Assembly (NCBI GenBank): GCA_944323735.1
Contig: CALUTO010000008.1
Coordinates: 1 to 64,000 of the forward strand
Direction of reading: 5' to 3'
Length of the DNA: 64,000 nucleotides
DNA from: Candidatus Gastranaerophilales bacterium
GTDB taxonomy: Bacteria > Cyanobacteriota > Vampirovibrionia > Gastranaerophilales > Gastranaerophilaceae
The notes below the pieces were generated by a model. The model made no database searches, was not told the origin of the DNA, and was given only the letters and a program-made list of their open reading frames with translations. Positions 1-64,000 of the stretch are shown here, in pieces. Positions within the stretch are counted from its first letter, which is position 1. Each line of letters begins with the position of its first letter. Made by a program: the position numbers and the translations under genes.

Positions 1-4
1 AAAT

Positions 5-136
5 AAAAAAAAGCCACTCGATTGAGTGGTTTGTTTTCTGCATCCTAATGGTCTCTTTTGTGTTTATTATTTAGGAGTTTATATGTGTTCGGGGTTATTA
101 ATTGTTATTTAGTGTTTCGACTACACTTAACCTTAC
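5..136 (-). ncRNA. candidate small RNA (or leader) at the left edge
   Basis: A good minus-strand promoter (TTGACA at 170-165, CATAAT at 148-143, 16-base spacer) predicts a start near 136. About 120 bases further on lies a strong intrinsic terminator (13-30) with a U-tract on the minus strand. No minus-strand reading frame with a ribosome site fits between them. This is the arrangement of a free-standing small RNA of roughly 125 nt. It could instead be the 5' end of a gene outside the window regulated by attenuation. The call rests only on promoter and terminator placement. Confidence 0.35.
11..40. terminator. intrinsic terminator, stronger on the minus strand
   Basis: Six-base stem CCACTC (14-19) / GAGTGG (24-29) with loop GATT, extended by G-U and A-T pairs. 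It is flanked by an A-run on the left (a U-run of 8 on the minus strand) and a T-rich stretch on the right, so it could work both ways. Confidence 0.7.
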
Positions 137-142
137 TATTTA

Positions 143-170
143 ATTATGACATCACAAAAAATATTGTCAA
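143..170 (-). promoter_or_regulatory. sigma-70-type promoter for the small RNA candidate
   Basis: Minus strand reads TTGACA (170-165), 16 bases, CATAAT (148-143): 6/6 and 5/6 matches. A second TTGACAATA copy lies inverted at 219-227, making a 9-bp inverted repeat with 162-170 across 48 bases. Confidence 0.5.
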
Positions 171-239
171 CCCCTGTTGTAATATTTGTTTACAAAAAAC
201 GGAAAAACACAGGAGACATTGACAATAAACAAGTTTTTT

Positions 240-533
240 CTATACCAGATTCAAAAATTTATCCATTTCTTCTTTGTCTTTAAAAGAAATTAATTCATTA
301 ACAGGCTGGAAGTATTTTTTGTGGGGAATTATTTTAAAAGAGGCAAGTCCTAATTTTAAACAATAATCAATAGAAAACGCATTTGCCAGATATTTTCTTC
401 TTTCTTCCTCGTTCAAACTCATAAATTCTTTTGTAATTTTAAACTCTATTTTTGATTTTACATTTGATTTTTCATCAGGTACGGATTCACTGTCTATTTT
501 TAAAAGTTTTTTAAATTTTTTCAAAATTCCCAT
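240..533 (-). CDS. hypothetical protein, 97 aa
   Basis: I do not recognise the family. The protein is soluble and strongly charged, with a lysine-rich start, a charged middle and a C-terminal half that mixes hydrophobic and lysine residues. There is no signal peptide, membrane segment or known motif. The start ATG at 533 has a weak AGGAA element upstream on the minus strand; an overlapping ATG at 537 is out of frame. It stands alone, with the small-RNA candidate downstream and the GH32-like gene divergent from it. It is supported as a gene mainly by its length, its uninterrupted frame in AT-rich DNA and biased composition. Confidence 0.5.
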   Translation of the reverse strand: MGILKKFKKLLKIDSESVPDEKSNVKSKIEFKITKEFMSLNEEERRKYLANAFSIDYCLKLGLASFKIIPHKKYFQPVNELISFKDKEEMDKFLNLV

Positions 534-658
534 TCATAATTCCTAATCTAAAATATAAATTAAGTACAAATTATACTCCTATTCACAAAAAAATCAATTA
601 ATTAATTTATTTTTTACATTTATGGTATTATTAATAAAAATAAAAAAGGAGATTTTTC

Positions 659-2548
659 ATGAGAAGATGGAGTTCCCCGTTTATTGCTGTACTGGTTTTA
701 TTTTCTGCATTGTGCTTACCTGCCGGATGTGAAGAAGCTGCAAAAACAGATATAAAATCAGAGAACGCAAAGGCTCAGGAAATCAAAGCCCAAAATCCTT
801 CCGGTCAAAAAAATTCAGCAAAAACAACAGAAACAACTGCTTCTGATGATAAAAAAGACGAAAAAGCTCCAAAAAGCCACACAACGGACAAAACAGCAGT
901 TAAAACAGAAAAAAATACACCAGCCGGCGACAAAACAGAAAACACTCCGGAACCGGAAACAAAATCAGCTTCACAACCGCAAAAACAGGAAACTGACAAA
1001 AAAGATACGGAAATAAAAGAAATTTCTTTTTCAGTACCTGCTCCGGAACGGGAAACATCCATATTAAACCATAGAAATGCTATCAAATATGCAAATGAAA
1101 AACTTGCAGCAAGTGCAAAAAAATTAACGGAAATGCAATGGTATCCGGCATTTCATGCGGCACCTCCGGCAAATTTAATGGACAGCCCCAACGGACTCGC
1201 ATATTTTAACAACAAATATCATCTTTTTTACCAGCATAATCCTTTTTCAACAGATTCCGGCAGATTATACTGGGGGCATGCGGTAAGCGAAGATATGGTT
1301 CACTGGGAAAATTATCCCGTGGCACTTGCACCGACAGACAATTACGACAGGGACGGAGTATACCCCGGAAGCGCAATTGAAAAAGACGGATTAATATATC
1401 TTTTATATTCAGGAAATTATGACAGAAATTCCCGCAAAGCACAGATGGTAAATCTTGCAATGAGTAAAGACGGAATTAATTTTGTTAAATCAGCAAACAA
1501 TCCTGTTCTCCTGAATCCGCCGGCAATAAGAGGTCTCAATGTTTCTAAAGAATTGTTCCGGGATCCGTTTGTATGGAAACATGAAAATTCTTACTATGCT
1601 CTCATAGGAACGCAGAATATTCCGACAAAAGACGGAATGGTGCTCATATATGAATCAAACGATTTAACAAACTGGAAATTCAAAGGGATTACCGCAATCG
1701 GACATAAGGGTGAAATCGGATATATGTGGGATGCACCCGGACTTGTTAATATTGACGGAATGGATGTTCTTTTAATTTCTCCCCAGGGTATAAAACCTTC
1801 CGGGAAAAACTTTCTTAATAAAAACCAGTCAGGTTGGTTTGTCGGAAATATTGATTACAACACAGGAAAATTCAAACAAACCGGAGGTTTTGGACTGTTT
1901 GACAGAGGGTTTGATTTTTATTCTCCGCAGGTAATGAAGAACAAAGACGGTCGGGTGGTCATCATAGGAAAGCTGGGCATGGACGAAACACCAAATCCGG
2001 AAAAAGCTGAAGGATGGTCAGGCATGATGAGTATTCCCAGAGAAATAAAAATTGTAAACAAAAAAGTTGTTACCCTGCCTGTGGAAGAAATGAAAAACTT
2101 AAGAGGTCAAACTATTTCTATAAAAGATAAAACAATTGAAGGAGAAAAGAGCTTTTTACAGATAAACGGAGATGCATATGAACTGGAACTCGAAGCAGAT
2201 TTAAAAGACGCAAAAAGATTTTCTCTGGCACTGAGAAATTCAGAAACCCAAAAGACAGTTTTGACTTATGACAGGGAAAAAAGTGCATTGCTTCTTAACA
2301 GAGACAAATCCGGTGCTGATTTAAGCGGAGAACGAGAGGCCTCTCTGGCATTGGATAACAATATTTTAAAACTCCGTATATTTGTAGACAAATCATCTGT
2401 AGAAATATTTGCAGGCAGCGGCGAAGTTGTCATGAGCAGCAGAATTTATCCTGACAAAAATTCTACGGGAATAAAATTTATTTCTGACGGGAAAACAGTC
2501 ATAAAAAATCTAAACTTTTACAAACTAAAATCAATACACACAAAATAA
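659..2548 (+). CDS. GH32-fold lipoprotein with altered catalytic motifs
   Basis: A 629-residue lipoprotein: signal peptide with lipobox LPAGC (Cys about 24), then a Lys/Thr/Glu-rich linker to about residue 125, then a glycoside hydrolase 32 five-bladed propeller and a C-terminal beta-sandwich. GH32 landmarks are clear: YHLFYQHNPF after the first motif, FRDPF (Arg301-Asp302), GYMW before the third motif, GFDFYSPQ and SIPRE. In active GH32 enzymes the nucleophile is the Asp of WMNDPNG; here the segment reads LMDSPNG, with Ser176 in that place and Asp175 one residue early. The acid/base Glu of the EC motif is replaced: WDAP (Asp358-Ala359). Only the RDP motif is intact. Active relatives cleave fructans or sucrose; this one may bind fructosyl sugars at the cell surface without normal hydrolysis, or use shifted residues. 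The start ATG follows AAGGAG. No sugar transporter or fructokinase lies nearby. Confidence 0.88.
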   Translation: MRRWSSPFIAVLVLFSALCLPAGCEEAAKTDIKSENAKAQEIKAQNPSGQKNSAKTTETTASDDKKDEKAPKSHTTDKTAVKTEKNTPAGDKTENTPEPETKSASQPQKQETDKKDTEIKEISFSVPAPERETSILNHRNAIKYANEKLAASAKKLTEMQWYPAFHAAPPANLMDSPNGLAYFNNKYHLFYQHNPFSTDSGRLYWGHAVSEDMVHWENYPVALAPTDNYDRDGVYPGSAIEKDGLIYLLYSGNYDRNSRKAQMVNLAMSKDGINFVKSANNPVLLNPPAIRGLNVSKELFRDPFVWKHENSYYALIGTQNIPTKDGMVLIYESNDLTNWKFKGITAIGHKGEIGYMWDAPGLVNIDGMDVLLISPQGIKPSGKNFLNKNQSGWFVGNIDYNTGKFKQTGGFGLFDRGFDFYSPQVMKNKDGRVVIIGKLGMDETPNPEKAEGWSGMMSIPREIKIVNKKVVTLPVEEMKNLRGQTISIKDKTIEGEKSFLQINGDAYELELEADLKDAKRFSLALRNSETQKTVLTYDREKSALLLNRDKSGADLSGEREASLALDNNILKLRIFVDKSSVEIFAGSGEVVMSSRIYPDKNSTGIKFISDGKTVIKNLNFYKLKSIHTK

Positions 2549-2708
2549 AAATTTTTATTAAGTGTCCGTAAAACACCTGATACATCTGTATACTATGTAC
2601 AAAAAGTTGTTTATTTTTGTAACAATTTTCATATTTTTATTCGTATACTAACAAAAATTTTTGTTTTATGATGTTATAACTATTGTATGGAAGTGTGAGG
2701 TATAAATC

Positions 2709-3248
2709 ATGACATCAGTACACGGTATCAAAGACAGCTTAAAAAATGGTTTTAACCGGATTAAGACAAACGCAGGAAAAGCTTACAAAAATATCGGATT
2801 AGGCACTATAATTGCCGGAGAACGTTTACGTGGCATAGTAACAGACACAGTTCAGTTTGCGAAAGCAAAACCCGTAAAAGCCGGTCTCATCGGGCTGGTA
2901 AGTGCCGCTGCAATAGCTGCAATCACAAAATTCAGCCATATAGGTATAGAAAAATTTAAAGAAAATAAAGAGAAGAAAAAAATAGAAAATGCATTAAACG
3001 AAAGAAATGCAGAAATTGTTGCAAAACTTAAACCGACTCTCGAGCTGGCAGAAGGGGTATTCGCTAAAAGTCTGCAGGTCATAGATGCACAGGCTGCAGA
3101 AATAGAAAAATTAAAAGAAACCATAGAAACACAAAAACTTGTAAATGCAGCAAATCAGGAATCTATAGACGCTTATCATGAAGCAATCGCAAACGAAGAA
3201 GCACCGGCAGAAGAAGAAAAAGCCGGAGACGTCGAAGAAGCTGCTTAA
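2709..3248 (+). CDS. hypothetical protein with one membrane-like segment and coiled coil, 179 aa
   Basis: Family not recognised. The order is an amphipathic lysine-rich N-terminus (1-50), a hydrophobic Ala/Ile-rich segment at about 56-76 that could be one membrane helix, a long Lys/Glu helical region (about 80-155) likely to form a coiled coil, and an acidic Glu/Ala tail. There is no signal peptide. A GAGG element sits about 8 bases before the ATG. An excellent intrinsic terminator follows 44 bases after the stop, so it is probably a single-gene unit. The composition resembles membrane-tethered scaffold or stress proteins, but no function can be assigned. Confidence 0.65.
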   Translation: MTSVHGIKDSLKNGFNRIKTNAGKAYKNIGLGTIIAGERLRGIVTDTVQFAKAKPVKAGLIGLVSAAAIAAITKFSHIGIEKFKENKEKKKIENALNERNAEIVAKLKPTLELAEGVFAKSLQVIDAQAAEIEKLKETIETQKLVNAANQESIDAYHEAIANEEAPAEEEKAGDVEEAA

Positions 3249-3291
3249 TCAAATATCTTTAAATTTTATTGTGAATGTATGAAAAAGATGC

Positions 3292-3320
3292 AAAAAGACC
3301 GGAACACTTCCGGTCTTTTT
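3292..3320 (+). terminator. intrinsic terminator
   Basis: Perfect stem AAAAAGACCGGAA (3292-3304) / TTCCGGTCTTTTT (3308-3320) with a three-base loop. The T-run serves the plus-strand gene ending at 3248; the A-run makes it usable in reverse. Confidence 0.9.
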
Positions 3321-3357
3321 GTGTTAATCTTGTTATGCAGCCTGAAGCGGAGAAATC

Positions 3358-5760
3358 GTGCAAAGGACAAATTTTACCATCTTTCTATCCATCTTTTATA
3401 TCCTTGGTGTAATTTCGTTTTTTACCGGGCAAATTTTAGTATTTACAATTTTTTGTTTATTATTGCTGCTTTTTTTAATACGGAAAAAATTTATAACTCC
3501 GAAAACAGCCTTCTGGATGTATCTGTTATTCGCACTGGCACTCCTTAACTGCCATCTGCAAATCAAAGACTGCGATGCTCTTTGCAAATATGCAGAAAAC
3601 AGAATATCTCTAACAGGAACAGTGATTTCTATTCCTACAACAAACACCGATGACAGGACAAAATTCTATTTTTCATCCGAAACCGTATCTGTGGACAATA
3701 AAAAGCCTCAGGAAATTAAAGCCCGCTCTATTGTTACAATTTACGGTCAACCCGACAGCCTGTCCAAAATTAAAATAGGAGACAAACTGAAACTGAATGG
3801 TTTTCTTGCGCTGCCTTTTGAAGCACAAAATCCATCACAGTTTGACTATAGAAATTATTTAAAAAATCACAAAACATTTACTGCAGTGTATGTAAAAGAC
3901 AACAACTGGAAGATTGTATCTCCTCCTGACAGTTCCGGCTGGAAATTTCTGCAAAAACTTAATAACAAAAGAATGCAAATACTCGACATTCACAAAAAAT
4001 ATTTAAAAACCCCGAATCTGGAAGTTCTTGGCGGAATAGTGTTCGGTGATGATGCAATAAATCCACCGGACAGTATAAAAACATCATTTATAAATTCAGG
4101 TCTGCTGCATATACTCGCAGCATCAGGCATGAATGTCTCAATAATATTCGGCATGTGGTATTTTATTGCAGTCAGACTCAGAATAAATTACAGGTTTATA
4201 CTTTTATTCGGAGCCTTTCTTGTTGCCGCATATACACTCATGACAGGCATGGGGCCGTCGGTGCTAAGAGCTGCGTTGATGATTGAGCTTGTACTTCTGG
4301 GGAAATTCTTCGACAGAGATGCTGATACATTTTCTCTAATTTTCTTTGTCGCAATGGCTCTTCTTGTCTACAATCCTGCAATGATAACAGACATAGGGTT
4401 TCAACTGTCGTTTATTGTGACATTTGCGCTTATGTTTTACTGTCCGCCTGTACTTGAAAGGATAGATAACAAATTTTTAGATTTTCTTGCCGGTGCACTT
4501 CTCATCCCGATAGTGGCGCAAATGTGGGCAGCTCCTGTTCAGATGTTCTATTTCAACACTTTTGCAACATATTCTGTTGCTGCAAATTTTTTAATCAGCC
4601 CGTTGATTGTTATAATAAGCTTTCTAGGTTTTCTTGCCTCAACACTTGCCCTGCTGCCATTTGTAGCTAATCCCGTGTGCAGAGTATTTGATTTTGTGCT
4701 TAATCCTGTTGTTACAATACTGATAAAAATATCCGATTACTTTGCAGGTCTGCCTAATTCTCTTCTGGTTGTTCCAAACCCATCGGTTATTCAATGCTTA
4801 TTATACTTTGCAATGCTGATTGCTCTGGGATTTGCAATAAGGACGGGATTCAAAAATAAAAAAATAATAATAAGCATACTTGTTTTTTCTCTACTTTTCG
4901 GGCTCTGTTTTGTAAAAATAAATGATAAAAAATGCAGAATTCTTGCATTTTCAGTCGGGAATGCAGACTGTTTCCTCATAAAAACCCCGCAAAACAAATA
5001 TATTATGATAGATACAGGAAGAGGATCAATAAAAAAAGGAGGTTTTTCTCTCTCGAGTACAGTTATTGATAAATATTTTAAAAATAAAGCAATTAAAAAA
5101 CTTGAATGCCTGATACTCACCCACTATGACTCGGATCATATAGGCGGAACTGTTGATATTCTCGAAAGTACAAAAGCAGAAACTATAATTTTAAATAGAT
5201 ATAATAAAGAAACCAGCACACAGAATAAGACTCTGGATTATATAGAAAAAGAGAAATTCCCCGTTTCCTTTGCGAAAAACAACAACACGGTCTATTCTGA
5301 ACCGGGACTGTCCGTAAAAACATTTGTACCTGATATAAAAAACAGCAAAAATATGTCCAATGATACATCTATCATTGTACTTTTAACTTATGCTGATTTT
5401 GATATGCTCTTTATGGCGGACGGAGGTATAAGCAGTTATAACAGAATTAAGAAATATCTGCCGGAGGATATAGAAGTTATAAAAACAGGACATCACGGTG
5501 CATCAGAAACTATAGACACATCAATGTTAAAAAACAACCATTTTAACACTGCCATTATTTCTACCGGAAAAAACCGCTACGGGCATCCGGACCGAAAAAC
5601 TATTGATACACTAATCGATAACGGTATAGAATTTTACAGGACTGATGTAAATAACGCCATAGAAATAACCACCGATGGATTTTTGTACAGTACACACAGC
5701 TACAATCCGGCAAAAAGAAAATTTCTAAAATTATCAGAGACATATACTTCAAAATTATGA
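3358..5760 (+). CDS. comEC: ComEC/Rec2 family DNA-uptake channel protein
   Basis: An 800-residue inner-membrane protein of the ComEC/Rec2 family, which carries transforming single-stranded DNA across the membrane. The N-terminus has two or three membrane helices and the small OB-like DUF4131 region (about 70-190). The Competence domain follows with its many helices (about 220-510; note the motif LLHILAASGMN). A metallo-beta-lactamase-like domain fills the C-terminus (about 530-770), with HYDSDHIGG, a downstream MADGG and HHGASE. All three family parts are present, so it is full length. The start is GTG at 3358 with GGAG six bases upstream. Its 3' end overlaps the converging tyrA by six bases. 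No comEA or pilus genes are in the window. Confidence 0.95.
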   Translation: MQRTNFTIFLSIFYILGVISFFTGQILVFTIFCLLLLLFLIRKKFITPKTAFWMYLLFALALLNCHLQIKDCDALCKYAENRISLTGTVISIPTTNTDDRTKFYFSSETVSVDNKKPQEIKARSIVTIYGQPDSLSKIKIGDKLKLNGFLALPFEAQNPSQFDYRNYLKNHKTFTAVYVKDNNWKIVSPPDSSGWKFLQKLNNKRMQILDIHKKYLKTPNLEVLGGIVFGDDAINPPDSIKTSFINSGLLHILAASGMNVSIIFGMWYFIAVRLRINYRFILLFGAFLVAAYTLMTGMGPSVLRAALMIELVLLGKFFDRDADTFSLIFFVAMALLVYNPAMITDIGFQLSFIVTFALMFYCPPVLERIDNKFLDFLAGALLIPIVAQMWAAPVQMFYFNTFATYSVAANFLISPLIVIISFLGFLASTLALLPFVANPVCRVFDFVLNPVVTILIKISDYFAGLPNSLLVVPNPSVIQCLLYFAMLIALGFAIRTGFKNKKIIISILVFSLLFGLCFVKINDKKCRILAFSVGNADCFLIKTPQNKYIMIDTGRGSIKKGGFSLSSTVIDKYFKNKAIKKLECLILTHYDSDHIGGTVDILESTKAETIILNRYNKETSTQNKTLDYIEKEKFPVSFAKNNNTVYSEPGLSVKTFVPDIKNSKNMSNDTSIIVLLTYADFDMLFMADGGISSYNRIKKYLPEDIEVIKTGHHGASETIDTSMLKNNHFNTAIISTGKNRYGHPDRKTIDTLIDNGIEFYRTDVNNAIEITTDGFLYSTHSYNPAKRKFLKLSETYTSKL

Positions 5761-6567
5761 CAGTAGATTGCGTCCGTTTTCATCATACATATTTTTTCTG
5801 AATTGTCTTATTTTCTCGATTTTTTCCCTGTAATTCCCGTCCAGAAGCTTTTGTGCACTAATTATTAAAGCTTCCAGAGCATACTTTATATTTTCATTAT
5901 TCATTTTTATCATATCCTCCGCCATCTCAGGATTTGAAACAGAAAGTCTGGTCATATCCCGAAAACCGCTTGAGGCAATCAGAAGAGCTTTTTCTTCTCC
6001 TGTTGCACAATCCATAAGTGCCTGAGACACAAGCATTGGCATATGACTGATAAAAGCAGCGGCTCTGTCGTGTTCCTCCGGAGTCATTATTAATGTTTTT
6101 GCTCCGGTTTTTTTTATTATTTCTTCAAGAGCAGATATTTCACTTTCCTGAATATCAAAAGCCGGAGTCAATATCCACTTTGCCCCTGTGAATAATTCTT
6201 TAAAAGCAAATGAAAATCCCGAATTTTCCGTACCTGCCATAGGATGCGACCCGATAAACCTGTAAGGTCTGCGCTTTTTCATGACGAAATTTTTTAAGCT
6301 TGAAACATCTGAAACAATAGTTCTCTCAGAAACAACTCCCTCCAGCCTGTCCAGTATTTCTTCCGTTTTATTCATGGGAGTGCAAACAAAAACCACATCA
6401 CAGTTTTTTATAATGTTTAAATCTCCGGAGGCTTCTATGTTTAGAAGAATAAGCTTTTCTCTTGTTTCAGGATTTCCGCTTACAACAGCTATTTCATAAT
6501 TTTTTTCATGCAGTGCAAGTATCAGTGAACCGCCTATCAGCCCTGCTCCGATTACTCCTATTTTCAT
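5755..6567 (-). CDS. tyrA: prephenate (or arogenate) dehydrogenase
   Basis: NAD(P)-dependent enzyme of tyrosine synthesis. The N-terminus is a Rossmann fold beginning almost at the first residue with GAGLIGGS. The helical C-terminal domain carries the conserved SHPMAGTE and HMPMLVSQAL-type segments expected for TyrA. There is no chorismate mutase or ACT extension. ATG at 6567 is preferred over the in-frame GTG six bases upstream because AGGAG sits five bases before this ATG. Sequence alone does not decide between prephenate and arogenate as substrate; cyanobacterial relatives often use arogenate. It converges on comEC, overlapping by six bases. Together with pheA at 18.9 kb it shows aromatic amino-acid synthesis. 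Confidence 0.93.
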   Translation of the reverse strand: MKIGVIGAGLIGGSLILALHEKNYEIAVVSGNPETREKLILLNIEASGDLNIIKNCDVVFVCTPMNKTEEILDRLEGVVSERTIVSDVSSLKNFVMKKRRPYRFIGSHPMAGTENSGFSFAFKELFTGAKWILTPAFDIQESEISALEEIIKKTGAKTLIMTPEEHDRAAAFISHMPMLVSQALMDCATGEEKALLIASSGFRDMTRLSVSNPEMAEDMIKMNNENIKYALEALIISAQKLLDGNYREKIEKIRQFRKNMYDENGRNLLS

Positions 6568-6914
6568 ATACACTCCTTGTGTTTGTATAAAGATATTTTA
6601 GCATAATACAATAAAATTATTAACAATTGTTAACAATTTGCATTATTCACGAAATAGGGCATAATTAAATTATTAATAGTCTAACCATTCCTTTCTTGAC
6701 TTATGCGGCTTTTGTAAGTCGCATTTTATTTTTTTAAAGTCTTCTTTATTCCAGTATGCCTCTCTTATTGTTAAGAAATGTAACCCCGAAAAATACGGTA
6801 ACAACAATAGTTTTGCATTTTTGTATATATCGATATATATAAAAATAGCAATTTTTATATATACTTTGCGTTTATTAATATATAGTAAGCAATAAAAAAA
6901 AGAGAGAGTAAAAA
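6568..6914. other. intergenic region, very AT-rich
   Basis: Divergent control region for tyrA (left) and the 6915 gene (right). It holds one perfect 16-bp palindrome centred on ATCGAT at 6824-6839 and a T/A-rich stretch up to the 6915 start. I see no convincing gene, RNA or consensus promoter; the frames here are low-complexity. Confidence 0.4.
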
Positions 6915-8246
6915 ATGGGTGTTGAATTAAATGCAAAAACATTATTAGAAAAATTTAAAACCGGATTAGGCGGTTCACAAAAAACAGGTAACGGACAACA
7001 AACAAGAGAAGCTGCACAAACCGGAAAACTTAAAAACACAGATATATTTAAGCTTAAAAACGAAGGCATTTTAAACAAGGACGATTTGAAAAACCTTGAA
7101 CAAAGCGGAAATTTCGGAGTCTTTGACACATTCAGCTCAACCGCAAAGACAACCTCCGGCTCTCAGACACAAGATACCGGAAAAACAAATGGCACAGCTC
7201 AGACAAAAGGAGTCACGGGCGCAATGACAGACGCAACACCGGCAGCAGGTATAACAATGACGTCATCAGCTGCACCGGTAGAAAAATCTGAAGAAGAACA
7301 ACAAGAAGAAGAATTAAGAAAAGACGGTGATGATGCAAAAGCTGATGCAGAAGAAGCATCAGACAGTGCTAAGGGCTGGACAAGCAAGACGAAAAAATAT
7401 TCACAGGATGCAAAAAACAACAGCAAAATACTCCAACAATTAGATAAAAATGTTCAAAAAAATGAGAAGAAAACAACAGCCGAACTTGAAAAAACCGGTT
7501 CTGAAATAGAAACAACCGAACAAGAAGGCGAACAGCTCGAAACAGAAATAGAAGAACTGAATACACGGCTCGCATCTGTTCAAACGCAGGGAGCCCAAAC
7601 TCAGGCTCCGCAGCAGAGCACGATGAGCAATCCTTTTAATTCCGGGAATGCAGCACCGGCAGCAGCAGGCGGTTCACAAAGTCAAGGTGCAATGTCAGGT
7701 TTAAATTTATTTACAGCATCAATGCCGCAGACATCAGCAAGCGGTACGGCAACGACTTCAGCTTCCGCAGCTCCGGCAGGAAACTCCGGAGAAGCAGCAA
7801 ACATTATGGCTGAAATAGAAAGTAAAACCTCCAGCCTTGAATTTAACACCTCCTCGCTTAATATGCTAAATATGAGTTACACAGCAAAACAAACACAGTT
7901 CACAAACTTTTTGAATACCGCTAAAAATCAAACAACAAAAATCCAGACAACAACACAAAAGAATAGACAGGGAGCAGAAACGGCTCTAAAAGTAGGTAAC
8001 GCAACGACATCAATTGGCGGCTTAACCACAGCAACAGGCACAACTATGCAGGCTTTCTGGCCGACATTCGCACCCGGGTCAGTAGTCGTCGGAGTTGGTG
8101 CAGCAACTACAGCAGCAGGCAGCGCAACTTGCACGGCAGCTTCTGCAGCAAAAGGAGACCTCGGAAGCACTGCCGGATATGCACAAAATACATCAAATTC
8201 AATTAAATCTGGCACTGAAATAATGAAAACTCTGAAAAAATCATAA
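6915..8246 (+). CDS. Ala/Thr/Gln-rich low-complexity protein with coiled coil, 443 aa
   Basis: Not recognised. The protein has no signal peptide. A short Lys/Gly-rich N-terminus is followed by Thr/Gln/Ala low-complexity sequence, an acidic/Lys helical region with a likely coiled coil at about 150-225 (repeated Glu-Thr-Glu heptad-like spacing), a Ser/Ala/Gln-rich linker (about 226-300), a second helical part, and a Gly/Ala/Thr-rich hydrophobic segment at about 365-420 that could insert in a membrane as a hairpin. This outline recalls secreted translocators or pore-forming effectors, but no family motif supports that. An AGAGAG element precedes the ATG. A strong terminator follows at 8270, so it is transcribed alone. 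Confidence 0.7.
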   Translation: MGVELNAKTLLEKFKTGLGGSQKTGNGQQTREAAQTGKLKNTDIFKLKNEGILNKDDLKNLEQSGNFGVFDTFSSTAKTTSGSQTQDTGKTNGTAQTKGVTGAMTDATPAAGITMTSSAAPVEKSEEEQQEEELRKDGDDAKADAEEASDSAKGWTSKTKKYSQDAKNNSKILQQLDKNVQKNEKKTTAELEKTGSEIETTEQEGEQLETEIEELNTRLASVQTQGAQTQAPQQSTMSNPFNSGNAAPAAAGGSQSQGAMSGLNLFTASMPQTSASGTATTSASAAPAGNSGEAANIMAEIESKTSSLEFNTSSLNMLNMSYTAKQTQFTNFLNTAKNQTTKIQTTTQKNRQGAETALKVGNATTSIGGLTTATGTTMQAFWPTFAPGSVVVGVGAATTAAGSATCTAASAAKGDLGSTAGYAQNTSNSIKSGTEIMKTLKKS

Positions 8247-8269
8247 TTAAAATTTCAGATAAATACATC

Positions 8270-8301
8270 AAGCAGTGATAAAAATATCACTGCTTTGTTT
8301 T
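8270..8301 (+). terminator. intrinsic terminator
   Basis: Eleven-base perfect stem AAGCAGTGATA (8270-8280) / TATCACTGCTT (8285-8295), loop AAAA, followed by TGTTTT. It ends the 6915-8246 gene. Confidence 0.85.
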
Positions 8302-8340
8302 GGAGTTTAATACCTGTTTATAAACATTAATGCATAGATA

Positions 8341-8369
8341 TTGACAAAAAGTTAGCTTTAACTTACATT
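8341..8369 (+). promoter_or_regulatory. sigma-70-type promoter for the DUF2023 gene
   Basis: TTGACA (8341-8346), 17-base spacer, TACATT (8364-8369; 4/6). The predicted start, near 8376, is only about 10 bases before the ATG at 8386, leaving almost no leader. Confidence 0.45.
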
Positions 8370-8385
8370 TTGTATAGAAAATATT

Positions 8386-8850
8386 ATGAAAGTCTATCAG
8401 ATTTACAATATAACTTATTTTCAAAAATATAACCGCAGCAAAAAAACTGCAGCATTTTCTGCCACACAACAGCCGACACCCGTGCAGTTCAATGAACTCC
8501 GTGTGTTTTATCATCATATTTATGAATACAAAAAAGGACTGCGAAGTCTTGTATTAACAACAGAAAAAGCGGCTAACAGAGCACTAATCGAAGCAAAACT
8601 ACAAAAGGAAAATATACCCTACATAATCAAAGATGTAAACAGCAAAAATATAAATGTTTTTTTCGGAAACAAAGACTGTATAAGAGTTGTATCAACATTT
8701 AACAGCAGACTGGACAAAATTACTCCCGAACAGGATTTTATGCTCGGTATAATGCTGGGCTATGACAAAATTCTTCAGTGCAAAAGATATTTCATTATGA
8801 GAGATAAATTTATAAAAAAAAATATGAAAAACAAAACTGCAGCTGAATAA
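8386..8850 (+). CDS. DUF2023-like protein with N-terminal extension, 154 aa
   Basis: Residues about 39-145 resemble the DUF2023 family, small soluble proteins of unknown function: VFYHHIYEYKKG, INVFFGN, the DFMLGIMLGYD stretch and a closing QCKRYF. Family members are usually about 100-120 residues. This one adds about 38 N-terminal residues, basic and polar with an AFSAT motif, similar in style to the N-terminal segments of several small proteins in this window. A Lys/Asn-rich tail ends the protein. The start lacks a clear Shine-Dalgarno site; the next in-frame Met lies inside the conserved domain, which supports the upstream start. The family assignment is from memory of its motifs and needs a profile search. 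Confidence 0.62.
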   Translation: MKVYQIYNITYFQKYNRSKKTAAFSATQQPTPVQFNELRVFYHHIYEYKKGLRSLVLTTEKAANRALIEAKLQKENIPYIIKDVNSKNINVFFGNKDCIRVVSTFNSRLDKITPEQDFMLGIMLGYDKILQCKRYFIMRDKFIKKNMKNKTAAE

Positions 8851-8884
8851 TTTTCAGTCTCCGATTATAAAAAAGAATAATAAG

Positions 8885-9175
8885 TTAACTCTTTTTCTTT
8901 CCCCAAAGCAGTCCGGCACCGGTAACTATTCCTGCACCTGCTGCAATAAGTCCGTTTACTGCAATTGAATTTTTGAACGGAGATTTTGAAAATTTCAGAT
9001 GTCTGGACAGCATATCCAGAGCAATGCCGAATCCGAACCATGCCGCTGTTGTCTGAAGAGTCCTGTTTACAACCTGTGAACTTGAATTTTTCGCAGCACT
9101 ATTTGACGAAAAAACAATCCTTTGCCGGTTGTTATATATTTTATTGTTAATAATATTTACCGAGTTTATACGCAT
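8885..9175 (-). CDS. small lineage-type membrane protein, 96 aa
   Basis: Two hydrophobic stretches (about residues 45-60 and 75-90) follow an Asn/Ser-rich N-terminus beginning MRINSVN and reaching a VFSS motif near residue 24. The protein ends in GKKKS. The start at ATG 9175 is chosen because its N-terminus matches the style of other proteins here; a GTG at 9199 would add eight residues. Neither start has a good ribosome site, but CATAAT lies about 30 bases before the ATG. In plan it resembles the protein at 53672-54049. The function is unknown. Confidence 0.55.
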   Translation of the reverse strand: MRINSVNIINNKIYNNRQRIVFSSNSAAKNSSSQVVNRTLQTTAAWFGFGIALDMLSRHLKFSKSPFKNSIAVNGLIAAGAGIVTGAGLLWGKKKS

Positions 9176-9319
9176 TTTAAATGTTATTAATGTGACCACT
9201 TCTATTATGCACGGAAAAACACATCATTCAACTTTTTGTGTAATGTTTTTTAATATACCGTTGCGAAACAAGAACTTTTAGTAAAAAATAAACAAAAAGT
9301 GAAATAAGGATGTGTGTAT

Positions 9320-10525
9320 ATGGATGAACAGAAAAAACCGGTCAGCAAAAAAGTGAAAAAGTTTTATATAATGCTCGGAATGCTGTTGCTGCTTCTTATC
9401 CCGATAGCATTTATGAGCGGAGTAATCAGAGACAGAGAAAGCTATAGAAACGAAGCTGTACGCAATGTAAAAATCTCCTGGGCTGACGAACAAACCATAA
9501 CCGCACCCTCACTGACGCTCAACATCCCGGGCAAAAAAGAAATCACGCAGAAAAAACTGGAACTGAACAATTATGAAGCGGAAGTGAAAGTAAAAACCGA
9601 AATACGCAAAAAAGGTATATTCAAAGTTCCGGTTTACACAGCCGATGTTGAACTTAAAGGTGATTTTTTAAACGATTACGGAAACATTAAAAACATCAAT
9701 ACTGTTTTTGAATTCGGAGTCACGGACTCAAAGGGATTTACTACCAGACCGGCAATCAAACTGCTAAATAGCGAATTTGTAAAAATCAATTCGACAAAAT
9801 ATCCCAAAACACTAACCACAAATGCAAAAAATATACCGTTTGAAATAAAGTATCAACTGAGAGGTATTAACAAAATCTATGTTTCACCGGGCGGACTAAA
9901 CAATGAAATAGAAATAGAAGGAGACTGGAAAGACCCGGGATTTGACGGTAACTTTCTACCTTCTGAAAAAGAAATTACAAAAGACGGTTTTGAAGCAGAG
10001 TGGGAAATTCCGGCAATCGCAGTCTCTTCAATTGGAAGACCCGCAGCAGGAGTATCTTTTTTAACCCCTGTAGACAACTACCGTATGGCTACACGTGCAG
10101 TAAAATACTCATTTTTGTTTTTATCGCTAACATTCCTTGCATATTTTATTTTTGAAATCACTTCATCGGGAAAGAACTCTGTTCACCAGTTCCAATACCT
10201 TATGATGGGCGGTGCAATGCTTATATTTTATCTGCTCTTGATATCAGTTTCAGAATTCCGGACATTTACCGGAGCATACATTGCTGCTGCACTTATGACA
10301 GTTGGCTTGATAAGTTTGTACACATATTTTGTCATAACAAAACGTAATAACTTAAAATTTACAATCTTAATTACACTTATAATGTTATTCCTGTATGTAT
10401 TTTTGTATGTGCTGTTAGCCATGCAGGATTTGTCAATGCTAATCGGAAGTCTGGCACTTTTTGTCATCATGTCTCTTGTTATGTATTCAACAAGAAAGGT
10501 GGAATGGAACAGTGATAGTGATTAA
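9320..10525 (+). CDS. creD: CreD-like inner membrane protein
   Basis: About 401 residues with the CreD family plan: one N-terminal membrane helix (about 15-35), a large beta-rich periplasmic domain (to about 255) ending in SSIGRPAAGVSFLTPVDNY, then five or so closely packed membrane helices beginning FLFLSLTFLAYFIFE. CreD proteins protect envelope integrity and in Enterobacteria respond to the CreBC two-component system. No creB or creC is next to it. The start is taken at ATG 9320, with AAGGA about nine bases upstream; an in-frame GTG at 9314 would be too close to that site. It is slightly shorter than the usual 440-450 residues. Confidence 0.82.
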   Translation: MDEQKKPVSKKVKKFYIMLGMLLLLLIPIAFMSGVIRDRESYRNEAVRNVKISWADEQTITAPSLTLNIPGKKEITQKKLELNNYEAEVKVKTEIRKKGIFKVPVYTADVELKGDFLNDYGNIKNINTVFEFGVTDSKGFTTRPAIKLLNSEFVKINSTKYPKTLTTNAKNIPFEIKYQLRGINKIYVSPGGLNNEIEIEGDWKDPGFDGNFLPSEKEITKDGFEAEWEIPAIAVSSIGRPAAGVSFLTPVDNYRMATRAVKYSFLFLSLTFLAYFIFEITSSGKNSVHQFQYLMMGGAMLIFYLLLISVSEFRTFTGAYIAAALMTVGLISLYTYFVITKRNNLKFTILITLIMLFLYVFLYVLLAMQDLSMLIGSLALFVIMSLVMYSTRKVEWNSDSD

Positions 10526-10541
10526 TTAAAAACAGAAATAA

Positions 10542-10793
10542 CTAAATCTCGACAACTGTTTCGGGATTTTTTGCAGCTGTTTTGTATGCTGTTAAAATAG
10601 TATCTAACGGCACACTAAAACTCGAAATTCCGCTGCCGCCGGTTCCGCCTGTATTTGTAAACTGAATATCCGTAGTATTTTTGTCCTGTTCACTCTGTGC
10701 AAGCTCTGCAATGTACTGAGTATTTATTGCAGCATTGTCTTTTTTTATATAAATTAGTCCTTTAAAATTTATACTGTTAATCGAATCAATCAT
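10542..10793 (-). CDS. small lineage-type protein with INFKG N-terminus, 83 aa
   Basis: A short protein beginning MIDSINSINFKG, then a Gln/Thr/Gly-rich middle (TGGTGGSG) and a helical C-terminus. It is not recognised outside the pattern of small proteins in this window that share an I/V-N-rich start with an F-K/G/S motif. The start ATG at 10793 has GGAG seven bases upstream on the minus strand, which argues against a longer frame beginning at 10850. It converges on the end of the creD-like gene, 16 bases away. It has no membrane segment; function unknown. Confidence 0.55.
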   Translation of the reverse strand: MIDSINSINFKGLIYIKKDNAAINTQYIAELAQSEQDKNTTDIQFTNTGGTGGSGISSFSVPLDTILTAYKTAAKNPETVVEI

Positions 10794-10992
10794 TATCTCT
10801 CTCCGTCTATTTCTATTTTTTATGCGAATATCGCTTTGTACAAACATCAAAACATGAAAAAAATAATTTTTGCTATTATTTTATAAAACAGTTGAATTAA
10901 AATTAAAAGCTATTTATATTTCTTCACAAAATGCTTACGGACAAACTATTTCCTTTTATAATAAAATGTATATTTTATCCGGAGCTGGAAAT

Positions 10993-11454
10993 ATGAAAGA
11001 ATACAAAGGAAAATTCACAACAAAATTATTCTGGGCAGGATGCGGGCTTTGTGCAGGCTGGTTTGTATTTAACCTTACCGGCAAATTAACACACAGCCTT
11101 TTTATTTCTTCAATAGCTGCTCTTTTAATTGTTGCCGGTTTTATGTACAAAGTTTTTTATCTCGACAACATTTCTTTAATAATGACTGATGAAAGAGAAT
11201 TGCTCATTAAAAGATTTGGAAAGATAATTAAAACATTTGTAATAGATAAATATGACTGGTCGGAATATTCAAAATATTGTAACACTAAAAATGCTGAGGA
11301 TCAGGATATTTATTACGTAAGCAAAGAAACAGGAAACGAAGACTATATCGATGCAACAAATTTCAGCGATGATGATTATCAGCAAATTTTAACAGCACTG
11401 GGTGCAAAAAATACTAACGAGCAGCCTGTTAAAGTAACAACGACTAAAAAATAA
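10993..11454 (+). CDS. membrane protein with PH-like domain, 153 aa
   Basis: Two membrane helices close together near the N-terminus (about 15-30 and 37-55) are followed by a short beta-rich domain (ISLIMTDERELLIKRFGK and on) and a Lys/Thr tail. Two helices and then a small beta domain is the plan of bacterial PH-domain membrane proteins, but sequence evidence for that family is weak. The ATG at 10993 is chosen for its GGAG eight bases upstream; the open frame extends 41 codons further up without a better site. It probably forms an operon with the next gene, 12 bases downstream, up to the terminator at 11938. Confidence 0.55.
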   Translation: MKEYKGKFTTKLFWAGCGLCAGWFVFNLTGKLTHSLFISSIAALLIVAGFMYKVFYLDNISLIMTDERELLIKRFGKIIKTFVIDKYDWSEYSKYCNTKNAEDQDIYYVSKETGNEDYIDATNFSDDDYQQILTALGAKNTNEQPVKVTTTKK

Positions 11455-11466
11455 AAGGAGAAAAAT

Positions 11467-11907
11467 ATGGAATTATCACAGTACATTCTTATTGTCGGAG
11501 GAATAATTGTTTTAGGTTTTGTTTATCAAGCTGTAGGAATTTATATTCACTCAATGCATAAGAAAAAATTTGAAAGCGAAAATCCTGATGCCTCAATGAT
11601 GATAGTAAAAGACCGCAAATGGCATCCGCTGGGATTTACAAACACTTTAACCTGTCTTTCCATAAATGGTGAACCAAAAGAACAGATTATGGCAGGTTAC
11701 GGTCAGGTGGCTTATTATCTGAAACCAGGTACAAATGTCCTTGAACTGCAATATGAAACTCAAAGACCCGGTATACTTCATAAATGGGTACGAACAACAT
11801 TTGATCCCCAAAAAATAGAAGTAGAAGTTGAGCCAAAGAAAAAATACGAAATTTCTTATAACAAAAATCAAGGATATGAATTTAAAGAACTTACACAAAC
11901 AAAATAA
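11467..11907 (+). CDS. single-pass membrane protein, beta-rich C-terminal domain, 146 aa
   Basis: One N-terminal membrane helix (about 6-28) is followed by a beta-rich domain of about 110 residues with alternating hydrophobic strands. The sequence around LKPGTNVLELQYE resembles Ig-like or carrier-type domains, but I do not recognise a family. An AAGGAG site precedes the ATG. It follows the previous membrane-protein gene by 12 bases, so the two are probably co-transcribed and may act together at the membrane. A strong terminator follows within 35 bases. Confidence 0.6.
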   Translation: MELSQYILIVGGIIVLGFVYQAVGIYIHSMHKKKFESENPDASMMIVKDRKWHPLGFTNTLTCLSINGEPKEQIMAGYGQVAYYLKPGTNVLELQYETQRPGILHKWVRTTFDPQKIEVEVEPKKKYEISYNKNQGYEFKELTQTK

Positions 11908-11937
11908 TAAAATCAAAAATTAACTATACCGCATATT

Positions 11938-11974
11938 AAAAAAGGTAACGGTATTTTAGCACGTTACCTTTTTT
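11938..11974 (+). terminator. bidirectional intrinsic terminator
   Basis: Thirteen-base stem AAAAAAGGTAACG (11938-11950) / CGTTACCTTTTTT (11962-11974), 11-base loop. It separates the plus-strand pair 10993-11907 from the converging gene 11995-12933 and can serve both. Confidence 0.88.
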
Positions 11975-11994
11975 ATAAAAAAACTAATATGGTT

Positions 11995-12933
11995 TTATTT
12001 CAACTCTTCAATCAGTTCTAACACAGAAACCAGCTCTTCCGCCATTGCTTTAAACCGGCTGTAATCACAAACCGGTTTGTATATCCTGCCCGGCTTAAGC
12101 GCATCTTTATTAACAGAGATTGCTAATAAAATAGTACCGTCTTTTATAGAAACTTCAATGTTATGGGCATTAAAAGCAAGAGCAATATTATCAATCCTTT
12201 TCATAAATGCATCTGTTAATATATGTCGGGCTTCAACAGCGTCTTTCGAATAAATACTATATTTTGCGGCAAATTCATTGTTATCAAACGAAACTCTTTC
12301 ATATCCGGCAGACTCCGTTTCGATTGAACCGCATTTTTTTATTAAAACAGGAGTTTTGCAGGTTATTGAGGAATTTAATAAAATCATCAACCCTTTAAAA
12401 CGCTTTGTGTAAGTTCTGCTTTTACCATGCCGGCTCCATTCACCGAGTTCCGTTTCTGCAAGGGATATTTTAACATTTTTGTATTCGCCTTCAAAATTGT
12501 TCTCACTGTCTTTAAAATTAAAGGTGCCAAACAAATCCGAATTTCGAATAACTTCATCATCAATTATATCCGAATTCTGCGCCTGTTTAAAGCAAGGCAG
12601 ACTTTGCAAAACAAACGGCATTATCATTTTTTTTGTTTTTAATTCAAAAAGTTTTACTTTAGAATCCGCATTACAAAATATTGCAATACCGATTATAATA
12701 GGAGTCATAACTGCATAGCACAACAAATCGTCATTTTCTTTAAATAAAGCAACATTGCTAAAAACAGAAAAAAGACGGGCAGACACAACTATTAAAACTA
12801 TCATGGTCAAAATAGAAATAACATAATTTCTAAAACAGTTTTTTCTCTCTCTGTCCAGAGGATAGATTAATTTTATCAGCTTGTTGTTATAAACACTGTC
12901 AAAGCTTTTTATGAAATCCTGCACTGATTCCAT
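11995..12933 (-). CDS. DUF3137-like membrane protein, 312 aa
   Basis: Two membrane helices in the N-terminal third (about 35-57 and 70-88) are followed by a soluble alpha/beta domain. The run FEGEYKNVKISLAETEL, then a short charged segment and FKGLMILLNSS, has the spacing of the DUF3137 family, whose function is not known. The ATG at 12933 has AAGGAG eight bases upstream on the minus strand. It stands alone between a shared terminator and the divergent marR gene. The family call is moderate; membrane topology is clear from the sequence. Confidence 0.6.
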   Translation of the reverse strand: MESVQDFIKSFDSVYNNKLIKLIYPLDRERKNCFRNYVISILTMIVLIVVSARLFSVFSNVALFKENDDLLCYAVMTPIIIGIAIFCNADSKVKLFELKTKKMIMPFVLQSLPCFKQAQNSDIIDDEVIRNSDLFGTFNFKDSENNFEGEYKNVKISLAETELGEWSRHGKSRTYTKRFKGLMILLNSSITCKTPVLIKKCGSIETESAGYERVSFDNNEFAAKYSIYSKDAVEARHILTDAFMKRIDNIALAFNAHNIEVSIKDGTILLAISVNKDALKPGRIYKPVCDYSRFKAMAEELVSVLELIEELK

Positions 12934-13114
12934 TCAAATGTCTCCTTCTATAAAACATTTTATTATAATTTGGATTTATTCATATCAATTGTAAAGATGA
13001 AATATTTAAAAAACATATAAAAAGCTTTTACAAATATATCAGGAACGATATTTTATTTCAAAAAATTCAGTTTGTAAATCTTGTTGTATAATAAACAAAA
13101 GATAGGGAAAAATA

Positions 13115-13570
13115 ATGGTTGAGCATTACACAAAAACTTTGCCATATGAGCTGGAGCTGACCTCCAGAGTTTTGCATGAAGCAGCAAAAAAATTTTTTGA
13201 AGAATGCAATTTTCCGATAACTCCTGAAGAATTCGCAATTCTGGATTGTTTATACCTAAAACCTGACATGATTCAGATTGACCTTGCGAAAATGATTTTG
13301 AAAGGACGGGCACATACCGGCAGATTTCTGAAATCACTCGAAGAAAAAAATTATATAAAAAGAACTCCCGTGAAACACAAATCTAAGACAATTATAAAAA
13401 ATATAATTACCGCTGAAGGTCTTTCGCTTTATAACAGCATGCGAAAAAAAATGGATAAATATATTGAGGAAACAAACCCTCAGTTAAACATAGAAATAAA
13501 TGATGTCATAAGATTGCTTCAAAACATAAGAAAAAATTGTACAGAAAAATTTGATATAAAATTTGAATAA
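13115..13570 (+). CDS. MarR-family transcriptional regulator
   Basis: A 151-residue winged-helix protein of typical MarR length. The recognition-helix region reads IDLAKMILKGRAHTGRFLKSLEEKNYIKR, shown here in outline as the stretch at about 53-81, and is followed by a basic wing (TPVKHKSKT) and a C-terminal dimerisation helix. MarR proteins are usually repressors released by small phenolic or toxic ligands. It lies 71 bases upstream of a DHA2 drug exporter in the same direction, with a perfect palindrome between them, so it probably controls that exporter. A TATAAT at 13087-13092 is a likely -10 box for its own promoter. Confidence 0.9.
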   Translation: MVEHYTKTLPYELELTSRVLHEAAKKFFEECNFPITPEEFAILDCLYLKPDMIQIDLAKMILKGRAHTGRFLKSLEEKNYIKRTPVKHKSKTIIKNIITAEGLSLYNSMRKKMDKYIEETNPQLNIEINDVIRLLQNIRKNCTEKFDIKFE

Positions 13571-13577
13571 TATTAAC

Positions 13578-13606
13578 TTGCATTTTCAACTTCTTTGTTT
13601 TTTAAT
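13578..13606 (+). promoter_or_regulatory. promoter for the DHA2 exporter
   Basis: TTGCAT (13578-13583), 17-base spacer, TTTAAT (13601-13606; 5/6). The predicted start, near 13613, falls on the first bases of the palindromic operator, so bound regulator would block initiation. Confidence 0.5.
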
Positions 13607-13611
13607 CAACT

Positions 13612-13627
13612 TGTAGATAAATCTACA
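13612..13627. promoter_or_regulatory. palindromic operator, probable MarR-type site
   Basis: Perfect dyad TGTAGAT-AA-ATCTACA: seven-base arms and a two-base centre, typical in size for a MarR dimer site. It lies between the marR gene and the exporter, overlapping the predicted transcription start and ending 14 bases before the ATG. That this MarR protein binds it is inferred from position. Confidence 0.6.
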
Positions 13628-13641
13628 TGGTGGGAGAAAAA

Positions 13642-15219
13642 ATGACCGGAGCTATTGAAGCAGCAGAAGAATGGCATTTTAAGGTTAATCCATGGATTGC
13701 AATGATACCTATCATGTTGTCCATTTTCATGTTTGCACTGGATGAAACGATATCGAACGTAGCCCTGCCCCATATGGCAGGAACTTTTTCCGTAAGCCAG
13801 AATGAATCTACGTGGATAATCACAAGCTATCTTGTAGCAAGCGGTGTTATCATCCCGACAGTTGACTTTTTCTGTAAATTAACGGGCAGAAAACAATATT
13901 TCTTACTAAGTCTTGTAATTTTTACGATTGCCTCTATACTCTGCGGAATTTCCACATCTATGCCGATGATGCTTGTATCCAGAATTTTGCAGGGGATTGG
14001 AGGCGGCGGTATAATGCCGATTGCACAGGCAATAATATTTGAAATATTCCCGAAAGAAAAACTGCCGTCAGCAATGGCCATTTTCGGCCTTGGAGTAGTA
14101 CTTGCCCCTATTATGGGGCCAGCTCTGGGCGGTTGGATTACAGAATCGTATTCCTGGCCGTTTATTTATTTTATAAACATTCCTTTCGGCATTCTGACAA
14201 TATATCTTTCCGTGAAATACATAGAAGAACCGCCCTATTCGAGAAAACAAAAAGGTGTTTCCATGGATTTTTCGGGATTTACTTTCATGGCGTTATGGCT
14301 GCTAAGCCTGCAGGTTGTTCTTGAAAAAGGTAATGACAATGACTGGTTTAATGCCGCATGGATTTGCAGATTGTTCACTTTTTCAATGATTTGTCTTGTG
14401 CTTTTTATTTACATTCAAATCAAAAAAAACAAAACAAAAACCGGATTGATAAATTTGTCTATCCTGAGAAACCACAACTTTCTAATCGGAACTCTTGCCC
14501 AGGTTGTGCTTATGGGAGTTATGATGGCTTCATCATCGATTTTGCCCTCTATGCTTCAGTCTTTAATGGGATACACGGCATTTTTAAGCGGACTTTCTAT
14601 GATGCCCCGTGGTGCAGGATGCCTCCTTGCTTCAATACTTTCCGGAGTGCTTGTCATTAAACTGGGTATAAAACCGGTCGTCATAATCGGACTGGTAATT
14701 CTTGCCGCAGGCAGTTTAATGTTCGGTGAAATAAATACCTCCATTGCACTTGCCAATATTGCCATACCGAATTTTACATTCGGTGTCGGTATGCTCCTTT
14801 CAATGGTACCCCTGTCCAATATTTCCTGTGCAACACTTAACAATGAGGATCAGACAAACGCAGCAGGACTTCAAAACCTTGTAAAAAACGTCGGTGCCGC
14901 AATTGGCACATCTATTGCTATGACAATGATTTCCAGATTTTCACAGATTCATCAAATGTCAATGGTTAAATTTTTGTCAGAAGGAAATACGGTTTATCTT
15001 GACCGGCTGAATGCATTCACATCTTCTTTTCTTTCACAGACTGATTATCAAAGTGCAGTTTATATGGCACAGACACAAATATATAACATGCTGAAACAGC
15101 AGGCAGTGCTGTGGGGATATGTTGAAACTTTCAGGTATTTTGCACTCGCTGTCGTTCTCATACTTCCTTTTGTTTTCTTCTTAAATGAGGATAAAATAAA
15201 AAAAGAAAAATCCGGCTAA
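13642..15219 (+). CDS. DHA2-family (EmrB/QacA) multidrug exporter
   Basis: A 525-residue major-facilitator protein with about 14 membrane helices, the DHA2 plan of proton-coupled drug export. Family marks include LDETISNVALPHM in helix 1, NESTWIITSYLVA, the motif-A-like RKQYF loop, RILQGIGGGGIMPIAQA, and the helix-5 motif GPALGGWITESYSW. ATG at 13642 is preferred over ATG at 13627 because GGGAG sits between them at the right distance and the upstream ATG lies inside the operator. No membrane-fusion partner (EmrA) is adjacent, so it either acts alone or uses one elsewhere. It is probably regulated by the preceding MarR protein. Confidence 0.92.
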   Translation: MTGAIEAAEEWHFKVNPWIAMIPIMLSIFMFALDETISNVALPHMAGTFSVSQNESTWIITSYLVASGVIIPTVDFFCKLTGRKQYFLLSLVIFTIASILCGISTSMPMMLVSRILQGIGGGGIMPIAQAIIFEIFPKEKLPSAMAIFGLGVVLAPIMGPALGGWITESYSWPFIYFINIPFGILTIYLSVKYIEEPPYSRKQKGVSMDFSGFTFMALWLLSLQVVLEKGNDNDWFNAAWICRLFTFSMICLVLFIYIQIKKNKTKTGLINLSILRNHNFLIGTLAQVVLMGVMMASSSILPSMLQSLMGYTAFLSGLSMMPRGAGCLLASILSGVLVIKLGIKPVVIIGLVILAAGSLMFGEINTSIALANIAIPNFTFGVGMLLSMVPLSNISCATLNNEDQTNAAGLQNLVKNVGAAIGTSIAMTMISRFSQIHQMSMVKFLSEGNTVYLDRLNAFTSSFLSQTDYQSAVYMAQTQIYNMLKQQAVLWGYVETFRYFALAVVLILPFVFFLNEDKIKKEKSG

Positions 15220-15243
15220 TAAATTCTCCGGCATAACCAGAAC

Positions 15244-15272
15244 ATGACATTTCCCCCAAAATTACTTATAAT
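15244..15272 (+). promoter_or_regulatory. sigma-70-type promoter for leuA
   Basis: ATGACA (15244-15249), 17-base spacer, TATAAT (15267-15272): 5/6 and 6/6. The predicted start is about 15279, giving a 25-base leader with no room for a leucine attenuator peptide. Confidence 0.65.
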
Positions 15273-15303
15273 AAAACTTGTGATTTTATAGAGGGAAAAC
15301 CGG

Positions 15304-16821
15304 ATGAGCAGACAGCCTTTTTTTTATGACATAACACTAAGAGACGGCAATCAGTCTTTAAAAAAGCCATGGAACCTGCAGGAAAAAGAATTTATCTTTA
15401 AAAAACTTATAGACTTCGGTGTTCAGGCTGTAGAAGCAGGATTTCCGGCAGCATCCGAAATGGATTTTGAAGCCTGCAGAAGGCTGGCAGAAACGGCACC
15501 GGAAAATCTGGTCATAAGCGGACTTGCAAGGTGCGTTGAAAGTGATATAAAAACTGCAGTTGAAGCGATAAATATATGCAGCAAGCCCAGACTGCACACA
15601 TTCATAGCAATGAGTCCTTTCAACATGAAATATGTTTTGAACAAGTCGCCTGAAGAAGTCAGAAAAACAGCAATTGAGGCGGTTTCTTTCGCAAAATCAC
15701 TTATGGGAAGCAGAGGAGAAGTCCAGTTTTCTGTCGAACATTTTGGCGACTGCATGGAAAATCTTGACTTTGTAACAGATACATTGAAAGAGGTTGTAAA
15801 AGCAGGTGCCTGTGTTATTAACCTGCCTAATACGGTTGAACGAACCAGAGTCAAAACATTTGTGGATATGGTCGAAAAAGTTTACAATGCACTGCCTAAA
15901 GATATTATGATAGCAGTACACTGTCATAATGACCTCGGTATGGCTACAGCAGCTACTGTTGAAAGCTATTTTGCAGGCGCAACACAGCTTGAATGCTGCT
16001 TAAACGGTATCGGTGAACGGGCAGGGAATACAAATATGTACGAAGTTGCAATAGCACTGCACAACAGCGGTGTGGAGGTTCCGCTTAAACTCTCAGATAT
16101 ATATGAGCTCGCATTAACTATATCGGACATGGCCAAAATCCGTATTCCTGATTTGGCACCCCTGGTCGGGTCAGAAGCACTTGCTCACAGAAGCGGCATT
16201 CATCAGGACGGCGCAATCAAAACCAAAGATATGGAAAAAGGTGCATACAGACCTATTCATCCGACACTTATCGGAAGAAAAGACGATGAAAAACTCGGAT
16301 TTACAAGCCAGTCCGGAAAAACTGCCATCTTTGAAATAATAAAAGATGCAGGATATCCTATCACTATACAAGAAGCTGTCAGAATTTCACCAGTAGTAAA
16401 AGAAGCAGCGGAAAAAATCGGAGAACTTCCTACAAGAAATATTATTGATATTTATTTCAACGAAGTTTTCAACGTAAAAGGAGATTTCAGGCTTGTCAGC
16501 TTTGAAAAACTCACCGATGGCGTGTTTAATTTGAAATTCTTCCACAAAGACAAATGCTACGATATAGACGGACACGGAAACGGCCCTGTCGATGCCTGTC
16601 TTGACGCATTAAAACAGGCGGGATTTGAACAGAAACTTCTGGATTACGAACAGTTTGCACTGGACGGAGAACTCTCAGGTTCAGGTGCTGTCGCAATGAC
16701 TGTTATGCATTTTGAGGACAAAAACGGAAAAACAATTATCTCCAGAGGCAAAGACGAAAGTACTGCAAAAGCTAACGTCAAAGCGATATTTAACGGCTTG
16801 AATTTAATGAGACAGCAATAA
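15304..16821 (+). CDS. leuA: 2-isopropylmalate synthase
   Basis: Condenses 2-ketoisovalerate with acetyl-CoA, the first committed step of leucine synthesis. The 505-residue protein has the HMGL-like TIM barrel with DITLRDGNQS at the start, the metal-binding HCHNDLGMA (about 203-211) and NGIGERAGN (about 235-243). A linker domain with HRSGIHQDGAIK follows, then a C-terminal regulatory region (about 380-505) where leucine normally binds. All parts are present. Homocitrate and citramalate synthases are close relatives, so the substrate is not certain from sequence alone. No other leu genes are adjacent. Its end overlaps a converging membrane gene by 18 bases. Confidence 0.9.
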   Translation: MSRQPFFYDITLRDGNQSLKKPWNLQEKEFIFKKLIDFGVQAVEAGFPAASEMDFEACRRLAETAPENLVISGLARCVESDIKTAVEAINICSKPRLHTFIAMSPFNMKYVLNKSPEEVRKTAIEAVSFAKSLMGSRGEVQFSVEHFGDCMENLDFVTDTLKEVVKAGACVINLPNTVERTRVKTFVDMVEKVYNALPKDIMIAVHCHNDLGMATAATVESYFAGATQLECCLNGIGERAGNTNMYEVAIALHNSGVEVPLKLSDIYELALTISDMAKIRIPDLAPLVGSEALAHRSGIHQDGAIKTKDMEKGAYRPIHPTLIGRKDDEKLGFTSQSGKTAIFEIIKDAGYPITIQEAVRISPVVKEAAEKIGELPTRNIIDIYFNEVFNVKGDFRLVSFEKLTDGVFNLKFFHKDKCYDIDGHGNGPVDACLDALKQAGFEQKLLDYEQFALDGELSGSGAVAMTVMHFEDKNGKTIISRGKDESTAKANVKAIFNGLNLMRQQ

Positions 16822-17394
16822 AATCCCGAAATTTACACGAACTGCGATGTATAAAAATATCAAAGCAAATACTGTCATAATAATGAAATTCAGAGTCAAA
16901 GATTGCCGTTGAATTATGAGAGTTTTTTTATAAAGCTCATTTACTTCAAGATATACGGGAAATTTGTCTTTAATAGAGTTATAAATTGAACATACCGAAT
17001 CAACCCTTGTACAAATAATTTCAGTTACCTCAAATTCTTGCTCTATTAAAATAGCTGTCTCTGTTCCTCTTCCATAATATTTACCTTTAATTTTTACGCT
17101 TTTTATATCTTCAAAGTTTATATGTTTCGTGCTGCCATCAAAGTATGTGATGATAATACAGGAATCACCGGTATAAACAAATCGTGTTTTTTTTGATTTA
17201 CAGTATTTGTATTGAAAAATTTCAACAATCAAGAAAATAGCCGGAGCCACCATTGCAGCCCATGGCATCTGTGGAAATAGTTTTATCAAAGGTAAAAATA
17301 AAAGACTTATCGTGATGTACAAAAAAATCGAAAGAATCCGCCAGATTTTATTGTCTATAATGTGAAGTTCAATAGTCTTTTCAGTATTGTTCAT
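16804..17394 (-). CDS. membrane protein with PH-like domain, 196 aa
   Basis: Two N-terminal membrane helices (about 18-38 and 43-60), a central soluble beta-rich stretch of about 90 residues (RFVYTGDSCIIITYFDGS and on, with INFEDIKSVKIKG) and a final membrane helix (about 170-190). The INFEDIKSVKI run is typical of bacterial PH-domain proteins, where a strand sets conditions for membrane-bound signalling, but the family is not certain. The ATG at 17394 has AAGG about 10 bases upstream. It converges on leuA, overlapping by 18 bases, and lies 14 bases after the phosphohexomutase gene, so it is probably in the same transcript. Confidence 0.62.
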   Translation of the reverse strand: MNNTEKTIELHIIDNKIWRILSIFLYITISLLFLPLIKLFPQMPWAAMVAPAIFLIVEIFQYKYCKSKKTRFVYTGDSCIIITYFDGSTKHINFEDIKSVKIKGKYYGRGTETAILIEQEFEVTEIICTRVDSVCSIYNSIKDKFPVYLEVNELYKKTLIIQRQSLTLNFIIMTVFALIFLYIAVRVNFGILLLSH

Positions 17395-17408
17395 ATTGTT
17401 GACCTTTA

Positions 17409-18809
17409 TTAAAAAAAGCTTTTTAGTTCTTCGGCCTTTTCCCTTGAATCGGTCTCAAAATATATCCGCAAAAGCGGTTCAGTGCCGCTGGGACGTATGA
17501 GCACCCAGGTTCGGTTGTCATCAAGATAATATTTTACCCCGTCTTTTGTATCTCTTGACTTGACCCTGTAACCTGCAATATTTTTCAGACCGGAATATTT
17601 ATCCAGCAGAAGCTGCAGCTGTGCTTTTGTTTCCAGTTTTATATCAACTCTGTTATTTATAAATTCACATCCTGTTTCGTGTTTAAGCTCTTCTTGCAGT
17701 TCCCAGAGCGGTTTTTGTTCATAAGCAAGCATCTCGAGCACAAGCAGGTCAGCAAGTATACCGTCTTTCTCAGGGATATGTCCTTTTATGCTCAGCCCGC
17801 CGGACTCTTCTCCGCCAATTATGACATCGTTGTCTCTCATAGCCTGCCCGACCCATTTAAATCCGACCGGTGTTTCTATAACCTCCACATCATATTTTTC
17901 TGCAATAATATCAAGCATTCTGCTTGCACCGACAGTTTTTACCAATTTTCCGCTATAGTGTTTATTTTTTTTCAAGTGTTTTAAAAGCAGTGCGATAATT
18001 TCATTCGGACTCACAAATTCTGCTTTCTCATTAATCACGCCGAATCTGTCGCCGTCTCCGTCATTGCTGAAACCTATAGTGTTAGTTCTTCTTGCTATTA
18101 AATCAATAGTTTCACAAAGATACTGCGGTTTGGGCTCTGGCATGCCTCCTCCAAAATCAGGGTCATAGGACATATGAAGCGTTTCACAGTTTATTTCATT
18201 TCTTCTCAGTATCTCATCAAAATATCCGATACTTGCACTATAGAGCCCGTCGTATACTATCTGTATACCTGACTCTCTTATTTTTTCAAAATCTATTATA
18301 TTTTCTATATGTTCAAAATAATCCTCTTTGAAGGATTTTAAAGAAACAGGAAAAATTTTGTCCGGTTGAAAACTAATATTTTCTATTCTCCTGATATTAT
18401 CTACAATTTTATTTGTTATATCAGAAGTTGCCGGTCCTGCATAATCAGGAATGAATTTTATACCGAGATATTCAGGCGGATTGTGCGATGCGGTAAACAT
18501 TATGGCATTCGAATTCAGATATTTTGCACTGTAAGCAAGAACAGGCGTCGGGATAACTCCGTCTGATAATATAACCTGAAATCCGGCTTTTGACAAAATA
18601 TCAGCAGAATATTGAGCAAACTCCTTGGCTTTATTTCTGGGGTCATAACCAATAATAAACTGTTTTTTGATGCCGTCTTTTTCGAGCACATACCGGGCAA
18701 TTGCAGAGGTTACTGTTGCAACATTCTTTTCGTTAAAATCTTTTCCGACTACAGCTCTCCAACCGTCTGTACCAAATCTTATACTCCCGCTCTCGTCTGA
18801 ATTTGCCAT
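17409..18809 (-). CDS. phosphoglucomutase/phosphomannomutase family protein
   Basis: A 466-residue alpha-D-phosphohexomutase, which moves phosphate between C1 and C6 of a hexose. All four active-site loops are visible: the phosphoserine loop TASHNPPEYLG (about 104-114), the metal loop DGDGDRFG, the sugar-binding loop GGEESGGLS and the phosphate-binding loop RPSGTEPLLR near the C-terminus. The N-terminal IRFGTDGWRA is typical. Sequence does not fix the sugar (glucose, mannose or glucosamine); the EESGG loop leaves glucose or mannose most likely. An attractive TATAAT lies at 18832-18827 on the minus strand. It is divergent from pheA, 64 bases away. Confidence 0.92.
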   Translation of the reverse strand: MANSDESGSIRFGTDGWRAVVGKDFNEKNVATVTSAIARYVLEKDGIKKQFIIGYDPRNKAKEFAQYSADILSKAGFQVILSDGVIPTPVLAYSAKYLNSNAIMFTASHNPPEYLGIKFIPDYAGPATSDITNKIVDNIRRIENISFQPDKIFPVSLKSFKEDYFEHIENIIDFEKIRESGIQIVYDGLYSASIGYFDEILRRNEINCETLHMSYDPDFGGGMPEPKPQYLCETIDLIARRTNTIGFSNDGDGDRFGVINEKAEFVSPNEIIALLLKHLKKNKHYSGKLVKTVGASRMLDIIAEKYDVEVIETPVGFKWVGQAMRDNDVIIGGEESGGLSIKGHIPEKDGILADLLVLEMLAYEQKPLWELQEELKHETGCEFINNRVDIKLETKAQLQLLLDKYSGLKNIAGYRVKSRDTKDGVKYYLDDNRTWVLIRPSGTEPLLRIYFETDSREKAEELKSFF

Positions 18810-18873
18810 TTTTTCTGCCTTTTTGTATTATAGTGAATAAAATAATTTTAACAGATAAAATAAATATACACAA

Positions 18874-19725
18874 ATGACAGATACTTTGAAAAAAATTGTA
18901 TACTTAGGTCCCGATGGCTCATACTGTGAACTTGCCAAAAATGATTTTTGTCGTACTGCAGGATATGAAAATATACTGCAGGAATATTTCCCGACAGTAA
19001 AAAAAATAATAGAATGTGTAGACAAAAACCCTGACATCGCAGGAGTAATACCTATAGAAAACTCTATTGAAGGCATTGTCAGAGAAACAATGGACAATTT
19101 ACTTACAGTATCTGATGAAAATCTTAAAATCAGCGCAGAAACAATTATACCTGTTAACCACTGTCTTATTTCAAAATCATCGGATTTAACAAAAATAAAA
19201 AAAGTAATTTCCCATCCGCAGGCACTTGCACAATGCCAGAATTATCTGCAAAAAAATTTTGGCACAGCTTTGGAGCAAATCGAAAAATCTTCTACAAGTA
19301 AAGCAGCAAGTGAATTATGCAACTTGGGATCTGAATATGCAGCTATTGCAAACGCAGGCAGTGCAAAGCTATACGGATTAAATATTCTCTCCGAAAATAT
19401 AAACGACGAACCTGATAACAAAACCCGATTTATTTTTATTTCAAGAAACAAGACTGTTTCAACCGGTCATGACAAAACAAGCATTGCTTTTGCCACTAAA
19501 AATAAAGCAGGAGCACTGGTTAAAGTTTTGAATGTTTTTGACGCAATGAGCATAAATTTATTATACATTGACTCAAGACCTTCAAAAAAAAATCTGGGAG
19601 AATACGTTTTTTTCGTTGATTTTGAAGGACATCTTTGTGACGAACCCGTTCAAAGAGTTCTTGATTTAATAAAATTAAACACGAATTATGTAAAAATACT
19701 AGGCTCTTATAAAAGAATGTCTTAA
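18874..19725 (+). CDS. pheA: prephenate dehydratase
   Basis: Converts prephenate to phenylpyruvate for phenylalanine synthesis. The 283-residue protein begins with the catalytic PDT domain (YLGPDGSYCELA at residue 9; VIPIENSIEG; the conserved TRF at about 188-190 in NKTRFIFIS) and ends with an ACT domain (about 200-280, SIAFATKNKAGALVKVLNVF and a SRPSKKNLGEYVFFVD-type ligand site), so feedback by phenylalanine is expected. There is no chorismate mutase domain. The start has no Shine-Dalgarno sequence, but the homology begins right after it. It converges on lysS across a shared terminator. Confidence 0.94.
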   Translation: MTDTLKKIVYLGPDGSYCELAKNDFCRTAGYENILQEYFPTVKKIIECVDKNPDIAGVIPIENSIEGIVRETMDNLLTVSDENLKISAETIIPVNHCLISKSSDLTKIKKVISHPQALAQCQNYLQKNFGTALEQIEKSSTSKAASELCNLGSEYAAIANAGSAKLYGLNILSENINDEPDNKTRFIFISRNKTVSTGHDKTSIAFATKNKAGALVKVLNVFDAMSINLLYIDSRPSKKNLGEYVFFVDFEGHLCDEPVQRVLDLIKLNTNYVKILGSYKRMS

Positions 19726-19754
19726 AAAGTTCAAACGATATAAAACTATTTGAT

Positions 19755-19802
19755 AAAAAAGAATAAAGCCCGCATTTCCAAAACGGAGCCTTATTCTTTT
19801 TT
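19755..19802. terminator. bidirectional terminator between pheA and lysS
   Basis: Twelve-base outer stem AAAAAAGAATAA (19755-19766) / TTATTCTTTTTT (19791-19802) around an imperfect G+C-rich core. T-runs lie on both strands, so it can end both converging genes. Confidence 0.75.
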
Positions 19803-19850
19803 AATATCTTAGTTTATGTTAACTATACCGGCTTTAAACTGTAGTTCAAA

Positions 19851-21374
19851 TTATTTTTCAATTTTTCTCATTGTCGGGAATGCAATAACATCTCTTATAG
19901 AAGGAGAATCTGTTAACAACATCACCACACGGTCAATACCAATACCCAGACCGCCGGCCGGAGGCATACCGTGTTCAAGCGCACAGATAAAGTCCTCGTC
20001 TATCTCCATAGCTTCTTCATCACCGTTAACTTTAGCCAGTGCCTGTGCCTCAAATCTGGCCCTCTGGTCTATCGGATCAGTAAGTTCCGAGAATGCATTT
20101 GCTATTTCCCAGCCGTTAACTCTGGTTTCAAAGCGTTCTGTGAGTCTGTCATTATCTCTATGAACCTTAGCAAGCGGAGATATGTCTCTCGGATAATCTA
20201 TAATATGAACAGGTTGAATTAAATGCGGCTCGACTTTTTCTTCAAAAATCAAATCCAGCACCTGCCCCCAGTTATCGCAATCATCGGCATGAATACCGAT
20301 TTCAGCAGCTTTAGATTTTGCATCTTCTACTGTATAGACCTCGCCGAAGTCTATTCCGGTATATTCCTGAATTGCACCAATCATAGTTTTTCTATCCCAA
20401 GGAGGGGTCAAATCAATCTCTTTTCCCTGATAGGTTATTTTCATTGTACCCAGTACCTCCTGAGCAATCGTGCTTATGAGATTTTCGGTTAATGCCATCA
20501 TTTCGTTATAATCAACATAAGCCTGATAAAGCTCCATCATGGTAAACTCGGGATTGTGTCTTGTGTCAATTCCTTCATTTCTGAAACTTCTGTTAATTTC
20601 AAAAATTTTCTCCGACAATCCTCCGACCATCAGCCTTTTCAAATACAATTCCGGTGCTATTCTCATATACATATCCATATCCAGTGCATTGTGATGTGTA
20701 ATGAAAGGTCTTGCATTTGCACCGCCTGCCTGAGGGTGAAGCATCGGAGTTTCAACTTCAAGAAATCCCTGCGCTGTCAGATATTCCCTGATTTTTTGTA
20801 TAATCTTACTTCTCTTTTTAAAAGTCTCACGAACATCCTCATTAACAATAAGGTCAACGTATCTCTGGCGGTATTTGTTTTCAACGTCAGAAAAAGAGCT
20901 GAAATTCTCAAGCTGCTCTCTTACTTCTTTGCTTATCTGTTTATTTGGCAATGGGAGAAGAGACTTTGACAAAAGTTTCAGATATGAAGCTTTGATTGAA
21001 AGCTCGCCTCTGGGCGTTCTTCTGATAGTTCCGCTAAACCCGGCAATATCACCGATATCAAGAAGTTTTAACAATTTCATCTGTTCTTCCGAAAGATTTT
21101 CTTTATGACAGAATATCTGAATTTTTCCGGTATCATCCATCAAATCAATAAACATTCCGGAATTTCTCATCGCCATAATACGACCCGCAACTGAATAAGC
21201 ATCCTGAGTTTCTTCTCCGGCCTGTAAATTTTCATATTTATCCTGAAGAAATTTTGCAGAAGCATTTTTGTCAAAAGAGTAGGGATATGGATTTATTCCT
21301 CTGTCTGCAAGTTCGGTAAGTTTTTGTATTCTGGTATTTCGGATTGCATTTTGGGTATGATTTTGCTCTTGCAT
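19851..21374 (-). CDS. lysS: lysyl-tRNA synthetase, class II
   Basis: Charges tRNA-Lys. The 507-residue protein has an N-terminal OB-fold anticodon domain (about 60-150) and a class II catalytic core: motif 2 region FRNEGIDTRHNPEFT and motif 3 GLGIGIDRVVMLL near the C-terminus. SVAGRIMAMRNSGM in the OB-fold is typical of bacterial LysS. Length is normal. The ATG at 21374 has GAGGA upstream on the minus strand. It is divergent from the leaderless rsgA gene; the 102 to 111 bases between them hold the promoters. Confidence 0.97.
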   Translation of the reverse strand: MQEQNHTQNAIRNTRIQKLTELADRGINPYPYSFDKNASAKFLQDKYENLQAGEETQDAYSVAGRIMAMRNSGMFIDLMDDTGKIQIFCHKENLSEEQMKLLKLLDIGDIAGFSGTIRRTPRGELSIKASYLKLLSKSLLPLPNKQISKEVREQLENFSSFSDVENKYRQRYVDLIVNEDVRETFKKRSKIIQKIREYLTAQGFLEVETPMLHPQAGGANARPFITHHNALDMDMYMRIAPELYLKRLMVGGLSEKIFEINRSFRNEGIDTRHNPEFTMMELYQAYVDYNEMMALTENLISTIAQEVLGTMKITYQGKEIDLTPPWDRKTMIGAIQEYTGIDFGEVYTVEDAKSKAAEIGIHADDCDNWGQVLDLIFEEKVEPHLIQPVHIIDYPRDISPLAKVHRDNDRLTERFETRVNGWEIANAFSELTDPIDQRARFEAQALAKVNGDEEAMEIDEDFICALEHGMPPAGGLGIGIDRVVMLLTDSPSIRDVIAFPTMRKIEK

Positions 21375-21448
21375 ATTTTTTCCTCGTATTTTATTTCACA
21401 TAATTTTTCATGACTCTACTGACTTTATTTTAGCAAAAATATGAAAAA

Positions 21449-21477
21449 TTTACATTGAATATTGTATAAGCTATAAT
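21449..21477 (+). promoter_or_regulatory. promoter giving a leaderless rsgA transcript
   Basis: TTTACA (21449-21454), 17-base spacer, TATAAT (21472-21477): 5/6 and 6/6. Transcription should start at about 21484-21486, on the rsgA ATG itself. Confidence 0.65.
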
Positions 21478-21485
21478 TGAATGTG

Positions 21486-22508
21486 ATGAACGGGCAAATT
21501 ATTAAAATACATTCGGATTTTTATTACACAAATACGGATAACGGCGTGTTTGAATGTAAAATAAGAGAAATTCTGAAAAAACAGAAAGAACAGATTTTTG
21601 TAGGAGATTATGTCAAACTGACCGGGGAAAATTTTGATTCAAAACAGGCTTTTATTCAGGAAATTCTTCCCCGTAAAAATTTTATAACAAAACCCAAAGT
21701 TGCCAATATTGATAAAGTTGTTATTGTATCCTCAATTAAACAGCCCGAACTTGATTTCGAACAGTTAAACAGATATTTATGTTTTTGTGAATACTACAAA
21801 CTAAAACCTGTTTTATGTTTCAACAAAAATGATTTATGCGATAACGAAGACATCGTTACAAAAATTTATAATATCTATGAAAATGCCGGATATGAAATCG
21901 TTTTTACTTCCGCATTAAATAAAAACGGACTTTGCGAGCTGGAAAATATTCTGACCGGCTGCACAACTGTTCTTTGCGGAGCATCAGGCGTCGGCAAATC
22001 ATCTATCGCCAATGCCCTGAACTCCAGTCTCAACATAAAAACAAAGCCAATAAGCGAAAAAACAGGAAGAGGAACTCATACCACCAGACACTGTGAAATT
22101 ATTGAACTTGAATTTGAGGATAAAAGAACTGCAAGACTCGTTGATACACCGGGTTTCAGTCATTTAAAATTTGACTTTTTGCTTCCTGCGGAAATCGGAA
22201 ATCTTTTTCCTGAAATTAACAGCTTAAAAAACAGCTGCAAATTCAAAGATTGTCTGCATGAAAAAGAAAAAGGCTGCAATGTTCTTGTGCACATAGAGTC
22301 TATTGATAAATCGAGATACGAAAGCTACCTAAAATTCGTAAACGAAGCAAAAGAGTACAAAACAAAAGTTACATATTCCGGTAAAAAAACAGAAAGCAGC
22401 TCAAAAATAGTACACAATAAAAAATTAACCAAAATAAGCAGTAAAAAACGTGTCACCTCAAGAAAAAAAGAAAATCAAGACACGCACAAAGGGGAATATA
22501 ATGAATGA
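21486..22508 (+). CDS. rsgA: ribosome small-subunit GTPase RsgA
   Basis: Circularly permuted GTPase that helps mature the 30S subunit. An N-terminal OB-fold is followed by the GTPase with G4 FNKND before G1 GASGVGKS (about 163-170) and G3 DTPGF, and then the zinc-finger region (CKFKDCLHEKEKGC, with the Cys-x-Cys-His-Cys type set). A Lys/Ser-rich tail of about 45 residues follows and looks like an rRNA-binding extension. ATG at 21486 is chosen because the promoter -10 box ends at 21477; there is no Shine-Dalgarno site, so the message appears leaderless. Its stop overlaps ispA by eight bases. Confidence 0.94.
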   Translation: MNGQIIKIHSDFYYTNTDNGVFECKIREILKKQKEQIFVGDYVKLTGENFDSKQAFIQEILPRKNFITKPKVANIDKVVIVSSIKQPELDFEQLNRYLCFCEYYKLKPVLCFNKNDLCDNEDIVTKIYNIYENAGYEIVFTSALNKNGLCELENILTGCTTVLCGASGVGKSSIANALNSSLNIKTKPISEKTGRGTHTTRHCEIIELEFEDKRTARLVDTPGFSHLKFDFLLPAEIGNLFPEINSLKNSCKFKDCLHEKEKGCNVLVHIESIDKSRYESYLKFVNEAKEYKTKVTYSGKKTESSSKIVHNKKLTKISSKKRVTSRKKENQDTHKGEYNE

Positions 22509-23382
22509 TTCGCTAAAATCAAAAATAAATGAATACAAAGATGCAGTAAACAAAAAACTGGATGAATACCTGAAAGTTCAATATCCGGAAGAAATCTGGG
22601 ACTCAATGAGGTATTCCGTTCTCTCGGGAGGAAAAAGAATTCGTCCGCTGCTGGTTCTGGAGACCTGTAATGCTCTGTCGGGAGATTACCTGAAAGCAAT
22701 TCCTGTTGCATGCGCAATAGAAATGCTGCATTCCCAGAGCCTTATCCATGACGATTTACCCTGCATGGACAATGATGACTACCGGCGAGGAAAACTCACA
22801 AATCACAAGGTTTTTGGTGAATCTACCGCAGTTCTGGCCGGAGACGCACTGCTTTCGTTTGCACCGCAGATTATTTTGCAGCACACAAAATGTGAGGATT
22901 CGATAAAATTAAAACTTCTTGAAGAATTTTTTATAAGCGCAGGTGCTGAAAAACTAATCGCCGGACAGGTTGTGGATATAGCATCGGAAGGAAAACAAAT
23001 AGACAAAAATACTCTTGACTTTATTCACAAAAACAAAACCGGAGCTCTGTTCTGTCTGTCAGTACGTTCAGGAGCAATGATTGCAGGAGCTGACGGAAAA
23101 ACTCTTGAAAATCTGACCGAATTCGCAAAAAAAATCGGACTTGCCTTCCAGATCTCAGATGACATTCTGGATGAAACCGCTACGCTTGAAACTCTCGGTA
23201 AAACTCCCCACAAAGACAAACAGGCAGGCAAAGTAACATACCTGAGCTTTTACGGAATGGAAGAAGCAAAAAAACGTTTGGATTTTCTTTGCAGCAGTGC
23301 TTGTGATATACTTGAGAAGAACAAAATAAATTCGGATATTTTACGAGAGATTACACTGAGTATCAATGAAAGGGTCAAGTAA
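22501..23382 (+). CDS. ispA: polyprenyl (farnesyl/geranylgeranyl) diphosphate synthase
   Basis: Builds short isoprenoid diphosphates from IPP and DMAPP, feeding undecaprenyl-phosphate and quinone synthesis. Both aspartate-rich motifs are present: DDLPCMDNDD (about 84-93) with RRGK after it, and the second motif FQISDDILD (about 216-224). The residues before the first motif (HSQSLIHDD) suit a short-chain FPP/GPP synthase of about 290-300 residues. ATG at 22501 is chosen for its GGGG element eight bases upstream; the frame is open further back inside rsgA. It overlaps rsgA by eight bases and the next gene by one, so the three are translationally coupled. Confidence 0.93.
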   Translation: MNDSLKSKINEYKDAVNKKLDEYLKVQYPEEIWDSMRYSVLSGGKRIRPLLVLETCNALSGDYLKAIPVACAIEMLHSQSLIHDDLPCMDNDDYRRGKLTNHKVFGESTAVLAGDALLSFAPQIILQHTKCEDSIKLKLLEEFFISAGAEKLIAGQVVDIASEGKQIDKNTLDFIHKNKTGALFCLSVRSGAMIAGADGKTLENLTEFAKKIGLAFQISDDILDETATLETLGKTPHKDKQAGKVTYLSFYGMEEAKKRLDFLCSSACDILEKNKINSDILREITLSINERVK

Positions 23383-23834
23383 TGTATGAAATTAATACAG
23401 GCTCTGAGGTTTTAATAAACGGAATAATTGCCGCATGTGTAGCACAGATATTAAAAGTAATATTTTTCTATATAAAAAACAGAAAGATAAATTTTAAAAT
23501 CTTTACAACAACAGGAGGAATGCCCAGTTCCCACAGCGCAGGCGTAATCGGAATTGCGACAACAGTCGGTCTGGTTGACGGTTTTAATTCCGTTACTTTT
23601 GCTATAGCATTCGGATACTCAATGGTAGTCATGTATGATGCAGCAGGTGTAAGACGCTCTGCCGGAAAAATTGCCGCATCTTTAAACAGGGTAATGGAAG
23701 ATTTCTATGCACACCGCCCGTCTGCAGCAGGTGAAAAACTAAAAGAGCTTCTCGGACATACGCCTTTTGAAGTTTTTGTCGGTGCTATTTTAGGTGCAGC
23801 CATAGCTTGTTTTCTACATTTTTATGTTTTGTAA
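23382..23834 (+). CDS. divergent PAP2 family (DUF212, YuiD-like) membrane protein
   Basis: A 150-residue protein of the acid phosphatase/haloperoxidase-related DUF212 family. The signature GGMPSSHSAGV (about 46-56) resembles the PAP2 phosphatase SxxxH motif. AAGVRRSAGK and the RPSAAGEKLKELLGHTP stretch near the end are typical. Membrane helices lie at about 10-28, 55-75 and 130-150. PAP2 enzymes act on lipid phosphates, so a place next to ispA suggests polyprenyl-phosphate recycling, but this family's activity is not established. Its ATG overlaps the ispA stop (TAATG). Confidence 0.88.
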   Translation: MYEINTGSEVLINGIIAACVAQILKVIFFYIKNRKINFKIFTTTGGMPSSHSAGVIGIATTVGLVDGFNSVTFAIAFGYSMVVMYDAAGVRRSAGKIAASLNRVMEDFYAHRPSAAGEKLKELLGHTPFEVFVGAILGAAIACFLHFYVL

Positions 23835-23923
23835 TTCATTTTGTCGTGCAAATTAAAAAATATAAATCAGAATTCTAAAAACAAATCTCTTTACCGGATA
23901 ATTATCATCGGAATTATTTAATT

Positions 23924-25594
23924 ATGGTCAACAAATTTAATTTTTTGGACAACTTTACTGATGCAGCTATTGTAATTGACGATACAGGAAAAATTTTGTT
24001 CAAAAATTATATGTTTTTAAAATCTTTCGGAAACATAAAAAATCTGGAACGTTTTTCTTATTATTTCAGCTTTGATATCTGTCTGCTTGATACAGATAAT
24101 ATACAAAAAGCAAATCCTATTTATTTCGCAGTTTCGTCAGATGAAAATTTTTTTGCATCCTGTGTCTATCAGAAAACAAAAGACATGTTTCAATACTTTG
24201 AAATTTCTTCATTTTTTTATGAAAACAGTAAAGTTATCCTTTTTCACGATGTAACCGTTGCAAAAAACTATACTGAACTAAAAAACAGTTTCGAAAAACT
24301 TAACAAAGATTACAAAGTTCTCGCCGATGAAAATAAAGATTTTGCAAATTTTCAGCAAAAAGCCCAGAATCAAGCTATAAAAATGGCACTTATGCACAGA
24401 GTATCAAATGTCATCAGAGAATCTATAAATATAAACAAAATTATCAGTTCAGCTCTGAAGGAATTATACAATCTTTTTGCGGCAATAAAAGTCTACTATA
24501 CAAAAATAGAAGATAACAAATACATTATTGAACATGTATATCCGTCAAAATATAAAAACTGCATAGAAACAGTAATCGAGCTGGAACCTGAAGCACTAAG
24601 GGATATTCTTTCCAAAAATATAAGAATAAATCACTGCCTTAAAGAATATCTTAACAGCAAAAATACATATCCTGCACCGGTAACGAGGATTATAGTACCT
24701 GTTTACAGAATGAATGAAACACTGGGTCTTCTTATAATTTATACAGCACAAAAAAATACGGCGGAACTGCAAAACGATGTGCTGCAATCAATTGCAACAC
24801 AGCTTGCAACAGCAATTGTACAGGCATCTTTATTCGAACAAATTACCGCAAAAAATGAAGAGCTTCAAACTACGCTTACAGAACTGAAGGAAACACAAAT
24901 TCAGCTTATAAATTCAGAAAAAATGGCGTCTCTGGGGCAGCTTGTAGCAGGTGTTGCACATGAAATAAATACACCTCTAGGCTCAATAAATTCAAACAAC
25001 GGTATCCTGAACAAACTAATAAAAAGAATGCCTGCTGATAAAAATCTTGAAACTATGTTAAAAATCAATGAAATAGACAAAGAGGCAATAAAACGGATAA
25101 GCCAGATAGTACAGAGTTTGAAAAAATTTGTACGCCTTGACGAGTCCGAGCTGCAATTTGCTGATATAAACAGAGAGATTGATCTGACCCTCGAAATAAT
25201 AAAACATGAAACAAAAAATAAAATAAAAATAATAAAAAACTATTCTGAATTACCTCAGATAAAATGCTATCCGAACATTTTAAATCAGGTTTTTATGAAT
25301 TTACTCGTGAATGCCTGCCAGAGTATTGAAACAGACGGAGAAATAAATATAACAACAGAATTTTCAGACGGATTTTTAACGGTAAAAATAAAAGACAACG
25401 GCACAGGTATAGACGAGTCAATAAAAGATAAAATTTTTACTGCCGGTACAACAACAAAAAAAATAGGAATAGGCACAGGTCTCGGACTTGCAATTTCGCA
25501 AAAAATCATCCAGAAACACAATGGAACAATCTCTTTTACATCTGAAAAAGGCAAAGGAACAGAGTTTATTTTAAAAATCCCTCAAATGCAGTAA
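23924..25594 (+). CDS. orphan soluble sensor histidine kinase (PAS-GAF-HisKA-HATPase)
   Basis: A 556-residue kinase without membrane segments. The order is a PAS-like region (about 8-110), a coiled coil (115-150), a GAF domain (about 160-300), a second coiled coil, the dimerisation/H-box GVAHEINTPLGSI (His about 345), N-box NQVFMNLLVNACQSI, G1 DNGTGIDESIKDKIF and G2 GTGLGLAIS. The H-box type, with N after HE, is that of the HisKA-3/NtrB-like group common with GAF inputs. No response regulator gene is nearby, so its partner is unknown. The ligand of the PAS and GAF parts cannot be read from sequence. The start has no clear Shine-Dalgarno site. Confidence 0.93.
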   Translation: MVNKFNFLDNFTDAAIVIDDTGKILFKNYMFLKSFGNIKNLERFSYYFSFDICLLDTDNIQKANPIYFAVSSDENFFASCVYQKTKDMFQYFEISSFFYENSKVILFHDVTVAKNYTELKNSFEKLNKDYKVLADENKDFANFQQKAQNQAIKMALMHRVSNVIRESININKIISSALKELYNLFAAIKVYYTKIEDNKYIIEHVYPSKYKNCIETVIELEPEALRDILSKNIRINHCLKEYLNSKNTYPAPVTRIIVPVYRMNETLGLLIIYTAQKNTAELQNDVLQSIATQLATAIVQASLFEQITAKNEELQTTLTELKETQIQLINSEKMASLGQLVAGVAHEINTPLGSINSNNGILNKLIKRMPADKNLETMLKINEIDKEAIKRISQIVQSLKKFVRLDESELQFADINREIDLTLEIIKHETKNKIKIIKNYSELPQIKCYPNILNQVFMNLLVNACQSIETDGEINITTEFSDGFLTVKIKDNGTGIDESIKDKIFTAGTTTKKIGIGTGLGLAISQKIIQKHNGTISFTSEKGKGTEFILKIPQMQ

Positions 25595-25617
25595 TAAAAA
25601 TATGATATATTATTATT

Positions 25618-26634
25618 ATGGCTAAGATAAGAACTCTCGCATTCAATGATATTCACAAAGTAAAAAAGATGATATCCATGCTTCCGGCTGCAGAAAGTGA
25701 AAATTTCTATTTCGGTCTTGGTGAAGCATATATCCCGTTTCCTTTCAATTTTTTACACGGACTGCTCCCTTTAAAATTTAAATTCTGCAATGAATCTTAT
25801 GTAGCCACAGATAAAGGCGAAATCAACGGGATGATATCACTTAATGCGATACCCGGAAATCATTGCAGCTGGAGAATAAACAAACTTATCCTGAAAGAAA
25901 ATGCCTATGATACAGGCAGACAGCTTGTTGACTACGTTGTGGCAAGATACGGTGCAGCAGGCGCAAATACTTTCATTGTACGGGTAGACGAAAATCAGGA
26001 AGAAATTATCGAACTATTTTCAAAAGGCTGCGGTTTCAGGGTCTGTTCATCCGAACAGCTGTGGAAAATGAAAGAAATAAATCTCCGGCAGCCGTTTTTT
26101 GATAAAGGATTTTTCCGTCCGTTCAAAAAAGCTGATGCGAAAGAGGTCACTGCACTCTATAATGAACTAATTCTCCCGTATTTCAGATACTCACTGGAAA
26201 AAAAGAAGCAGGAGTTTTATGATGTACTTTTTTCAGGATTAAGCAAAAATACTTATTTTAAATATGTTCTCGAGGACAACAGCAAAAACCCCATAAAAGG
26301 GTATTTCTCAATTCAAACGGATGATAACAAAAACTTTATACTTGATATAAATCTTATACAGCCGTATATTGAGCATTACCCTGATATTATAAATTTTTGC
26401 ATCGGACAAATTCTCATTCGCAAAAAAGATTTTAATCTCTACATTCTCAACAAAAAATATCAGAGTACTTCCTCAAAAACAGAAGAATATTTAAACACAA
26501 ACGGGTTTGAATGTATCAATCACAGAATAGTTATGGTAAAAGATTTTTATAAACGTATTCAGGAGCCTGAAAGATTTGCAAAACCGGCTATTGTATTTAA
26601 TGACATAGGAAGGAAACCTGCATTTAAAATTTAA
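25618..26634 (+). CDS. GNAT-family N-acetyltransferase-like protein, 338 aa
   Basis: The N-terminal half (about 1-160) follows the GNAT plan: a start of the form KIRTLAFNDIHKVKKM, a central strand (GEINGMISLNAI), and a pyrophosphate-loop-like region (LILKENAYDTGRQLVDYVVARYG) before a final strand with FSKGCGFRVCSS. The second half looks like a degenerate repeat of the fold, again beginning FRPFKKADAKEVTALYNEL, so the protein is probably a tandem GNAT. The substrate is unknown; the second copy lacks a clear acetyl-CoA loop. It starts 24 bases after the kinase gene, with no Shine-Dalgarno site. Confidence 0.7.
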   Translation: MAKIRTLAFNDIHKVKKMISMLPAAESENFYFGLGEAYIPFPFNFLHGLLPLKFKFCNESYVATDKGEINGMISLNAIPGNHCSWRINKLILKENAYDTGRQLVDYVVARYGAAGANTFIVRVDENQEEIIELFSKGCGFRVCSSEQLWKMKEINLRQPFFDKGFFRPFKKADAKEVTALYNELILPYFRYSLEKKKQEFYDVLFSGLSKNTYFKYVLEDNSKNPIKGYFSIQTDDNKNFILDINLIQPYIEHYPDIINFCIGQILIRKKDFNLYILNKKYQSTSSKTEEYLNTNGFECINHRIVMVKDFYKRIQEPERFAKPAIVFNDIGRKPAFKI

Positions 26635-26680
26635 TAAATTTTTCCAAACTGATTTTGTATCAATCTTTTTGCTGCACCGG

Positions 26681-27631
26681 TTAAAATTTCGTAGTATGCA
26701 AAATATCTAAAAGACAAAACTGCATTTTTTTGACTCTCTCTTCAAGCGGATGATGAACAGCTGAATTGATATTTTTTAGTTTTGTGCATTCCAGATAATG
26801 TATGTCAGAATAATTATCAAATGCCTGAAAAGAAAGTTTTTGCTCCAGTAACAAAAGTTTTTGAAAAAGTTTATCGTCATTACTTTTATAAACATTAGTT
26901 TCTTTAAATAAAAAGTTGTTAAGTTTTAAAAAATAGATATTATCGGAATGCAAACCGATGACCTTTGTTCTCATTATTTTTTTAAAGAAATGTATGCTGC
27001 CGCCTGTAACTGCATAATCACAAAATAAAAATTTTTTCGGAGATTTTTTAACTTTCTCGGCGGTCAATCCCTGCCCCTTCAAAAATCTTATATATCTGGA
27101 AAATCCCTCCTGATGAACAATTGATTTTACTGTTACTTTATTTACCATATGAGACACGCCTGAAAAAGGAATGCGTTTTGTTTCATTTCCCAGATATTCA
27201 AGGCACTTTGAAACCGCCGAAAAAGAACGCCCCACTGAAATAAACACATAATTGCCTTCTCCATATTTTTTATCGAAAATTTTTTTTATAAGTCTTGCAG
27301 TGTCCACAATAATTTCCGCATTTGCAGCCATATCTATCGGTATATTTGAACGTATTGCCTGTATTTGCAAAGGTGACAATTTTTCATAATTTCTGTTTGT
27401 GAAACTTTCCGTATTTTTAAAAGTATTTCTGTATACAAATCCATAGCCCTGTTTGTCTATAGTATGGAGTATCAATTTCCGGTAACTGTTTTTTACGAAT
27501 ACATCGTCCGTTGTAATATAAAGTTTATCATTTTTATTTATTTTACTTAAATATGCTACCGAATATGTTTTTATGTTCTGCCAGTAGTTTTTTATGTCTA
27601 TTTTTGAGGTTTTTATGGTTGGTATTTTCAT
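26681..27631 (-). CDS. unknown protein with phosphoribosyltransferase-like features, 316 aa
   Basis: I do not recognise the family. The middle contains a hydrophobic strand and small-residue loop (YVFISVGRSFSAVSKCLEYLG, positions about 138-158) and later FLFCDYAVTGGSIHFFKK (about 214-231). A strand ending in a TGGS-type loop is how the PRPP loop of phosphoribosyltransferases looks, although the usual acidic pair is only partly present (one Asp). The Lys/Tyr-rich N-terminus and the C-terminal part are otherwise unremarkable. No signal peptide or membrane segment. It lies near the radical SAM gene on the same strand (about 130 bases apart). No clear ribosome site. Confidence 0.5.
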   Translation of the reverse strand: MKIPTIKTSKIDIKNYWQNIKTYSVAYLSKINKNDKLYITTDDVFVKNSYRKLILHTIDKQGYGFVYRNTFKNTESFTNRNYEKLSPLQIQAIRSNIPIDMAANAEIIVDTARLIKKIFDKKYGEGNYVFISVGRSFSAVSKCLEYLGNETKRIPFSGVSHMVNKVTVKSIVHQEGFSRYIRFLKGQGLTAEKVKKSPKKFLFCDYAVTGGSIHFFKKIMRTKVIGLHSDNIYFLKLNNFLFKETNVYKSNDDKLFQKLLLLEQKLSFQAFDNYSDIHYLECTKLKNINSAVHHPLEERVKKMQFCLLDILHTTKF

Positions 27632-27758
27632 GTTTTATTTAAGTTTACAAAATCAAAAAATTTGTCATTGTCTGTTTTACTATTTTTCAGAGATTAAAAA
27701 TCCGGCTGAATTGCTTCTCCAATCCTGCCGGTTACTTTTTATTAATTAATAAGCGTAA

Positions 27759-28382
27759 TTAATATCCGTTTTCAATCCACGGGCGTTCTCTGAATTTTGC
27801 ACCCATAGCCTCGATTTGAGACTTGCAACTCTCAAGATCAACTTTATAATCTTTATAACCTGTAACAATTGTCGCCGTAGTCTCTATATTGTGCTTTACG
27901 CATTCTTTTATAAATTCCTTCATTGCTTCATAAGCATGGGGCAGCTTCGGCAAAGAAATTGCATTATACACTTGTGCGTTTTCTCCGTTAAAGCTGACGG
28001 ATACACTGTCAATCAGACCGACCAGCTCCGGAACTACATTTCTTTTATACACAAGATTTGCCTGACCGTTGGTATTTATTCTTATTTTTAAATGAGGATA
28101 TTTTTCTCTGATATATTTTGCCGTTTCTTTCAGTTCTTCCAGTCTGAGCATCGGCTCGCCATATCCGCAGAATACTATTTCCTGATATTGTCCGGGTTTT
28201 ACATCATCGAGCTGTTTTTTCAACCCCGGCATATCAACTTTTTCTTCAGTCAGGAACAAATTAGCACCGACTACGTCATCCTTTATATCCCGTATGCAGA
28301 ATACACAATTATTGGTACATAAATTTGTCAGATTTATGTAGATTTTTCCATATAAGAGGTATATAAAATTGTTCTGGTTCAT
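27759..28382 (-). CDS. TatD-associated radical SAM protein
   Basis: A compact 207-residue radical SAM protein. The iron-sulphur motif CTNNCVFC lies at about residues 22-29, followed by IRD, and the SAM-contact strand VFCGYGEPMLR at about 72-82. The start, YINLTNLCTNNCVFCIR, fits the small family usually found next to or fused to tatD nucleases. No tatD is adjacent here, so the link is by sequence only. The role of the family is not established. The ATG at 28382 opens in a region with no strong Shine-Dalgarno site. It is divergent from the SNF2 helicase gene. Confidence 0.8.
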   Translation of the reverse strand: MNQNNFIYLLYGKIYINLTNLCTNNCVFCIRDIKDDVVGANLFLTEEKVDMPGLKKQLDDVKPGQYQEIVFCGYGEPMLRLEELKETAKYIREKYPHLKIRINTNGQANLVYKRNVVPELVGLIDSVSVSFNGENAQVYNAISLPKLPHAYEAMKEFIKECVKHNIETTATIVTGYKDYKVDLESCKSQIEAMGAKFRERPWIENGY

Positions 28383-28422
28383 AAGTTTAATTTTGGCACA
28401 ACCTCAATGCTATAATCAAGTA

Positions 28423-28450
28423 TTGTCATTTTTAAAGTTTTGTGTATACT
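28423..28450 (+). promoter_or_regulatory. promoter for the SNF2 helicase gene
   Basis: TTGTCA (28423-28428), 16-base spacer, TATACT (28445-28450): 5/6 each. It predicts a start near 28457 and a 5' leader of about 120 bases containing the inverted repeat at 28503-28525. Confidence 0.5.
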
Positions 28451-28502
28451 TATATTAAGGTAACTAATTTAAGTATAGTTTTATGTTACTTTGAGAGGGG
28501 TT

Positions 28503-28525
28503 AATAAAAAGAAATTCTTTTTATT
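28503..28525. repeat. perfect inverted repeat in the SNF2 leader
   Basis: Eleven-base arms AATAAAAAGAA / TTCTTTTTATT around one central base. It lies in the 5' leader, 51 bases before the start codon. A one-base loop argues against an RNA hairpin and for a dimeric protein site, but the sequence is low in complexity. Confidence 0.4.
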
Positions 28526-28575
28526 GCACCCGAAAATTGTTGCTTTTCAGAAATTTTTTCTGATTTGGTTATTTT

Positions 28576-31500
28576 ATGAAGAAACAAATTAACGCTTGTA
28601 AATTTAACTATAAGTATATAAAAGACAGATCGACCCCCGGAAGCTGGCGCAGAGGTTATGAGGGTCATCAAAAGGGTATTGTTCTGTCTTATGATACAAG
28701 GCTTGCCGGCGTCGATGCAAAAGTAAAAGGAAACTTTAAAGACGCCTACGAGACCAGTCTGACTTTTACACGGGACGGTGTGAAGGCCGATTGCAGCTGC
28801 CCTTTAAAAGAAGAATGGTGCAAACACGCCATTGCTGTAGGTTTAAAAGTCATTGAAGACAAAGTTTATGACCACTATCTTGAAAAAACACACAAGATAA
28901 AAATGGAATACCCTGATGAATATGTTCCTGAAGTGGAAAATCCTCAGGGCAATTATGTTTTTCACTTTAACCCGAAACGCAGACAGAATTTCTTTTCCAT
29001 TCTCGTTATGGATAGAACTACAGGCAAGGTAATACGTGATTTAGAAGCTATTTTAAGAGCTCTTATAGAAATTCAGAGAAATGACCCGTCGTTTGAACTG
29101 AACAACGCACAAAAAATAGAAGTATCTATTTTTCAGCTGCTCCTGCAGCGTTCCAGACTCGACAAAAAAGCAGGCTGGTATGATGTCCCGATAAACAAAT
29201 TCGACGGATTTTTTCAGTTATTATCAAAAGCAGAAGAAGTTCTGGACGGAAAAACAAAAGACAGACTCCGTTTTGATGACAAAGAATGGACACTCACACT
29301 CTCTGTTAATTTTTCAATGGTTGGAAATGTGCTGCTGTCTTTGACATGGGACAGACCTGACGGCAGTGATTCTTACCCGTTTGAAGAAATAAGATATTTT
29401 TCAAGACAGCTCAAATGGGGCAGATACAAAAATGTAATATTCCCCACCACTACACAGGTTTCAGCCCTCCCCCAGAACCTTATTAAAGCCAGTTTTACTG
29501 ATGTCAGAGACTCTGACGGAGCGAAATTTTTATACGAAGAACTTCCGAAACTTCAACAGGTCATGCATGTAGAAGTAGCAGAGGCTATTGAAAAACTTTT
29601 TCTCGAGCAAAAACCTCCAATTAATGTAGTATCTCTCGGGCTTGATTATGACGGCTCACTAAAAGCCTCTCTGGAGTTTGATTATGACGGAACAAGAGTG
29701 CCTTATACAAAGCATATTGAAAAAACTCCGTATGTCACAATTAAAAAACCGAAAGAGGATTTGTTATACTGGGTAAAAAGAAATCCGCAGCACGAAGAAG
29801 CAGCATATAATATGCTTCTTGCATGTAAATTTGCCCCTATGCAAACGAATAACCTCGCACTCGAAAAAGAAAATGCAATCGATTTTTACAACTACTACAT
29901 ACAGCAGGCCGGAGACGGATGGGTGTTTGAAGAAAAAGATGATATGTCATTCTTCAAACTTACAAAAGATAAATTCGAACTCTGTGCAGACATAGATTTT
30001 GCAATAAACACAACGGACAGTTTTGAAATAGATTTATACGGACGAGTCGGTGAAGAAATTCTGCCGTTTGATGATGTCTACTCTCTGACAACGGACGGAA
30101 GCAAATATATCAGAATTAAAAATCTCGGGTTTGCGGAAGTTCCGACAGACAGCGTTTATTCACTGCTGAAAGCATTCAACACTTTTGATGTATACAGGAA
30201 TGATGAAAATAAATATATAGTAAAAACCTACCGTGCTGGCTTGCTTTCCGAAATGGAAAACCTCGGCATGACCATAAAAATGAGCCGTAAATTTTCAAAA
30301 TTCTGGAAACAAATTTCTACTTTTTCAACAATGGATGTTCCGTCTCTGCCCAGAGGCATAAATGCAGAACTCAGAGAATACCAGACCAGAGGATTCGGCT
30401 GGCTGTGGTTTTTGTATCAGTACGGCTTAAATGGTATACTCGCAGATGATATGGGGTTGGGAAAAACATTGCAGGCACTGGCTCTTTTACAAAAAGCAAA
30501 AGAAAAGAATAAAAAGGCCACCTCTCTTGTTGTTTGCCCTACATCTGTTGTTTTTAACTGGGAAAACGAGATTGAAAAATTTGCACCCGGACTGAGCTGT
30601 TTAAAACTCACCGGCTCTGACAGAAAAGAGCTTTTTAAAGAAATATCAAAATATGATATAGTTATTACAAGCTATGCGCTGGTCAGACGTGACATCGAAA
30701 AACTGAAAAAATACGAATTCAGATATGTAATTCTGGATGAATCCCAGAATATAAAAAATGCAGACTCACAAACAGCACAGTCGGTTAAAGAGCTTAAATG
30801 CAAACACAAGCTCGCTCTTTCCGGTACACCGATTGAAAACAGACTCGAAGAACTGTGGTCAATTTTCGATTTTCTTATGCCGGGATTTTTATTTGACAAA
30901 TCGGAATTTAATTACAGGTATGTAAACCCCATAACCGAACGTGAGGATAAAACTGTTGAAAAACGTTTAAAATCCCAGATTTATCCGTTTATCTTAAGAC
31001 GTATGAAAAGAGACGTTGCAAAAGATTTGCCGGATAAGATTGAGAACGTTGCATACTGCGAATTAACGCCTGAGCAAAAAGATTTTTATATGGAAGTTCT
31101 TGATTCCACGAAAGAAGAATTGTTCAAAAGTATTGAAGAACACGGTATTGAAAAAAGCCGCATGTCTATATTCTCGGCTCTGCTGAGACTGCGCCAGATA
31201 TGCTGCCATCCAAGATTGTATGACAAAGAAAATATCAAAGGTATAAAAGAATCCGGCAAATTTGAACAGCTGAAAGAAATGCTCAAAGAAATTATAGCCG
31301 AAGGACACAGGGTACTATTGTTCAGCCAGTTTGTAGATATGCTCGACATAATAAAAGAATGGCTTGAAAGAGAAGGAATAAAACACGAATACCTGACAGG
31401 CAAAACGAAAAACAGACAGGAAGCTGTTGAAAACTTTAACAGCAATCCGACTATACCGATATTCCTTATCAGCCTAAAAGCAGGCGGTACAGGATTGAAT

Positions 31501-31764
31501 CTGACAGGTGCTGACTATGTAATTCACTATGACCCGTGGTGGAATCCGGCTGTAGAAGATCAGGCTACAGACAGAGCATATCGTATCGGACAGACGAAAA
31601 AAGTTTTTGTTTACAGAATGATTACCAAAGGTACGGTTGAAGAAAAAATCCAGAAACTTAAATCGAGAAAAAGAGACCTTGTCGATTCTGTAATCTCTGT
31701 AGACAGAAATATCGGTAAATCATTGACATACGAAGATTTGAAAGATATCTTCTCTCTGGATTAA
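28576..31764 (+). CDS. SWIM zinc-finger SNF2-family helicase
   Basis: A 1062-residue SWI2/SNF2 ATPase. Near the N-terminus is a SWIM zinc finger (CSCP...WCKHA, about residues 74-86). A long bacterial SNF2-associated region follows, then the ATPase: motif I DDMGLGKT (about 624-631), motif II DESQ in place of DEAH/DEAQ, motif III SGTPIENRLEELWS, and the C-terminal helicase lobe with LLFSQFVDML, SLKAGGTGLNLT and the motif VI region DQATDRAYRIGQ. Such proteins remodel protein-DNA complexes, often linked to RNA polymerase recycling or DNA repair; the exact role is unknown. It is full length and shares its transcript direction with ldpA-like, tilS and hpt. Confidence 0.93.
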   Translation: MKKQINACKFNYKYIKDRSTPGSWRRGYEGHQKGIVLSYDTRLAGVDAKVKGNFKDAYETSLTFTRDGVKADCSCPLKEEWCKHAIAVGLKVIEDKVYDHYLEKTHKIKMEYPDEYVPEVENPQGNYVFHFNPKRRQNFFSILVMDRTTGKVIRDLEAILRALIEIQRNDPSFELNNAQKIEVSIFQLLLQRSRLDKKAGWYDVPINKFDGFFQLLSKAEEVLDGKTKDRLRFDDKEWTLTLSVNFSMVGNVLLSLTWDRPDGSDSYPFEEIRYFSRQLKWGRYKNVIFPTTTQVSALPQNLIKASFTDVRDSDGAKFLYEELPKLQQVMHVEVAEAIEKLFLEQKPPINVVSLGLDYDGSLKASLEFDYDGTRVPYTKHIEKTPYVTIKKPKEDLLYWVKRNPQHEEAAYNMLLACKFAPMQTNNLALEKENAIDFYNYYIQQAGDGWVFEEKDDMSFFKLTKDKFELCADIDFAINTTDSFEIDLYGRVGEEILPFDDVYSLTTDGSKYIRIKNLGFAEVPTDSVYSLLKAFNTFDVYRNDENKYIVKTYRAGLLSEMENLGMTIKMSRKFSKFWKQISTFSTMDVPSLPRGINAELREYQTRGFGWLWFLYQYGLNGILADDMGLGKTLQALALLQKAKEKNKKATSLVVCPTSVVFNWENEIEKFAPGLSCLKLTGSDRKELFKEISKYDIVITSYALVRRDIEKLKKYEFRYVILDESQNIKNADSQTAQSVKELKCKHKLALSGTPIENRLEELWSIFDFLMPGFLFDKSEFNYRYVNPITEREDKTVEKRLKSQIYPFILRRMKRDVAKDLPDKIENVAYCELTPEQKDFYMEVLDSTKEELFKSIEEHGIEKSRMSIFSALLRLRQICCHPRLYDKENIKGIKESGKFEQLKEMLKEIIAEGHRVLLFSQFVDMLDIIKEWLEREGIKHEYLTGKTKNRQEAVENFNSNPTIPIFLISLKAGGTGLNLTGADYVIHYDPWWNPAVEDQATDRAYRIGQTKKVFVYRMITKGTVEEKIQKLKSRKRDLVDSVISVDRNIGKSLTYEDLKDIFSLD

Positions 31765-31768
31765 AAAT

Positions 31769-32686
31769 ATGAAAAAAAATCTTTTTAAAATTTTAAATGA
31801 AAGAAAAATATTTAAACTTGTACTCGGTCTCGGAAATCAAAGTGAAGAAAATATTGTTTCAAATGTTGAAATATACGCAAAAGCCGGTTGTGATATGTTC
31901 GACATAAATGCATCAGAAGAAGCGATAAACGCTGTTTACAAAGGGATAGAAAAAGCCGGAAAAAACAAAGAGGATTTTCTGTTGTGTATCAGCACGGGAA
32001 TATCGGGAGATGCACATATAAACAAAGCAGAAATTATTAAATCAAAATGTAGCGGATGTTCTGCCTGTGTAAATGTGTGCCCGCAGGATGCAATTATACT
32101 TCTTGATGATGGTTATCCGTTTGTGCAAAAAGAAAAATGCATAGGCTGCAAAAAATGCAAATGCAAAGCAATTTCATTTTTTGAAAATGAGAGTGATTTT
32201 GATGAAGCATTCAGACTGGCAGAAAAATATAATCTGGATTGTATAGAAATTCATCTCTCATCAAAAAAAGTTCCATATGATTTATTAAAATCATTGATAA
32301 AAAAATCAAAAACACCGCTAAGTTTCTGTTTGGACAGAAAATATTACAGCAATGAAAAAATGAAAAAAATAATTAATAAAATAAAAAAATGGTGCGGCTC
32401 CTCCGAATTTATTATTCAGGCGGACGGTGTCCCGATGTCAGGTGGAGAAAACACTTTTAGCTCTACATTACAGGCTGTTTCAACCGCACATTTAATATCA
32501 GACTTTACTGATTATATTCTGATTTCCGGAGGTACGAACGAAAAAACGTCAGAGCTGGCAAAAATTTGCGGGATAAAATATAATGGAATAAGCGTCGGTT
32601 CATATGCAAGGAATTTAATAAAAGATAAATCACCTGAAGAAGCTGTTCTTCTGGCTAAGAAACTGGTTGACACATGCAAAGAATAA
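31769..32686 (+). CDS. ldpA: LdpA-like iron-sulphur protein
   Basis: A 305-residue soluble protein with an LdpA-like plan. The N-terminal part treats a TIM-barrel-like fold (AKAGCDMFDINAS). The first 4Fe-4S motif is CSGCSACVNVCP at about 94-105. A second, CIGCKKCKC, follows at about 124-132 with its last cysteine two residues earlier than in a standard ferredoxin motif. The C-terminal half carries QADGVPMSGGE and ISGGTNEKT-SVGSYARNLI, which match the LdpA C-terminal domain as I remember it. In Synechococcus LdpA is a redox-sensing protein that feeds light and redox state to the circadian clock. No kai genes are in the window. It starts four bases after the SNF2 stop and overlaps tilS by 13 bases. 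Confidence 0.62.
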   Translation: MKKNLFKILNERKIFKLVLGLGNQSEENIVSNVEIYAKAGCDMFDINASEEAINAVYKGIEKAGKNKEDFLLCISTGISGDAHINKAEIIKSKCSGCSACVNVCPQDAIILLDDGYPFVQKEKCIGCKKCKCKAISFFENESDFDEAFRLAEKYNLDCIEIHLSSKKVPYDLLKSLIKKSKTPLSFCLDRKYYSNEKMKKIINKIKKWCGSSEFIIQADGVPMSGGENTFSSTLQAVSTAHLISDFTDYILISGGTNEKTSELAKICGIKYNGISVGSYARNLIKDKSPEEAVLLAKKLVDTCKE

Positions 32687-34005
32687 TTGCATTTTTAGAA
32701 AAATATAAAATCTTAAATTCAGAAAAAACATTTCTGGTCGGATTTTCCGGAGGCTATGATTCTATGTGCCTGCTGGATATCCTGAATGACCTGTCTAAAA
32801 AAAATAATTTTAAAATCATCGCAGTTCATCTGAACCACAACTGGCGGGGCGAAGAATCCGACAACGAAGAACAAAACTGCAAAGAATTTTGTAAACAACG
32901 GAACATAAATTTTTATTCAGAACGCCTTTCTGACAAAGTCAAAAAAACAGAAACTGCAGCAAGAGAAGCAAGACAGAAATTTTTCAAAAAATGCTGTGAA
33001 AAATTTGAAGCAGCAGGTGTCTTTCTTGCACATAACAAATCAGACAACACAGAAACTGTAATATATAGAATATCTCATGGCACAGGCGTCAAAGGATTAT
33101 GCGGAATAACTGAATATTTTGAAATCTTTGGATATAAAATATACCGCCCGCTGCTATCATGGTCAAGACAAGATGTGGAAGAATATTGCAATACACACAA
33201 GCTCAATCCAAACAACGATTCCAGCAACTTGAATACAAAATACAAAAGGAATTTTCTGCGCCACAAAGTAATAAAAGACTTGAAACAAATAAACCCTGAT
33301 ATAGATAATGCTGTTATGCGGCTGTCAGAAATTGCGGCTTCAGAACAAAATATAATTAAAGAATATCTTGATAAAATCCGTAAAGAAATATCAGATGGAA
33401 ATAAAATCAATACAAAAAAATTTCTTGAACAATCTTTAGATGTCCAAAAAAAATTTATTCATGAAATGTTTATAGAAAAAAATCTTGAATATGATTCAAA
33501 AAAGATAAACGATGTTATTTCTTTTATAACAGAAAATACCCGTACAAAAGCGGGAAATACACTATCTATAACCAGCAATCTCTGGTTATTTTCTGGAGAG
33601 AAATATTTCACCTTCATAGAAAAAACAGAAAAAATTTACGATGAGACTGTTATTAACGGAGAAGGCAGCTATTTATTTAAGAATAAAATATTTGAAATAA
33701 AAAAAATCAACGACATGCCGGAAGAATTTCCGGATGAAACAGAAAATTATGCCTTTGTGAATTTGACATTCCCTCTCATTCTAAGAACCCGAAGAGACGG
33801 TGACATAATAAACCCTTTCGGAATGAAAGGGAGCATGAAACTCAAAAAATATTTTATAAACAAGAATATAGAAAAATACAAACGTGACGAAATTGTGTTA
33901 TTATGCAATGAAAAAGAAGTGCTATGGATACCGGAAGCAGGTTTGAGCGAAAAACTGCGTGCTGAAAAAGCTCCTCTGTATTTCGTGTTAATGAAAGAAA
34001 GATAG
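32674..34005 (+). CDS. tilS: tRNA(Ile)-lysidine synthase
   Basis: Changes C34 of the CAU-anticodon tRNA-Ile to lysidine so that it reads AUA. The PP-loop is FSGGYDS (about residues 23-29), followed by VHLNHNWRG, the family motif LAHNKSDNTETV, and a TGVKGLCGI stretch. The C-terminal TilS domain is present (RRDGDIINPFGMKGSMKLKKYF). At 443 residues it is normal in length. The ATG at 32674 lies inside the preceding gene, which implies translational coupling. The order tilS-hpt with the next gene is a widespread arrangement. Confidence 0.95.
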   Translation: MQRIIAFLEKYKILNSEKTFLVGFSGGYDSMCLLDILNDLSKKNNFKIIAVHLNHNWRGEESDNEEQNCKEFCKQRNINFYSERLSDKVKKTETAAREARQKFFKKCCEKFEAAGVFLAHNKSDNTETVIYRISHGTGVKGLCGITEYFEIFGYKIYRPLLSWSRQDVEEYCNTHKLNPNNDSSNLNTKYKRNFLRHKVIKDLKQINPDIDNAVMRLSEIAASEQNIIKEYLDKIRKEISDGNKINTKKFLEQSLDVQKKFIHEMFIEKNLEYDSKKINDVISFITENTRTKAGNTLSITSNLWLFSGEKYFTFIEKTEKIYDETVINGEGSYLFKNKIFEIKKINDMPEEFPDETENYAFVNLTFPLILRTRRDGDIINPFGMKGSMKLKKYFINKNIEKYKRDEIVLLCNEKEVLWIPEAGLSEKLRAEKAPLYFVLMKER

Positions 34006-34008
34006 TTT

Positions 34009-34545
34009 ATGAAAAAAGATGTAAAAGATTTAAAAATTTTATTCAGTAAAGAACAAGTTCTTAACAGAACAAAAGAACTCGCAGAAGAAATAAACAAAGA
34101 TTTCGGAACTGATGAAGATTTGACCGTTATATGCGTGCTAAAAGGCTCCAGTATTTTCTGCTGTGACCTAATAAAATATCTAAAAATGCCTGTACAGTTA
34201 GAGTTTATAAAAGTTTCGAGCTACGGTAACGAACAAAAATCCTCCGGCAATGTAAAAGCACTTGATTTAACACTGCCAAACCTTGAAGGAAAAAATGTCA
34301 TTATAGTTGAAGATATAATTGACACAGGCTGCACACTGAAATTTTTATGCGATATGCTGCATAGAACCCACTCACCGAAACACCTTGGTATTATTACATT
34401 TTTAAACAAAAAAATAGCCAGAATAACAGACATTCAGCCGGACTATTACGGATTTGAAATTGATGACAAATTTGTTGTCGGATATGGACTAGACTACGAA
34501 GGCTATTTCAGAAATCTGCCATATATAGGATATTTCCCCGACTAA
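34009..34545 (+). CDS. hpt: hypoxanthine phosphoribosyltransferase
   Basis: Purine salvage: joins hypoxanthine or guanine to PRPP. The 178-residue protein has the PRPP-binding loop VIIVEDIIDTGCTL (about 98-111) with the conserved acidic pair, a VLKGSSIFCCDL stretch for pyrophosphate binding, and FVVGYGLDYEGYFRNLP at the C-terminus, characteristic of Hpt. Together with punA at 52.7 kb it gives a route from purine nucleosides to nucleotides. It begins three bases after the tilS stop and its end overlaps the converging acyltransferase by four bases. Confidence 0.95.
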   Translation: MKKDVKDLKILFSKEQVLNRTKELAEEINKDFGTDEDLTVICVLKGSSIFCCDLIKYLKMPVQLEFIKVSSYGNEQKSSGNVKALDLTLPNLEGKNVIIVEDIIDTGCTLKFLCDMLHRTHSPKHLGIITFLNKKIARITDIQPDYYGFEIDDKFVVGYGLDYEGYFRNLPYIGYFPD

Positions 34546-35366
34546 ACACCGGAATTCGTAACTTTAACACGTTTAAGGCGTTTTTCAAGTTTTCTGTACC
34601 ATTTGAGTTTCTGTCTGAATACGTATTCATTGCCCTCGACACAGCCATGCCTGATGCTTTGCAAATGTTCATCACACAGTGCCTCAAAGTTTGTTTCGAG
34701 AATATGCGTCAGTTCCTTTCTGTCCACCTTAGGGTCGGTTAAAGTATATGGCTCGCCGACTTTGACAAGAACCTCGGGTCTGTCCTCTCTTAAAAATACG
34801 TAGTTTACCGAAACGGGAATAAGATTTATTCCTCCGGATTTTTTAACAACATTTTTAGCAATATAAGCCATCCCTGTTTGAAATTCAATCGGACGAAACA
34901 TTGGAGGTCTGATTATCCCCTCCGGAAAAATCCAGAGAGAAATATCTTTGTTACAAAGCTGGTCTACTGCATACTGCAAAGCTTTCATAGACGCCTGCGG
35001 GGATTTTTTGTTCACAGCAAAAGCTCCTGCTTTTGCAAGAATAGGAAACCTGTTCAATTCTTCAATCATCATACGTATAGTTGTATGAAAAACCCTGCGG
35101 CATAAATTATACCCTACTATACCATCCCACCAGTTACAGTGTGGTGCATAAATAATAGACGCAAACTCAGGATTACGCTTATCAAAATTTTCTTTATTTT
35201 TCACCTGCATTGAATAAAATCTGTTCTCAAGCATCCCAAAGAAAAATCGGTCAGCAAGCCAAATCCAGAACGGACCCGTGTGCGCCTCTCTAAACTTTTC
35301 GTCTCTATTTCTAAGTTTTGTTGGTGGTACGTCTGAATACAACGTTTGTTCTACGTATTTTTCCAA
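34542..35366 (-). CDS. PlsC-like lysophospholipid acyltransferase
   Basis: A 274-residue membrane-associated acyltransferase of the PlsC superfamily. The catalytic HX4D motif is HCNWWD (about 80-85), and the acceptor-phosphate motif FPEGIIRPP lies about 70 residues later. There is a hydrophobic stretch near residue 40 but no signal peptide. The acceptor is unknown: it may be lysophosphatidate or a glycolipid. The apparent start is TTG at 35366. GGAG lies 12-17 bases upstream on the minus strand, rather far, so the start is uncertain. The gene converges on hpt with a four-base overlap. Confidence 0.85.
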   Translation of the reverse strand: MEKYVEQTLYSDVPPTKLRNRDEKFREAHTGPFWIWLADRFFFGMLENRFYSMQVKNKENFDKRNPEFASIIYAPHCNWWDGIVGYNLCRRVFHTTIRMMIEELNRFPILAKAGAFAVNKKSPQASMKALQYAVDQLCNKDISLWIFPEGIIRPPMFRPIEFQTGMAYIAKNVVKKSGGINLIPVSVNYVFLREDRPEVLVKVGEPYTLTDPKVDRKELTHILETNFEALCDEHLQSIRHGCVEGNEYVFRQKLKWYRKLEKRLKRVKVTNSGV

Positions 35367-35449
35367 TGTATAACTAACTCTCCTTAGTAATATATTTTAC
35401 CCGTTTTTTGTATTTTTGAAAATATTATTAAGCTATATATTTACAAATA

Positions 35450-36721
35450 TTACTTATGCATTTCAAATGAAAATATCGTAAATTTTCTCATATTCTGTTT
35501 TTTAGAAATATTAAAATTAAAAACAATATTTTTTGTGTTTATAATATCTTTTTCATCATCAAACTTAAGAATAAAATGTAGAGTATCAGATGTTGCAAGC
35601 GGTTTTAAGGGATTTTTTTTCGAAAACAGAACTTCATTGTATACAATATCAGTTTTGTCATTATACTTAGCTTCAACAACAACAAACAAAGTATTCAGAC
35701 TCTCTTTTGTTTTATTTTTGACTCTGAATTTTACATCTATTGTTTTTTTGTTACCGAAAATATTAGTTTTTAGTTTGTGCGAAACAATTTCTATTCCGTA
35801 ATCTTTGTCAGTGAATATATATCGCTTTTTAAACTGTTTTATCATTTTATATTTTTGATAATAGAGCTTTGCCTCGGTATACATATTCAACGCCTGTGCC
35901 TGTTTTATAGCTTTTATGAGAATCTGCTCGTATAAATCATAATTAATAATCCCCGGATCAACAGCATAAGTCTTTTCTATATATTTGACGGCCTCGAATG
36001 CATCAATATCCTGATTTAATAAAGCGAGTTTATAGTTCAGAACGGGAGTATTTTTGTATATCAAAGCTGTTTCCAGATCATGAACAGCCTCTGTCAACTT
36101 TCCTTCCATAAAGTGTTTAGAAGCAAGTCTGCTGTAACAGTCGAGTATACCGGTTATAGCCAACTCAGCTTTTTCAGAGTCAACTTTTTTATAGAAAAAC
36201 AGTGCGAGCTTATACTGTTTCAAAGCAGCTATGTAACTTGATTTTTTCCAGAAGGCATCACCGAGCTCCATATAAAAATTACCCTTTTCTATAAGCAGGG
36301 GTTTATGGTCAATGTTTTTCAGCTTTTTTATTGTAATTTGCGCCTTATCAAGCTTGTCAGTTTTTATATACATTCTTGCAAGACCTATATACGGACTGTA
36401 AACACCGTATGGTGCTTTTTCAATCGCCAGTTTATAGTTTTTCTCAGCCTGTTCATAGCTGAAAAGTAATTCATATAACTCTCCCAGTCTGGAATTCAAC
36501 ACATAATTTGAAGAATCTTTTTGCAGTTCTTTCTCATATTTTGAAATAAGAAAACCAATCATCTGATTGTCCTGCTCTTTATTCTGAATTTTTGATGCAA
36601 GCTTATAATGATGCTCTGCAATAACATTTGAAAAACAGGTTGCGCCTGCAGCAATTATCATTGCTGCTATTAATGCTATAAAAACTGTTCTTGCATATTC
36701 CAGTATTTCTGATTTATTCAT
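35450..36721 (-). CDS. membrane-anchored TPR protein, 423 aa
   Basis: One N-terminal membrane helix (about 12-35) anchors a TPR superhelix covering about residues 70-290, with repeats such as AEKNYKLAIEKAPYGVYSPYIGLAR and AHDLETAL-type segments seen in outline. The C-terminal 120 residues form a beta-rich domain (VKFRVKNKTKESLNTLFVVVEAKY) resembling CARDB or fibronectin-like repeats. Such proteins act as scaffolds in envelope assembly; partners are unknown. Its start overlaps the mgtC-like gene by eight bases, so the two are co-transcribed. Confidence 0.8.
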   Translation of the reverse strand: MNKSEILEYARTVFIALIAAMIIAAGATCFSNVIAEHHYKLASKIQNKEQDNQMIGFLISKYEKELQKDSSNYVLNSRLGELYELLFSYEQAEKNYKLAIEKAPYGVYSPYIGLARMYIKTDKLDKAQITIKKLKNIDHKPLLIEKGNFYMELGDAFWKKSSYIAALKQYKLALFFYKKVDSEKAELAITGILDCYSRLASKHFMEGKLTEAVHDLETALIYKNTPVLNYKLALLNQDIDAFEAVKYIEKTYAVDPGIINYDLYEQILIKAIKQAQALNMYTEAKLYYQKYKMIKQFKKRYIFTDKDYGIEIVSHKLKTNIFGNKKTIDVKFRVKNKTKESLNTLFVVVEAKYNDKTDIVYNEVLFSKKNPLKPLATSDTLHFILKFDDEKDIINTKNIVFNFNISKKQNMRKFTIFSFEMHK

Positions 36722-37421
36722 ATAACTCTTGTATCGAAATCGATTCTATACCTTCAATTTTGTCTAACTCGTTATGAATATATTGTATAGGATTTTTAGT
36801 TTGTAACAATAATTTAAAACTTATTTTTCTTATTGCATCAGACTCTGCAGAGTTTTTTTGTTTTATTTCATAAATTGATTCAAATGTACCCAGAACTTTT
36901 TTATACGCATCATCCATTATTTCTTTAGAACAGAAAAAAGAAACACTCATTCTTCTGATTATTTTAGAACCCTTGTGTATAAACTGTTTTTCAAAAATTC
37001 TGATAAGAACAAGAACACTTACTACAATAACGGTAGAAACAACAGCCAGACTATTGAAACCACAGCCGCAAGCCATACCGATACTTGCGGTAATCCACAG
37101 TGCAGCAGCTGTTGTAAGACCATATATAGCCGAACCATGTTTAAGAACAGTACCCCCGCCTATAAAACCAATACCGGTAAGTACCTGTGCGGCAATACGT
37201 GCAGGATCAGCCTGCGGACTGTGAGCAAAAACAGGAAAAGCATGTATGGACAGCAATGTGAATATACAAGACCCCATACAAACAAGCATATGCGTTCTCA
37301 ATCCCGCCCATTTGTTCGTAAGTTCACGCTCAAAACCTATTGCAAACCCGAGCACCATAGCAAGCAGTATATCAAGCAGCATATTCTTTTCTAAAAGAAT
37401 TGTTGTTATGAAATTCTCCAT
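36714..37421 (-). CDS. MgtC/SapB-family membrane protein
   Basis: A 235-residue protein with five or so membrane helices and an N-terminal family signature: AMVLGFAIGFERE (about 21-33), AGLRTHMLVCMGS, RIAAQVLTGIGFIGGGTVLK and GLTTAAALWITASIGMACG. A cytoplasmic ACT-like C-terminal domain follows. In Salmonella MgtC supports growth at low magnesium and inhibits the ATP synthase; in others the role is not known. GGAG precedes the ATG. It is the first gene of a pair with the TPR protein. The 'ACT-like' C-terminus is about 90 residues and complete. Confidence 0.93.
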   Translation of the reverse strand: MENFITTILLEKNMLLDILLAMVLGFAIGFERELTNKWAGLRTHMLVCMGSCIFTLLSIHAFPVFAHSPQADPARIAAQVLTGIGFIGGGTVLKHGSAIYGLTTAAALWITASIGMACGCGFNSLAVVSTVIVVSVLVLIRIFEKQFIHKGSKIIRRMSVSFFCSKEIMDDAYKKVLGTFESIYEIKQKNSAESDAIRKISFKLLLQTKNPIQYIHNELDKIEGIESISIQELYE

Positions 37422-37450
37422 ACTCTCCGTTTTCCGTTTTTAATTTATAT

Positions 37451-38533
37451 TTATCTCATTTTGCTTTTTGGATCTAATATGTCTCTTATTGTATCACCAA
37501 TCAGATTAAAAGATAATACCGCAACAAAAATTAAAAACCCGGGTGTTAACAGCCAGGGACGGTAAAGTATATTAACATACTCCTGTGCTTCTTTCAGCAT
37601 GTTGCCCCAGCTGGCATCAGGCTGTTGTATCCCCAGTCCCAGAAAGCTTAATCCTGATTCAGAAAGAATATAAGAAGGAACACTCAATGTCATTGCAACT
37701 ATTACGTAACTCAAAGTCTGAGGCAGAAGATGTTTTATAATAATCCTTTTTTTTGAAGCACCTATTGACTCGGCAGCCTGAACAAATTCCTGATTTTTCA
37801 CAGACAAAACCATGCCACGTACAACTCTTGAAAACCCGGCCCACCCTATCAATGCAAGAATGACAACAATCAGTGCAAATCGCTGAATGCTGGTCATATT
37901 AGCGGGCAATATTGCGGCAAGAATAATCAATAGATAAAAACTCGGTATAGACATTATCGCTTCAGATATTCTCATCATTATATTATCAACCACTCCACCA
38001 AAATATCCTGACACACCGCCGTATAGCATACCCAGCGGGAAAGAAATAAACAATGCAAGAAACCCGATTGTCAAAGAAATTCTACCGCCAAACAAAATTC
38101 TTGAAAAAACATCCCGCCCGTTAATATCCGTGCCAAGCAAGAACAATCTGCCCTCCGGTTCTACACTCACCAGATGTCTGTCCATTGGAATCAAGCCGAG
38201 AAATTTATACTTTTCACCTTTTGCAAAAAACTTGAGATAAAATTTTTTACTCCTGTCCTGTTTATATGTAATTTTAAATTCATCTGGATCAAAGTACCTG
38301 ACATAATTATATGTATAAGGACGTGAAAACCTGCCGTTTTCATCTATTGTGTAAACTTTTGAAGGCGGAGCATAGGCTCTGTGACGGTCAGAAAATTCTT
38401 TTGAATAAGGTGCAAGAAAATCCGCAAAAAGTATGGCAAGATATAACAGCAAAAGAACAACAAGAGCAATCAGGGAATATCTATCTCTGAGTATTTGTCT
38501 TAGTATGCCGTCTTTTTTTCTGCAATACGTCAT
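37451..38533 (-). CDS. oppC: OppC-like ABC transporter permease
   Basis: About 360 residues: one N-terminal membrane helix (about 18-40), a soluble insert of about 90 residues outside the membrane (about 45-130), then the five-helix permease core with the family's LGTDINGRDVFSRILFGGRISL and the coupling segment SIGASKKRIIIKHLLPQ. It belongs to the peptide/nickel group of permeases. ATG at 38533 overlaps the oppB stop by one base; a TTG one codon earlier is less likely. The ATPase and binding protein genes are not in the window. Confidence 0.9.
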   Translation of the reverse strand: MTYCRKKDGILRQILRDRYSLIALVVLLLLYLAILFADFLAPYSKEFSDRHRAYAPPSKVYTIDENGRFSRPYTYNYVRYFDPDEFKITYKQDRSKKFYLKFFAKGEKYKFLGLIPMDRHLVSVEPEGRLFLLGTDINGRDVFSRILFGGRISLTIGFLALFISFPLGMLYGGVSGYFGGVVDNIMMRISEAIMSIPSFYLLIILAAILPANMTSIQRFALIVVILALIGWAGFSRVVRGMVLSVKNQEFVQAAESIGASKKRIIIKHLLPQTLSYVIVAMTLSVPSYILSESGLSFLGLGIQQPDASWGNMLKEAQEYVNILYRPWLLTPGFLIFVAVLSFNLIGDTIRDILDPKSKMR

Positions 38534-39510
38534 CAATTTACACTCACCCTCGGATCGACCGTTTTAAGTAAAATATCGGCAATCAAATTGCCCAGAATAA
38601 GCATTATAGTACCCATCATCAAAGATGCCATAACAAGATTTATGTCTGATTTCATAACTGCTTCAAGTATTAATCGCCCGAGCCCCGGATACTGAAAAAC
38701 ATACTCGGTGAGTGCTGCACCGCTCAACAAAGATGCAAACTCAAAACCCAGAAGTGTCACCATAGGATTTATCGCATTTCTCAATGCATGTTTATAAACA
38801 ACTTTGTTTTCACTCAACCCTTTTGCACGTGCAAATTTTACATAATCAGACCCCAGAACATCAAGCAGATTTCCCCTCATCTGCCTTTGCAAACCTGACA
38901 AAGAAAGTGTAAAAAGAACAGTCACCGGAAGCACAAGATGATGCATCACATCAAGCACTTTATGAAGCGGAGAATACGTCGAAAAATCATAGCAGGTTAA
39001 ACCGCCTGTCGGAAACCAGCCTGTTTTTACAGCAAATATCAAAAGTAAAAGCGCAAAGAAAAAAGACGGAACAGCCATACCTATACTGGTTAAAATAGTC
39101 ATCATTCTGTCTACCGGCTTCTTCCAGTTCAGTGCTGCATAAATCCCGAGAGGTATACCGACAAGCCACGTCAAAAGTATCACCACACCCGTTAAAAGAA
39201 GCGTGTTGGGAATACGTTCCATAAGTTTGTCGCTGACTTTTTCGCCTGTCACACTAACACCCAGATCCCCTTTTAAAAAACTTTTAAGCCATAAGCCGTA
39301 TTGAATTATTAACGGTTTATCAAGCCCGAGTCGTTTTTCTTCCGCTTTCAAAGTTTCCTGAGAAATTGAAGGGTTTATACGAAGCTCCGCCAGAGGGTCA
39401 ACAGGACTGAGCCTTATTATAAAAAAGCTTATTACAGACACAAGAAACAAAAGCGGTATTGCCTGTACAAGTCTTTTTACTATGTAAATAAATAACTGTG
39501 TATTAAACAT
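38533..39510 (-). CDS. oppB: OppB-like ABC transporter permease
   Basis: A 325-residue inner-membrane permease with six helices. The N-terminal helix and the soluble segment RLSPVDPLAELR are typical of OppB/DppB, as are the LGLDKPLIIQYG motif and the coupling motif DYVKFARAKGLSENKVVYKHALRNA. It pairs with oppC, which follows with a one-base overlap. The substrate (peptide, nickel or another small ligand) cannot be read from permeases alone. The ATG at 39510 has no Shine-Dalgarno site, only AT-rich sequence upstream. Confidence 0.9.
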   Translation of the reverse strand: MFNTQLFIYIVKRLVQAIPLLFLVSVISFFIIRLSPVDPLAELRINPSISQETLKAEEKRLGLDKPLIIQYGLWLKSFLKGDLGVSVTGEKVSDKLMERIPNTLLLTGVVILLTWLVGIPLGIYAALNWKKPVDRMMTILTSIGMAVPSFFFALLLLIFAVKTGWFPTGGLTCYDFSTYSPLHKVLDVMHHLVLPVTVLFTLSLSGLQRQMRGNLLDVLGSDYVKFARAKGLSENKVVYKHALRNAINPMVTLLGFEFASLLSGAALTEYVFQYPGLGRLILEAVMKSDINLVMASLMMGTIMLILGNLIADILLKTVDPRVSVN

Positions 39511-39859
39511 ATTATAATTTTATAAAATAGTTTGAGTTTTGCAATTAGTTTGTTGTATTAAATTTGTAACGTTGTTAAGTATTGTAAATACAAATTTTTT
39601 AAAGTGCAATTTTGATTAATCATTAGTTTCTGCTTTCATTTTTTTATAAATTTATAAAAACTTCTTTTTATTTTATAAAAATTCTCTTTATTTTTTTTGA
39701 AATTTTATGCATTATAAAAATTTTAAATTTTAGCCAAATTCCTTGTAAATTGCAATTCTTCATAATCGGGTGTAATAATTATGAACAGTGCAGCGATTAA
39801 AAAAATAAAATTCTGCATTAAAATACACAAGACTGATAACATTAATAAAGGAAAAACAA
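39511..39859. other. AT-rich divergent intergenic region
   Basis: About 350 bases between the divergent oppB and decarboxylase genes. It is made of T-runs and several TTTATAAA-like stretches (39640-39720). A weak candidate promoter for the right-hand gene is TTGCAA (39750-39755), 18 bases, AATAAT (39774-39779). I see no gene or RNA structure. Confidence 0.4.
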
Positions 39860-41527
39860 ATGTGCAAAATTACTGTTTCTGATTACCTGATTCAAGAACT
39901 TTCCAAACTTGGAATAAAAGATTTTTTCGGACTTCCCGGTGATTACAACTTTAATATACTGGGTTCAATTGAAAACAATCCGGATACAAACTGGATTGGC
40001 TGCACAAATGAACTCAATGCAGGATATGCAGCCGATGGATACGCACGTATAAACGGATACGGCGCACTTGTTACAACATTCGGGGTGGGAGAACTGAGTG
40101 CAATGAATGCAATTGCCGGAAGTTTCGCAGAAAACATTCCGGTTTTCAAAATAGTCGGAGTGCCTGCCACAAAATATATAGAACAAAATACATTGCTTCA
40201 TCATAATTTCAGCAATCCGGATTACTTTGCATTTCAAAGAGCTTATGCAAATGTAGTTGAAGCAACAGCTTTTCTGGACTGCAAAAATGCAAAAAAAGAA
40301 ATAGACAGATTGCTGCAAATTTTTGTCAGGGAAAAAAAACCGGTTTACATAGCTATACCTGTTGATATTTGCAAAATGGAAATAGAAAACAATCCTGAAC
40401 TAGAACAACCCGTCAGCAATCAAAAAAATCTGACAAAAGCTGCAGAACATGCTCTAAACCTGATAAAAACCTCCGATTTCCCCGTTATTCTCGCCGATGT
40501 ATTAGCAAAAAGATTCAATGCAACAGATGAAATGAAAAAATTTGCTGATACATCGGGACTTCCCCTGTGTACAATGCTTATGGGTAAAAGCTTAATTGAT
40601 GAAGACAATGAAATGTACCTTGGGACATATCTCGGCTCCTATGACAATTTGTATGCCTACAAATATGTAAACAACTCTGACTGTGTAATTTCAATAGGCA
40701 CAATAATCAGCGACCTGAACACATTCAGTTTTGACATAAAATTTGACCCGTCACAATATATAAATATTCAAGGCACTTATACAATAATTGAAAATAAAAA
40801 ATATGAAAATGTCCTGATGAAAGATATTTTAGCAGTTCTGTGCGAAAAAATTGAAAAAAGGGATATTGTTATCGAAACTGAAAAAAGAGGATTTGAAAAA
40901 ACAAACCAGGCTGATAACTCAAAACTGACAGCTGATTATATCTATCCGAGATTACAGGAATTTTTCAAGCCCGGAGACATAATTTTTTCAGAAACGGGAT
41001 TGACAAAATTCGGTATAGCACCAATGAACTTACCCAAAGACTGTATCCTGAACAATCAGGTGCTCTGGGGTTCAATTGGCTGGGCAACTCCGGCAGCGTT
41101 CGGTGCGGCTGTTGCAGATAAAACCAGACGTGTGGTACTCCTGACAGGAGAAGGTGCACACCAGCTGACCGCACAGGAGGTGAGCACAATAATGAGACAC
41201 AATTTGAAAATGGTAATCATTGTTTTGAACAATTCCGGTTACACAATCGAACGCATTCTTTCCGATAATCCCATGGATAAATATAATGACATTGCAAAAT
41301 GGAACTATTCAAAGCTCCCGTCCGTATTCGAAGGAGATTGTTGGAGTGCCAGTGTTCGTACAGAAGCTGAGCTCGATGAAATATTAAAACAGACTGAAAT
41401 TGAGCAAAAAGACAGATTGTGTTATATTGAACTTTTTACGGAAATGATGGACGTGCCGTATTTAACAAAACGTGTTGTCAAAAAATTGAGAGATAAAAGC
41501 GGAACGTCAGTTTGTCAGGTAAGATAG
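39860..41527 (+). CDS. thiamine-diphosphate 2-keto-acid decarboxylase (IpdC/PDC family)
   Basis: A 555-residue ThDP enzyme with the three-domain plan of pyruvate/indolepyruvate decarboxylases. The cofactor-activating Glu51 sits in TNELNAGYAADGYAR, and the catalytic histidine pair that sets decarboxylases apart is His114-His115 (LLHHNF). The ThDP/Mg motif starts with GEGAHQ at about 429 and ends in NNSGYTIE. Such enzymes convert pyruvate, phenylpyruvate, indolepyruvate or branched keto acids to aldehydes; sequence does not settle which. AAAGGA precedes the start. The next gene, for serine dehydratase, follows after four bases, so pyruvate is an attractive substrate. Confidence 0.9.
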   Translation: MCKITVSDYLIQELSKLGIKDFFGLPGDYNFNILGSIENNPDTNWIGCTNELNAGYAADGYARINGYGALVTTFGVGELSAMNAIAGSFAENIPVFKIVGVPATKYIEQNTLLHHNFSNPDYFAFQRAYANVVEATAFLDCKNAKKEIDRLLQIFVREKKPVYIAIPVDICKMEIENNPELEQPVSNQKNLTKAAEHALNLIKTSDFPVILADVLAKRFNATDEMKKFADTSGLPLCTMLMGKSLIDEDNEMYLGTYLGSYDNLYAYKYVNNSDCVISIGTIISDLNTFSFDIKFDPSQYINIQGTYTIIENKKYENVLMKDILAVLCEKIEKRDIVIETEKRGFEKTNQADNSKLTADYIYPRLQEFFKPGDIIFSETGLTKFGIAPMNLPKDCILNNQVLWGSIGWATPAAFGAAVADKTRRVVLLTGEGAHQLTAQEVSTIMRHNLKMVIIVLNNSGYTIERILSDNPMDKYNDIAKWNYSKLPSVFEGDCWSASVRTEAELDEILKQTEIEQKDRLCYIELFTEMMDVPYLTKRVVKKLRDKSGTSVCQVR

Positions 41528-41531
41528 TTAT

Positions 41532-42209
41532 ATGGAAAAAACGAAAACTTTATTTGATGTAATAGGACCGGTGATAATAGGTCCATCCAGTTCTCATACA
41601 GCCGGAGCCGTAAGAATAGGTCTGCTTTCAGGTAAAATATTCGGAGAAAAACCGGATAATGTAAAATTCAAACTGTATAATTCTTTTGCCAAAACAGGAA
41701 AAGGTCATGGCACGGATAAAGGGCTTCTCGGCGGCGTGCTCGGATTTGATGTTGACAATGAAAACATTAAAAACGCCTTTGAAATTGCCGGACAAAGGGG
41801 TATAAAATACGAATATGAATATCTGGAAGATTTGTCCAGACATCCTAATTCCGTTGATGTAATTTTTAATAACGGAAAAATGGAGATTTCAGGTGATTCA
41901 GTAGGCGCAGGAGAAGTCTGTATTAACAGAATTAATGGCTACAACTTTAATATTAACGGTGATTATGAAACATTGATATTGATTTACAAAGATAAACCCG
42001 GCATGGTTTACAGAGTAACAGCACTAATACAAGGGCAGGATGTTAATATTGCCTCAATGCATTGCGACAGGCATGACAAAGGGAAAGAAGCGTCAATGGG
42101 GATATGTCTTGACTCTCCGTTGCCTGAATATATATTAAGAAAACTGCATGAAATAGACGAAATATACTTGATAAGGAATATAGAAGCATTTAAACAATGG
42201 CAAAATTAG
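41532..42209 (+). CDS. sdaAB: L-serine dehydratase, beta subunit
   Basis: Beta subunit of the iron-sulphur L-serine dehydratase, which turns serine into pyruvate and ammonia. The 225-residue protein begins with the substrate-domain motif GPSSSHTAGAVRIG (about 16-29), continues with a HGTDKGLLGGVLGF stretch, and ends in an ACT domain (about 150-220; PGMVYRVTALIQGQDVNIASM). It overlaps the alpha subunit by 13 bases. It lies four bases downstream of the decarboxylase gene, so the three are very likely one operon. Confidence 0.95.
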   Translation: MEKTKTLFDVIGPVIIGPSSSHTAGAVRIGLLSGKIFGEKPDNVKFKLYNSFAKTGKGHGTDKGLLGGVLGFDVDNENIKNAFEIAGQRGIKYEYEYLEDLSRHPNSVDVIFNNGKMEISGDSVGAGEVCINRINGYNFNINGDYETLILIYKDKPGMVYRVTALIQGQDVNIASMHCDRHDKGKEASMGICLDSPLPEYILRKLHEIDEIYLIRNIEAFKQWQN

Positions 42210-43096
42210 AAACATTTGAAGATTTATTAGAACTGTCTTCAGTTAAAAATAAAAGAATATATGAAATTTGTCAGGAATACGAAGCTGAGAGATTCGAAAC
42301 ATCTGTCGAAAATATAAGAAAACAGGTTAAATACAATCTCGAAGCAATGAAACATGCAATAGACGAAGGGCTAAAATCTTCTGAAAAATCTGTCAGCGGA
42401 CTATGCGGCAATGATTGTGCAAAACTTCTAGAAAGATATAAAAACGGAAAATCATTTTTTTCTGAGACATATCAAAATGTTTTGTTATATGCACTGGCAA
42501 CAATTGAGCAAAATCTAAGAATGGGGAAAATAGTTGCTTGTCCTACAGCGGGATCCTGCGGAATTGTTCCGGCTGTTATTAAATCAATGACAGAAGCTAT
42601 TAGTGCGGATATGGAAACAGAAATTAATGCTCTTTTAACTGCAGGAATAATCGGTGAAATTATATCAAATAAACTTGCGCTTGCAGGTGCCGTTATGGGA
42701 TGTCAGAGTGAATGCGGCGTTGCTTCAGCCATGGCAGCCGGTGCTATGGTCGAAATATACAACGGTACATCAAATCAAATACTCAATGCAGCTGCTCTTA
42801 CGCTTAAAAATATAATGGGGCTTGTGTGTGATCCAGTTGCAGGACTGGTTGAAGTCCCGTGTGTAAAAAGAAATGCTTTTCTGGCTATTTATGCTGTAAC
42901 CGCTGCAGAAATGGCAATGGCAGGTATAGAATCAGTTATTCCTATAGATGAAGTGGTGGACGCAATGAAGCAGGTGGGTGAATTAATGAATCCAAGTCTG
43001 AAAGAAAGTTCGGAAGGAGGACTTGCAACAACAAAAACAGGATTGCGAATAACACAGGAACTTTCTGAAAAATGGAAAAATACTGATTGTGTTTAA
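42197..43096 (+). CDS. sdaAA: L-serine dehydratase, alpha subunit
   Basis: Catalytic alpha subunit, 299 residues. It has CPTAGSCGIVPAVI (about 115-128), GCQSECGVASAMAAGA and CDPVAGLVEVPCVKRN, supplying the cysteines that hold the oxygen-sensitive 4Fe-4S cluster. The split alpha/beta form is typical of anaerobes such as Clostridia. The ATG at 42197 has no separate Shine-Dalgarno site and lies 13 bases inside the beta gene, so translation is probably coupled. An oxygen-sensitive cluster fits the anaerobic character of the other genes here. Confidence 0.95.
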   Translation: MAKLETFEDLLELSSVKNKRIYEICQEYEAERFETSVENIRKQVKYNLEAMKHAIDEGLKSSEKSVSGLCGNDCAKLLERYKNGKSFFSETYQNVLLYALATIEQNLRMGKIVACPTAGSCGIVPAVIKSMTEAISADMETEINALLTAGIIGEIISNKLALAGAVMGCQSECGVASAMAAGAMVEIYNGTSNQILNAAALTLKNIMGLVCDPVAGLVEVPCVKRNAFLAIYAVTAAEMAMAGIESVIPIDEVVDAMKQVGELMNPSLKESSEGGLATTKTGLRITQELSEKWKNTDCV

Positions 43097-43161
43097 TAGT
43101 ATAACAGGGCTTTAAAGAACTTGTTTTTTGTTGTAATATATTTTCAACAGAGGATTTTTAT

Positions 43162-44601
43162 ATGTTGAAATTATTTAATACTTATTCAGACAAAATTGAA
43201 GAATTTACCCCCCTAAACGGCAATAAAGTCAATATGTATGTCTGCGGACCGACTGTATATGACCACCCGCACTTAGGACATGCCAGATGTTATATCACAT
43301 GGGATGTTGTATACAGATATTTAAAATTTTTGGGATACGACGTAAAATACTGCCGTAATGTTACAGACGTTGACGACAAAATCCTCGCACGCTCCGAAAA
43401 AGAAGGTATAACGCCTGATGAAGTTGCAAAAAAATACTATGATATTTTTTCTGAATCAATGAAAAAACTGAACAACCTCAAACCGGATATAGAACCTTTT
43501 GCAACAAAAAACCTCGGAGAAATGATAGCTATCGTAAAAAAACTGATAGAAAAAGGATTTGCTTACGAGGTTGACGGCGATGTATATTTTAGAGTAAAAA
43601 AATTCCCGAAATACGGCGCACTGAGCAAGCAGCCTATAGACGACCTTGTAGCTGGTGCACGTGTTGAAGCATCAACAAAGAAAGAGGATGTGCTCGACTT
43701 TGCACTATGGAAAAAAGACGAAAAACACGGCTACAAAAGCCCGTGGGGAACAGGAAGACCCGGATGGCACATTGAATGCTCAGCCATGGCAAGAAAACAT
43801 CTTGCACCTGAAATTGATATCCATGCCGGCGGTGCTGATTTAATATTCCCGCACCACGAAAATGAAATTGCACAGTCTGAATGTGCAAACGGATGTCAAT
43901 TCGTAAAATACTGGCTGCACAATGGTTTTGTCACAATTAACAAAGAAAAAATGTCAAAATCTTTAGGCAATTTCAAAACCATAGACAGCATTTTAGAAAA
44001 CTACGACGCAAATACAATCAGATTTTTTATATTAACAAATCACTACAGAATGCCTGTTGAATTTAATGACGAAGCACTGGAAGCTGCTTCTGCAGGTGTA
44101 AAAAGGCTAAAAAATGCGGCAAATAATCTTCTCAACTACACAGGAAAAGAAAATCTTAAAGAAGATATTCAATGTGAAGAAATAGAACAGTTTAAAGCGG
44201 CAATGAATGATGATTTCAACACCTCAAAAGCCCTTGCTGTTCTGTTTGATATCGCAACAAAAGGAAACAAAGCAAAAGACGCGAATGACAAAGAAAATGC
44301 AGAAAAATATATTTCTGCATTAATGAAACTTGCACGGGTGCTCGGATTTGATTTTGAAAAAGTTGAACTCGATGAAAACCAGCTTAAAGAAAAATTAGAC
44401 CTTATTGTGAACGAATTTGATTTCATTACCGACAAAAACGCTCCTGCTCTTGATATTATGCAGAAAATAATTGAAGAAAGAAACAAAGCAAGAGCAGAAA
44501 AAAACTGGACTGTTGCAGATAAGATAAGAAATGAACTGGATAAAATAAATATTGTGTTAAAAGATACTAAAAACGGTACCACTGAATGGGAGGTAAAATA
44601 G
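43162..44601 (+). CDS. cysS: cysteinyl-tRNA synthetase
   Basis: Class I synthetase of 479 residues. The HIGH-type motif is HLGHAR (about 38-43) in CGPTVYDHPHLGHAR, the zinc-binding Cys/His set includes CGPTVYD and GWHIECS, and the signature KMSKS lies at about 270. A helical anticodon domain ends the protein. GAGG stands eight bases before the ATG. It starts a run of closely spaced genes with coaE and two membrane or secreted genes; whether the run is transcribed with the sda genes upstream, 65 bases away, is not clear. Confidence 0.97.
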   Translation: MLKLFNTYSDKIEEFTPLNGNKVNMYVCGPTVYDHPHLGHARCYITWDVVYRYLKFLGYDVKYCRNVTDVDDKILARSEKEGITPDEVAKKYYDIFSESMKKLNNLKPDIEPFATKNLGEMIAIVKKLIEKGFAYEVDGDVYFRVKKFPKYGALSKQPIDDLVAGARVEASTKKEDVLDFALWKKDEKHGYKSPWGTGRPGWHIECSAMARKHLAPEIDIHAGGADLIFPHHENEIAQSECANGCQFVKYWLHNGFVTINKEKMSKSLGNFKTIDSILENYDANTIRFFILTNHYRMPVEFNDEALEAASAGVKRLKNAANNLLNYTGKENLKEDIQCEEIEQFKAAMNDDFNTSKALAVLFDIATKGNKAKDANDKENAEKYISALMKLARVLGFDFEKVELDENQLKEKLDLIVNEFDFITDKNAPALDIMQKIIEERNKARAEKNWTVADKIRNELDKINIVLKDTKNGTTEWEVK

Positions 44602-44605
44602 TATT

Positions 44606-45196
44606 ATGTTAAGAATAGGTCTCACGGGTAATATTGCATCAGGAAAATCAATAGTTGAAAGTTATTTTGAAAAAAAAGGCATACCGGTCATCAATGCTGA
44701 TGACGTCTGCCATGAACTGATTGACAAAGATGAAAATGTAATTTCCCAAATAGAAAAAATATTTAAAGACGAAGATATATACAGAGAAAACGGCACATTG
44801 TCCAGATTTAAAATCGGACAGATAGTTTTTTCAAACCCTGAAAAACTTGAAGAACTGGAACATATTCTTCATCCTCCGATTGAACAAAAAATTAAAGACT
44901 TTTTTGAACAAAATCAGGATAAAGAGATAGTCGTAGCCTCCGTTCCTCTTTTGTTTGAGACAGGTATGCAGAATATGTTTGATACAACAGTTCTTGTTTG
45001 CGCAGACAAAAAAATCCGTCTCCAGCGTTTGATGAACAGAAACGGATACAGCCTTGAACATGCAATGAACCGCATAAATTCGCAGGTCTCGCAGGAAGAA
45101 AAAAGATATATGTCAGACTATATTATTGAAAACAATAATGACCTTATTGAACTGGAACGACAGATTAACAAAATAATCGAAAGACTGGGTGCATGA
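44606..45196 (+). CDS. coaE: dephospho-CoA kinase
   Basis: Last step of coenzyme A synthesis, phosphorylating dephospho-CoA. The P-loop GLTGNIASGKS begins at residue 5; the following NADDVCHELI and, later, the LID region CADKKIRLQRLMNRNG are typical. At 196 residues it is normal. GGAGG, 11 bases before the ATG, lies within the end of cysS. Its last four bases overlap the next gene. Confidence 0.95.
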   Translation: MLRIGLTGNIASGKSIVESYFEKKGIPVINADDVCHELIDKDENVISQIEKIFKDEDIYRENGTLSRFKIGQIVFSNPEKLEELEHILHPPIEQKIKDFFEQNQDKEIVVASVPLLFETGMQNMFDTTVLVCADKKIRLQRLMNRNGYSLEHAMNRINSQVSQEEKRYMSDYIIENNNDLIELERQINKIIERLGA

Positions 45197-45609
45197 AAAT
45201 ACAGGATAAAGCAATCACAAAAATTGTTTTGTTCCTTGCTTTTCTGCTGTCCGTAAAATACGTACCTTTGTTTATACAGGTTCCGTTTACGCTGGCGTTT
45301 GTTCCATACCGGGAAATCAACTCTTTTAATGTCAGAGTACAACCTGTTTTGAAAAATAATGATTTATTTAAAAACCGTACTTATGTAGGGTTTTATACAG
45401 ACGTTGAAGAACAAAAGGTGTTCGATTTAGAGCGTTCTGTTGATGATTTTTATACATTACAGTACGCAATAGCTCCGTCTGTTCTTGTTAACGACACAGA
45501 TGAAAAATATGTAATCGGTGTATTTAATAAAAACCTAATTAAAAAAAATAACTTAAAAATGATAAAACAATTTGATAAACGCACATATCTTTTTGAAAGG
45601 ATGGAATAA
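45193..45609 (+). CDS. small membrane-anchored protein paired with a GT-C-like gene, 138 aa
   Basis: A single N-terminal membrane helix or uncleaved signal (about 10-35) is followed by a soluble alpha/beta domain of about 100 residues outside the cytoplasm. The sequence around DDFYTLQYAIAPSVLV resembles the short C-terminal soluble part of some GT-C glycosyltransferases, as if that part were a separate polypeptide here. It overlaps coaE by four bases and the next gene, a GT-C-like membrane protein, by one, which supports working together. No catalytic motif is seen. Confidence 0.65.
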   Translation: MKIQDKAITKIVLFLAFLLSVKYVPLFIQVPFTLAFVPYREINSFNVRVQPVLKNNDLFKNRTYVGFYTDVEEQKVFDLERSVDDFYTLQYAIAPSVLVNDTDEKYVIGVFNKNLIKKNNLKMIKQFDKRTYLFERME

Positions 45610-46910
45610 TGTTTTCCGGATTTCTATATTCAATATTTATTGCACTAATTATAGGTTTTGCTAATCCGGAAAAGCCTTTCAGATTATTATTTTCCATTCC
45701 TCTCGGGTTTGGATTATGCTCTGTATTTTATTTTTTATTTTTGCTTACCGGAATACAAAATATTCTTGTGTACAAAATTTTCGAATTTATCATTGCAGTA
45801 GTTGCTTCATTTTTTATTTTTACAAAGATAATACCACCTGAAATAAAAATAAAAAAAATATCGCTGTCACTTGCATTTGCGAATTTGACAGGGCTTCTTA
45901 TTTTTCTGAAATATTATATAAACAACTCGCTCGGAAGCTGGGATGGTTTCAGAATATGGAATACAAAAGCCGAATTTATGTTCAGAGATATATCTCTGTG
46001 GAAAAATATGTTTTTACAACCTCATTTTCTTTCTCACAATGATTATCCGCTTTTTTTGCCTTCATCAACAGCAAGAATATGGCAGTATACAGGAAATGAT
46101 AATTCGGTTTTTAATATAACCCTTGCCATAATTTTCACTTTTAGTACTGTTTATATACTCTATTTTGCTATCAAACATTTTCAAAACAAAAAAATTGCGC
46201 AACTTTTCGCAACCGTTCTTATGCTTACACCTGTTTTTCTGGTAAACGGTGCCTCTCAGTGCGCTGATATTCCGCTTTCATTATTTATTCTTGCAAGTAT
46301 AATTTCGCTATTTCTATATTTTGAAAAGAAGAATTCTCACTTTCTTATTTTGGGCACAGTCTTTGCAGGATTTTCTGCCTGGGTAAAAAACGAAGGTCTG
46401 ATGTTCTTTTTAGTGTTTCTGCTGGTAACAGGTGTCTATTTTTTGTATAAAAAAAGTTATAAAAATTTATTTTATACAGCGGCTGCATCGCTTCCGTTTA
46501 TTGCACTGATATTTCTCTTCAAATTATTGTGCAACAGCCCTAATGATTTAATAGCAGGCTTTTTTGCTTTTAAAACATATACTCATCTTTTTGATTTGCA
46601 CAACTACCTGATGATAATAAAATCACTTGTTTTAATGCTAATAGAACGATTCTGGCTTCTTTTTCTGTTGATTATTCCTCTGATAAAAGGTGTAAAATTA
46701 TGTAAAAATAATAAAGAAGCTTTTTATCTGTCTTTAGTAATATTTATATTAATGTGCTTGGGTTATTTTATGACTTATATACTATCACCGCACGATTTGG
46801 ACTGGCTTTTAACTTATTCACTTGACAGAATTATATTACACGTACTGCCTCTGTTTTTATTTTTGTATGCTCTGTGTTTAAAAATCGGTCAGGAAGATAC
46901 AGAAAACTAA
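45609..46910 (+). CDS. GT-C-like polytopic membrane protein, 433 aa
   Basis: About 11 hydrophobic helices. An extracytoplasmic loop after the third or fourth helix contains WDGFRIWNTKAEFM (about 113-126), with an acidic residue where PMT/ArnT-type GT-C enzymes have their catalytic Asp/Glu, followed by HNDYPLFLPSS. The remaining helices have HPxD-free, Phe/Leu-rich sequence. This fits a dolichyl- or undecaprenyl-phosphate-sugar-using glycosyltransferase of the PMT/ArnT class. The substrate is unknown. It is translationally coupled to the preceding small protein (TAATG). Confidence 0.75.
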   Translation: MFSGFLYSIFIALIIGFANPEKPFRLLFSIPLGFGLCSVFYFLFLLTGIQNILVYKIFEFIIAVVASFFIFTKIIPPEIKIKKISLSLAFANLTGLLIFLKYYINNSLGSWDGFRIWNTKAEFMFRDISLWKNMFLQPHFLSHNDYPLFLPSSTARIWQYTGNDNSVFNITLAIIFTFSTVYILYFAIKHFQNKKIAQLFATVLMLTPVFLVNGASQCADIPLSLFILASIISLFLYFEKKNSHFLILGTVFAGFSAWVKNEGLMFFLVFLLVTGVYFLYKKSYKNLFYTAAASLPFIALIFLFKLLCNSPNDLIAGFFAFKTYTHLFDLHNYLMIIKSLVLMLIERFWLLFLLIIPLIKGVKLCKNNKEAFYLSLVIFILMCLGYFMTYILSPHDLDWLLTYSLDRIILHVLPLFLFLYALCLKIGQEDTEN

Positions 46911-46992
46911 TTATTACTATTTTATGAATATGTGATAATATGTAATTACTCTAAAAATAAAATTAAAACAAAAAAAATAAAAAGGGAATAAA

Positions 46993-47514
46993 ATGAAAAA
47001 CAGATTTTTGATAATAGCACTGTCAGCTGTAATAGGCTTTACAGGATTAAATTTTATAGCAGAAAAAATCACAGCTGCACCTGCTGCAGTACAAACAAAA
47101 ACTTCTGAAATAAAACCGGAAACAAAATCGAACAACAGTGCGTCATACATTACAGTATGTCCGCTGGAGGTAGTTGCAAATCCGGATACATACCTCGGTA
47201 AAAATATAAAAATGAAAGCAACTTTTGACAAATTTGCAACACTCGGTCTTGATTACAAACCTGCGTTCAGAAGTTCACAGGATTACATCTCTTTTCTTAT
47301 AAAAAGAGACGATGTAACAGATCACACTATACCGCTTTCTGAAATGAAAATTTTTATCAAAAGAACCGAAGCTGAAAAATTTATAGACCTTGAATCCGGA
47401 GATATTGTCGATATTTACGGTAAAGTCTTTTCAACAGCACTGTCCGACCCCTGGATAGAAGTAAACAAACTCGTTGTTGTTCAGAAAAAAACACCTGCAA
47501 AGAAAAAAGTATAA
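46993..47514 (+). CDS. secreted protein with OB-fold-like domain, 173 aa
   Basis: An N-terminal signal peptide (about 1-25; hydrophobic FLIIALSAVIGFTGLNF) is followed by an Ala/Thr-rich linker and a beta-rich domain of about 110 residues. The stretch VVANPDTYLGKNIKMKATF, then a later DIVDIYGKVFS, has the strand pattern of OB-fold proteins of the envelope (for example the tRNA_anti-like family), where ligands are often not known. AAAGGG precedes the ATG. The C-terminal KKV tail is not a sortase signal. Family uncertain. Confidence 0.6.
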   Translation: MKNRFLIIALSAVIGFTGLNFIAEKITAAPAAVQTKTSEIKPETKSNNSASYITVCPLEVVANPDTYLGKNIKMKATFDKFATLGLDYKPAFRSSQDYISFLIKRDDVTDHTIPLSEMKIFIKRTEAEKFIDLESGDIVDIYGKVFSTALSDPWIEVNKLVVVQKKTPAKKKV

Positions 47515-47561
47515 ATTTTTCTGCTGGCTGACAGGCATTCTAAGTTGTGGAGTTTTAAAAG

Positions 47562-50072
47562 ATGAGTAAAAATCCTATTTATTTAACCATACACGGGCAC
47601 TTCTACCAGCCTCCGAGAGAAAATCCCTGGCTGGAAGCCATAGAGCAGCAGGATAGTGCATATCCGTATCATGACTGGAACGAAAGAATAAATCTTGAAT
47701 GCTACAACCCGAATTCTGCTTCAAGAATAGTGGATGACAAAAATAAAGTTCTCGATATAGTTAACAATTATTCACTGATGAGTTTTAATTTCGGCCCGAC
47801 ACTGATGTCATGGCTGGAAACACACGCTCCGTTGACTTATGAACGTATAATTAAAGCTGACGTAATCAGCAGAAACAATTTTTCAGGACACGGAAACGCT
47901 ATTGCACAGGTTTACAACCACATGATTATGCCGCTTGCAAACCGCCGTGACAAAGAAACACAGGTCAAATGGGGTATCCGTGATTTTCAATACCGCTTCG
48001 GGCGTAATCCTGAAGGTATGTGGCTCGCTGAAACCGCTGTCGATGATGAAACACTGGAAGTTCTTGCGGATAACGGCATAAAATTCACTATTCTGTCACC
48101 CTTTCAGGCTTTAAAATGCAGAAAAACAGGCAGCAAAGAATGGCAGGATGTAAGCTGGGGAAACATTGACCCTGCCCGTCCTTACAGATATTTTATAAAA
48201 TCAAATCCTAAAAAATATGTTGATTTGTTTTTCTACGATGGCGCAATTTCAAAATCCGTTGCATTTGACAATATTTTAAAAGACGGAAACAAATTCGCAA
48301 GCCGCCTTAAAGACGGTGTTTCCGCTGACAGAAACTATCCACAGATTATAAATATCGGAACAGACGGCGAAAGCTACGGACACCATACAAAATTCGGCGA
48401 CATGGCTCTTGCATACGTTTTAAAAGTAAAAGCAAAAGACGAAGGATTTACGATTACAAATTACGGTGAGTATCTTGACCTGTACGAAACAGATTATGAA
48501 GTCGATATAAAACAGGCGTCTTCATGGAGCTGTTTCCACGGTGTCGGAAGATGGAAAGAGGATTGCGGCTGTTCAACAGGAGGACAGGCCGGCTGGAATC
48601 AAAAATGGAGAAAACCGCTCAGAGATGCGTTTGACTATCTGCGGGATAACCTTGCTATTTTATTTGAAAAAGAAGGCGCAAAATACTTTAATAAAAACCC
48701 GTGGGAAGTTCGAAACGAATACATTAATGTAATTCTTGACAGAAATGAAATGAACGTCAAACATTTTCTTGACGAAAATACAAAACCTGATATTTCATAC
48801 GAAGATAAAATACTAGCAATGAAGCTTCTTGAAATCCAGCGTCAGGCAATGTTGATGTACACTAGCTGCGGCTGGTTTTTTGCAGACATTTCAGGTATAG
48901 AAACAACCCAGATTATGAAATATGCAGCCCGTGCAATGCAGTTAGCTGTTTATTTTACTGATGAAGATTACGAAAAAAGATTTGTTGAAATTCTTGCAAA
49001 TGCACAAAGCAACATAAAAGAATTCGGAACAGGCAAAGATATATATGAAAAATTTGTAAAACCGTCTATTGTAAATGTTAAACAAATTGTAAGTTTATGG
49101 GCAATATCCTCGATGTACGAAGATATTGAAGACGAAAGTACATTTTATTCATACAAATTTAAACGCCTCGGATACAAAAAAGCCTTTAATGGAAAAAACA
49201 AATTCGTAGTCGGCAGAATAGAAGTCCAGTCAAGAATCACACTGGAAAAATATGATATGGTATTTGCCTTACTAAAATTCTCAGGCGAAGATTTCCACTG
49301 CACAATGAAAGAATTTTCAGATGAAGCTGATTTCGCAAGAATTCAAAAAGAATTGATTGCAATATTCAAAGACAATCCGATTACCGAAATCATCCGCCAC
49401 ATGGACGCAGAATTCGGATATGAATACTATACACTGAAAAATATTTTTCTCGAAGAAAGAAGAAAAATTCTTACAATGCTGCTTAAAAGCAAAACAAATA
49501 AATTTACACAGCTTTATAAAGAAATTTATGACGAAGGAAAAGGCTCAATTTACCATTACAAAAATCTCGGTCTTGACCCGCCGAATGAGTTTAAAATCGC
49601 AACATCATACACTCTCGGGCGTGAATTCAATGAATATATGGAAAAATGCAAAGACAGCCTGAATATAAATGATATTATGTCAGCAATCGATATTAACAGC
49701 GAGGCTAAAAATATCGGTATTAATCTCGATAAAAGATACGCAAATTCTCTGTTTACGGAGAAAATTACAGATGCAGTATTCAATGTGGCGAAAAGTCCGG
49801 AAGTGCACAGACTCGAGATTGCGCTGGAACTGTTCAAATATGCAGACCTGCTGGATATAAATCCGGATATAACAGAAGCACAAAACATTTACTACAACAA
49901 AATGAAAGAACTTCTTGACGAGTTTGCGGAAGAAAAAAGCACAGCCCGTGATGATTATGACAGAAAATTCATACTGTTGTTATTTGATTTAGGTGTGCGG
50001 CTTAACATTAACACGGATTTTTATAAAAACAAATTCGATATGTTAATGTCTCCGATAAATCAAAGTAAGTAA
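47562..50072 (+). CDS. GH57-family glycoside hydrolase with DUF3536, 836 aa
   Basis: The N-terminal half is a GH57 (beta/alpha)7 barrel: HGHFYQPPRENPW at the start, EGMWLAETA (with the likely nucleophile Glu in the fourth conserved region) and GTDGESYGHH (with an acidic residue of the fifth). The second half is the DUF3536 region that accompanies this subgroup. GH57 enzymes act on alpha-glucans (amylases, branching and transferring enzymes), so storage polysaccharide is a likely target, but the substrate of the DUF3536 subgroup is not established. No signal peptide, so it acts in the cytoplasm. It is full length. Confidence 0.88.
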   Translation: MSKNPIYLTIHGHFYQPPRENPWLEAIEQQDSAYPYHDWNERINLECYNPNSASRIVDDKNKVLDIVNNYSLMSFNFGPTLMSWLETHAPLTYERIIKADVISRNNFSGHGNAIAQVYNHMIMPLANRRDKETQVKWGIRDFQYRFGRNPEGMWLAETAVDDETLEVLADNGIKFTILSPFQALKCRKTGSKEWQDVSWGNIDPARPYRYFIKSNPKKYVDLFFYDGAISKSVAFDNILKDGNKFASRLKDGVSADRNYPQIINIGTDGESYGHHTKFGDMALAYVLKVKAKDEGFTITNYGEYLDLYETDYEVDIKQASSWSCFHGVGRWKEDCGCSTGGQAGWNQKWRKPLRDAFDYLRDNLAILFEKEGAKYFNKNPWEVRNEYINVILDRNEMNVKHFLDENTKPDISYEDKILAMKLLEIQRQAMLMYTSCGWFFADISGIETTQIMKYAARAMQLAVYFTDEDYEKRFVEILANAQSNIKEFGTGKDIYEKFVKPSIVNVKQIVSLWAISSMYEDIEDESTFYSYKFKRLGYKKAFNGKNKFVVGRIEVQSRITLEKYDMVFALLKFSGEDFHCTMKEFSDEADFARIQKELIAIFKDNPITEIIRHMDAEFGYEYYTLKNIFLEERRKILTMLLKSKTNKFTQLYKEIYDEGKGSIYHYKNLGLDPPNEFKIATSYTLGREFNEYMEKCKDSLNINDIMSAIDINSEAKNIGINLDKRYANSLFTEKITDAVFNVAKSPEVHRLEIALELFKYADLLDINPDITEAQNIYYNKMKELLDEFAEEKSTARDDYDRKFILLLFDLGVRLNINTDFYKNKFDMLMSPINQSK

Positions 50073-50145
50073 ATATTGGCTTTTATTCCTTGCTGGTGGT
50101 AAAATTAAATTTGATAGACGAACTTTATAAGATAGAGTGATAAAA

Positions 50146-50355
50146 ATGGCAAGGATTGTTATAAATAAGGATATGTGCAAATCCTGCAAGATTTGTATGA
50201 AAGCCTGTCCTAAAAGTCTGATAAAAACATCCCGTCAGGTAAACTCCACAGGATTTCACTATGCGGAGTTTGAGGATAAAAACAGTGAATGTCTGGGCTG
50301 CGCACTTTGTGCGGAAAGCTGCCCTGAAGCAGCGATAGTTGAGGTTTATAAATAG
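50146..50355 (+). CDS. korD: ferredoxin-like delta subunit of a 2-oxoacid:ferredoxin oxidoreductase
   Basis: A 69-residue protein with two 4Fe-4S motifs, CKSCKICMKACPK and CLGCALCAESCPE, which pass electrons from the thiamine-diphosphate site to ferredoxin. It is the first gene of korDABC; its stop overlaps the korA GTG by one base. ATG at 50146 is preferred over the GTG at 50137 by homology to other delta subunits, which begin shortly before the first cysteine motif. A GAG element lies about nine bases upstream. Confidence 0.92.
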   Translation: MARIVINKDMCKSCKICMKACPKSLIKTSRQVNSTGFHYAEFEDKNSECLGCALCAESCPEAAIVEVYK

Positions 50356-51422
50356 TGGCAAAAGTTTTATGGAAAGGTAATCAAGCTATTGCACAGGCAG
50401 CGATAAATGCCGGCTGCCAGTGTTATTTTGGCTATCCGATTACACCGCAGAGCGAAATCGGAGAGTATATGGGAGACAAATTGCCTTTGCTCGGACGTAC
50501 GTTTATTACGGCAGAAAGCGAGCTCGCATCAATAAGTATGGTCATTGGAGCCGGCACCACCGGCACAAAAGCCATGACATCCTCTTCTTCATGCGGCATC
50601 GCACTTATGCAGGAGGCTATTTCCGCTATGTGCTGTGCAGAAGTTCCCGGCGTAATAGTCAGTGTAATGAGAGGCGGCCCCGGGCTTGGTAATATAGCAA
50701 GCGCACAGGGAGACTATTTTCAGGCAGTACGTGGGGGCGGAAACGGAGACTACAAAACAATAGTCCTATCACCGGCAACAATTCAGGAAGCTATTGATTT
50801 AATGTACAGAGCTTTTCATCTGTCACTAAAATATAGAAATCCTGTTATGCTTCTTGCAGACGGTATTCTGGGACAAATGATGGAACCTGTTGAATTCGGG
50901 GAATATCCGTACAAAGATGATGATGTTTCAAAATGGGCACTTTCAGGGGCAAAAGAAAGACCGCCAAGAAATCTTGTGTCTCTTCACATGCCAGATGGAG
51001 AACTTGAGAAAATTTCTGACAGGATTTTCGAAAAATACAGAATTGTTGCAGAAAAAGAAATGCTCGTTGATAAATTTATGACAGACGATGCAGAACTTAT
51101 TATAACAGCATTCGGAACTACTGCAAGGATTGCGAAATCGGCGGTCAAAAAAGCCCGAAAAGCAGGAATGAAAGTTGGTCTGTTCAGACCCGTTATGCTA
51201 TCTCCGTTTCCTGAAAAAGAACTTTTTGAAACAGCAAAAACAGCAAGGATGATACTGGATATAGAACTCAATCAGGGACAAATGCTTCAGGATGTTAAGG
51301 CATCCGTATTCGGGGCCTGTCCGGTTGAATTTTTGGGAAGAAGCGGAGGCGGACTGCTTACAGATACGCAAATGCTTGAAAAAATTACGGCATTATACAA
51401 TAAGATAGGTGTTAGAGTGTAG
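50355..51422 (+). CDS. korA: 2-oxoacid:ferredoxin oxidoreductase, alpha subunit
   Basis: A 355-residue alpha subunit of the 2-oxoglutarate or related oxoacid:ferredoxin oxidoreductase. It has YPITPQSEIGEYM near residue 25, AVRGGGNGDYKTI, and a domain II (from about 230) with AFGTTARIAKSA. The start is GTG with GAGG 11 bases upstream. The four separate subunits (D, A, B, C) match KorDABC, but VorDBAC-type branched-chain enzymes have the same plan, so the preferred oxoacid is not certain. The reaction makes an acyl-CoA, CO2 and reduced ferredoxin. Confidence 0.92.
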   Translation: MAKVLWKGNQAIAQAAINAGCQCYFGYPITPQSEIGEYMGDKLPLLGRTFITAESELASISMVIGAGTTGTKAMTSSSSCGIALMQEAISAMCCAEVPGVIVSVMRGGPGLGNIASAQGDYFQAVRGGGNGDYKTIVLSPATIQEAIDLMYRAFHLSLKYRNPVMLLADGILGQMMEPVEFGEYPYKDDDVSKWALSGAKERPPRNLVSLHMPDGELEKISDRIFEKYRIVAEKEMLVDKFMTDDAELIITAFGTTARIAKSAVKKARKAGMKVGLFRPVMLSPFPEKELFETAKTARMILDIELNQGQMLQDVKASVFGACPVEFLGRSGGGLLTDTQMLEKITALYNKIGVRV

Positions 51423-51424
51423 AA

Positions 51425-52189
51425 ATGACTGGGGAGACTTTAGTTTACAAAAGACCGGATACACTAATAAGGGACAATGGTTTTACGTTTTGTCCGGGCT
51501 GCGGTCATGGAGTTGTTTTAAAAATAATAGCAGAACTCATAGACGAATTCGGAATACGTGAAAATACAATAGCAATATCCTCTGTTGGATGTTCAATATT
51601 TCTTGAAAAATTTTATGAACTGGATGTAGCAGGTGCGTCACACGGACGTTCACCTTGTGTTGCAACAGGTATAAAACGTTCACTGCCCGACAAATTTGTT
51701 TTCACCTATCAGGGTGACGGGGATGCTGCCACAATAGGATTTAACGAAACCATTCACACAGCCTGCCGTGGCGAAAAAATCACAACTATATGCATAAATA
51801 ACACAACCTTTGGCATGACCGGAGGACAGGCAAGTGCAACAACACTGGTAGGTCAGGTTACAACAACCACCCCAAGAGGCAGAAAAGCAGAATTGACAGG
51901 TTATCCTTTAAGAGTTGCCGAGACGGTGGCAAACTGTGAAGGTGCCGCATATGTAGCAAGAGTTGCAATAAGTTCACCGAAATACATAAAGCAGGCGAAA
52001 AAAGCAATAAGAAAAGCTTTTGAAATGCAGTTGAAAGGACTTGGTTACAGTTTTGTTGAGGTCATTGCAGCGTGCCCGACAAACTGGCACATGACGCCGG
52101 TCGAATGTATAGATTACATTGAAAACACTGTTGAAAAAGTTCATAAATTAGGTGTTTTCAAAGATATAACCGAAGGAGCAAACATCTGA
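51425..52189 (+). CDS. korB: 2-oxoacid:ferredoxin oxidoreductase, beta subunit
   Basis: A 254-residue beta subunit that holds the thiamine diphosphate. FCPGCGHG (about 20-27), AISSVGCSIF, HGRSPCVATGIKR and the cofactor motif GDGDAATIGFNE (about 98-109) with the distal NNTTFGMTGGQ are all present. It begins two bases after the korA stop and overlaps korC in an ATGA junction. Its cysteines near the N-terminus (CPGC) suit the iron-sulphur cluster of this subunit type. Confidence 0.95.
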   Translation: MTGETLVYKRPDTLIRDNGFTFCPGCGHGVVLKIIAELIDEFGIRENTIAISSVGCSIFLEKFYELDVAGASHGRSPCVATGIKRSLPDKFVFTYQGDGDAATIGFNETIHTACRGEKITTICINNTTFGMTGGQASATTLVGQVTTTTPRGRKAELTGYPLRVAETVANCEGAAYVARVAISSPKYIKQAKKAIRKAFEMQLKGLGYSFVEVIAACPTNWHMTPVECIDYIENTVEKVHKLGVFKDITEGANI

Positions 52190-52746
52190 TGGAAACCAGC
52201 ATAATCATTTCAGGATACGGCGGACAGGGCATACTTTTTGCAGGCTCTCTATTATGCCATGCTGCTGTCATTGAAGGAAAAAACACAACATGGATTCCTT
52301 CATACGGCGCAGAAATGAGAGGCGGTGCTGCAAATTGCTCGGTAAACATTTCTGACGATGAAATTTCATCTCCGGTAATAGATAAAGCGGATGTTTTGTT
52401 TGCATTAAATCTTCCGTCTGAATTAAAATTTGAACACAGGATAAAACCGGGCGGCTTAATGCTTTTAAACACATCTCTGGTAAAAAAAATACCTGAACGG
52501 CATGACATAGAATACTTAAATATGAAATTAAACGATATGGCTGAAGAACTTGAAAAGCCGGCATTTGCTAATGTTATTGCAGTCGGAGCTTTTGTTGAAA
52601 AAACAAAAATACTCTCAACAGAAAGTCTCAAACAGGCACTGAAAGAAATGACTGCCGGCAAAAAACAGCATCTTCTGTCAGCAAACCTTAAATCGCTTGA
52701 ATGCGGTATTAATTATATAAAAAGTTCAGCTAAGGTTAGTTTATGA
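52189..52746 (+). CDS. korC: 2-oxoacid:ferredoxin oxidoreductase, gamma subunit
   Basis: A 185-residue gamma subunit. It starts SGYGGQGILFAG (about 7-18), then has PSYGAEMRGGAANCSV and DVLFALN, the usual core of KorC/PorG proteins. It overlaps korB (ATGA) and the following punA gene by four bases (ATGA), so the complex genes and punA are coupled. The complete set of four subunits is present in the window. Confidence 0.94.
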   Translation: METSIIISGYGGQGILFAGSLLCHAAVIEGKNTTWIPSYGAEMRGGAANCSVNISDDEISSPVIDKADVLFALNLPSELKFEHRIKPGGLMLLNTSLVKKIPERHDIEYLNMKLNDMAEELEKPAFANVIAVGAFVEKTKILSTESLKQALKEMTAGKKQHLLSANLKSLECGINYIKSSAKVSL

Positions 52747-53549
52747 TAAATGAAACAGTAAAATATATCCAAAAAAAGATAAAAAATTACAAACCGGAAA
52801 TAGGTATAATTTTAGGCTCCGGTCTCGGAGATTTTGCGAATGATTTTGAGCCGGTACAGATTATACCTTATTCAGATATTCCCGGTTTTGAAAAATCTAC
52901 GGTTATCGGGCATAAAGGACAGCTTGTATTTGCAAAAATAAAAAACAAAAACACTGTTATTATGCAGGGACGTTATCATTTTTATGAAGGTTATAATATC
53001 AGCAAAATAGTATACCCGACAAAAGTAATGAGAAAACTAGGTGTCGAACACCTTATAGTGACCAACGCTGCCGGCAGTGTAAACAAAGAATACAAAGCCG
53101 GTGATTTAATGCTCATAAAAGACCATATAAACCTTATGGGTGTGAATCCGCTTGTCGGCGAAAATGACTCATCACTCGGAGACAGATTTCCGGATATGAG
53201 TGAAGTATACAAAAAAGAACTGATAGAATTGGCAGAGAAAAAAGCAAAAGAAACAGGTTTAACTGTACACAAAGGTGTTTATGCAGCAATGAGCGGCCCG
53301 AGTTACGAAACTCCTGCCGAAATTAATATGCTAAGAGTAATGGGAGCAGATGCAGTCGGCATGTCGACTGTTCCGGAGGCACTAGTCGCCAACTATTGCG
53401 GAATGGATGTCCTCGGTATAAGCTGTATTACAAATTCTGCAGCAGGGGTTCACCCGAGCAGGCTCTCACACATTGAAGTTGTAGAAACAGCAAACAAAGT
53501 AAAAGGTCTGTTCAAAGAACTTTTAATAAAAGTAATAGAAGAGATTTAA
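52743..53549 (+). CDS. punA: purine-nucleoside phosphorylase
   Basis: Cleaves purine nucleosides with phosphate to the base and ribose 1-phosphate. The 268-residue, trimeric-type (PNP/MTAP class 2) protein has LGSGLGDF near residue 23, GHKGQLV, VMQGRYHFYEGY, the base-binding region MSGPSYETPAEI and the MSTVPE loop. The length suits the low-molecular-weight form specific for 6-oxopurines. It overlaps korC by four bases, an unusual operon partner. Products feed hpt, found 18 kb upstream. A weak G+C-rich hairpin (TGCCG/CGGCA, 53554-53571) follows. Confidence 0.95.
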   Translation: MINETVKYIQKKIKNYKPEIGIILGSGLGDFANDFEPVQIIPYSDIPGFEKSTVIGHKGQLVFAKIKNKNTVIMQGRYHFYEGYNISKIVYPTKVMRKLGVEHLIVTNAAGSVNKEYKAGDLMLIKDHINLMGVNPLVGENDSSLGDRFPDMSEVYKKELIELAEKKAKETGLTVHKGVYAAMSGPSYETPAEINMLRVMGADAVGMSTVPEALVANYCGMDVLGISCITNSAAGVHPSRLSHIEVVETANKVKGLFKELLIKVIEEI

Positions 53550-53671
53550 TCTGATGCCGCACTTGCCGGCAGCAACTGTTTATATCTTTTTAAATGTCTT
53601 CACACTCAAAAAATTCATTCTTATCAAATTGTTCTTTATCACGAATTTTCCGGGATAATTAAAAAAGACTG

Positions 53672-54049
53672 TTATACAGGTCTTTCTAATCTTTCTTGAA
53701 GCATTTTATTTTGTTCTTCTATAACTTTTTTGGCTTTGTGTTTGTAATACAAATTCATAACAGAATCTATTGCAACAAATCCAAGACCGAGAACAGCAGC
53801 ATTTGCACCTATGGATTTCAAGGACTGCTGCGGAGCTTTTGTGACATAATTATATCCGGCTCTTACTGCGTCAAAAACCATACTGACCACTGCACCAAAA
53901 ACGAACTGCCCGCCTATTCTTTTCAATCTTTTTTTGACAGGACTTTCGGGTTTTTCATAATATGAAAGACCAAAAGACTGCTTTTTTGCAGATGTTTGTT
54001 TGTTGTTATAGTTAGTAGAAACATTTACTGATGAAACTGATTGTACCAT
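53672..54049 (-). CDS. small lineage-type membrane protein, 125 aa
   Basis: Begins MVQSVSSVNVSTNYNNKQ and reaches SFGLSYYE near residue 26, the N-terminal segment style shared by several small proteins here. A basic stretch (KKRLKR) is followed by two hydrophobic segments (about 46-66 and 82-105) and a charged helical tail. In plan it matches the protein at 8885-9175. The ATG at 54049 starts near GGGG on the minus strand (TGGGGTAAAAAATGG). No known family; likely a membrane protein with a specific N-terminal signal or tether. Confidence 0.6.
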   Translation of the reverse strand: MVQSVSSVNVSTNYNNKQTSAKKQSFGLSYYEKPESPVKKRLKRIGGQFVFGAVVSMVFDAVRAGYNYVTKAPQQSLKSIGANAAVLGLGFVAIDSVMNLYYKHKAKKVIEEQNKMLQERLERPV

Positions 54050-54169
54050 TTTTTACCCCACTTTTTTCAGTTATTATAAAACGGGTAAAGCAGTTTTTTT
54101 GCTAATTAGCAACAAAAATTTAACATAACTTTAATATTTATAATATAATAAGAAAAAAAGAGGGATATC

Positions 54170-54640
54170 ATGGACGACAAGTATATACTTTTAGAACAAT
54201 ACAGAATTTACAATGAAGCAAAAGACAGATTTATTGACAGAACATTTCTGGTCAATCGTTTCTATATTATTTTTTCGGCAGTATTGTTTATTTCAATGAT
54301 TGCCATAAAATCTGTTTTTGTTGATGCATATGCACTGCTTCTGGGTATAGAGCTGTTCGGTATAGCCGTTAGTTTCTCGTGGGTATCAAATCAGGATGCA
54401 TACACCTCTATCATAAAACTCAAATATCACATAGTAATAGAAGGTATAGAAAGGCAGCTTCCGGCTTCACCGAACAAAGACGAATACGAAAAGCTATGCG
54501 AACTCCGTGCAGACAAAAAAATAGTTTTGCTAAAAGATATACAAAAATGGTTTGCAATTATTTTAATGCTCTTGTTTCTCGGAAACGGACTGCTTGATAT
54601 AACCGGCTACGTCCTTACTGCTTTTTTAAGTATTCAATAG
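54170..54640 (+). CDS. RipA-family octameric membrane protein-like, 156 aa
   Basis: A start of the form LLEQYRIYNEAKDRFIDRT, two adjacent membrane helices (about 33-55 and 55-75), a soluble segment with WVSNQDAYTSIIKLKYHII-like spacing and RQLPASPNKDEYEKL, and a last membrane helix pair (about 128-150). This resembles the RipA family of membrane proteins, where in some bacteria the protein supports growth inside host cells. I assign it from the motif spacing, with moderate confidence. GAGGG precedes the ATG. It stands alone. Confidence 0.55.
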   Translation: MDDKYILLEQYRIYNEAKDRFIDRTFLVNRFYIIFSAVLFISMIAIKSVFVDAYALLLGIELFGIAVSFSWVSNQDAYTSIIKLKYHIVIEGIERQLPASPNKDEYEKLCELRADKKIVLLKDIQKWFAIILMLLFLGNGLLDITGYVLTAFLSIQ

Positions 54641-54721
54641 CTTCTGCCCGGATGTGCAATTGAAAAACCAATCTTAAATAAGATAATTTCTATAGAGTTA
54701 AACAAAAAAACGGAGAATTAT

Positions 54722-54991
54722 ATGGATAACGATATAGAAATTTATACTTTGTCAACCTGTCCCTTCTGCATAAAGGCAAAGGAATTGTTAAGAGACAATT
54801 ATCTTGACTATACAGAACATGAAATTTCACATGACGAAACAAAAATGCGCAAAAAACTCGGAGAAATGTTTCACCTCTCAGGAAATGTTACAGTCCCCCA
54901 GATTGTAATAAATGAAAAACATATCGGAGGATATTCAGATTTAAAAGAATTAATCAAATCTGGCAAAATCAAAGAATACCTTAACTCCTGA
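54722..54991 (+). CDS. grxC: glutaredoxin
   Basis: An 89-residue thioredoxin-fold protein with the dithiol active site CPFC at about residues 13-16, the cis-proline motif TVPQI at about 59-63, and a GGYSDL segment for glutathione binding. It reduces protein disulphides or glutathione-mixed disulphides. It is full length for the Grx3/GrxC type. GGAG stands before the ATG. The end overlaps the converging PilZ gene by 11 bases. Confidence 0.93.
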   Translation: MDNDIEIYTLSTCPFCIKAKELLRDNYLDYTEHEISHDETKMRKKLGEMFHLSGNVTVPQIVINEKHIGGYSDLKELIKSGKIKEYLNS

Positions 54992-55583
54992 ACTTCATAC
55001 ACTGAAGAGTAATAAAATTCATTTCCTCCTGAGTTATATCTAAAAAAGTAACCGCAGTAAGATATTTAAATGTATTATTTATTCTTACCGGATTGGAATA
55101 GACAACTTCACACTTTGTTGTGATTTGTTTTTCCTGAAGAAATAACGTCAGGTCTATTTCCGTATAAGTTCTTAGCGGTTTGTCGGCAATAAAACACAAA
55201 CCTTTAGCACAAAGATTTTTTGATTTTGTTTCTATTCTTTCAATTTCTTCTCCGTCAAACTTTATAGACAAAATAAAATCTGTTTCAATATTTGCTCTCA
55301 AAAACTCTCTGCGTTGAGAATATTTTATTTCTACCGGAAAAGATAATCTGTAAAACAATTGTCCGTTAAGTTCATTTACCGAAACAATTCTGCTTATTGC
55401 ATTGTATACCCCATCCTCCGCAAATATATTTATGTCTGCATTCTGTTCCGGCAGTGTAATATTTTCATCTGCAATAACCGTCACAATATCATCTTCAACA
55501 TAATATATAGTGCAATAATAACTTTTTTCTCCAATAATTATTTCCAGTTTGTTAGACGGTTTTAAAAAATTATAATTCTGCAA
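54981..55583 (-). CDS. PilZ-domain protein (YcgR-like), 200 aa
   Basis: An N-terminal YcgR-N-like beta domain (about 1-90) is followed by a PilZ domain. The c-di-GMP-binding RxxxR motif is RREFLRAN (about 104-111). The second motif, normally D/N-x-S-x-x-G, reads NLCAKG, with Cys in place of Ser. The protein may bind c-di-GMP and act on motility or surface functions, with the Ser change possibly weakening it. The start is TTG at 55583: AAGGGG precedes it by six bases and a promoter ends just upstream. A longer frame back to 55667 would begin upstream of that promoter. Confidence 0.75.
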   Translation of the reverse strand: MQNYNFLKPSNKLEIIIGEKSYYCTIYYVEDDIVTVIADENITLPEQNADINIFAEDGVYNAISRIVSVNELNGQLFYRLSFPVEIKYSQRREFLRANIETDFILSIKFDGEEIERIETKSKNLCAKGLCFIADKPLRTYTEIDLTLFLQEKQITTKCEVVYSNPVRINNTFKYLTAVTFLDITQEEMNFITLQCMKFRS

Positions 55584-55601
55584 AATTTTCCCCTTTTTAT
55601 A

Positions 55602-55629
55602 ATTATAATGAATTATATCATAGATACAA
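55602..55629 (-). promoter_or_regulatory. promoter for the PilZ gene
   Basis: Minus strand TTGTAT (55629-55624), 16-base spacer, TATAAT (55607-55602): 4/6 and 6/6. The predicted start is near 55595, 12 bases before the TTG start codon. Confidence 0.55.
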
Positions 55630-55705
55630 AGCACTTTAATTTTTTTCAAAAAACAGACTGCCTCCACCCGTAACCGGAGTTATTAAACAAAATAATTTAA
55701 AAACC

Positions 55706-55876
55706 AAAATAAAAACCCCATACAGATACGATTTTGTTACCTGCGCGTCTCGCAGGTGGGTGAGTGCCTTAGCAAATCCGTTTCCTGCTGCTATGGCAGG
55801 TCTACTTCAATGTATCAGAGTCGCCTCTCCCGATATTAATAAATGTAGGAACAAAATTAATACCTGTACAGGGTAA
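55706..55876 (-). ncRNA. structured non-coding RNA, 6S-like outline
   Basis: About 165 bases, transcribed on the minus strand. A ten-pair closing helix joins CCCUGUACAG (55873-55864) to CUGUAUGGGG (55725-55716), with two G-U pairs that would be A-C mismatches on the other strand. A second helix, eight pairs, joins 55857-55850 to 55738-55731 after an internal loop. Inside are three hairpins: AGAG-GCGA-CUCU (GNRA loop, 55828-55817), a five-pair hairpin (55800-55784) and a seven-pair ACCUGCG/CGCAGGU hairpin (55757-55739). The closing helix is followed directly by UUUUUAUUUU, a terminator. Length, long closed stem and lack of coding fit 6S RNA; I could not match it to SRP, tmRNA or RNase P cores. 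Class not proven. Confidence 0.6.
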
Positions 55877-55952
55877 TATTATTCTTACATATATTTTTAG
55901 TTTTTACAATTATTTTTTGGTATAATTTTTACTAAGCAAAGAAAGGAAAGTC

Positions 55953-56144
55953 ATGGATAAAATTACTATCAGATCTGACAGAAACAGCGACTACACGTTT
56001 ATGTACAAAGGTGAAGAAGTCACACTCAAAGCCGGGAGTATTATCAGTATTGCCAACGGACTCAACGACGTTGTGCTTCCTACCTGTGCTATGAAAATTA
56101 TGCAAAATCTTATTGTAATAAAAGATGATGTAAAAAAGCCCTGA
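55953..56144 (+). CDS. small protein, 63 aa
   Basis: A short beta-rich protein of unknown function: about eight alternating hydrophobic strands and no membrane segment. AAAGGA, eight bases before the ATG, and an intrinsic terminator that begins before the stop codon both support it as a real gene. The transcript is about 200 bases. No family recognised. It lies divergent from the structured RNA at 55.7-55.9 kb, and their promoters share the intergenic stretch of about 80 bases. Confidence 0.55.
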   Translation: MDKITIRSDRNSDYTFMYKGEEVTLKAGSIISIANGLNDVVLPTCAMKIMQNLIVIKDDVKKP

Positions 56145-56158
56145 TGACAGGGCTTTTT
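56132..56158. terminator. intrinsic terminator
   Basis: Stem GCCCTG (56138-56143) / CAGGGC (56148-56153), loop ATGA, with a six-A run before and five-T run after. It overlaps the stop of the 63-aa gene and lies just past the end of the converging EF-hand gene, so it serves both. Confidence 0.85.
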
Positions 56159-56160
56159 CT

Positions 56161-56721
56161 TTATGTATTTTTGTCATCTTCATCAGGATATCTGCTGTCC
56201 AGAAGGCTTGTCGCTTCTTCATCACTGTCGCTGCTTCCATAAAATACAGTCATATCACTTGTCCTCGGTGTGCCGTATTCAGTTTTTGCCTTTTCTACCT
56301 CTGATTCTATACCGAATGCCTGTATCTCAGAACTTGTGATTCTGCCGTCATTGTTTTTGTCTATCTGATCAAAATAGTTTAAAACAGTGTTTGTTAAACT
56401 GCTGCTGCCAAGTGCGCCTGACGAACATAACTGAACTATTTCATTGTAAGAAAGTCCCTGAGATGAAAGTTTGGATGTAAGATTGCTCACATCAGATGCA
56501 TTTATCTTTCCGTCACCGTCTTCATCAAGAGCAGAAAAATTTTGTGCAAGATATGAAGAAAAAGTTGTATTATATCCGAGCTGCTGGAGCTTTTCAGCAG
56601 ATGGATTTGTTAAATCTTCATAAGTCAGCCCGTTTTTAGAATTCTGTGCAAGAATAGAGTATGTATTTGTCAATCCGTAAAGAGCGGTTGAAAACAGTCC
56701 GTTACCATTAAGTCTGCTCAT
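56161..56721 (-). CDS. EF-hand calcium-binding protein, 186 aa
   Basis: Two canonical EF-hand loops: DEDGDGKINASD (about 66-77) and DKNNDGRITSSE (about 116-127), each with acidic residues in positions 1, 3, 5 and 12 (Asp/Glu at the end). The N-terminus begins SRLNGNGLFSTALYGL and lacks a cleavable signal. A Ser/Asp-rich acidic tail ends the protein. ATG at 56721 is chosen because GAGGA stands seven bases upstream; the open frame continues further back without a site. EF-hands are rare in bacteria and usually bind calcium for folding or signalling. It is next to a cysteine-rich secreted protein gene on the same strand. Confidence 0.8.
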   Translation of the reverse strand: MSRLNGNGLFSTALYGLTNTYSILAQNSKNGLTYEDLTNPSAEKLQQLGYNTTFSSYLAQNFSALDEDGDGKINASDVSNLTSKLSSQGLSYNEIVQLCSSGALGSSSLTNTVLNYFDQIDKNNDGRITSSEIQAFGIESEVEKAKTEYGTPRTSDMTVFYGSSDSDEEATSLLDSRYPDEDDKNT

Positions 56722-56797
56722 ATAAATGTCCTCATTAATTTTATCCATGATTAGTTTAATGGTGATTTCAAAAAAGTAAACCCTATACTTATATGAA

Positions 56798-56826
56798 AAA
56801 TCCGGACAAAATCGCTGTCCGGATTT
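56798..56826. terminator. intrinsic terminator for the Cys-rich gene
   Basis: Eleven-base perfect stem AAATCCGGACA (56798-56808) / TGTCCGGATTT (56816-56826), seven-base loop, with a T-rich run on the minus strand. It lies just after the gene ending at 56847 and before the EF-hand gene start. Confidence 0.8.
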
Positions 56827-56846
56827 ATTATACTTAATAGAAAAAT

Positions 56847-57449
56847 TTATCTGCATCCGCACTCATCTTTGCACCTGTCCTCGCATTCGCACCGGTACTG
56901 AACATCAGGGACTTTCTTTTTGCATGTACAGTCATAATCTTTGTGCATCTTTTTAAAATCCTTAAGCTGACAATCTGTCAATATTGATTTAAAACAATCG
57001 CAATATTCTTTCTGTTTCTTTTTCAGCCTGTCTTTTGCGTCCTTCATCCTGTCTTTCTGACATCTGATTTCATCACGGCAGGCTTTTGCACATTTCAGTT
57101 TCTCATATTTGCATTTTTCCTGTACATAACACTCTTTCAGCCTTTCAATTTCATCAAAATATTTGTTGTCCACGGCCTGAGCTTTTAATGTCTGGTTTTG
57201 ATTCAGACACAACTTTTTGTATAACTCACAGCGCATAGCCAGATAATCACTCTTCGTCATACACGGAGTCGTGACCTGACACGGACAATCATTCTGCGAC
57301 TGAAATGCATCCGGACAGTCAGATTTTACTATTGGCGCAGCCGGACACGGTGTCGTACGCAAAACAGGACAGCTTATCGGAATTTCTACCGAATACACCG
57401 GCATTGAACAAAAGATAACAGCAGTTAATGTGATTGCAAATTTTTTCAT
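56847..57449 (-). CDS. secreted cysteine-rich protein, 200 aa
   Basis: A signal peptide (about 1-20, KFAITLTAVIFCSMPVYS) is followed by a mature part with 23 cysteines in about 180 residues. The N-terminal third has paired C-P-x and CPC elements; a helical Lys/Glu/Arg middle keeps cysteines at about seven-residue spacing, and the tail is dense (CECEDRC, CGCR). The pattern suggests disulphide-knotted or metal-binding surface protein, not a known family. The start ATG at 57449 has GAGGAG close by on the minus strand. A strong terminator follows. It has no Asp/Asn calcium sites like its neighbour. Confidence 0.75.
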   Translation of the reverse strand: MKKFAITLTAVIFCSMPVYSVEIPISCPVLRTTPCPAAPIVKSDCPDAFQSQNDCPCQVTTPCMTKSDYLAMRCELYKKLCLNQNQTLKAQAVDNKYFDEIERLKECYVQEKCKYEKLKCAKACRDEIRCQKDRMKDAKDRLKKKQKEYCDCFKSILTDCQLKDFKKMHKDYDCTCKKKVPDVQYRCECEDRCKDECGCR

Positions 57450-57576
57450 TTTTTCTCCTCGGGTCTGATGACTTATCTCTTACTGAAACAATTATAAAAC
57501 CAGGTTATTATGAATAAACTACACAATAAGACAGACAGTTGGAGAATATTTTTAAAACAAAGAAATACTTTTAAAC

Positions 57577-57608
57577 AAAAAGCCACCCCGTATCCGGAAT
57601 GGCTTTTT
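57577..57608. terminator. terminator downstream of rplL
   Basis: Nine-base stem AAAAAGCCA (57577-57585) / TGGCTTTTT (57600-57608) around a partly pairing CCCGTATCCGG core. T-run on the minus strand; ends the rplJL transcript. Confidence 0.8.
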
Positions 57609-57649
57609 GGATTTATTTATTTTTAATTACAGCAATTAAAAGAGCGAAA

Positions 57650-58030
57650 CTACTTGATTTCTATAGTAGCACCAGCTTCTTCAAGCTGTTTTTTGATAGC
57701 TTCTGCATCTTCTTTTTTGATGTTTTCTTTAATCGGCTTCGGAGCTGCATCAACTAAATCTTTAGCTTCTTTCAAGCCGAGACCTGTGATAGCTCTAACT
57801 TCTTTAAGAACAGCAATTTTGTTAGCACCAGCAGAAGCAAGGATTACGCTAACTTCAGAAGCTTCTTCTGCACCGCCTTCAGCTGCTGCACCTGCAACAG
57901 GAGCTGCTGCTACAGCTACAGGAGCTGCTGCTGATACGCCGAATTTTTCTTCCATTGCTTTTACCAGTTCAGCTGCTTCTAACAAAGTCAATTTTTCAAT
58001 TGATTCTAAGATTGATTCTACGTTACTCAT
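57650..58030 (-). CDS. rplL: 50S ribosomal protein L7/L12
   Basis: The stalk protein that recruits GTPase factors. The 126-residue protein has the N-terminal dimerisation part ([16 protein letters not shown]), the flexible Ala/Glu/Gly hinge ([16 protein letters not shown] and on) and the conserved C-terminal domain ([24 protein letters not shown]). Normal length. It follows rplJ by 63 bases. The usual downstream rpoBC genes are absent: the next gene is unrelated and a terminator intervenes. High A-rich spacing sequences lie upstream as a ribosome site. Confidence 0.97.
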
Positions 58031-58093
58031 TGATTTTTCTCCTTTTTATTTTAAATATACCTTTTTGTTGTTTTAACGGCTATGCCGCAAGAC

Positions 58094-58612
58094 TTAAGCT
58101 TTTTGTTTTGCAACAGCATCGAGTGCTCTGACAAGACTGCTCATTACGGCATTTACAGCACCTGCGATGCCTGTAGCCGGTGAATTTATGCAGCCAAGCA
58201 TTTTTGCATAAAGTTCTTCTTTCGAAGGTGTTTTAGCAAGCTCTTTAACCTGATCGGCATTTAACAATTGTCCGTCAAGAGCAGCTGCTATAACTTCACA
58301 TTTTTTTGTATCCTTAATGAATTTGTCCAGAACTTTTGCAGCTGATACTTCGTCATCAAAACCGAAGGCAATAGCTGTAGATTCTTTCATTACGTCAGAA
58401 AGAACTTCAAATTCTGTACCCTTCATTGCGAGTTTTGCTAATGTATTTTTTGTAACAGTATAGTCTGCGCCTTCTTTTTGAAGAAGTCTTCTGAGTTTTG
58501 TAATTTCCTCAACACTCAGACCTTTATAGTTTGTTACAATTGCTACTTTAGCCTTTTCAAGATTTTCTTTTATGTGGTTTATTTTTTCCTGTTTAAAGGC
58601 TTTTGTTGCCAT
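58094..58612 (-). CDS. rplJ: 50S ribosomal protein L10
   Basis: Binds 23S rRNA and the L12 stalk dimers. The 172-residue protein has IVTNYKGLSVEEITKLRRLL (about 26-45), VTKNTLAKLA and a helical C-terminus for L12 binding. It is preceded by a long leader with a terminator hairpin (attenuator) on the same strand. Unlike the common rplKAJL-rpoBC order, neither rplKA nor rpoBC is adjacent. AGGAG stands just before the ATG (AAAGGAGCACATC). Confidence 0.97.
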   Translation of the reverse strand: MATKAFKQEKINHIKENLEKAKVAIVTNYKGLSVEEITKLRRLLQKEGADYTVTKNTLAKLAMKGTEFEVLSDVMKESTAIAFGFDDEVSAAKVLDKFIKDTKKCEVIAAALDGQLLNADQVKELAKTPSKEELYAKMLGCINSPATGIAGAVNAVMSSLVRALDAVAKQKA

Positions 58613-58699
58613 GATGTGCTCCTTTATTTTATTTTGTATCGACCTTTATTTAAGCTTGTACCGATAATGTGTCTTTCATAATGTTTTCAACATTTCCGG

Positions 58700-58960
58700 T
58701 TTTTTACACAAAAAAATTTTGCGTCACCGCAAAATCATCAGTTACATTATCTATTAATGTAATACGCTGCAATCTGTACAGCTGCTGTTGATCCTCGACA
58801 GGCTTTTATTTTTAAGGGGAAACTGTTTTTTGCTTTTCCGGGCTGTGAACTTGCTAAACATAATGTTTAACGTATTCAATTTGTCGACCGGTATACTTGT
58901 CAAACAATCTTGACTTATTTGACCTTTGTCAGTCCCCCGCCTGTTGTCTGCGGTTCATGT
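58700..58960 (-). promoter_or_regulatory. L10 (rplJ) leader with attenuator, structured 5' region
   Basis: About 370 bases upstream of rplJ are non-coding. Near 58950-58930 the minus strand reads CCGCAGACAACAGGCGG, resembling the kink-turn that L10 leaders use to bind L10 or L12-L10. A TAAACAT-A-ATGTTTA palindrome lies at 58855-58869. An eight-base hairpin ATTTTGCG-GTGA-CGCAAAAT (58735-58716) is followed by seven U on this strand: a terminator about 97 bases before the start codon. Known L10 leaders bind L10-L12 and repress their own operon. The exact structure is inferred. Confidence 0.6.
58709..58735 (-). terminator. attenuator hairpin in the rplJ leader
   Basis: Perfect eight-base stem ATTTTGCG/CGCAAAAT with tetraloop GTGA, then a seven-U run on the minus strand. 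It lies between the L10-binding-like region and the rplJ gene. Confidence 0.75.
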
Positions 58961-59041
58961 AATAATTTATATGAAACAAGCCTAAAAATCAACCATGAAT
59001 GTAATATTTTTTAATATTTTTGTAGTTTTTAAACCTGCATA

Positions 59042-61093
59042 TTAATGCGTGTGCTGTGCTGTGGATTTCATGTTTGAAATTTTTTGTTTCAGTTTATTTA
59101 ATACCTCTTTCATTTTGATAGCTTTTAAACTGGACTTATTTGCATCATATACATTCTTTCCAACGACACCAAACATTGCCCCCACACCGGTAAAAAAGAG
59201 CATTATAAAAGGAGGAACTTTGATACCTTTGTCAGAATCAGACTCATCAGCACCATTTTCTTTTCCTTCTGCCAGTTCACGTATTTTTTCCTGATGGATT
59301 TCATCTATAGTTTTCTGGTTCTGTTCTTTGTCGATACCTTCACTGCCGGTTTTAGACCTGTCTTTTTTTACAAAGACATCAGAAGCATCTTTTTCTTCAC
59401 TAATATCTTCTGTATCTTCTTCCAAATCTGAAGGAAACTCTTCATTGTCAAGAATTTCGGCAAGATCTCCGTTCATAGCATAATAGTCACCGATTTCTTT
59501 AGCTGTTTCATAAATATCTTTTCTGTTTCTATCCCTTTCAACTCTTTCTTCTTTATTATTATAATAATAAAGTTCTTGTTCTGAAGTGCCTTCTATCTGA
59601 GCAATTGCTTCCTCATACTCTTCTTCAATCAGTTTTGCAAAATCCGGCAAAGTTTCATCATCAGATAAAACCACATCAAACAGAGACAATACTCTGCCGG
59701 GCTGCAGCACGGAGCTGTATACAGTCTGCCCATCCTGCGGTTGAAGCAATAAATATGAAAAGACTCCGGATTTGTCTGTTTTTGCAAGTACATTCATCCA
59801 GGGAGAATCCTCGTCTTTTGATTTATACACACCGGCAATATAAGCATTATGACGGTCATATGCATCCATATTCAAAAATGCCTTATATTTGTCTGTCTCA
59901 GCAGTAAGCATCATATGGTTAATAGATTGATTAATAATATTTACCTCTTCCGGTTTTACCATACCAAACATTAATTTTTGAAGATTATTGTAATTTTCCA
60001 TCATATAAGCTGCAGACATTTCATTGAGCTCGGTATCTACAGAATTAGGAAGGTAGTTATTCACATTAAATGTTTGGTCTTGCTCAGTCTGAGAGTTTTT
60101 GATACTTGAAGACTGTATATCCGAACTGCCGGAAGTCGCAGCGGGGTTTATTTCTGTTTCAGTATCCGGCTCAAGCAGCACAGCAAAAGGATCTCCTGCC
60201 TCCTCCAGCTCTTTCTTTTTTTGAGCATAATATTCTTCAATAGCAGGGTATTTTACAGTAACATCTTCTGTTAGAGATTTATATTTTAAATTGTTATTGC
60301 CCGAATAATCATCTTCGTCAATCTCAACCTTAAGAGCAGCCTCTTTTTCTTTTAAAATATTAAGTCTTGCATCAACAAGATAAGGCATATAATAATAGGC
60401 TACATCGATTGCATCCGTAAAATAATATCCGACAGGGGGAATAGCCGAATATGTCGGTTTATAATAGTGCGCTCTGAGTTTCGGACGTTTTGCAAGAGCT
60501 TCCGGAGAGTAAGGATCAGGTTTACCGTCTCTTAATGCGTCCCGTGACTCATACTGTCTGAGCACATACAGCTTTTCAAAGTACGCAACCGCACGTTGTA
60601 TCATACTCATCTGGGTCATATCAAGATTGTTATCACGTCTGAACTTTTCCCAGTTAACTCTTTTGTCCATATATCTGTCAAAAAGGCTGTTTATATCAAT
60701 GAGTTTCGGAGTTCTTTCATATCCATACACATAAAAATACAGTTCATTTAAATTCAACTGCAAATATTTAGACAGACCGTCATACTGCGGGTCATATCTT
60801 CTGTCGCTTTTAGGCAAAATTGGTACCTGCGGATCCGGAGAAGCCATATTCATCGTCAGTTCGGTTGCAGCAGGAGAAGACGCTGACGCAGAATGCAAAG
60901 AGGCAGAAGCAGCAGCAGGCTGCATTCCGGCTAATGCCATCATAACAGGCAGCATTTTTGCTACCGAAACTTTTTTTGAATAAGAACCGGTATTCTCTTG
61001 CTTTTCTTCATTGTTATCTTTTTTTATTTCATTATTTATACCGTGACTACTATGGCTGGTTGTTTTATATCCTTTTATTTCAGCTATTTTCAT
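59042..61093 (-). CDS. large protein with two hydrophobic segments, 683 aa
   Basis: Not recognised. A polar N-terminus (MKIAEIKGYKTTSHSSHG) leads to a hydrophobic, Ala/Met-rich segment (about 45-66; VAKMLPVMMALAGM), which could be a signal or membrane anchor. A large soluble part with many Tyr, Asp and Glu residues (DYSGNNNLKY, DEDSPWMNVL) follows; then an acidic Ser/Thr/Glu region and a second hydrophobic segment near residue 628-648 (FIMLFFTGVGAMFGVVGKNVYD), and a basic tail. That suggests an outer-facing protein anchored at its C-terminus. ATG at 61093 has AAAGGA close upstream. No domain or repeat is evident. Confidence 0.7.
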   Translation of the reverse strand: MKIAEIKGYKTTSHSSHGINNEIKKDNNEEKQENTGSYSKKVSVAKMLPVMMALAGMQPAAASASLHSASASSPAATELTMNMASPDPQVPILPKSDRRYDPQYDGLSKYLQLNLNELYFYVYGYERTPKLIDINSLFDRYMDKRVNWEKFRRDNNLDMTQMSMIQRAVAYFEKLYVLRQYESRDALRDGKPDPYSPEALAKRPKLRAHYYKPTYSAIPPVGYYFTDAIDVAYYYMPYLVDARLNILKEKEAALKVEIDEDDYSGNNNLKYKSLTEDVTVKYPAIEEYYAQKKKELEEAGDPFAVLLEPDTETEINPAATSGSSDIQSSSIKNSQTEQDQTFNVNNYLPNSVDTELNEMSAAYMMENYNNLQKLMFGMVKPEEVNIINQSINHMMLTAETDKYKAFLNMDAYDRHNAYIAGVYKSKDEDSPWMNVLAKTDKSGVFSYLLLQPQDGQTVYSSVLQPGRVLSLFDVVLSDDETLPDFAKLIEEEYEEAIAQIEGTSEQELYYYNNKEERVERDRNRKDIYETAKEIGDYYAMNGDLAEILDNEEFPSDLEEDTEDISEEKDASDVFVKKDRSKTGSEGIDKEQNQKTIDEIHQEKIRELAEGKENGADESDSDKGIKVPPFIMLFFTGVGAMFGVVGKNVYDANKSSLKAIKMKEVLNKLKQKISNMKSTAQHTH

Positions 61094-61386
61094 ATTAATC
61101 CTTTCACACATCCACATTTACACATTATTTTTACAAAAAATCCCCTGCTTCTTATTTGCAGAGTTAATATTCATACTCAAACTTTTATGGGGACAAAATA
61201 TAAGAAGAAAGCCCTTGTGACATTCTTCAATTGTAACTGCACTGAGACAGGCTTATTTAATAGTGAGAATTCGGTCGAAATTGACATATTCTTTCCTGTT
61301 AAACATGTCTATTATAAAACCACAAAGGGATTTATTTGCTACAATCATAAAATTTTTTACATTTCTTAACAGTGCAAACTGGCACA
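61094..61386. other. intergenic region, 293 bases
   Basis: Lies between the starts and ends of two minus-strand genes. It must hold the promoter for the 59042-61093 gene. A CTGC/GCAG short repeat lies at about 61146-61162. A 12-codon minus-strand frame (start 61296) has AGGAAAG upstream; its role, if any, is unknown. I see no larger gene. Confidence 0.35.
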
Positions 61387-61887
61387 CTATTTTAAAATAT
61401 AGCCCGTTGACTGAATTCTGCCGTTTTTGTATTTTAAAATATAATAATTTTCTTTTGTGTCAACGATTGACGCTTCCATATCAGCCTGCTCCTCAAGATA
61501 AGATGTATCGAGCGGTTTTTTTCTTGGTCTTTTTTTGTATTTTTTTTCTAATTTTTCTTTTTTCTTAAGTTTTTCTCTTTCTTCTTCCTCGTTCACGGCT
61601 TCTTCTACCAGATGAGCAACCGGAACAGAAGCTTTTATTTTGTTAGATTGAACAAGATGCATCATCTTTCTGTCAGGTGCAAGAACAACCAGATAAAATC
61701 CCGGAGGCAGCGAATTGTGCTCAAAATCATAGAGCTGATAGGGAATATTTATCAGAGGAAATTTCGATGACGGGTAGCCGTAATAGACCTCTGGATTTTC
61801 AAATTCAAGAAGTCCCGATTTTTCCGTACGGTATGGCAAAATATCATCAGGATTGTTCAATGCAAGATAACAGCAGTCAAAAAACAT
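61387..61887 (-). CDS. hypothetical protein, 166 aa
   Basis: Not recognised. A soluble alpha/beta N-terminal part (about 1-95) contains FENPEVYYGYPS and PGFYLVVLAPDRKMMH, then a strongly charged Glu/Lys helical stretch (about 100-130; EEEEREKLKKKEKLEKKYKK) and a short beta-rich end. There is no signal peptide. The ATG at 61887 has GGGGG about five bases upstream on the minus strand. It lies between secY's terminator and a 290-base gap. The charged helix may mediate nucleic acid or protein contact, which is not testable from sequence. Confidence 0.6.
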   Translation of the reverse strand: MFFDCCYLALNNPDDILPYRTEKSGLLEFENPEVYYGYPSSKFPLINIPYQLYDFEHNSLPPGFYLVVLAPDRKMMHLVQSNKIKASVPVAHLVEEAVNEEEEREKLKKKEKLEKKYKKRPRKKPLDTSYLEEQADMEASIVDTKENYYILKYKNGRIQSTGYILK

Positions 61888-61962
61888 TTTTACCCCCGTG
61901 TTTTGTACTAACTCTCTTTTTTGATTTTATAACATATTTTTTGAGCAATGCAAAGACAAAAC

Positions 61963-61993
61963 AAAAGAGCTCTGTACAATACAGAGCTCTTTT
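61963..61993. terminator. strong terminator after secY
   Basis: Fourteen-base perfect stem AAAAGAGCTCTGTA (61963-61976) / TACAGAGCTCTTTT (61980-61993), three-base loop, with a T-run on each strand. It ends the ribosomal/secY operon. Confidence 0.9.
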
Positions 61994-62009
61994 ATTATTT
62001 TTTCCGGCA

Positions 62010-63353
62010 TTATTCTTTCAAAAAGCTTTCATAGTTTTTGGCGAGGAGCTGTGTCTTTATCTGGTTGATAAAGTCAAGTGCAACACCGACCATGATTATT
62101 AATGACGTAGCACCAATACCCTGTAATGTGGTTATTCTTGTAATATAACTTGCAAATGAAGGTATCAGAGCAATTATACCGAGACATAAAGCACCGAGAA
62201 GTGTGATTCTGCTCAATATTTTATCAAGAGCATCTGCTGTAGGTTTGCCCGGCTTAATTCCAGGAATAGATGAACCGTATTTTTTAAGATTGTTAGCAAT
62301 TTCCTTCGGCTGCATATTCGGCATAATCGAAGCATAGAAGAAAGTCAGGAAAACAATCAATAAGAAATACAGTACGTAATGCATTGCGCCTGACGGGCTT
62401 AAAAATGTAGTCAAACTCGTGATTACATTTTTTATCACACCTTCAGGAAGATTTGCCTGCCCGACAAGACTCAAAATAGTCGTGGGGAAAAGCAAAATTG
62501 CAATCGCAAAGATGATAGGCATAACACCGCCGGGATTCATCTTAAACGGAATATAAGTATTTACTCCGCCGTAGATTTTATTGCCGACCTGTCGTCTGGG
62601 ATTTACTATAAGTACTTTTCTTATTGCCTCCTGCATAATTACAATCAAAATCATTGTTGCAAAGAATATAGCAAGAAGGACAAGCAAACCAAGCTGCAAT
62701 GAAGAATCATTCATAACAAGCGTACCGGTCTGCTCGCAATAAAAAGGTATACGGGATAAAATACCCACGAAAATCAACAATGAACCGCCGTTTCCTATGC
62801 CTCTCTCAGTAATAAGTTCAGCAAGCCACATTACAAACATGGCACCGGCAGTCAGTATTGAAACCGAACCGACAAAGAACATGAACGGATTGATACCGGG
62901 AACAATTGCGGCAGGAGCCTGATGAAGAAGATAAAGCATAAAAATGCTTGCCTGAAATATCGAAATAAATACGGTAAACACCCTTGTATACTGCGATATT
63001 TTTCTTCTTCCGGCTTCGCCTTCTTCTTTCTGCAGCTGCTCAAGATGAGGAATAACAACTGTCAAAAGCTGCATTATAATAGAAGATGTAATGTACGGAC
63101 CTATACCAAGAGCAAGTATCGAAATATTAGCAAGCGCACCGCCTGAAAACAAATCAATAAACCCTATGATATTGTTACTCTGTGCCAGTTTGGCAAACAT
63201 TTCATTGTTTATGCCGTAGAGAGGGAGATGCACCCCCAGCCTGAATACGGCAATCATTAAAAATGTAAATATTAACTTTGATTTCAAGCCTGAAGCCTGA
63301 AACATTGACACCACATCGTCCATTGACGGCGGTTTCATTCTTGCATTTTGCAT
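62010..63353 (-). CDS. secY: preprotein translocase subunit SecY
   Basis: The channel subunit of the Sec translocon, about 447 residues with ten membrane helices. FRLGVHLPLYGIN, ALGIGPYITSSIIMQLL (plug and lateral-gate region, about 75-91), the RKISQYTR loop, MAIILITEAIRK-like cytoplasmic segment QEAIRKVLIVNPRRQ and NPGGVMPIIFA are all typical. It overlaps the rplO stop by one base (TAATG). In many bacteria adk, map and infA follow; here a strong terminator follows immediately. Normal full length. Confidence 0.97.
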   Translation of the reverse strand: MQNARMKPPSMDDVVSMFQASGLKSKLIFTFLMIAVFRLGVHLPLYGINNEMFAKLAQSNNIIGFIDLFSGGALANISILALGIGPYITSSIIMQLLTVVIPHLEQLQKEEGEAGRRKISQYTRVFTVFISIFQASIFMLYLLHQAPAAIVPGINPFMFFVGSVSILTAGAMFVMWLAELITERGIGNGGSLLIFVGILSRIPFYCEQTGTLVMNDSSLQLGLLVLLAIFFATMILIVIMQEAIRKVLIVNPRRQVGNKIYGGVNTYIPFKMNPGGVMPIIFAIAILLFPTTILSLVGQANLPEGVIKNVITSLTTFLSPSGAMHYVLYFLLIVFLTFFYASIMPNMQPKEIANNLKKYGSSIPGIKPGKPTADALDKILSRITLLGALCLGIIALIPSFASYITRITTLQGIGATSLIIMVGVALDFINQIKTQLLAKNYESFLKE

Positions 63354-63805
63354 TATACTAACTCAGCCTTTCCGCCTGCATTTTGTATTTTTTCAGAAGC
63401 TGAAGCTGTGAAGTAGTTAGCCTTAACAGTAACAGCCTTTGAAATTTCTCCGTTACCTAATACTCTGAGACCTTCTGATGAAGGATGAGCTTTACCGTTT
63501 TCTATCAAATAATTCAAATCAATTTCAGAAGCATCAATTTTTTCAATATCTTTAACATTGATTTCTGCATAATTGATTGCGTTGAAGTTTTTAAAGCCTT
63601 TCAATTTAGGCATCTGTCTGTAAGATGGCATCTGACCGCCTTCAAAACCTCTTTTAGCACTGCTTCCTGAGCGTTGTCCTTCACCGTTGTGACCACGGCA
63701 GCTTGTTTTTCCGTGTCCTGAAGCTCTGCCTCTGCCGACTCTTTTTGATTTTCTGGTAGCACCTTCGGCAGGTCTTAAATCTTCTAATGTAATTTTATCT
63801 GACAT
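63353..63805 (-). CDS. rplO: 50S ribosomal protein L15
   Basis: A 150-residue large-subunit protein. The Arg/Gly-rich N-terminus (KRVGRGRASGHGKTSCRGH-like, about 22-40) binds 23S rRNA, followed by FEGGQMPSYRQMPKLKGF and a C-terminal domain with EGLRVLGNGEISKAVTVKA. It lies between rpmD and secY, the standard spc-operon order. AAAGG precedes the ATG at 63805 on the minus strand. Confidence 0.97.
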   Translation of the reverse strand: MSDKITLEDLRPAEGATRKSKRVGRGRASGHGKTSCRGHNGEGQRSGSSAKRGFEGGQMPSYRQMPKLKGFKNFNAINYAEINVKDIEKIDASEIDLNYLIENGKAHPSSEGLRVLGNGEISKAVTVKANYFTASASEKIQNAGGKAELV

Positions 63806-63826
63806 TTTTATTTATACCTTTCTTTA

Positions 63827-64000
63827 CTACTCAATGACTTCCAACAGATGGGGAACTTTGTTTACCATACCCATAATTGTCGGACTGTTGAAGTGTTCAA
63901 CCACCTGATTAGTCTTTTTTAAACCGAGTGCATGAACGACTTTTATTTGTTTTTCAGTAGAACCAATAAGACTTTTTGCAAGTTTTATTGATATTTTTTT
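63827..64000 (-). CDS. rpmD: 50S ribosomal protein L30 (5' end outside the window)
   Basis: Reading the minus strand from the window edge gives 57 residues ending at TAG (63829-63827). It contains KLAKSLIGSTEKQ, ALGLKKTNQVV, EHFNSPTIMGMVNKVPHL, the usual L30 core. The N-terminal methionine and perhaps one further residue lie beyond 64000. The order rpmD-rplO-secY is the conserved end of the spc operon. The gene is intact as far as seen. Confidence 0.9.
   Translation of the reverse strand, partial: KKISIKLAKSLIGSTEKQIKVVHALGLKKTNQVVEHFNSPTIMGMVNKVPHLLEVIE

What the first reader, a model, noticed from the sequence alone, without database searches (positions are those of the whole stretch)
1141..1740. 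GH32-fold lipoprotein lacking two of three catalytic residues
In the segment that should read WMNDPNG the sequence is LMDSPNG, with Ser176 in the nucleophile place and an Asp one residue early. The EC motif acid/base Glu is replaced by Asp358-Ala359. The RDP motif and the rest of the GH32 core (HNPF, GFDFYSPQ, SIPRE) are kept, and the frame is intact with a good ribosome site. A kept fold with lost catalysis suggests a surface-bound fructan- or sucrose-binding protein, or a new mechanism using the shifted Asp. Established: GH32 needs the three acidic residues. The function is inference.
Basis: partly seen in the sequence, partly recalled or inferred. Interest (0 to 1): 0.68.

Follow-up and report, generated by a model that had tools for sequence, protein, structure and literature searches.

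The report
Secreted, catalytically dead invertase-fold protein
A gut bacterium (a non-photosynthetic relative of cyanobacteria) and nearly all of its relatives that carry this gene keep a secreted protein shaped like a sugar-cutting enzyme whose cutting residues were lost, apparently several times over, while selection kept the rest of the protein almost unchanged, so it must do a job other than cutting sugar.

Summary
The intact 629-aa ORF (659-2548, +) is a full GH32 protein (Pfam E 7e-85; AlphaFold pLDDT 93.8; TM 0.93 to a solved β-fructofuranosidase). Ser176 replaces the nucleophile Asp and Asp358 the acid/base Glu; the RDP Asp is kept. It is not an isolated oddity. It is one of a single-copy secreted family in Gastranaerophilales (4/4 species of its genus, 21/23 of a sister genus, two of a third). 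The nucleophile is missing in all 22 compared non-redundant orthologues and in the third genus; only two species keep the whole triad. The intact ones nest inside the dead ones (AU p = 0.0006/0.0003 against one dead clade), so loss was probably repeated. Cores are under strong purifying selection (dN/dS 0.04-0.15), yet pocket sites move from among the slowest positions in active enzymes to average-to-fastest here. The 'shifted Asp175' is unique to this species, which argues against a new nucleophile; the lipobox is not canonical. Most likely it is a non-hydrolytic pseudoenzyme whose conserved role lies outside the catalytic pocket. Retained fructan binding is possible but weakly supported. Plant 'defective invertases', the closest known kind, keep their triad.

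The parts
659..2548 (+). Complete ORF of a secreted GH32-fold pseudoenzyme, 629 aa
659..730 (+). Sec-type signal peptide region (residues 1-24); non-canonical lipobox LPAGC with Pro at -3
   Evidence: sequence; pattern test and congener comparison
731..1069 (+). Low-complexity K/E/T/P/S-rich linker (about residues 25-137), present in the genus, absent in the sister genus
   Evidence: weak Pfam mucin-like match below cut-off
1154..2074 (+). GH32 N-terminal five-bladed propeller domain (residues 166-472)
   Evidence: Pfam PF00251 E=7e-85; AF2 + Foldseek
1181..1186 (+). D175-S176 in place of Asn-Asp (nucleophile) of WMNDPNG
1364..1366 (+). P236 in place of the pocket Ser of the SGS motif (congeners keep Ser)
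1559..1564 (+). R301-D302 of the RDP motif, kept
1730..1735 (+). D358-A359 in place of Glu-Cys (acid/base motif)
2087..2521 (+). GH32 C-terminal beta-sandwich domain (residues 477-621)
   Evidence: Pfam PF08244 E=2.1e-35

Best explanation
The protein is a secreted, non-hydrolytic pseudoenzyme of the GH32 (ScrB/invertase) fold. Shown: the fold is intact, the nucleophile and acid/base residues are replaced, the gene is single-copy without a GH32 paralogue, the core is under strong purifying selection, and the same pocket is eroded across the family. Inferred: a beta-fructosidase gene entered this bacterial family, its product took on a fold-dependent extracellular role (binding a glycan or protein partner through surfaces other than the catalytic pocket, or acting as a structural part of the envelope), and catalysis then became dispensable and was lost several times. 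In the window species the pocket has decayed further than in its congeners, so canonical fructose binding is probably weak or gone.
For: Nucleophile kept in 0 of 22 compared orthologues. Of 62 columns invariant in seven GH32 sequences with the complete motifs, the 9 named pocket columns are kept in 0-19 of 22 orthologues while the other 53 have a median of 22/22 (Mann-Whitney p = 3e-5). Pocket sites move from the 0-13th rate percentile (33rd for W173) in active enzymes to the 39-100th here (M174 alone is unchanged). Core dN/dS is 0.04-0.15 for pairs that both lack the nucleophile. AU test rejects one dead clade. pLDDT 93.8 and TM 0.93 to 7vco. Only GH32 in its genome; one GH32 per carrier genome. 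No PTS EIIC in 12 genomes. Neighbours are not sugar genes and change between genera.
Against: No activity or binding has been measured. dS is near saturation in most pairs, so dN/dS is approximate (three closer pairs give 0.04-0.12). The RDP Asp, and a carboxylate at the acid/base site (D here, E in congeners), remain, which could mean that part of the pocket still has a use. No novel conserved surface was pinned down. The active reference panel is small (seven sequences), and two of them belong to the same family.
Confidence: 0.62

Rival explanations
1. Fructan or sucrose lectin: the nucleophile loss itself turned the enzyme into a binder that captures sugar in the old catalytic pocket without cutting it.
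For: GH32 mutants with one catalytic residue removed bind sugar in crystals (7bwc D63A with sucrose, 2qqw D23A with sucrose, 3u14 D50A with inulin, 9tdv D81A with raffinose; titles). The E221A mutant of endo-levanase BT1760 is about 4,000-fold less active but binds levan strongly (PMC6560043). Congeners L004 and L005 keep Q, W, S, R, D and E of the pocket.
Against: In the window protein N175, D176, S236, E358, C359, W173 and W438 have all changed; in most of the sister genus Q, R, S or the RDP Asp have changed too. Pocket sites evolve at or above the average rate instead of being conserved. No transporter or fructose-use genes nearby and no PTS EIIC.
Confidence: 0.2
2. An active enzyme with altered chemistry: the shifted Asp175 (or D302 with D358) supports hydrolysis or transfer on an unusual substrate.
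For: Three acidic residues (D175, D302, D358) still surround the pocket in the window protein.
Against: D175 is unique to this species; congeners have Ser at that place and Ser or Asn at 176. D175 aligns with the Asn, between the invariant H166 and P177 and without gaps. Orthologues show many different residue sets at the site.
Confidence: 0.05
3. Decaying gene: an acquired invertase that is useless to the bacterium and on its way to becoming a pseudogene.
For: Catalytic residues are lost in almost every lineage, and two of 23 sister-genus genomes lack the gene. The window species has the most pocket changes among its congeners.
Against: Open frames in 4/4 and 21/23 genomes; dN/dS of 0.04-0.15 over synonymous divergence up to saturation; 30 of 62 active-invariant columns fully kept in all 22 orthologues.
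Confidence: 0.05
4. Non-enzymatic regulator of an active GH32, as proposed for the tobacco defective invertase Nin88.
For: Precedent for dead GH32 proteins in plants (PMC3713406).
Against: No other GH32 protein in its own genome or any relative that carries it; any active partner would have to come from another organism.
Confidence: 0.04

Closest known systems
Bacterial sucrose-6-phosphate hydrolase / beta-fructofuranosidase (GH32, TIGR01322 ScrB family; solved example 7vco, Frischella perrara)
   Same: Fold, domain order, N-terminal helix, most structural motifs; TM 0.93, 33% identity; NCBIfam ScrB model above cut-off
   Different: Secreted, not beside sugar transport genes, lacks nucleophile and acid/base Glu
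Plant defective invertases (e.g. tobacco Nin88)
   Same: GH32 proteins of the extracellular space that no longer cut sucrose
   Different: Plant ones are reported never to be affected in the catalytic triad, only in a neighbouring Asp/Lys pair and Trp residues, and coexist with active invertases (PMC3713406); here the triad itself is lost and there is no active paralogue
Engineered dead GH32 enzymes (BT1760 E221A; nucleophile mutants of Bombyx, Arabidopsis and yeast enzymes)
   Same: Single catalytic losses in the same positions
   Different: Laboratory mutants with otherwise perfect pockets that still bind sugar; here the whole pocket has drifted

Membership tests
GH32 family (sequence and fold) | GH32N propeller plus GH32C sandwich above curated cut-offs | tested here: met
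   PF00251 285.7 bits (cut-off 22.1), PF08244 122.5 bits (cut-off 21.9); Foldseek top hits all GH32
GH32 family (enzyme) | Asp nucleophile in WMNDPNG | tested here: not met
   S176; alignment to solved enzymes and orthologues
GH32 family (enzyme) | Asp transition-state stabiliser in RDP | tested here: met
   R301-D302-P303
GH32 family (enzyme) | Glu acid/base in the EC motif | tested here: not met
   D358-A359; congeners keep Glu
GH32 family (enzyme) | Hydrolysis or transfer of beta-fructosyl groups | not testable with these tools
   needs assay
[quoted passage not shown]
   Triad is lost here; description in PMC3713406
Bacterial lipoprotein | Lipobox of PS51257 type before Cys+1 | tested here: not met
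Surface glycan-binding protein of a polysaccharide utilisation locus | Encoded beside transport and sugar-degradation genes | tested here: not met
   Neighbours are a small unknown ORF, an unknown coiled-coil ORF, ComEC, prephenate dehydrogenase; none sugar-related

The most novel reading that the evidence does not exclude
A family in which a secreted single-copy beta-fructosidase has been converted repeatedly and independently into a non-enzymatic binding or scaffold protein, with the old catalytic pocket under diversifying selection for new ligands and no active paralogue ever present.
Probability: 0.25. Interest if true: 0.72.

Novelty: new variant of a known kind. Interest (0 to 1): 0.52.

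Why it matters
Pseudoenzymes are usually studied as duplicates beside an active copy. Here the only copy lost catalysis, apparently several times, yet stayed under strong purifying selection, and two living relatives still have the complete triad. That gives matched active/dead pairs (for example L006 and L013, dN 0.06) for testing what the protein does besides catalysis. It also warns that GH32 calls by Pfam or NCBIfam (this protein passes the ScrB cut-off) should not be read as fructan or sucrose use in Gastranaerophilales.

Tried and rejected
Shifted-nucleophile idea: rejected by congeners. Lipoprotein: lipobox test failed. Co-transcribed partner: a 412-aa Pfam-less gene, probably a membrane protein by reading its sequence, lies directly upstream in most of the sister genus, but its homologues occur in genomes without the GH32 gene and elsewhere in the window's genome, so it is not a specific partner. 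Regulator of an active paralogue: no second GH32 found. Fructose PTS: none in 12 genomes. One dead clade: rejected. Literature searches for a bacterial GH32 pseudoenzyme or GH32 in Melainabacteria returned no match among the papers listed. Promoter/terminator scan gave nothing above chance. Site-level positive selection was not tested because dS is saturated.

Full report
Observation. The ORF at 659-2548 on the + strand is complete (629 aa, ATG), with an AGGAG ribosome-site-like sequence just upstream. Pfam finds the GH32 N-terminal propeller (E 7e-85) and C-terminal sandwich (2.1e-35); the NCBIfam ScrB model passes its cut-off (422.8 against 356.4 bits). The alignment to solved enzymes is ungapped from H166 to P177 and puts S176 on the nucleophile and D175 on the Asn before it. 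AlphaFold2 with a 25-sequence alignment gives pLDDT 93.8 and pTM 0.92, and Foldseek's best solved match is a Frischella perrara beta-fructofuranosidase, TM 0.93, 33% identity.

Family. The protein belongs to a set of secreted GH32 proteins of Candidatus Gastranaerophilales (record titles). It is found in 4/4 genomes of the window's genus, 21/23 of a sister genus and two of a third, in only three of 41 genera of the family searched, and always as the single GH32 copy. Elsewhere in the class the Pfam search gave only weak partial matches. Closest outside relatives found are Clostridia enzymes at about 40% identity, so transfer from such a source is plausible but not shown.

Catalytic residues. 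I use 'dead' for proteins without the Asp nucleophile; this is inferred from sequence, not measured. In 22 compared orthologues of the two main genera the nucleophile is Asp in none. It is Ser, Asn, Glu, Lys, His, Thr, Gly or Leu. The RDP Asp is kept in 17, the acid/base Glu in 15, the other 7 having Asp. The third genus has Leu or Val at the nucleophile and Ser or Tyr in RDP. Two sister-genus species (L006/L014 and L029) have the complete WMNDPNG, RDP and EC motifs and all nine pocket residues compared. The window's Asp175 and Asp358 are not shared by its three congeners, which have S175, S or N176 and E358. So loss of the nucleophile is genus-wide, while the Glu-to-Asp change is later and private; the His-bearing sister subclade made the same Glu-to-Asp change independently.

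Repeated loss. On the tree the triad-bearing L006 sits inside a 100/99-supported group with three nucleophile-lacking proteins. Forcing all nucleophile-lacking rows, or those of the sister genus, into one clade is rejected (AU p = 0.0006 and 0.0003). If loss is irreversible, reading the tree gives six losses on the best tree and at least four on its well-supported branches. The alternative, two regains, costs three changes in simple parsimony but would have to restore the whole motif set each time. I consider it unlikely, but it is not formally excluded.

Selection. Core dN/dS (Nei-Gojobori) is 0.04-0.15 for pairs that both lack the nucleophile. dS is high in most pairs, so values are approximate; the three closer pairs (L013-L020, L007-L035, and active-dead L006-L013) give 0.12, 0.04 and 0.09. 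Of 62 columns invariant in seven GH32 sequences with the complete motifs, the nine pocket columns are kept in 0-19 of 22 orthologues, against a median of 22/22 for the other 53 (p = 3e-5). Site rates tell the same story: of 17 pocket and motif positions examined, 15 move from the 0-13th percentile in the reference enzymes to the 39-100th here, W173 from the 33rd to the 99th, and only M174 is unchanged. The fold is held while the pocket is released. This is either relaxation or diversification; saturated dS prevents a decision.

Location and context. The N-terminus looks like a Sec signal. The Cys at residue 24 does not sit in a standard lipobox (Pro at -3) and congeners lack it, so surface anchoring by lipid is doubtful. 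A K/E/T/P/S-rich linker of about 110 residues is specific to the genus. Neighbours (ComEC, prephenate dehydrogenase and small unknown ORFs) have no sugar link and differ between genera. The gene directly upstream in most of the sister genus is found in genomes without the GH32 gene and elsewhere in the window's genome, so it is not a specific partner. No PTS EIIC was found in 12 genomes.

Mechanism. A GH32 without its nucleophile or acid/base should not hydrolyse at useful rates: the BT1760 E221A mutant lost about 4,000-fold (PMC6560043). Such mutants still bind sugar (crystal titles; levan retardation), so a pocket lectin is a fair idea for the congeners with near-complete pockets. But the window protein has also changed N175, S236, C359, W173 and W438, and the family does not conserve the pocket. 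I therefore put most weight on a fold-dependent extracellular role through other surfaces (inference), with fructan binding as the main rival.

Known kinds. Plant defective invertases are the nearest concept, but they are reported never to be affected in the triad (PMC3713406). My searches of the open literature returned no listed paper on a bacterial GH32 pseudoenzyme family or on GH32 in Melainabacteria; subscription journals are largely not covered. I rate it a new variant of a known kind (pseudoenzyme of a known fold).

Noticed in passing
window 10545-10850 (-), 53675-54049 (-); L013:7768-8361; L015:1-1422; L022:7621-9756; L083:12123-12716: Several proteins of otherwise different kinds in this bacterial group carry a short N-terminal [IV]-[SN]-F-[KG]-[GA]-like motif (e.g. 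NVSFGA, SINFKG, TSFKRA). In a quick count it was about three times as common in N-terminal 45-mers as in internal ones (12/245 against 19/1221), partly orthologues, so weak evidence.
   Followed up: partly
L022:7621-9756: A 712-aa protein with a weak GH77 (4-alpha-glucanotransferase) match carries an odd N-terminal extension and lies directly downstream of the GH32 gene in a congener only.
   Followed up: no
L020:5920-7497: A close dead relative has an extra pocket change (W205 to R) absent in L013, its near twin, showing that pocket turnover continues recently.
   Followed up: partly
L019, L021, L043, L044 and L007, L008, L034, L038, L040, L042 (sister-genus subclades): Several orthologues replace the RDP Arg with Lys or Asn, and another subclade uniformly has His at the nucleophile and Asp at the acid/base site, a constant set that might mark a distinct ligand.
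   Followed up: no
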